From Actinomycetota bacterium (GTDB lineage Bacteria; Actinomycetota; Actinomycetes; Nanopelagicales; Nanopelagicaceae), in NCBI GenBank assembly GCA_009706135.1, contig WLRX01000004.1, forward strand, positions 1 to 21,719: a DNA stretch of 21,719 bases. The letters run 5' to 3'. The notes under the pieces are model-generated. The model was not told the origin of the DNA. It saw only the letters and a list, made by a program, of their open reading frames with translations, and did not search any database. Both the position numbers and the translations under genes were made by a program. This document shows, in pieces, positions 1-21,719 of this stretch. The number at the start of each line of letters is the position of its first letter. Within the stretch, counting starts at the first letter, position 1.

Positions 1-687
1 AAATTCTGGTTGGCGATCTGCTCTGAAATCTTCATCGCGGAAACAGCGCGCTATTTGGTAATACTTTTCCATTCCGGCAACCATCAATAATTGCTTGAAA
101 AGCTGTGGGGATTGAGGCAATGCATACCAACTGCCGGGTTGCAGCCGAACAGGAACTAAGAAATCTCGTGCACCTTCAGGCGTTGACCGTGTGAGGTATG
201 GAGTTTCAATTTCGAGAAACGCTTCATCTTCCATCACTCTGCGAATAGTTGAGGTAACTTTTGATCGTAATCGCAAATTCGCAGCGGGACCTTCGCGTCT
301 TAAATCTAAGTAGCGATACTTCAATCGAACTTCTTCTGAAATTTCAACGTCATCGCCGCTATCAACCGGAAATGGTAGAGCAGACGCTTCACTTAAGATT
401 GTTACATCATCGCCCATCACTTCAATGGCTCCGGTTGGAACAGCAGAATTCTCATTTCCTGAAGGTCGAGCGACGACTTCACCAGTTATTTTCAAACACC
501 ATTCAGCGCGCAACGCTCCTGCAATTTTTTCATCGCGAATAACAACTTGTACCCACCCTGTTGCGTCGCGGAAATCGATAAATGCCACACCGCCGTGATC
601 TCGACGTCTGGCAACCCAACCAGCAAGTGTCACGCTTTGGCCAACATGGGATGCTCGAAGCGTTCCAGCTCCGTGTGTGCGCAACAT
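1..687 (-). CDS. aspS: Aspartyl-tRNA synthetase, N-terminal part (runs off left edge)
   Basis: The first 229 codons of AspRS, the class II enzyme that charges tRNA with aspartate in the cytoplasm. The protein starts [11 protein letters not shown] and has the N-terminal OB-fold anticodon-binding domain (about residues 1-105, including [19 protein letters not shown]). The start of the catalytic core follows: the YRYLDLRR segment, the motif 1 region [20 protein letters not shown], the [15 protein letters not shown] segment, and the beginning of motif 2 ([17 protein letters not shown]), where the window ends. The reading frame is intact to base 1. The ATG at 685-687 is preceded by an AGAGG ribosome site. 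hisS lies 26 bp upstream in the same direction, so the MBL hydrolase, hisS and aspS probably form one transcript. Whether the enzyme is discriminating or also charges tRNA-Asn cannot be judged from this part. Confidence 0.97.
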
Positions 688-713
688 TTAACAGCCTCTT
701 TTTCTAAAGATAA

Positions 714-1985
714 TTATTTACCAGAAACACTTTTTAGATGTTCCCGTAAGGAGGTAAGAGTAACCGAAGATGTCTTACCCGTGCTCATCTGCTTGAGCTC
801 GACAATCCCAGTTGAAATTTCACTATCACCAAGGACTAAAACGTATTCGGCATTACTTTTGTCGGCTGCTTTCATAGACCCTTTCAGAGCGCGATCACCG
901 AAAGAAATCTCAACTTTCAGACCTGCTTTTTGTAACTCTTGAGCAACAGTTAATGCGACTGTTTTACTTTCAACGCCCAATGGAATGATGAACAAATCTG
1001 AAGTGAACTCTTGATCAAATGAAATACCTTCAGCATCTGCAGCCAGTACGCAACGATCTATACCTAAACCAAAGCCAATACCGGAGAGTTCTTGTCCACC
1101 CAATTGCTCCATAAGCCCGTCATAGCGGCCACCGCCGCCGATGCCAGATTGCGCTCCGAGTAATTCGTGAACGAATTCAAAGGTTGTTCCGGTGTAGTAA
1201 TCCAATCCTCGCACCATTCGTGGATTAATAATGTAGTCAACCTTGAGCGCTGTCAGGTGCTTCTGTACATCTTTGAAATCCTTCAAGGAATCTGCCGATA
1301 AGAAATCAAGTAACAAAGGCGCATCAATCATCTGTGTCTTAATCTCATCGCGCTTATCATCAAATAAGCGCAGTGGGTTAATCGCTGCTCGGACGCGAGT
1401 AGCTTCATCTAAATTCAAATTTTCAATGAATTTTACTAATTCTACTCTGTGTTTTGCTCGTGATGCAGAATCCCCTAGAGATGTAATTTCTAAGCGATAC
1501 TTTTTTAATCCGATTGATTTAAATCCAGCATCTGCAATTGCGATGATTTCGGCATCTAATGCAGAATCTTGAATACCAATTGCTTCGATGCCAACTTGGT
1601 AAAATTGACGATATCTACCTGCTTGCGGACGTTCTGCACGAAAGAATGGTCCACTGTAATAAAGTTTGACTGGAAGTTGGCCTCTGTCTAAACCATGTTC
1701 GATGACAGCGCGCATTACACCGGCGGTACCTTCTGGGCGAAGAGTTATTGAACGTCCACCACGATCCTCAAATGTATACATCTCCTTTGATACAACATCT
1801 GTTGATTCACCAACTCCGCGAGTAAATAACTCTGTATCTTCAAAAACTGGTAATTCGATTAATTCATACCCCGCATTTTTAGCAGGTTCTAGTAACGCCT
1901 GACGAACTGACTCAAATTTTCGAGATTGTGGTGGTACATACTCGCTGACACCTTTTGGTGCCTGTATTTGATTTGCTTTGCTCAT
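714..1985 (-). CDS. hisS: Histidyl-tRNA synthetase
   Basis: A complete 423-residue class II HisRS, the usual family length, which charges tRNA-His in the cytoplasm. Visible motifs are [13 protein letters not shown] (ATP and motif 2 region), [18 protein letters not shown] (motif 2), the histidine-specific [22 protein letters not shown], and motif 3 [10 protein letters not shown]. The C-terminal anticodon-binding domain runs from about residue 330 (SDLFIIPLG) to the end. The ATG at 1983-1985 overlaps the stop of the upstream MBL hydrolase by 4 bp (ATGA), which suggests translational coupling. An AGGTAGG purine tract sits very close to the start. The stop is TAA at 714-716. The MBL-hisS pair matches the order I recall for M. 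tuberculosis Rv2581c-Rv2580c. Confidence 0.98.
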
Positions 1986-2653
1986 CGCCTACCTGATTTC
2001 TTCGCAGCATCGATCAGATAGGGATTAGTTCTTCGCTCGTGAGCAATAGTTGTATCTGGTCCGTGTCCTGGTAAAACGCGAAGGTGATCTGGAAGCGTCA
2101 AAACTTTATTGACGAGAGTTTCTTGCATTTCACTTGCCGAACCAGAAGGCAGGTCCGTACGGCCAATTGCACCAGCAAATAACACGTCGCCGCTAATAAG
2201 AACTTCATCATCAACTGTAAACATTAAGGAGCCTCGAGTATGTCCCGGGGAATGAATGGCACGAAACTTCATTCCTAGCATTTCGAGTTCAGCTCCATGT
2301 CGTAATTCTCTTACATCACTCGGTTCGACAAAGTTCATTGCACTTAATGTCGCTAAAAATTCAGCACCATGAGCGCGTTCTGGATGCAAAAGAAGCGCTC
2401 GATCTTCGCTATGGATATATGTCGGAATCCCATATCCATCAGCAACTGGAACGACTGAAAATGTGTGATCAAGGTGTCCGTGAGTGATGATTGTGGCAAC
2501 GGCCTTTAACTTGTGTTCATTTAAAACCATAGACACTGTGTCAGAAACATCTGGCATTCCGGGATCAACGATGATGCATTCCCCTCCAGGGGCATCGGCA
2601 ATGATCCAACAATTGGTGGCAAACATTGGGGCAGCGAAGGAGGTGATGAACAC
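1982..2653 (-). CDS. MBL-fold metallo-hydrolase (glyoxalase II-like)
   Basis: A 223-residue metallo-beta-lactamase-fold hydrolase of the GloB/glyoxalase II type. The metal motif is T-H-G-H-L-D-H (H58, H60, D62, H63), followed by SPGHTRGS (H138), [18 protein letters not shown] (bridging D156) and LPGHG (H197), so all the expected zinc ligands are present. The family often hydrolyses thioesters such as S-lactoylglutathione. Actinobacteria commonly use other thiols, so the substrate is unknown and I give no gene symbol. The start is GTG at 2651-2653, preceded by AAGGGA (2661-2666) at 7-nt spacing. It opens the MBL-hisS-aspS run and overlaps hisS by 4 bp. The M. tuberculosis neighbour of hisS, Rv2581c, is annotated as a glyoxalase II, from memory. 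Confidence 0.9.
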
Positions 2654-2694
2654 GGTGATTTCCCTTCGACTGCGCCTATTTATGGAGCTAGTTA

Positions 2695-2713
2695 CGCGGG
2701 AAATTTCGCCGCG
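2695..2713. repeat. Inverted repeat CGCGG-N9-CCGCG
   Basis: The 19-bp dyad CGCGGGAAATTTCGCCGCG has perfect 5-bp arms around a core containing GAAATTTC. It sits 42 bp upstream of the MBL start. It could be an operator, or a hairpin in the leader of the MBL transcript. No known regulator site is recognised. Confidence 0.45.
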
Positions 2714-2718
2714 CTCAT

Positions 2719-2733
2719 AGGTACAGGGTACCT
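2719..2733. repeat. Inverted repeat AGGTAC-AGG-GTACCT
   Basis: Perfect 6-bp arms with a 3-nt spacer, followed on the plus strand by TTTACCTT. It overlaps the candidate shared -10 elements of the divergent MBL and DUF349 genes. A regulator bound here could affect both. The short T run makes it a poor intrinsic terminator. Confidence 0.4.
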
Positions 2734-2849
2734 TTTACCTTCACTAAGCCGCCTGACCAACTCGACTGAAGGCTCTGCGTTATCAGAATCAAGGTTAATG
2801 AGGTCCAATAGCGAAGATTGAAATCAATCAACGCGCTGAAGGGAAGACC

Positions 2850-4157
2850 ATGTCCGACATAACTCCAACTCCTCTTTCAATTCCATCATCTGCAGCATCT
2901 GCACTCATTGGTGATCCAGCAAAATTTGGATATGTAGCACCAGATGGAACGGTCTTCGTTAAAACTTCAGCAGGTGATAAAGCAGTTGGTTCGTACCCGG
3001 GAAAAAGCGCGGAAGAAGCACTTGCTTACTTTGTAAGAAAATTTGAAGCTGTTGCATCAGAGATTGCACTCCTTGCTGCACGCATTACAAGTGGCGCGAT
3101 GGTGCCTTCCGATGCCATGGCATCTGTTAAAAAATTACGGGATCAAGTAAAAGAAGTTAATGCAGTCGGGGATCTTGAGGCTCTTGCAAACTCTGTCGAG
3201 CAACTTGAACCCCTTATTGAGGGCCATCGCGGTGCCTATGAAGCAAAAAAAGCTGCAGCCGAAGCTGAAAAATCTGCCAAGCGTGCTCAAGTTTTGGTTG
3301 AAAAGGAAAAGATTGTCGTTGAAGCTGAATCTCTTGCTCTATCTGAAAGTTGGAAAACCACGGGTGATCGCCTCAAAGAATTACTTGCTGAGTGGAAATC
3401 TGCGCCTCGTTTAGATAAGAAAACTGATGCGGATTTGTGGAAGCGATTTTCAGCCTCTCGTAACAAATTCGATAAGCGACGTAGGACTCACTTTGCCAAT
3501 TTGGAAGCAACCACTTCTATTGTCACAGATGCAAAGAAGAATTTAGTTACTCAGGCAGAACAATTGGCCACTTCAACTGAGTGGGTTCCAACTGCTAAGG
3601 CATTTAAATCACTGATGGATCAGTGGAAGGCGGCTGGACGAGGCAAGCCATCTGAAGATGCAAAACTATGGGCGCGATTTAAAAAAGCTCAAGACCAATT
3701 CTTCCAAGCTAAGAGCGCTGACTTAGAAAAACGTGAAATAACAATGGGTACAAACTTGGCAAAGCGTGAAGAATTGATCATTCAAATTGAAGCACTTCTT
3801 CCTTTCACCGATGTGAAAGATGCTAAAAACAAATTTAGAGATCTTTCCCGCTCATGGGAGAAAATTGGAATGACTAATCGCGATAAGCGATCAGCGCTAG
3901 ATGCTCGCGTAAGTGTCGTAGAAGATGCGATTAAGTCAGCTGAAGCGGAAATTTGGCGTAAGACCGATCCTGCGGCTAAAGCACGCGCTGCAGAAGTTGT
4001 AGCTCAACTTCAAGGTGCAATCGATAATTATGAAAAAATTGCGGCTAAAGCAACAACAGCCGGTAATACCAAAAAAGCAACTGAGGCTATCGAATCAGCT
4101 GCCGCAAGACGTATCTGGCTAGAAGAAGCAGAGAAATCCCTGGCTGAATTTAGTTAA
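2850..4157 (+). CDS. DUF349 domain protein, coiled-coil rich
   Basis: A 435-residue, highly charged, largely alpha-helical protein. A short globular N-terminus (about residues 16-75, with DPAKFGYVAPDGTVFVKT) resembles the usual start of actinobacterial DUF349 proteins. It is followed by an Ala/Glu/Lys-rich helix and three DUF349-type helical repeats, each marked by a W-K or S-W core: WKTTGDRLKELLAEWKSA (about 168-218), WVPTAKAFKSLMDQWKAAG (about 245-295), and a third around DAKNKFRDLSRSWEKIG (about 325-375). The molecular function is not established. The ATG at 2850 follows GAAGGGA at 5-nt spacing. There is no signal peptide or membrane segment, so it is probably cytoplasmic. It is the only plus-strand gene in the left 17 kb. 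It converges on rel with stops overlapping by 4 bp, so its transcript must read into the rel antisense strand unless it ends inside its own coding region. DUF349 genes next to rel are, as I recall, common in actinobacteria. Confidence 0.9.
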   Translation: MSDITPTPLSIPSSAASALIGDPAKFGYVAPDGTVFVKTSAGDKAVGSYPGKSAEEALAYFVRKFEAVASEIALLAARITSGAMVPSDAMASVKKLRDQVKEVNAVGDLEALANSVEQLEPLIEGHRGAYEAKKAAAEAEKSAKRAQVLVEKEKIVVEAESLALSESWKTTGDRLKELLAEWKSAPRLDKKTDADLWKRFSASRNKFDKRRRTHFANLEATTSIVTDAKKNLVTQAEQLATSTEWVPTAKAFKSLMDQWKAAGRGKPSEDAKLWARFKKAQDQFFQAKSADLEKREITMGTNLAKREELIIQIEALLPFTDVKDAKNKFRDLSRSWEKIGMTNRDKRSALDARVSVVEDAIKSAEAEIWRKTDPAAKARAAEVVAQLQGAIDNYEKIAAKATTAGNTKKATEAIESAAARRIWLEEAEKSLAEFS

Positions 4158-6316
4158 TTATTGGTTGTTCGATAAACGTCGTACACGCCTTCAACTGATC
4201 TAACCGCAGTTAAAACCGCATCCAAATGTGTGGCATCTGCCATTTCAAATGTAAATCGTGAGATTGCAACACGATCTTTTGTGGTGCTTACTGCTGCGCT
4301 GAGGATGTTCACTTGTTGTTCGGATAAAGTGCGAGTCACATCAGCAAGCAAACGTGCTCTATCTAGCGCTTCAACCTGAATGTTTACCAAGAATAAGCTT
4401 GAGGCACCTTCTAGCCACTTCACCCCAACAATTCGATCATTCTGGTGTGTGTGTAGATCATAAGCATTAACGCAATCAGAACGGTGGACAGATATTCCAC
4501 TTCCACGAGTAATAAATCCCATGATTGCGTCCCCTGGAACTGGAGTACAACAGCGCGCAAGCTTGACTAACACATCATCAATTCCTTCGACCTTGATTGC
4601 GCTGCTAGAACGTTTAGCAATAGGTGCTCCCCCAGGAACAAAATCCATTGTGGGTTCGGGGTGAGAATCTTCAACGCCCATAAATTGAACTAACTTGTCA
4701 ATGATCGCAGCCGATGACACATGTCCATCGCCAACGGCTGAATACAAGGCAGAAATATCCGGATACCTCAGCTCGTGTGCAAGTTCAAGTAATGCATGGC
4801 CTGCAAAGATTTTTTGTAAAGGTAGTCCTGCTTTGCGCATTTGGCGTGCAATAGATTCGCGACCCGCTTCAATTGCTTCTTCGCGGCGCTCTTTGCTAAA
4901 CCACGCTTTGATCTTTGATCGAGCACGTGGACTCTTAACGAAATTGAGCCAGTCGCGAGATGGCGCCGCTGACTCACTCTTATTAGTTACAACTTCAACA
5001 ACATCACCGTTGTTCAAGCGAGTATCAAGTGGAATCAAACGTCCATTTACCTTTGCTCCAGCACACCTATTGCCCACATCTGTGTGAACTGAGTAAGCAA
5101 AATCAACAGGCGTCGAACCACCTGGAAGCGCCACAACGCTTCCCTTAGGTGTGAAAACGAAGACCTCAGGAGTTCCAAGATCGAATCTAAGCGCTTCCAA
5201 AAATTCTGATGGATCTTCTGTCTCTTTTTGCCACTCATGTAATTGTCGCAACCAGAGCATTTGCGGAGAAGAAGAATTCGTATCAGTGCCATGCTTATAT
5301 TTCCAGTGAGCAGCGATTCCAAATTCCGCGCGTGAATGCATTTCAAAGGTACGAATCTGAATTTCAATTGCTTTACCATCAGGTCCAATAACAGTGGTGT
5401 GAAGTGATTGATACAAATTAAATTTTGGCATGGCAATGTAATCTTTAAATCTACCCGGCACGGGTGACCAACGGGCGTGGATTGAACCGAGTACTGCGTA
5501 GCAATCTTTCACATCATTTACTAAGACACGGATACCAACTAAATCATAAATATCGTTAAAATCGCGTCCACGAACAACCATCTTTTGATAGACGCTAAAG
5601 AAATGCTTCTTTCGTCCAGTAACAGTTGCTTCGACAGAATCTTTGGCAAGGTCCTCTTCTACATCCTTAATTACTTCAGCAGTTAACGCATCGCGAGAAG
5701 GACTGCGCTCTGCAACCAATCTTGAAATTTCCTCAAACTTCTTTGGCTCTAGAACTGCAAATGACAGATCTTCTAATTCCCACTTCATTGCATTCATACC
5801 GAGCCTGTGCGCAAGGGGGGCATAAATATCTAATGTTTCCCGAGCTTTGCGTTCGGCGCTTTGTGGATCCACATGCTTCCAGGTGCGGGCATTGTGCAGA
5901 CGATCTGCCAACTTAATAACAAGAACTCTGATATCTCGGGACATGGCAACGACCATTTTGCGCACGGTCTCTGCCTCGGCAGTTGGTCCGTAACTTAATT
6001 TATCTAACTTTGTTACTCCATCGACTAGGGATGATATTTCATCACCGAAGTCACTTTTTAATTGAGTTAATGAATAAGGCGTATCTTCAACTGTGTCATG
6101 CAAAAGCGCCGCAATAATCGTTGAATCATTAAGCCCTAACTCAGAGAGAATCTGCGCCACGGCAACGGGATGAGTTATGTATTCATCGCCTGACTTACGA
6201 AGTTGTCCTAAGTGAGCTTTCTTTGCAACTTCGTAGGCCTTTTCAACCTTCGCCACGTCAGCCTTTGAATCATGCTCCTGTAAAGAGCTAATCAAAGGTT
6301 GTAAAAGTGTGTCCAT
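4154..6316 (-). CDS. rel: Bifunctional (p)ppGpp synthetase/hydrolase (RSH)
   Basis: A 720-residue long RSH protein that makes and degrades the alarmone (p)ppGpp in the stringent response. The N-terminal HD hydrolase has H49 (YITHP), H73-D74 and E77-D78 (LLHDTVEDT), all intact. The synthetase domain (about 235-345) contains IYDLVGIRVLV, R289-F-K-D292 and EIQIRT (318-323). The RFKD sequence is the RxKD form found in bifunctional Rel enzymes rather than the ExDD of RelA. A TGS domain (about 383-446), a zinc-finger/RIS segment with LARCCTPVPGD, and a C-terminal ACT domain (about 645-718) follow. It starts with ATG 17 bp after secF and ends with TAA sharing bases with the DUF349 stop. The apt gene that usually separates secF and rel in actinobacteria is absent here. 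The start has no clear Shine-Dalgarno sequence. Confidence 0.97.
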   Translation of the reverse strand: MDTLLQPLISSLQEHDSKADVAKVEKAYEVAKKAHLGQLRKSGDEYITHPVAVAQILSELGLNDSTIIAALLHDTVEDTPYSLTQLKSDFGDEISSLVDGVTKLDKLSYGPTAEAETVRKMVVAMSRDIRVLVIKLADRLHNARTWKHVDPQSAERKARETLDIYAPLAHRLGMNAMKWELEDLSFAVLEPKKFEEISRLVAERSPSRDALTAEVIKDVEEDLAKDSVEATVTGRKKHFFSVYQKMVVRGRDFNDIYDLVGIRVLVNDVKDCYAVLGSIHARWSPVPGRFKDYIAMPKFNLYQSLHTTVIGPDGKAIEIQIRTFEMHSRAEFGIAAHWKYKHGTDTNSSSPQMLWLRQLHEWQKETEDPSEFLEALRFDLGTPEVFVFTPKGSVVALPGGSTPVDFAYSVHTDVGNRCAGAKVNGRLIPLDTRLNNGDVVEVVTNKSESAAPSRDWLNFVKSPRARSKIKAWFSKERREEAIEAGRESIARQMRKAGLPLQKIFAGHALLELAHELRYPDISALYSAVGDGHVSSAAIIDKLVQFMGVEDSHPEPTMDFVPGGAPIAKRSSSAIKVEGIDDVLVKLARCCTPVPGDAIMGFITRGSGISVHRSDCVNAYDLHTHQNDRIVGVKWLEGASSLFLVNIQVEALDRARLLADVTRTLSEQQVNILSAAVSTTKDRVAISRFTFEMADATHLDAVLTAVRSVEGVYDVYRTTNN

Positions 6317-6333
6317 CTGGGACGCAAATAAAG

Positions 6334-7392
6334 TTACTTGCGACCTTTACGTTTTGGTTGATTACGAGGACCACGTTTTTCACCACTGCTATCTATCGCA
6401 ACGGCTCCTGTTGTTGCTATCGCTGGTGATCCACCACGAGCATTAACGCGCTTTGCTAAGGCCTGCATCGCAGGTTCACGCTCACGCATTGCAGCTAATA
6501 ATGGAGTTGCAATAAATATTGAAGAATATGCTCCAGTGGCTAGACCAATGAAGAGCGCTAGAGAGAGATCTTTAAGTGTTCCCGCACCCAATAATCCAGC
6601 ACCGACAAAAAGAATTGAGCCAACAGGTAGCAACGCAACGATGGTTGTATTAATTGAACGGACAACTGTTTGGTTAATAGCCAAGTTTGCTGACTGTGAG
6701 TAGGTCATCTTTGAAGTTGATGTGATGGATCGCGTATTTTCGCGAACTCTGTCAAAGACAACAACTGTGTCATACAGTGAATACCCCAAGATTGTAAGGA
6801 AGCCAATGACCGTTGCAGGCGTGACATCAAACCCAACAAGAGCATAGATACCTACAGTGATGAAAACGTCGTGAACAACAGCAATGATTGCGGCAATAGC
6901 CATTTTTGGTTCAAAAGCCATCGCCAAATAAAGAATTACTACAATTAAGAATCCGATCAATCCGTATAAAGCCTTACGAGTAATTTCTTTGCCCCATGAA
7001 GGTCCAATAATCTGTGTATCTATCGAATCAATACTTATGCCAAATGTGGATGCTAACGAATCTTGAATGGCATTAGATGCTTCATTGGAAAGCGATCCAG
7101 TTTGTACGCGGATTTTGTCATTTCCAACTTGTTGGATGATTTTTTCCCCGGTTATTCCAGCGCTCGCTAGGGCTGCTTCTGCCTGGGCAATCGAGCCACC
7201 AACCTTTGTTACCGTGTAAGACGATCCACCTTTGAATTCAATTCCAAGATGCAAACCTTGCAATGAAAGCGCGGCAATCGAAGCAATAATTAACAAACCA
7301 GAAAGTGCATACCAACGACGACGCTTTCCAATGTAATCAACCGAGGTTTCACCCGAGTGAAGTCGGGCGCCTAATCCTGAAAATTTAGACAT
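6334..7392 (-). CDS. secF: Protein translocase subunit SecF
   Basis: A 352-residue SecF, the inner-membrane partner of SecD in the Sec translocon accessory complex that uses the proton motive force in late export. The signature LHLGIEFKGGSSYTV follows the first membrane segment (about residues 29-47). A periplasmic domain is followed by five further membrane segments from about residue 138. YSLYDTVVVFDRVREN (about 205-220) is the conserved SecF cytoplasmic signature. The C-terminus is a basic tail (KRGPRNQPKRKGRK), typical of actinobacterial SecF. It starts with ATG 3 bp after the secD stop, so the two are almost certainly translated from one message. Confidence 0.97.
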   Translation of the reverse strand: MSKFSGLGARLHSGETSVDYIGKRRRWYALSGLLIIASIAALSLQGLHLGIEFKGGSSYTVTKVGGSIAQAEAALASAGITGEKIIQQVGNDKIRVQTGSLSNEASNAIQDSLASTFGISIDSIDTQIIGPSWGKEITRKALYGLIGFLIVVILYLAMAFEPKMAIAAIIAVVHDVFITVGIYALVGFDVTPATVIGFLTILGYSLYDTVVVFDRVRENTRSITSTSKMTYSQSANLAINQTVVRSINTTIVALLPVGSILFVGAGLLGAGTLKDLSLALFIGLATGAYSSIFIATPLLAAMREREPAMQALAKRVNARGGSPAIATTGAVAIDSSGEKRGPRNQPKRKGRK

Positions 7393-7395
7393 AAC

Positions 7396-8919
7396 TTATG
7401 CCTCCTTCGTTGCATTAGATAAATTACCGATACTTTTTGCAGAGACTCCAGAAAGAGCATGTCCAGAACTAAAGAATTTCAACCTAGCTAAAAACATCGT
7501 CAGTGGCTTAGTGAAGGCGAATACAACGATTAAATCCACTAGCGTTGTAAGCCCCAATGTAAACGCGAAACCTCGAACACCACCTACCGCGAAGAGATAC
7601 AAAAGAACCGCTGAAATAATAGAAACAAAGTCAGCCACAACAATTGTTCTACGTGCTTTAGTCCATCCAGTTTCCACAGCAGAACGCAGAGATCGACCAT
7701 CGCGAATCTCATCTCTAATACGTTCAAAATAAACAATAAAGGAGTCAGCTGTAATACCAATGGCAACGATGGCTCCTGCGATGCCCGCCAAAGTAAGTGT
7801 GAATCCAATCCACTTACCTAGAAGCAAGAAAAGAAGATAAACGAGAGCTCCCGCAACCATCAGGGAACCAATAGAGACCAAACCTAGTCCTCGATAATAT
7901 AAAATTGAATATACGAAAATCAATATAAGTCCCAAAAGACCAGCCAATAAACCCGCATCTAATTGATCTGCGCCAAGTGTAGGAGATACCTGTTGAACTT
8001 CTCCACGATCAAATGCCAGCGGTAACGCACCGTACTTAAGAACGTTGGCAAGATCTTGTGCTTCTGCTTGAGTAAAAGAACCAGTTATCTGAGCGTTACC
8101 AGAGGGAATCGCTTCATTAATACGTGGTGCCGAAACAACTAAACCATCTAGAACAATAGCTACCTGGTTCTGCGGTGTTGGTAAACCAGTTACCCGTGAA
8201 GTAATGGCACCAAACGCCTTTGTACCTTCATCGTTGAAAACCAATGACACAAACCAAACATTGCCGCCTTGTTGATCAATGCCGGCTGTGGCCTTAGAAA
8301 CTTGACGTCCAAGTACTTCTGCTTTATCCAGGATGTACTTTGCACTGCCGTTTCTATCGCAAGCAATAATCGCACCATCAGCATTATCAGTACCTGTTCC
8401 TTGCAGGTTTTCTGCCTTCGTGCAATCAAGGGCAGCGAATTGTGCATTTAATTCTGGAGTGACGCCAGCTGCAGGAGTTGCGGCTGGATCCAAAGGCGCA
8501 GCTGACGCTGCGGCTGCAGCAGTTGCTAATACTTGCCTAAATCGCAACTCTGCTGTTTGTCCAACTAATTCGACAACGCGACGTCCGGTATCCCCAGGAA
8601 TTGAAATAATAATTTGGCGGTTTGTGCCACTACCTTGGGCAGCAACTTCACTTTCAGCAACTCCTAATGAGTTAACACGTTGGCGAATAATCGAAACAGC
8701 TTGATCGATTGCTTCCGTTGTAACTTTGCCGTCTTCACCTGGAGCAATTCGTGGTTGCAAAGTCACACTTGTTCCTCCGCGAAGATCTAGACCAAGTCGT
8801 ACCGCATTTGCACCTGTAATGAGAACAGTCGCAAATAAAGCGAGCATGACGAGGGCAAGGACTAGCAAGGTACGCCCTGGACGGGCAGAAGTTTTTATTG
8901 GTTTATTCGATGTAGACAT
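7396..8919 (-). CDS. secD: Protein translocase subunit SecD
   Basis: A 507-residue SecD. It has an N-terminal membrane segment (about residues 18-38) and the signature RLGLDLRGGTSVTLQP. The large extracytoplasmic P1 domain contains an Ala/Pro-rich insert (about 133-153), common in actinobacterial SecD. VLDGLVVSAPRINEAIPSG follows, and then five membrane segments in the C-terminal third. It lies 11 bp after ruvB and 3 bp before secF. In M. tuberculosis and many other actinobacteria yajC lies between ruvB and secD; here there is no space for it. The ATG at 8917-8919 is the only sensible start because it places a basic N-terminus before the first membrane segment. Confidence 0.97.
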   Translation of the reverse strand: MSTSNKPIKTSARPGRTLLVLALVMLALFATVLITGANAVRLGLDLRGGTSVTLQPRIAPGEDGKVTTEAIDQAVSIIRQRVNSLGVAESEVAAQGSGTNRQIIISIPGDTGRRVVELVGQTAELRFRQVLATAAAAASAAPLDPAATPAAGVTPELNAQFAALDCTKAENLQGTGTDNADGAIIACDRNGSAKYILDKAEVLGRQVSKATAGIDQQGGNVWFVSLVFNDEGTKAFGAITSRVTGLPTPQNQVAIVLDGLVVSAPRINEAIPSGNAQITGSFTQAEAQDLANVLKYGALPLAFDRGEVQQVSPTLGADQLDAGLLAGLLGLILIFVYSILYYRGLGLVSIGSLMVAGALVYLLFLLLGKWIGFTLTLAGIAGAIVAIGITADSFIVYFERIRDEIRDGRSLRSAVETGWTKARRTIVVADFVSIISAVLLYLFAVGGVRGFAFTLGLTTLVDLIVVFAFTKPLTMFLARLKFFSSGHALSGVSAKSIGNLSNATKEA

Positions 8920-8930
8920 AAGTGCAGAGT

Positions 8931-9983
8931 CTAGGCGTGAATATCTGGTGTGTCGAAAAGGCCCGGAGTTGCCGCTAAATCAGCAGGCGGAATGCGCCCA
9001 ATATGGGTCCAACCCAATGCCGTTGCAATTCTTCCGCGAGATGTACGCGCCATAAAGCCATTTCGGACCAAAAATGGTTCTGCAACAGATTCAACTGTTT
9101 CACTCTCTTCTCCGACGGCGATTGCAAGAGTGGATAGGCCAACAGGTCCACCATTAAATCTTTCAATTAAGGCAGTTAGAACTGCTCGATCTAATCGGTC
9201 TAAACCTTTTTCATCTACTTCATACATTTCAAGGGCAGCCATTGCATGAGCATGTGAGAGAACATTTCCGCCTTGCACTTGAGCAAAATCTCGTACACGT
9301 CGAAGCAATCTGTTTGAAATTCTAGGGGTACCGCGAGAGCGACCTGCAATTTCATCGATTGCTTTTGCATCAATAGTTAGGCCAAGTAGTTTTGCACTTC
9401 GGGTAATTACTATTGCTAAATCCTTTTCATCATAGAAATCAAGGTGGGCAGTAAAACCAAATCGATCGCGCAAAGGACTTGGCAGCAAACCTGCACGAGT
9501 CGTGGCCCCTACCAATGTAAATCGAGGAAGTTGAAGCGGAATGGCTGTGGCACCCGGACCCTTGCCAACAACAACATCCACGCGAAAATCCTCCATAGCA
9601 AGATAAAGCAACTCTTCTGCTGGTCGAGGCAACCGATGTATTTCATCGAGAAAGAGAATTTCACCTTCCACTAACGAAGAAAGGATTGCAGCTAAATCTC
9701 CTGCGTGCGTAATTGCTGGACCGCTAGTAACGCGTATCGGTGTATTCATTTCACTTGCCAGAATTAGAGCAAGCGTTGTCTTGCCTAATCCCGGAGGACC
9801 CGATAACAAAATATGGTCGGCAGCGCTTTCGCGTTTCCTAGCGGCACTGAGTAACACATCAATCTGTTGGCGCACTCTGTCCTGACCTATGAAATCCTGC
9901 AGAGTTTTAGGGCGTAGAGCATTTTCTGCGACGCCATCGTCACTTCGAAGCGCCGGAGTTACCAAGCGATCATCAGGTGTCAT
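8931..9983 (-). CDS. ruvB: Holliday junction branch-migration ATPase RuvB
   Basis: A 350-residue RuvB, the AAA+ ring motor that drives branch migration together with RuvA. Walker A is GPPGLGKTT (62-70) and Walker B is ILFLDEIHR (about 109-117). The sensor 1 region is [20 protein letters not shown] with its arginine finger. The C-terminal winged-helix domain includes [18 protein letters not shown] and the RTSRGRIAT segment. The N-terminal [11 protein letters not shown] is the standard family opening. Its ATG overlaps the ruvA TGA stop by 4 bp, indicating coupled translation. The stop is TAG at 8931-8933. Confidence 0.98.
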
Positions 9984-10579
9984 TTTTTACCGCTTTGTAA
10001 TGCGAGTTTGAGTAATTCACCTAACTCCATCTGCGCAATCTCTTCTTGTGAAATATCAGACAAAACAGAACTAATAGCATCATCGGAATCTTTAGCTGAA
10101 AATCCTAAAGAGATGAGAGCACTCGTTAATTGTTCGCGCCATACAGGTTGATGAGATCTTGTATAGGATCCTTGTCCAAAATCACTTATCTTTGATTTGA
10201 GCTCCAGGATTAATCGTTGTGCTCCTTTTTTACCAATTCCTGGTACTTTTTCAATTGCAGAAATATTCTCAGTATTTACGGCATGTGCTAACTCTGATGG
10301 TGTGAGCGCGCCTAAAATTGAAAGCGCAACTTTTGGGCCTATCCCAGAAACAGTTTGTACCAACTCAAAAAGGATTCGAGACGGTTCGTCACTAAAACCA
10401 AAAAGAGTGAGTGAATCTTCTCGTACAACAAGGGATGTAAATAGATTTGCATGCGCACCAACGGTCAAAGAATTGCTGGTGTGTGCATTAATTAAAACAT
10501 TCATGCCCATTCCCCCGACTTCAATAATCGCTCTATCTGGAGTAAGTGATCGCACTATGCCACTTAGCGTTGCGATCAT
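9980..10579 (-). CDS. ruvA: Holliday junction DNA-binding protein RuvA
   Basis: A 199-residue RuvA, the four-way-junction binding subunit that loads RuvB. The N-terminal OB domain begins [23 protein letters not shown]. Two helix-hairpin-helix motifs follow, [13 protein letters not shown] and [16 protein letters not shown]. After a linker there is a C-terminal domain of about 45 residues ([19 protein letters not shown]) that contacts RuvB. It overlaps ruvC upstream and ruvB downstream by 4 bp each (ATGA), so the three resolvasome genes are tightly coupled. Confidence 0.97.
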
Positions 10580-11109
10580 CGCAGGGCTGCCAATCGCTTC
10601 TTCTCGGCCGCTAGCGCACTTTTAATTTTCGAATCCGCAGAACCGCGCCAAATATGACAGATGGCAAGTGCGAGTGCATCTGCGCTATCTGCGGGTTTAG
10701 GAATTTCTTGTAAATTCAATAAGCGCTTAACCATTTCTGATACTTGCGCCTTATTGGCTCGGCCAGAACCTGTTACGGCAGCTTTTACTTCACTCGGTGT
10801 ATGCAAAAACACTGGAACGCCGTGTTGCGCAGCAATCAATAATGCAATTCCGGCTGCTTGCGCTGTACCCATAACAGTTCGTACATTGTGTTGAGAAAAT
10901 ACTCTTTCAACAGCAATCACATCAGGAGAATATTCTTTTACCCATTGCGTTATGCCTGAGTGCAATTGAAGTAAACGAAGATCTAGGTCTATATCTGTGG
11001 CCGTCATGATTACGCCGACACCTTCTAATGTCAGAGCAGATCCGGGATTACCTGAAACGATCCCAACGCCACACCTAGTCAGACCTGGGTCGATTCCAAG
11101 AACTCGCAT
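10576..11109 (-). CDS. ruvC: Crossover junction endodeoxyribonuclease RuvC
   Basis: A 177-residue RuvC, the nuclease that cuts Holliday junctions. The four acidic catalytic residues are visible: D7 (VLGIDPG), E68 (IAVERVF), and D141 and D144 ([12 protein letters not shown]). The basic GRANKAQV segment matches the conserved lysine region. It starts with ATG at 11107-11109, 30 bp after yebC, and overlaps ruvA by 4 bp. The order yebC-ruvC-ruvA-ruvB is the common actinobacterial arrangement. Confidence 0.97.
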
Positions 11110-11139
11110 GCGGCAAGCCTAAGAGGTGGGACGAAAAAA

Positions 11140-11892
11140 TTAAGCCAGGCTCGCCATTACTTCATCTGATACATCTGCATTACTGAACACATTTTGAACA
11201 TCATCTAGCTCTTCGATCGCATCTATAAGTTCGAATACTTTCATCGCCGACTCTGCATCCAAATCGATTGTCATTGATGGAATGAAGGAAGAATCCGCAG
11301 ATTCATAATCAATTCCTGCATTTTGCAGTGCGGTGCGCGCAGTGACCAAATCACTTGCTTCGCACACAATTTCAAATGCCTCGCCATTATCGTTAACTTC
11401 TTCGGCGCCAGCTTCAAGAACAGCTTCAAGAATAGATTCTTCCGTTGCACCTGATGCTTTATTCACAACAATTAAACCTTTGCGATGAAATAGATATGAA
11501 ACTGAGCCGGGGTCGGCCATGGAACCGCCGTTACGGGTGACAGCAACACGAACTTCAGATGCAGCACGATTTCTATTATCGGATAAACATTCAATCATGA
11601 TTGCAACACCATGTGGTCCATAACCTTCATACATAATTGTTTGCCAATCAGCACCACCAGATTCAAGGCCAGCACCGCGCTTGATTGCACGATCAATATT
11701 GTCTGCAGGCATTGAATTCTTCTTCGCCTTTGCGACAGCGTCAAAGAGAGTTGGGTTGCCTTCCATGTCGGGTCCACCATTGCGTGAGGCAACTTCAATT
11801 GCCTTAATGAGCTTAGCGAAATTCTTGGCACGACGACCATCGATGATCGCCTTTTTATGCTTTGTCGTTGCCCACTTGGAATGGCCGGACAT
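11140..11892 (-). CDS. yebC: YebC/PmpR family protein (probable translation or transcription factor)
   Basis: A 250-residue YebC/TACO1-family protein. It opens with the characteristic [28 protein letters not shown] segment and contains [36 protein letters not shown] and the acidic C-terminal lobe ([16 protein letters not shown]). Family members have been described as DNA-binding regulators and, more recently, as factors that help ribosomes through difficult motifs; which applies here is unknown. A strong ribosome site (AGGTGAGG) precedes the ATG at 11890-11892. A 62-bp gap upstream makes it the likely first gene of the yebC-ruv-sec-rel transcript. Confidence 0.96.
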
Positions 11893-11934
11893 TTAACACC
11901 TCACCTGAAAGATTTTTTATTCCTGCCTTACTTT

Positions 11935-11940
11935 ATCGTA
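11935..11940 (-). promoter_or_regulatory. Candidate -10 element for yebC-ruvCAB-secDF-rel
   Basis: On the minus strand TACGAT fits the actinobacterial TANNNT -10 pattern and lies 42 bp upstream of the yebC ATG, in the only gap between pdxT and yebC. A weak -35-like TTGCTC lies 18 bp further upstream, inside the pdxT 3' end. TAAAGT, partly overlapping it, is an alternative. Confidence 0.3.
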
Positions 11941-11954
11941 ATCTGAACAAATCT

Positions 11955-12560
11955 CTATGAGCAAACTTTCTCAAGAAAGTACCTATGGACGCTGAAATCA
12001 TCCGTAATCTCAGGATGAAAAGCCGTAGCCAATAAATGACCTTGGCGAACAGCAACCGGATGGGATGCACCGTCAGAACCTTCGTAACTTGCTAAGACTT
12101 CAACGCTTTTGCCAACTTTTTCAACCCATGGCGCTCTAATGAAAATTGCATGTATAGGGGATTTTGAAATTGCAGGAGCAGAAATGTCACTTTCAAAGGA
12201 ATCAACTTGTCGACCGAAAGCATTGCGGCGAACAGTTATATCAATTCCACCAAATGTTTCTTGGCCATCTTTTGCGGCAACAATGTGATCTGCCAACATT
12301 ATCATTCCAGCGCACGAGCCATAAGTTGGCATGCCATCTGCAATTCGCTTCTTAATTTGCTCAAATACATCAAATGTTTTAGCGAGAGAAACAATCGTGG
12401 TTGATTCCCCGCCCGGGATGATTAGTGCATCAATTTTATCTAACTCTGCAGGGGTTCGAATCTCAACGCCTTGAACTCCACACTGCGCCAAAGCGTTTAA
12501 GTGTTCGCGAAAATCACCCTGTAAAGCTAGAACGCCAACCTGCAAGTTTTTTACTACCAA
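11955..12560 (-). CDS. pdxT: Pyridoxal 5'-phosphate synthase glutaminase subunit PdxT
   Basis: A class I glutamine amidotransferase that supplies ammonia to PdxS for vitamin B6 (PLP) synthesis. Its [13 protein letters not shown] opening, PGGESTT oxyanion segment, nucleophile C83 in GSCAGMIML, and H182/E184 in FHPEITDD complete the catalytic triad. Length is about 200 residues, as usual. The start is uncertain because there is no ATG: TTG at 12558-12560 overlaps the pdxS stop, and TTG at 12543-12545 would give [10 protein letters not shown], closer to the family N-terminus. The longer version is listed. It is directly downstream of pdxS in the normal two-gene unit. Confidence 0.95.
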
Positions 12561-13441
12561 CCGCGTTCAGAAAGACGATGTGGTGCTGGAAGATCTGCAA
12601 CATTTATACCAACCATGGCTTCACCAAGTCCGCGCGAAGCATCTGCAATAACTTTTGCATCAGTGAAAGCTGTAGTTGCTTTGACACATGCTTCTGCGCG
12701 TCGCTTTGGATCACCAGATTTAAAGATTCCTGAACCGATGAAAACTCCATCGGCGCCCATTTGCATCATCAGAGCAGCATCAGCTGGAGTTGCAATACCG
12801 CCTGCTGTGAATAGAACAACCGGGAGCTTTCCATTTGCAGCGACCTCTTTTACTAAATCAAATGGAGCCTGCATCTCTTTTGCGGCTACATAGAGTTCAT
12901 CTTCGCGCATGGAAGTTAGGCGGCGAATTTCTCCACCGATTTGGCGCATGTGTGTCATCGCATTAGAAACATCGCCAGTACCGGCTTCACCTTTAGATCG
13001 AATCATTGCTGCACCTTCATTGATACGGCGAAGTGCTTCACCTAAATTAGTTGCACCGCAAACAAAAGGAATTGTGAAATTCCATTTGTTAATGTGATTG
13101 GCGTAATCAGTTGGTGTAAGTACTTCAGATTCGTCGATGAAATCAACACCTAAACTTTGAAGAACTTGCGCTTCAACAAAGTGACCAATGCGAGCTTTAG
13201 CCATAACAGGGATTGAAACTGCAGCTTGAATTGCAGCGATCATGTCGGGATCGGACATGCGTGCAACGCCACCTTGTGCACGAATATCTGCTGGCACTCT
13301 TTCAAGTGCCATAACAGCCACAGCGCCAGCATCTTCGGCAATTTTTGCTTGTTCAACATTGACAACGTCCATGATGACGCCGCCCTTAAGCATTTCTGCC
13401 ATTCCGCGCTTAACGCGAGATGTTCCGCTTTCCTGTGCCAT
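12554..13441 (-). CDS. pdxS: Pyridoxal 5'-phosphate synthase lyase subunit PdxS
   Basis: A 295-residue PdxS, the TIM-barrel synthase that builds PLP from ribose 5-phosphate, glyceraldehyde 3-phosphate and ammonia from PdxT. It shows GVIMDVVN (D25), [22 protein letters not shown] (the Schiff-base lysine, K82), DESEVLTP, and RSKGEAGTG (the second catalytic lysine, K150). An upstream in-frame extension to 13564 exists, but it would overlap the DUF3048 gene and has no family similarity. The ATG at 13439-13441 begins the normal [20 protein letters not shown] and has the ribosome site AGGGAG 5 nt upstream. R5P-dependent PLP synthesis is the usual route in actinobacteria. Confidence 0.98.
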
Positions 13442-13446
13442 TACAA

Positions 13447-13452
13447 CTCCCT
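13447..13452 (-). promoter_or_regulatory. Ribosome binding site fixing the pdxS start
   Basis: AGGGAG lies 5 nt before the ATG at 13439-13441, in the 31-bp gap after the DUF3048 gene. It supports the 295-residue PdxS over the longer open frame. Confidence 0.75.
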
Positions 13453-13472
13453 GTATGAATAGGTGTCCAATA

Positions 13473-14501
13473 CTACTTTGAAGTTGGAGTTGGCGCGCTG
13501 GCAGGTTTGCGCGTGAAATCCGGCTCTTTATCGGTGAGGGCAACCCACACTTGTCCTGGCGCAAACTTTATTTCCGCTCCAGTTGCATCACTCCAAGTTG
13601 TTGGCGACAAAGCATCTGGGCGATTCCACGTTGCTTGGATCACAATGCCATCGCGCAGAACGTATGCCTTTCCAGTTCCGACGGTTTGAGAAAACGGAGT
13701 ATTTCCACCGAACTTATCTCCGTATTCAGATGGAGTAATAGAAACTAATTGGATAACTAATGTTGACGGACCTAGGTTTTTTCCTAGGTCGGAGACGTCA
13801 GGAAACGAGTTCACACTTAATAGCCATCTCTTCTCGCTCCCATCCCACCGCGCTAAATATTTTTGTGCTGGCCAATGCATCGTCACATCGGTAACTTCAA
13901 AACCCTCATTTTCCAATTTGTCTGAAAAATTCCAGCCAATATTTTTTGCCGAATCAATTATTGTTGCCTTGCTCGATTCATTAGCCATGAGCGCTTGGGC
14001 ACTGACAAACATCGCATACGGTTGATTGCGATTTGGATCCGTTACGTAAAAGGTTGGACCTCGCCGCATTGCGCCAATGTCAGAAAGATTTGCAGCAGCA
14101 ATTACTGGAAGTAATTTCTTTTGTGCTCCGCTAAACGCAAAACCAATCCGTCCGTATTGGGCAAATAGTTCGATATCGCTAATGCGTGCACTTCGCACTG
14201 GACCGATTCGAGAAGGAATATTTGATGAAAAAACTGCAGCTAATCTCGTTAAGCCGCCTTCAACCTGCTCGATATAAACAACGTCTGCAAACTCCAAACC
14301 AACTTGAGGGCGAGCACTTGCTGTGTCATCAATCTTCACAACCAAAACTGGCCCATTTTCACCTTCGCGGCCGCTGAGCACATTAGTTTGAATAGGGTCA
14401 GAAACTATCTGAGTGACGCTCTGAGATATTGAAGCGCATCCAGCAGTACCTAAAACTGACACGTATGCAAAAAATATAAGAACTTTAGTTTTAGAGAACA
14501 T
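13473..14501 (-). CDS. DUF3048 (YerB-like) putative lipoprotein
   Basis: A secreted or lipid-anchored protein of about 342 residues with the features of DUF3048: [40 protein letters not shown] near the N-terminus, then [17 protein letters not shown], and a C-terminal domain with [18 protein letters not shown]. The N-terminus is a short basic segment, a hydrophobic stretch ([11 protein letters not shown]) and T-A-G-C, a slightly atypical lipobox with Thr at -3. The role of the family is unknown (Bacillus YerB is a member). The ATG at 14499-14501 gives a compact signal peptide; an in-frame ATG at 14514-14516 is the alternative. It overlaps the end of the preceding membrane-protein gene by 11 bp, and lies between the pimA block and pdxS. 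The gene contains a perfect hairpin at 13769-13790. Confidence 0.88.
13769..13790 (-). repeat. Perfect 8-bp hairpin inside the DUF3048 gene
   Basis: GACCTAGG and its exact reverse complement CCTAGGTC flank a 6-nt loop, which is AAAAAA in the mRNA. Each arm contains the palindrome CCTAGG. The sequence encodes D-L-G-K-N-L-G in frame. It is the strongest short stem-loop I noticed in the window, and lies about 300 bp before the stop codon. Confidence 0.7.
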
Positions 14502-14994
14502 CAGACTCAAATTCATGAACTATTGGTAGCGGCGCAGTTCCGGCCAAACGAAATACGCGGACAATCACTTTGCTTCGCACTAAATGGGTTCTTGCTACAG
14601 CATCTATATGTAACGAAATTGCAATTCTCACTTTGTCTGTTAACTCAGATAATTCACGGAGTAAAACAATTTCTTGCGGCCTCTGGCTGCTTTGTCCATC
14701 AGCTAGTAAAAGCCCAAGCGTCCCCGATAATCCACTCTCGGCAGCAGATCTATTTTCAATGCTCGCCTCACGTGCTTGATAGGAAGCAGCAGTTAACAGC
14801 ATCGCTGATGCGGGATCAGCAATATCGCTTCGAGCAATCTCAAGTGCGACTGCGGCTCGTCGTTGCAACAAACCATCCAAATTCGCCCAACTCGTTTCAA
14901 CACGATGATGCAGGCGATCTAAGCGAGTTGCTAAAAAAGTTAAGTACCAAACAAATACCAGTAGAAAAATACCAACGATCACAAAGGTTTTCAC
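14491..14994 (-). CDS. Conserved small membrane protein of unknown function
   Basis: A 167-residue protein with one N-terminal membrane segment (about residues 4-24, FVIVGIFLLVFVWYLTFLA), then an amphipathic helical region ATRLDRLHHRVETSWANLDGLLQRRAAVALEIA that vaguely recalls LemA-type helices. It ends RSKVIVRVFRLAGTAPLPIVHEFE. Proteins with this layout and C-terminal motif occur between pimA and pdxS in other actinobacteria, as I recall, but the function is unknown. The M. tuberculosis gene in this position (Rv2609c) carries a NUDIX domain; there is no NUDIX box here. The GTG start at 14992-14994 directly abuts the pimA TAA stop, with a strong GAGGGGA ribosome site 7 nt upstream inside pimA, so translation is coupled. 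A plus-strand frame of equal length over the same bases is not credible as a gene. Confidence 0.82.
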   Translation of the reverse strand: MKTFVIVGIFLLVFVWYLTFLATRLDRLHHRVETSWANLDGLLQRRAAVALEIARSDIADPASAMLLTAASYQAREASIENRSAAESGLSGTLGLLLADGQSSQRPQEIVLLRELSELTDKVRIAISLHIDAVARTHLVRSKVIVRVFRLAGTAPLPIVHEFESDVL

Positions 14995-16182
14995 TTATGC
15001 ATCCCCTCGTTGATCGCGTCCAATAAATCTGCTCCATGCTCGATTCTCTGATGCGAGTCTAACTTTTTCTCCGCTTACCAATGACATTTCATAGATTGAA
15101 AATATCTGATCCGCTACAACTTTCCAATCAAATTGCTGGGCGTGTTTTTTGCCTGCTTTTCCAAGTGCAATTCTTCGCTCATCATCTCGCAATAAATCAA
15201 TGACCCGTTTAGCCAAATCCGTCGAACTTTCAGATTCGAATAATTCGCCGAACTGACCATGATTTAAGAGTGAATCAAATGCAGGTATGTCACTTGCAAC
15301 AACTGTGGCGCCTCCTGCAAGGGCCTCTGCCAAAATAATTCCAAATGACTCTCCCCCTGTATTTGGTGCAATATAGAGTGAGATCGAAGCTAGAAAATTT
15401 GCTTTATCCTGTTCAGAAATTTTTCCAAGGAAGGTAAATCTAGATCGCATTTGCGTATCGATGGAGTCAATAACATCTTTAGTATCACCAGGTCCTGCGA
15501 CAAAAACTTGAACATTTGGTGCGAATCTTGAAATAATTGGGAGGGCATCAACTAAAACTGAAAGACCTTTACGAGGTTCTTCAAATCGTCCGATGAAACC
15601 CAATGTATTTCCCTGCCACTGCGATTGTGCGACACCATCTCTATATCGATCGGCGTAAATTCCATTAGGTATTACAACCGCGTCAGTTTCGAGGTGTTCA
15701 GTCAATGTTGCACGAGCTGCTTCGCTAACGGCTATGCGCGCAGATAATTTCTCAATGACTGGTTCTAAAATAGGACCAATTGCAAAGATTGCTTTTTGTC
15801 TCTTTGCTGCTGCGTGAAAGGTTCCAACCAATGGCCCTTCTGCCGCCCAGCACGCCAATAATGAAATAGAAGGAATGGCGGGCTCGTGTAAATGAAGAAT
15901 GTCGAAATCACCTTGTGATATCCATTGGCGAACACGAGCAAAAGCAATTGGTCCGAATAGAACTCGCGCTACAGCCCCGTTATAGGGAATCGCAATTGGT
16001 TTGCCCGCACTTGTTACGTAACTTGGGATTTTGGATTCATCAATAACTGGTGCCAATACAGAAATATCATGGCCTGCAGCAATTAAATATTCAGCCAAAT
16101 CACGCACGTGATTTTGTACACCACCTGGTGTATCCCATCCGTATGGACAGACTATGCCAATTTTGAGCGAACGTGTAAGCAT
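14995..16182 (-). CDS. pimA: Phosphatidylinositol mannosyltransferase PimA
   Basis: A 395-residue GT4-family GT-B glycosyltransferase that adds the first mannose from GDP-mannose to phosphatidylinositol at the cytoplasmic face of the membrane. It aligns along its length with M. tuberculosis PimA as I recall it: VCPYGWDTPGGVQNHV, IPYNGAVARVLFGP, GDFDILHLHEPAIPS, GTFHA (H123), GFIGRFEEPRKG (R199 and K205, donor phosphate contacts) and APNTGGESFGIILAEALAGG (E278/E286). An excellent AAGGAG site precedes the ATG, 9 nt away. The start overlaps the acyltransferase stop by 1 bp (TAATG). The pgsA-acyltransferase-pimA neighbours make PIM synthesis the clear role. Confidence 0.95.
   Translation of the reverse strand: MLTRSLKIGIVCPYGWDTPGGVQNHVRDLAEYLIAAGHDISVLAPVIDESKIPSYVTSAGKPIAIPYNGAVARVLFGPIAFARVRQWISQGDFDILHLHEPAIPSISLLACWAAEGPLVGTFHAAAKRQKAIFAIGPILEPVIEKLSARIAVSEAARATLTEHLETDAVVIPNGIYADRYRDGVAQSQWQGNTLGFIGRFEEPRKGLSVLVDALPIISRFAPNVQVFVAGPGDTKDVIDSIDTQMRSRFTFLGKISEQDKANFLASISLYIAPNTGGESFGIILAEALAGGATVVASDIPAFDSLLNHGQFGELFESESSTDLAKRVIDLLRDDERRIALGKAGKKHAQQFDWKVVADQIFSIYEMSLVSGEKVRLASENRAWSRFIGRDQRGDA
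15002..15008 (-). promoter_or_regulatory. Ribosome binding site inside the pimA 3' end
   Basis: GAGGGGA lies 7 nt before the GTG start at 14994. It supports the non-ATG start of the small membrane protein and lies within the last codons of pimA. Confidence 0.7.
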
Positions 16183-17066
16183 TACATTCGCTCCTTAAAA
16201 TCTTCATCAATCCAAATTCTTTGAAGCATGTGCCAATCCTGCGGAAATTCAATAATGCCCCGGGCGAAGTTATCAGCAGATTTTTGAACAAGGAATGAAA
16301 CTTTTTCGTCTTGCGTTCCTTCACTCGGAACTTTGATTTCATCGAATGTAATATGAATCCCGCGCTCTGTATAATTAACAAACGCCGTCAGCAGGATCGC
16401 ACCCGTCTTTATTGCTAACACTGCCGGTCCAGCTGGCATACGTGCAGGGTGCTCAAAGAAACTAACATCTACTCCCGATTTAGATAGATCGCGATCTGAA
16501 ACAAGTGCTACGAGATGACCTTCTCTTAACCTTTGCGCCAACTTGGCGATAGATCTGGAATCCAAGGCCAGAACTTCCATTCCCATTTTCTGTCTGTAAC
16601 GAAGAAATTCGAGAAACAATCTTTCAGGCTTGAGGCGCTCGGCAACCGTCACAAGATGTATCCCTTTGAGGCAGAAATATGCACCGGCGTGATCCCAGTT
16701 TCCAGCGTGGGGTAGAGAAACAATTACTCCACGTGCACTTGCGATCCCATCTAGCAGTAAATTTTCTCTCGTCACGGTAACTGTGGAATTTATGCGCTCT
16801 TTATCCCAATTTGGAAATCTAAAGGTGTCACACCAATATCTCATGTATGAAGACATGGCATCTTCAAGAAGTGCCTGCATTTGTGATTCTGTGGCTTCTG
16901 GCTTTACTCGCATCAAATTACTTCGCAAACGCGCAACGCTCTTTGGATTGCGCTTAACTAAAAATCGTGCACCACGATCAAATAATGAGTACGCAAAAGT
17001 TTCAGGCAGCTTACGAAATATCTTCCAGGCGAAGATATATGCCCACCCAACCAGACCTTCTTTCAT
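16182..17066 (-). CDS. PIM acyltransferase (PatA-like, LpxL/HtrB family)
   Basis: A 294-residue membrane-associated lysophospholipid-type acyltransferase. Catalytic motif H120-x4-D125 sits in LPHAGNWDHAG, followed by LVSDRDLSKSGVDVSFF (the second conserved block), ARMPAGPAVLA, and a C-terminal PQDWHMLQRIWIDEDF. These are the hallmarks of the Rv2611c (PatA) group, which transfers an acyl chain to the mannose of PIM1/PIM2. It sits directly between pgsA (1-bp gap) and pimA (1-bp overlap), which favours the PIM role over the lipid A role of the wider family. The ATG at 17064-17066 has no recognisable ribosome site, so it may depend on coupling to pgsA. Confidence 0.92.
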   Translation of the reverse strand: MKEGLVGWAYIFAWKIFRKLPETFAYSLFDRGARFLVKRNPKSVARLRSNLMRVKPEATESQMQALLEDAMSSYMRYWCDTFRFPNWDKERINSTVTVTRENLLLDGIASARGVIVSLPHAGNWDHAGAYFCLKGIHLVTVAERLKPERLFLEFLRYRQKMGMEVLALDSRSIAKLAQRLREGHLVALVSDRDLSKSGVDVSFFEHPARMPAGPAVLAIKTGAILLTAFVNYTERGIHITFDEIKVPSEGTQDEKVSFLVQKSADNFARGIIEFPQDWHMLQRIWIDEDFKERM

Positions 17067-17067
17067 A

Positions 17068-17661
17068 TTAAATCGCGCGTTTTACAATAATTAATCGTTG
17101 AAAAGTTGTTACTACGCCAAGTATCGCTAATGCCCATGCGCTTATCGAAAGTGCATATGGCACCCCTAGTCCATGAAATCCTGTTCCAACCAAAACAATG
17201 ACTGCTCGCTCTGTGCGCTCGGCAATACCACCGCTGCATACGATATTCATGCTCTCAGCTTTTGCTCGGATGTATGGAATTAGCATGCCCGTAACAAGGC
17301 ATACCAAATAAATTATTGAAAGATGATTATCCTCTTGGATCAAAAAGATTGCTACACCACAGAGAACTGCTGAATCAGAAATTCTGTCCACTGTTGAATC
17401 TAAAAACGCACCCCATTTGCTTGCGCCGGCAGAACTAATACGTGCCATCGCTCCATCGAAGAGATCGCTGAGCATGAAAAAACTAATTACAAGCGTTGCT
17501 ACAAAAAAATCACCTTGAGGGAAGAAATAGAACGCACTGATAACAACGCATATAGCTCCTATTGCAGTAACTGCATTTGGTGTTAATCCGATTCGTAGGA
17601 AGAATCGGGCCACCGGAGAAATAATTCGCGTGACCGCAGGTTTTAAAACTTCGCTAATCAT
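17068..17661 (-). CDS. pgsA: Phosphatidylinositol phosphate synthase (CDP-alcohol phosphatidyltransferase)
   Basis: A 197-residue integral membrane enzyme of the CDP-alcohol phosphatidyltransferase family that joins CDP-diacylglycerol to inositol phosphate, giving the PI needed by PimA. The signature DxxDGxxAR...GxxxDxxxD is complete (DLFDGAMAR, then GAFLDSTVD). Several hydrophobic segments follow, with YIRAKAESMN and RTERAVIVLVGTG. The open frame extends to TTG 17706, but the ATG at 17659-17661 gives MISEVLKPAVTRIISPVARF, which fits the family N-terminus. A TAATAT -10 lies 7 nt upstream of this ATG, so the message is probably leaderless. ATGs at 17697 and 17670 are alternatives. Assignment as PIP synthase rather than PG-phosphate synthase rests on the neighbours. 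Confidence 0.93.
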   Translation of the reverse strand: MISEVLKPAVTRIISPVARFFLRIGLTPNAVTAIGAICVVISAFYFFPQGDFFVATLVISFFMLSDLFDGAMARISSAGASKWGAFLDSTVDRISDSAVLCGVAIFLIQEDNHLSIIYLVCLVTGMLIPYIRAKAESMNIVCSGGIAERTERAVIVLVGTGFHGLGVPYALSISAWALAILGVVTTFQRLIIVKRAI

Positions 17662-17668
17662 TAGGTAC

Positions 17669-17674
17669 ATATTA
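17669..17674 (-). promoter_or_regulatory. Candidate -10 of leaderless pgsA promoter
   Basis: TAATAT on the minus strand ends 7 nt before the A of the pgsA ATG at 17661, the spacing expected if transcription starts at the start codon. No -35 hexamer is evident at 16-18 nt. It shares its first two bases with the -10 of the divergent gene. Confidence 0.5.
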
Positions 17675-17678
17675 GGCT
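17673..17678 (+). promoter_or_regulatory. Candidate -10 of leaderless EF-G-like gene promoter
   Basis: TAGGCT fits TANNNT and ends 7 nt before the GTG start at 17686. TTCGCT at 17650-17655 is a weak -35 candidate at 17-bp spacing. The element mirrors the pgsA -10 around the shared bases 17673-17674. Confidence 0.4.
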
Positions 17679-17685
17679 TAAGGCC

Positions 17686-18270
17686 GTGCCAACTCATAGT
17701 CAGCAACTACGTATCAGCGTGTATGGGCATCCAAGCGCGCAGCCAGAATCTGTGGCCGACCTCTTAGGTGCTACCTACAACAATGATGCCGACGGTTCTG
17801 AAGAGGTGGCGATCTTTGTCATTAATCCAAACACTGGTGTGGATGAAAAAACCGTATCTAATTGGGCAGCCTTAGATGATTTTCAAACTCCTCGATTAAT
17901 TGTTGTGACAAACTTAGAAAGCGGTGAAGCTGATTTCGATGACGCTGTTCTTCTTGCTAATCGACTCTTTGACCAAGTCGTTACGCCCTACTTAGTCTTA
18001 CACGATGATTCAGGTTCACCCTGCGCTCTGATTAGTTTAGAGACTGAAGAGATCATTGATTACACAACTAATCCTTGCACGGTAATTCCCAGCGATCCAG
18101 AACATAAAACCTTGGTAGGTGAATTTGTTGATGAATATAAATCACACATGGCAGTTATGGGCAATGAATCTTTTGCGGCTGGATTACTTTTCCCTGCAAT
18201 TCCGGTGTGGATAGAAAGAAATATTGGCGTCGATATTGTTAAGCATTACCTAGACGAAATTAATCACTAA
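17686..18270 (+). CDS. Degenerate EF-G-like GTPase-domain protein, function unknown
   Basis: A 194-residue acidic protein with no signal peptide or membrane segment. From residue 41 it can be aligned by eye to the G domain of elongation factor G: VAIFVINPNTGVDEKTVSNW matches EF-G's AIVVFD..QGVEPQSETVW; TPRLIVVTNLESGEADFDDA (68-87) matches VPRIAFANKMDKTGADL; and LLFPAIP...N-I-G-V-D...HYLDEI (167-191) matches the end of the domain, TPVFLGSALKNKGVQ...DYLP. The GTP-binding motifs are missing. The P-loop position (GHPSAQPESVADLL, 14-27) lacks GKT/S, the DTPGH switch II segment is deleted, and NKxD has become T75-N-L-E78. It is therefore probably not a GTPase. It starts with GTG (17686-17688), diverges from pgsA, and its 3' end overlaps the HIT gene by 11 bp. 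Gene confidence is high; the EF-G relation is inference. Confidence 0.72.
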   Translation: MPTHSQQLRISVYGHPSAQPESVADLLGATYNNDADGSEEVAIFVINPNTGVDEKTVSNWAALDDFQTPRLIVVTNLESGEADFDDAVLLANRLFDQVVTPYLVLHDDSGSPCALISLETEEIIDYTTNPCTVIPSDPEHKTLVGEFVDEYKSHMAVMGNESFAAGLLFPAIPVWIERNIGVDIVKHYLDEINH

Positions 18271-18793
18271 CCCATCCTGTTGCTAGGTCGTTACGTGTTT
18301 GGGCCAATAACTGTGGTAATACTTTAGTCTGACCAATAATCGGCATAAAATTGGCATCTCCGCCCCAACGAGGGACAACGTGTTGGTGAATGTGATCTGC
18401 TACTCCGGCACCCGATAACGCTCCTTGATTCATTCCAAGATTAAATCCTGCCGCATTGGATACCTTGCGCAGAGTTTTCATTGCTTGTGCGCTTAAGAAT
18501 GAAATTTCATTGCGTTCGATTTCGGATAAATCTGTTAAATCAGCAACGTGGCGATTTGCACACACAAGTACATGTCCTGCGTTGTATGGGTACAAATTCA
18601 TGACGACGTAAGCGGTTTGACCGCGATGAACAATGAGTCCTTCTTCATCACTAAAGGATGGAATTGTGCAGAAAGGGCATGCAACGCTATTTCCCTCTAG
18701 GGGTCTGTTTTCGCCTTTTAAATAATCCATGCGATGTGGAGCCCACAACCGTGACCACGCATCTGGAATACCTGCTCCACCATCTGAATGCAT
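18260..18793 (-). CDS. HIT-family hydrolase/phosphorylase (Ap4A phosphorylase-like)
   Basis: A 177-residue histidine-triad protein. The active-site motif is H134-I-H136-Q-H138-V-V, preceded by NAGHVLVCANRHVADLTDL and GFNLGMNQG. A CPFC pair (C39, C42) near the N-terminus could hold zinc, as in many actinobacterial members. The extended N-terminus with SRLWAPHRMDYLKGE is typical of the Rv2613c group, which has been described as a diadenosine tetraphosphate phosphorylase. It follows thrS with no gap (TAA then ATG), an order conserved in M. tuberculosis. Aminoacyl-tRNA synthetases make Ap4A as a by-product, so the pairing makes functional sense, but this is inference. Its stop overlaps the 3' end of the opposite-strand EF-G-like gene. 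Confidence 0.92.
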   Translation of the reverse strand: MHSDGGAGIPDAWSRLWAPHRMDYLKGENRPLEGNSVACPFCTIPSFSDEEGLIVHRGQTAYVVMNLYPYNAGHVLVCANRHVADLTDLSEIERNEISFLSAQAMKTLRKVSNAAGFNLGMNQGALSGAGVADHIHQHVVPRWGGDANFMPIIGQTKVLPQLLAQTRNDLATGWVSD

Positions 18794-20782
18794 TTAAACC
18801 TGAATTCGCTTCGTGACCGCGTCTTTAATTTCTTTGATTGCATCGGCAATAGGAACACCATTTTTCTGTTCACCATTTCTATATCTAAATGAAACAGCGC
18901 CAGCCTTTTGATCTTCTTCTCCGGCAATAACCATAAATGGAATTTTTTGCATTTGTGCGTTACGAACCTTTTTCTGCATGCGATCATCAGATGCATCGAG
19001 TTCGGCGCGAATGCCTGCTTTTTTCATCTGCGCCATGACATCAGCTAAGTAATCAGCAAATGCGTCAGCCACAGGAATACCAACTGCCTGAAGGGGTGCA
19101 AGCCACGGTGGGAACGCACCTGAGTAATGCTCTGTTAACACACCAAAGAAACGTTCAATAGAACCAAATAGTGCGCGATGAATCATTACGGGACGTTGAC
19201 GTGTTCCATCTGCTGCTGAGTATTCGAGTTCAAATCGCTGCGGCAATTGGAAATCAACTTGGATGGTCGACATCTGCCATGTGCGACCAATCGCATCTTT
19301 TGCTTGCACAGAGATCTTTGGTCCATAAAACGCTGCGCCACCTTCATCTAAAACAAGTTCCAATTTTTGCGCTTCTGCTGCTTTGCGCAGTGCTTCCGTT
19401 GCTTCTATCCAATCCTTATCTTCTCCCACAGATTTCTCTGGGTTGCGAGTAGATAGTTCGAGATAAAAATCATGAAGACCATAATCGCGTAACAAATTAA
19501 GCACGAAAGTTAAAAGTGAATCGAGCTCGGCAGGCATCTGCTCTTTTGTGCAGTAGATATGCGCATCATCTTGAGTGAAACCGCGGGCACGAGTAAGTCC
19601 ATGCATTACACCGGATTTTTCATATCGGTAGACAGTTCCAAATTCGAATAAGCGAAGGGGTAATTCGCGATAAGAACGTCCACGAGCACGGAAAATCAAA
19701 TTATGAAACGGGCAGTTCATAGGCTTCATGTAGTACTGCTGTCCAGCCTTTTTAATCGTTCCATCGGGATGATGTTCTTCGTCCAAAATCATTGGTGGAT
19801 ACATACCTTCTGAATACCAATCCAAGTGACCAGATGTTTCAAAGAGTGCGGCTTTTGTTAAGTGCGGTGAATAAACAAATTCATAACCTTCTTCTTCATG
19901 GCGAATGCGCGAATAATCTTCCATCGCGCGGCGCACAATGCCACCTTTAGGGTGAAATACAGCTAAGCCCGAACCAATTTCTTCTGGGAAAGAAAAAAGG
20001 TCTAATTCATTACCAAGTCGACGGTGATCACGTTTTTCGGCCTCTGCTAATAATTCAAGGTGAGTATTTAACTGATCCTGTGTAGGCCACGCTGTCCCGT
20101 AAATTCTTTGCAGCATCGGATTTTTTTCAGAACCTCGCCAATATGCTGCAGCGCTTCTCATTAATTTAAAGGCAGGAATATGTTTCGTAGATGGCAGATG
20201 TGGACCTCGACATAAATCACTCCACACCGCTTGTCCATCGCGGCCTAAATTGTCATAAATGGTTAGCTCTGCCCCGCCAACTTCAACACTTGCTTCATCA
20301 CCGGCGCCAGATTTCAAGCCAATAAGTTCACACTTATACGGCTCGTGAGCTAGTTCCTTGAGAGCATCTTTTTCTGTTGTTACACGTCGCTTAAACCTCT
20401 GACCATCTTTAATAATTTTGCGCATAGCAGATTCGATTTTTTCAAAATCATCTGGGTTAAATGGACGCTCAGGATCAAAGTCATAGTAAAAACCATCTGT
20501 AATCGGCGGTCCAATTCCTAACCTAGTTCCAGCAAAAACACTCTGCACAGCTTGTGCCATCACGTGAGCGGTTGAGTGACGAAGTACCGCTAGTCCTTCG
20601 GGAGAAGAAATCGAAACAGAATCAATGACATCTCCAGAAACAATGTCGCTCCATAGATCCTTGAGTTCGCCATTTATTTTGCAAACAACCACATCTTTAT
20701 GTTCAGCAAAAATATGAGTTGGCTTTTGATCTGCCGCAACATTGACAGCAGCGCCATCAACGATGATTGAGAGCTCGGACAT
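18794..20782 (-). CDS. thrS: Threonyl-tRNA synthetase
   Basis: A 662-residue, full-length ThrRS. Domains in order: an N-terminal TGS domain (about 1-62); the editing domain with HSTAH (H69, H73) and DLCRGPH (C191, H195), which removes mischarged serine; the class II catalytic core with [10 protein letters not shown] (zinc ligand C357), [30 protein letters not shown] (H408) and [15 protein letters not shown]; and a C-terminal anticodon-binding domain (about 560-662). All key residues are present. It begins 4 bp after pabC and abuts the HIT gene. No T-box leader is possible, because there is no untranslated region upstream. Confidence 0.98.
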
Positions 20783-20786
20783 ACCC

Positions 20787-21554
20787 CTAGCCTACCGAAG
20801 TTCGTATGGCCATTTCTCGGATTTGTTGTGCGAATAATTGACTAACTTCTAAATCTGGCATCTCACGCCCATCAATACTTGAAACAGGTGCCGCAATTTT
20901 TAAACTTGAAATCGCAATTGCCGCCTGCACATGCGAGAGATCGTTGGTGTCAATTTTTCGCACTTTTACCGGCAAGTTTTCAACAATTAACGCACGCATT
21001 ACCCCAGGCAATACACCTTGAACAATTGGCGGAGTAATCCACATTCCGTCGGTGTAGAAAATCAGATTAGAAACAGCGCCTTCACACACTTCGTGATTGC
21101 TATTGACCACAATGGCTTCATCGCAACCCTGTTGCTTTGCCACATTTAATATTTCTAGTCGCGATGTATACGGAAAAGTTTTGGCAGGCACCCCTTTGAT
21201 ATCTACACGAACTGAATAAGTACAGAGTTTTAAATCATGAACTAAATCTTCATACGGGTCATGCGTTGCAATAAATGTGCCATCTTGTTTAAAAAGCAAC
21301 CGCAGGCGACCAATTGGATGATTCACTTCTGCCAATAAATGATCTATTGCAGTACGAACTCGTTCTTCATCAGGTATCCGTACGCCCACACGCGCACCCG
21401 CATCGAGTGCTCGTCTCATATGACGATTGAGCGCATACGGTATTGAGTTCACGGTCTTAATCGTTTCAAATACACCGAATCCATCAGGCCAATTATCTGG
21501 AGCCAAATCAACACCGCTGGAATCAACAACACGGTCATTTAGCCAGATCTTCAT
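20787..21554 (-). CDS. pabC: Aminotransferase class IV, probable aminodeoxychorismate lyase
   Basis: A 255-residue PLP enzyme of fold type IV (PabC, branched-chain or D-amino acid aminotransferases). The presumed PLP lysine is K125 in PAKTFPYTS, at the correct distance from [28 protein letters not shown], and [14 protein letters not shown] follows (phosphate-binding region). An aminodeoxychorismate lyase role, giving p-aminobenzoate for folate, is favoured because the preceding gene is a chorismate-using PabB-like enzyme whose stop overlaps this ATG by 4 bp. A branched-chain or D-amino acid aminotransferase cannot be excluded from sequence alone. Confidence 0.85.
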
Positions 21555-21719
21555 GAGATTTGACCAGATGCAATCTTAATTAAACGTTCCGCCTTCAACT
21601 GCGTTTCTTCCCATTCAGACGCAGCATCACTAGCCCATGTTATTCCGGCGCCTGTACCAAATTTCAAGGTTTCTTCTTCTTTCCAAAAAGTTCTAATCGC
21701 AACTGCTAAATCGCACGCA
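21551..21719 (-). CDS. pabB: Chorismate-binding enzyme, C-terminal end (PabB-like; runs off right edge)
   Basis: The last 55 complete codons of an aminodeoxychorismate/anthranilate synthase component I. The segment DLAVAIRTFW, then LKFGTGAGITWASDAASEWEET and LKAERLI, matches the conserved C-terminus of chorismate-binding enzymes (the usual form is GxGAGIxxxSdPxxEwxExxxKa). TGA at 21551-21553 lies inside an ATGA overlap with the aminotransferase start. The pairing with a PabC-like gene favours PabB over TrpE. The catalytic residues lie outside the window. Confidence 0.9.
   Translation of the reverse strand, partial: ACDLAVAIRTFWKEEETLKFGTGAGITWASDAASEWEETQLKAERLIKIASGQIS

Follow-up and report, generated by a model that had tools for sequence, protein, structure and literature searches.

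What does the plus-strand reading frame at 17686..18270 of this stretch encode, and does its product still serve the cell that carries it? The window (the whole 21,719-nucleotide stretch analysed, from a member of the Nanopelagicaceae) holds here an ORF with a GTG start that translates into 194 aa, read in the original prediction as an EF-G-like pseudo-GTPase. The EF-G-like motifs on which that reading was built (GVDEKTVSNW, PRLIVVTNLESGEADF and FPAIPVWIERNIGVDIVKHYL) are present in the protein, the Walker A and DxxG motifs described as absent are indeed missing, the aligned switch II segment having gone altogether, and TNLE stands in the place of NKxD as stated.

The profile search that the prediction had named as able to refute it returned a translational GTPase, specifically EF-G2. 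The NCBIfam EF-G2 model NF009377 matched residues 40-144 (E = 2.4e-14; 52.7 bits over profile positions 103-207, below the curated full-length cut-off of 890), and profile-profile comparison with full-length EF-G2 extended over 155 columns (probability 99.8, E = 2.3e-28), while Pfam GTP_EFTU alone remained sub-threshold (12.7 bits, E = 0.096; cut-off 26.5). The fold was predicted with confidence, and the model retains the G-domain core in a Foldseek comparison, the structural check likewise proposed beforehand, and so has the G-domain fold of the translational GTPase superfamily. Derivation from a translational GTPase therefore stands in the profiles, but the source is EF-G2 and not a generic EF-G or Tet(M). 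Among PDB sequences, the family profile matched 9k0z best (E = 2.1e-17). Synteny, the profile match and the gene tree all make the protein an orthologue of actinobacterial EF-G2, and its identity as a strongly conserved, EF-G2-derived pseudo-GTPase without GTP motifs is close to certain. Term searches of the open-access literature found no paper on the protein or on 9k0z, and in a passage of PMC5001721 fusA2 is simply listed.

The protein as a whole (17686..18270, plus strand throughout; ORF, profile matches and predicted structure) retains the G domain in part. Beta1 and a P-loop remnant occupy residues 10-20 (17713..17745), where the alignment sets GHPSAQP against the GHSGSGKT of EF-G2. At a junction spanning residues 28-40 (17767..17805; alignments and predicted secondary structure), the elements that we take to be switch I, beta2, beta3, switch II (DxxG) and alpha2 are missing relative to EF-G2. 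Beta4-alpha3-beta5 of the G domain (residues 41-74, 17806..17907; profile comparison and predicted structure) precede TNLE, a degenerate G4 motif at residues 75-78 (17908..17919; translation and cluster counts). The shortened G' subdomain (residues 100-165, 17983..18180; profile comparison, predicted structure and conservation) includes a highly conserved TPYLVLHDDxGxPxALI hairpin, for whose LVLHDDxGxPxALI part we know of no partner, and G' helix A with Glu146, Phe147 and Glu150 (residues 145-158, 18118..18159; alignment, predicted structure and conservation). Beta6-alpha5 form the end of the G domain (residues 169-193, 18190..18264; profile comparison, alignment and predicted structure), and the protein terminates about where domain II of EF-G2 would begin.

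NCBIfam models and domain searches upheld the earlier labels of the neighbouring genes thrS, HIT and pgsA, and the other plus-strand gene, at 2850-4157, does carry the DUF349 ascribed to it. On the minus strand, a gene for a HIT-domain protein (18260..18793; domain search) converges on the ORF and overlaps it by 11 bp, and is followed by thrS, encoding threonine--tRNA ligase (18794..20782; TIGR00418, 629.9 bits, above its cut-off). On the other side, a diverging minus-strand gene at 17068..17697 encodes a pgsA-type phosphatidylinositol phosphate synthase (231.1 bits to NF045883, cut-off 170), which does not reach the cut-off of the TIGR00560 pgsA model; its start is uncertain, with candidates ranging from about 25 bp off the 194-aa ORF to overlapping it. 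Acyltransferase and glycosyltransferase genes also flank the locus, one of them presumably pimA, and no NCBIfam model reached its cut-off for the neighbour so labelled. Together with thrS, HIT and pgsA they form a same-strand run (14995-20782) within which the pseudo-GTPase gene lies antisense, possibly as a noncontiguous operon; this layout is common to full-length EF-G2 loci.

The gene had been described as lodged between thrS-HIT and pgsA, which is not so: other actinomycetes have EF-G2 in this very slot. Forty stretches were fetched and a 500-base stub (L079) dropped, leaving 31 family loci and eight from other families. pgsA and HIT lie on either side of the gene in 28 of the 31 family loci. 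Of the remaining three, L081 and L082 lie at contig ends and hold the two parts of a single gene. At L069 (3882-4532, genome G187), no HIT gene was seen and the pseudo-GTPase gene abuts thrS. In the eight other-family loci EF-G2 adjoins pgsA in the same slot, with HIT visible in six and L077 cut by a contig end. Since EF-G2 occupies this slot in other families, the pseudo-GTPase gene is an EF-G2 that shrank where it stood as its family evolved. An insertion between HIT and pgsA is ruled out by synteny with the full-length loci.

Within the family, the encoded proteins differ widely in size. Genus g50, represented by one genome (G213, 87% complete), has in the slot a 736-aa EF-G2 with the Pfam domains GTP_EFTU, domain 2, III, IV and C-terminal; the three genomes of genus g43 have ORFs of 343-349 aa; and the other genera aligned have mostly 191-234 aa, with two longest-start frames of 267 and 354 aa. 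A large protein set contained 19 g43-type proteins, 18 of them of 316-332 aa. The g43 form (L052 3381-4430, L053 2981-4012, L054 2162-3193) consists of a pseudo-G domain, a full G' and a C-terminal stretch of about 100 residues, possibly akin to EF-G domain V, which it resembles in predicted secondary structure. A tree of the shared core joins the g50 EF-G2, g43 and the short forms in one clade (UFBoot 99), and LVLH..DGSP.ALI, found in g43 and many short forms, is already present in the g50 EF-G2 and is missing from the five remaining EF-G2 sequences compared. That g50 re-acquired its EF-G2 is made less likely by this grouping and is further disfavoured by the neighbours and str-region genes, which place g50 within the family. 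Species trees grouped g43 with g50 (UFBoot 93 and 83), whereas the shared-core gene tree, in which long branches may mislead, placed g43 with the short forms (99), a clade that AU tests do not reject (p = 0.117; p = 0.576 versus 0.525). The P-loop and switches were thus lost in one or two events, which the species trees and the gene tree fit differently.

A second full-length EF-G2 elsewhere in these genomes was also considered and rejected: of the 34 genomes searched in the family, G213 alone passes the EF-G2 cut-off (1094 bits), and its EF-G2 sits in the slot. The window's genome (70% complete) has two weaker, partial matches elsewhere. Canonical EF-G is a separate gene, found as a full-length 480-519-bit match to the EF-G2 model elsewhere in 32 of the 34 genomes, with no such match in G173 and G187.

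The gene is widespread in its family. A search among relatives gave matches in 86 of 100 genomes (55/61 within the genus and 31/39 outside the family, the latter being EF-G2-like frames, nearly all long), and an order-wide search, with the order drawn as one family, in 145 of 151 genomes, all 15 genera and 101 of the 104 more complete genomes. A search in which 80 of 112 loci were kept gave named relatives under Candidatus Planktophila and Nanopelagicaceae, Ca. Planktophila lacus MMS-21-148 among them. The family locus also turns up in public MAG records that bear the titles Bifidobacterium breve or Streptomyces griseus (L135, L140, L154, L157, L160, L183, L184), with proteins 36-56% identical to the window protein; these titles look wrong. 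HIT, pgsA and thrS were sought in the 11 genomes of the family that gave no match (six from the order-wide search and five more from that of relatives). Contig breaks fall within the locus in five (at HIT in G060, at thrS in G051, G152 and G132, and about 300 bases upstream of pgsA in G215). The remaining six gave weak matches to these genes (at most 38% identity) or none, and with no true orthologue of them the region is absent from those assemblies. An emptied site, with both flanks present and the gene gone, was seen nowhere, these 11 genomes included.

Conservation directs attention to G'. Positions conserved at 85% or more number 40, of which 26 fall between residues 100 and 167, a span making up 35% of the protein, and nine of the 40 differ from all six EF-G2 compared, including Thr100, Phe147, Glu150, Tyr151 and Phe163. 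Among 364 homologues, counted in 101 clusters below 80% identity with full-length EF-G2 and g43 forms left out, residue 146 is acidic in 99% of clusters and residue 150 in 100%. A passage of PMC8446442 names E221, E225 and E228 as G' residues through which M. tuberculosis EF-G1 interacts with L7/L12, and reports that the L7/L12-contacting glutamates of EF-G are mostly conserved in EF-G2. These three residues lie on helix A (7cdw sequence) and align with residues 153, 157 and 160, which are acidic in 69%, 35% and 80% of the clusters; the window protein has Ser153, Val157 and Asn160, with Glu161 one position off.

From these alignments we infer that helix A is the strongest candidate for an interface that was kept, and that its partner is most likely bL12. 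The reduction has discarded both switches and the P-loop motif, together with domains II-V and about 24 G' residues, and has retained a compact half G domain with G'. The remaining protein would act without nucleotide by presenting its G' face, above all the acidic helix A, to a protein already bound by EF-G2, the C-terminal domain of bL12, a ribosomal protein of the 50S stalk, being the likeliest. Its effect there might be to occupy the stalk or factor-binding region or to modulate it, with a role in occupancy, recruitment or stress, and it would not move tRNA. Ribosome or factor binding without GTP hydrolysis, one of the roles first suggested, is plausible, while the specific mechanism through helix A and bL12 is put forward tentatively, at somewhat less than even chances. 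Against bL12 stand the middle contact place, acidic in so few clusters, the lack of all three acids in the window protein, and the absence of EF-G2 domains II and V, domains that help to hold EF-G on the ribosome. GTP-free action may be older than the reduction, by analogy with M. smegmatis EF-G2, which is ribosome-bound (the Foldseek match 9k0z is titled as an EF-G2 bound 70S ribosome complex of this species) yet is cited in a passage of PMC3832671 as having no ribosome-dependent GTPase activity; with these two set against each other, the role of EF-G2 in actinobacteria looks unsettled.

The protein might instead be a non-ribosomal scaffold or regulator that binds another translation factor, an RNA or the product of a neighbouring gene (thrS, HIT, pgsA, acyltransferase or glycosyltransferase), a possibility that we hold to be real though rather unlikely. 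The loss of domains II-V would suit such a role, the nine conserved positions unlike EF-G2 could mark a new interface, and synteny is stable within the family. However, that synteny is inherited from full-length EF-G2 and so gives no sign of a functional link to the neighbours; for the suggested regulation of ThrRS or lipid synthesis, position is the one support. The conserved part, moreover, overlaps the EF-G region reported to contact L7/L12. An improbable alternative, drawn from the predicted model, is a pseudo-GTPase subunit or competitor of an intact GTPase (EF-G, EF-Tu, LepA or TypA), for instance through an exposed sheet edge. Given the topology of the G domain and the predicted secondary structure, loss of beta2-beta3 should leave beta1 at such an edge. 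A precedent is offered by the septins, among which, according to a passage of PMC10731463, GTPases have degenerated into pseudoGTPases that pair with other septins.

The stalk-binding reading requires no nucleotide, and little of a nucleotide site is left. Walker A (GxxxxGK[ST]) occurs in none of the 364 homologues and [NT]KxD (G4) in three, and at the G4 place the Lys position is basic in 2% of clusters and the Asp position is Asp in 12 of 101. A D..G string was found within the first 60 residues of 49 of the 364, and is taken as chance since the aligned switch II segment is absent. With the P-loop motif and both switches gone, normal GTP handling is very unlikely. The P-loop remnant (GHxSAxP) has kept its first glycine and usually its serine despite the loss of Walker A: the glycine in 91 of 91 clusters having the position (97% in a second alignment) and Ser17 in 75 of 92. 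GTP or another phosphate ligand might be bound through this altered loop, but with both nucleotide motifs so nearly absent and the switch segment missing, we think this highly improbable. Several 191-aa relatives (e.g. P0145, P0148 and P0158) are annotated 'translation elongation factor EF-G' by one source, which is misleading, as their GTP motifs are absent.

Selection was assessed by the Nei-Gojobori method on 126 unique coding sequences of 154, giving 221 pairs at 70% identity or more. In the closest 40 of the 221 pairs, dN/dS was 0-0.112 for the pseudo-GTPase gene, and the values listed for pgsA, HIT and acyltransferase in the same pairs were 0.016-0.177, to be read as ranges and not as independent tests because the pairs are linked by common descent and dS is saturated in some of them. 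No internal stop occurs in the pseudo-GTPase matches listed from the relatives and order-wide searches. In G008 (41% complete), the match (G008:C1:267497-268056) is split between two frames of one contig, either through a sequencing or assembly error or as a broken copy. The protein is EF-G2-derived and under strong purifying selection, conclusions held with very high confidence, and the kept role first expected for it finds strong support in the low dN/dS and in conservation across the family. A decaying EF-G2 pseudogene, or an ORF kept merely for other signals in the HIT-pgsA DNA, might account for the G008 split and for the protein being the least conserved of its locus when the window is compared with G014 (86.5% identity, six neighbours having 88-98%), but is hardly credible and is ruled out by conservation and by dN/dS within the neighbours' range, with stop-free listed matches, a confidently predicted fold and a locus cut or missing, never emptied, in the 11 unmatched genomes.

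The protein thus appears, from its sequence, as a conserved remnant of a large translation factor in common freshwater bacteria, probably with a job that needs no GTP and perhaps one at the ribosome. The family provides a natural deletion series in which the GTPase machinery and tRNA-moving domains were dropped and a core of ~150 residues has stayed under selection about like that of pgsA. It is possible, though we advance it with reserve, that this is a new class of GTP-free translation regulator, an EF-G2 whittled down in a freshwater family to a stalk-binding module at the bL12/factor site. If so, the living intermediates of 736, ~345 and ~194 aa would show in which portion of EF-G2 its real function resides. 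The protein would also be an example from bacteria in which the G domain of a translation factor became a pseudo-GTPase and was retained throughout a family. One small protein makes it directly testable which part of EF-G2 matters and whether GTP is needed.

Among known systems, the closest is actinobacterial EF-G2 (NF009377; FusA2), with which the protein shares beta1, beta4-alpha3-beta5-alpha4, the G' hairpins, helix A and beta6-alpha5, and from which it differs in lacking domains II-V, the P-loop motif, the switches and about 24 residues of G'. Canonical EF-G (FusA) is more remote, at 12-17% identity among the matches listed, the 194-aa protein having neither its GTP motifs nor its other domains. 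Bacteroides EF-G2 works without GTPase activity. It is a ribosome-bound EF-G paralogue (PDB 8dmf; Foldseek rank 44, E = 1.1e-7 against the model of the 194-aa protein) but, unlike the present protein, a full-length factor from a distant lineage. Septin pseudo-GTPases, which retain the G fold, are likewise degenerate GTPases, but are eukaryotic, cytoskeletal and of separate origin.
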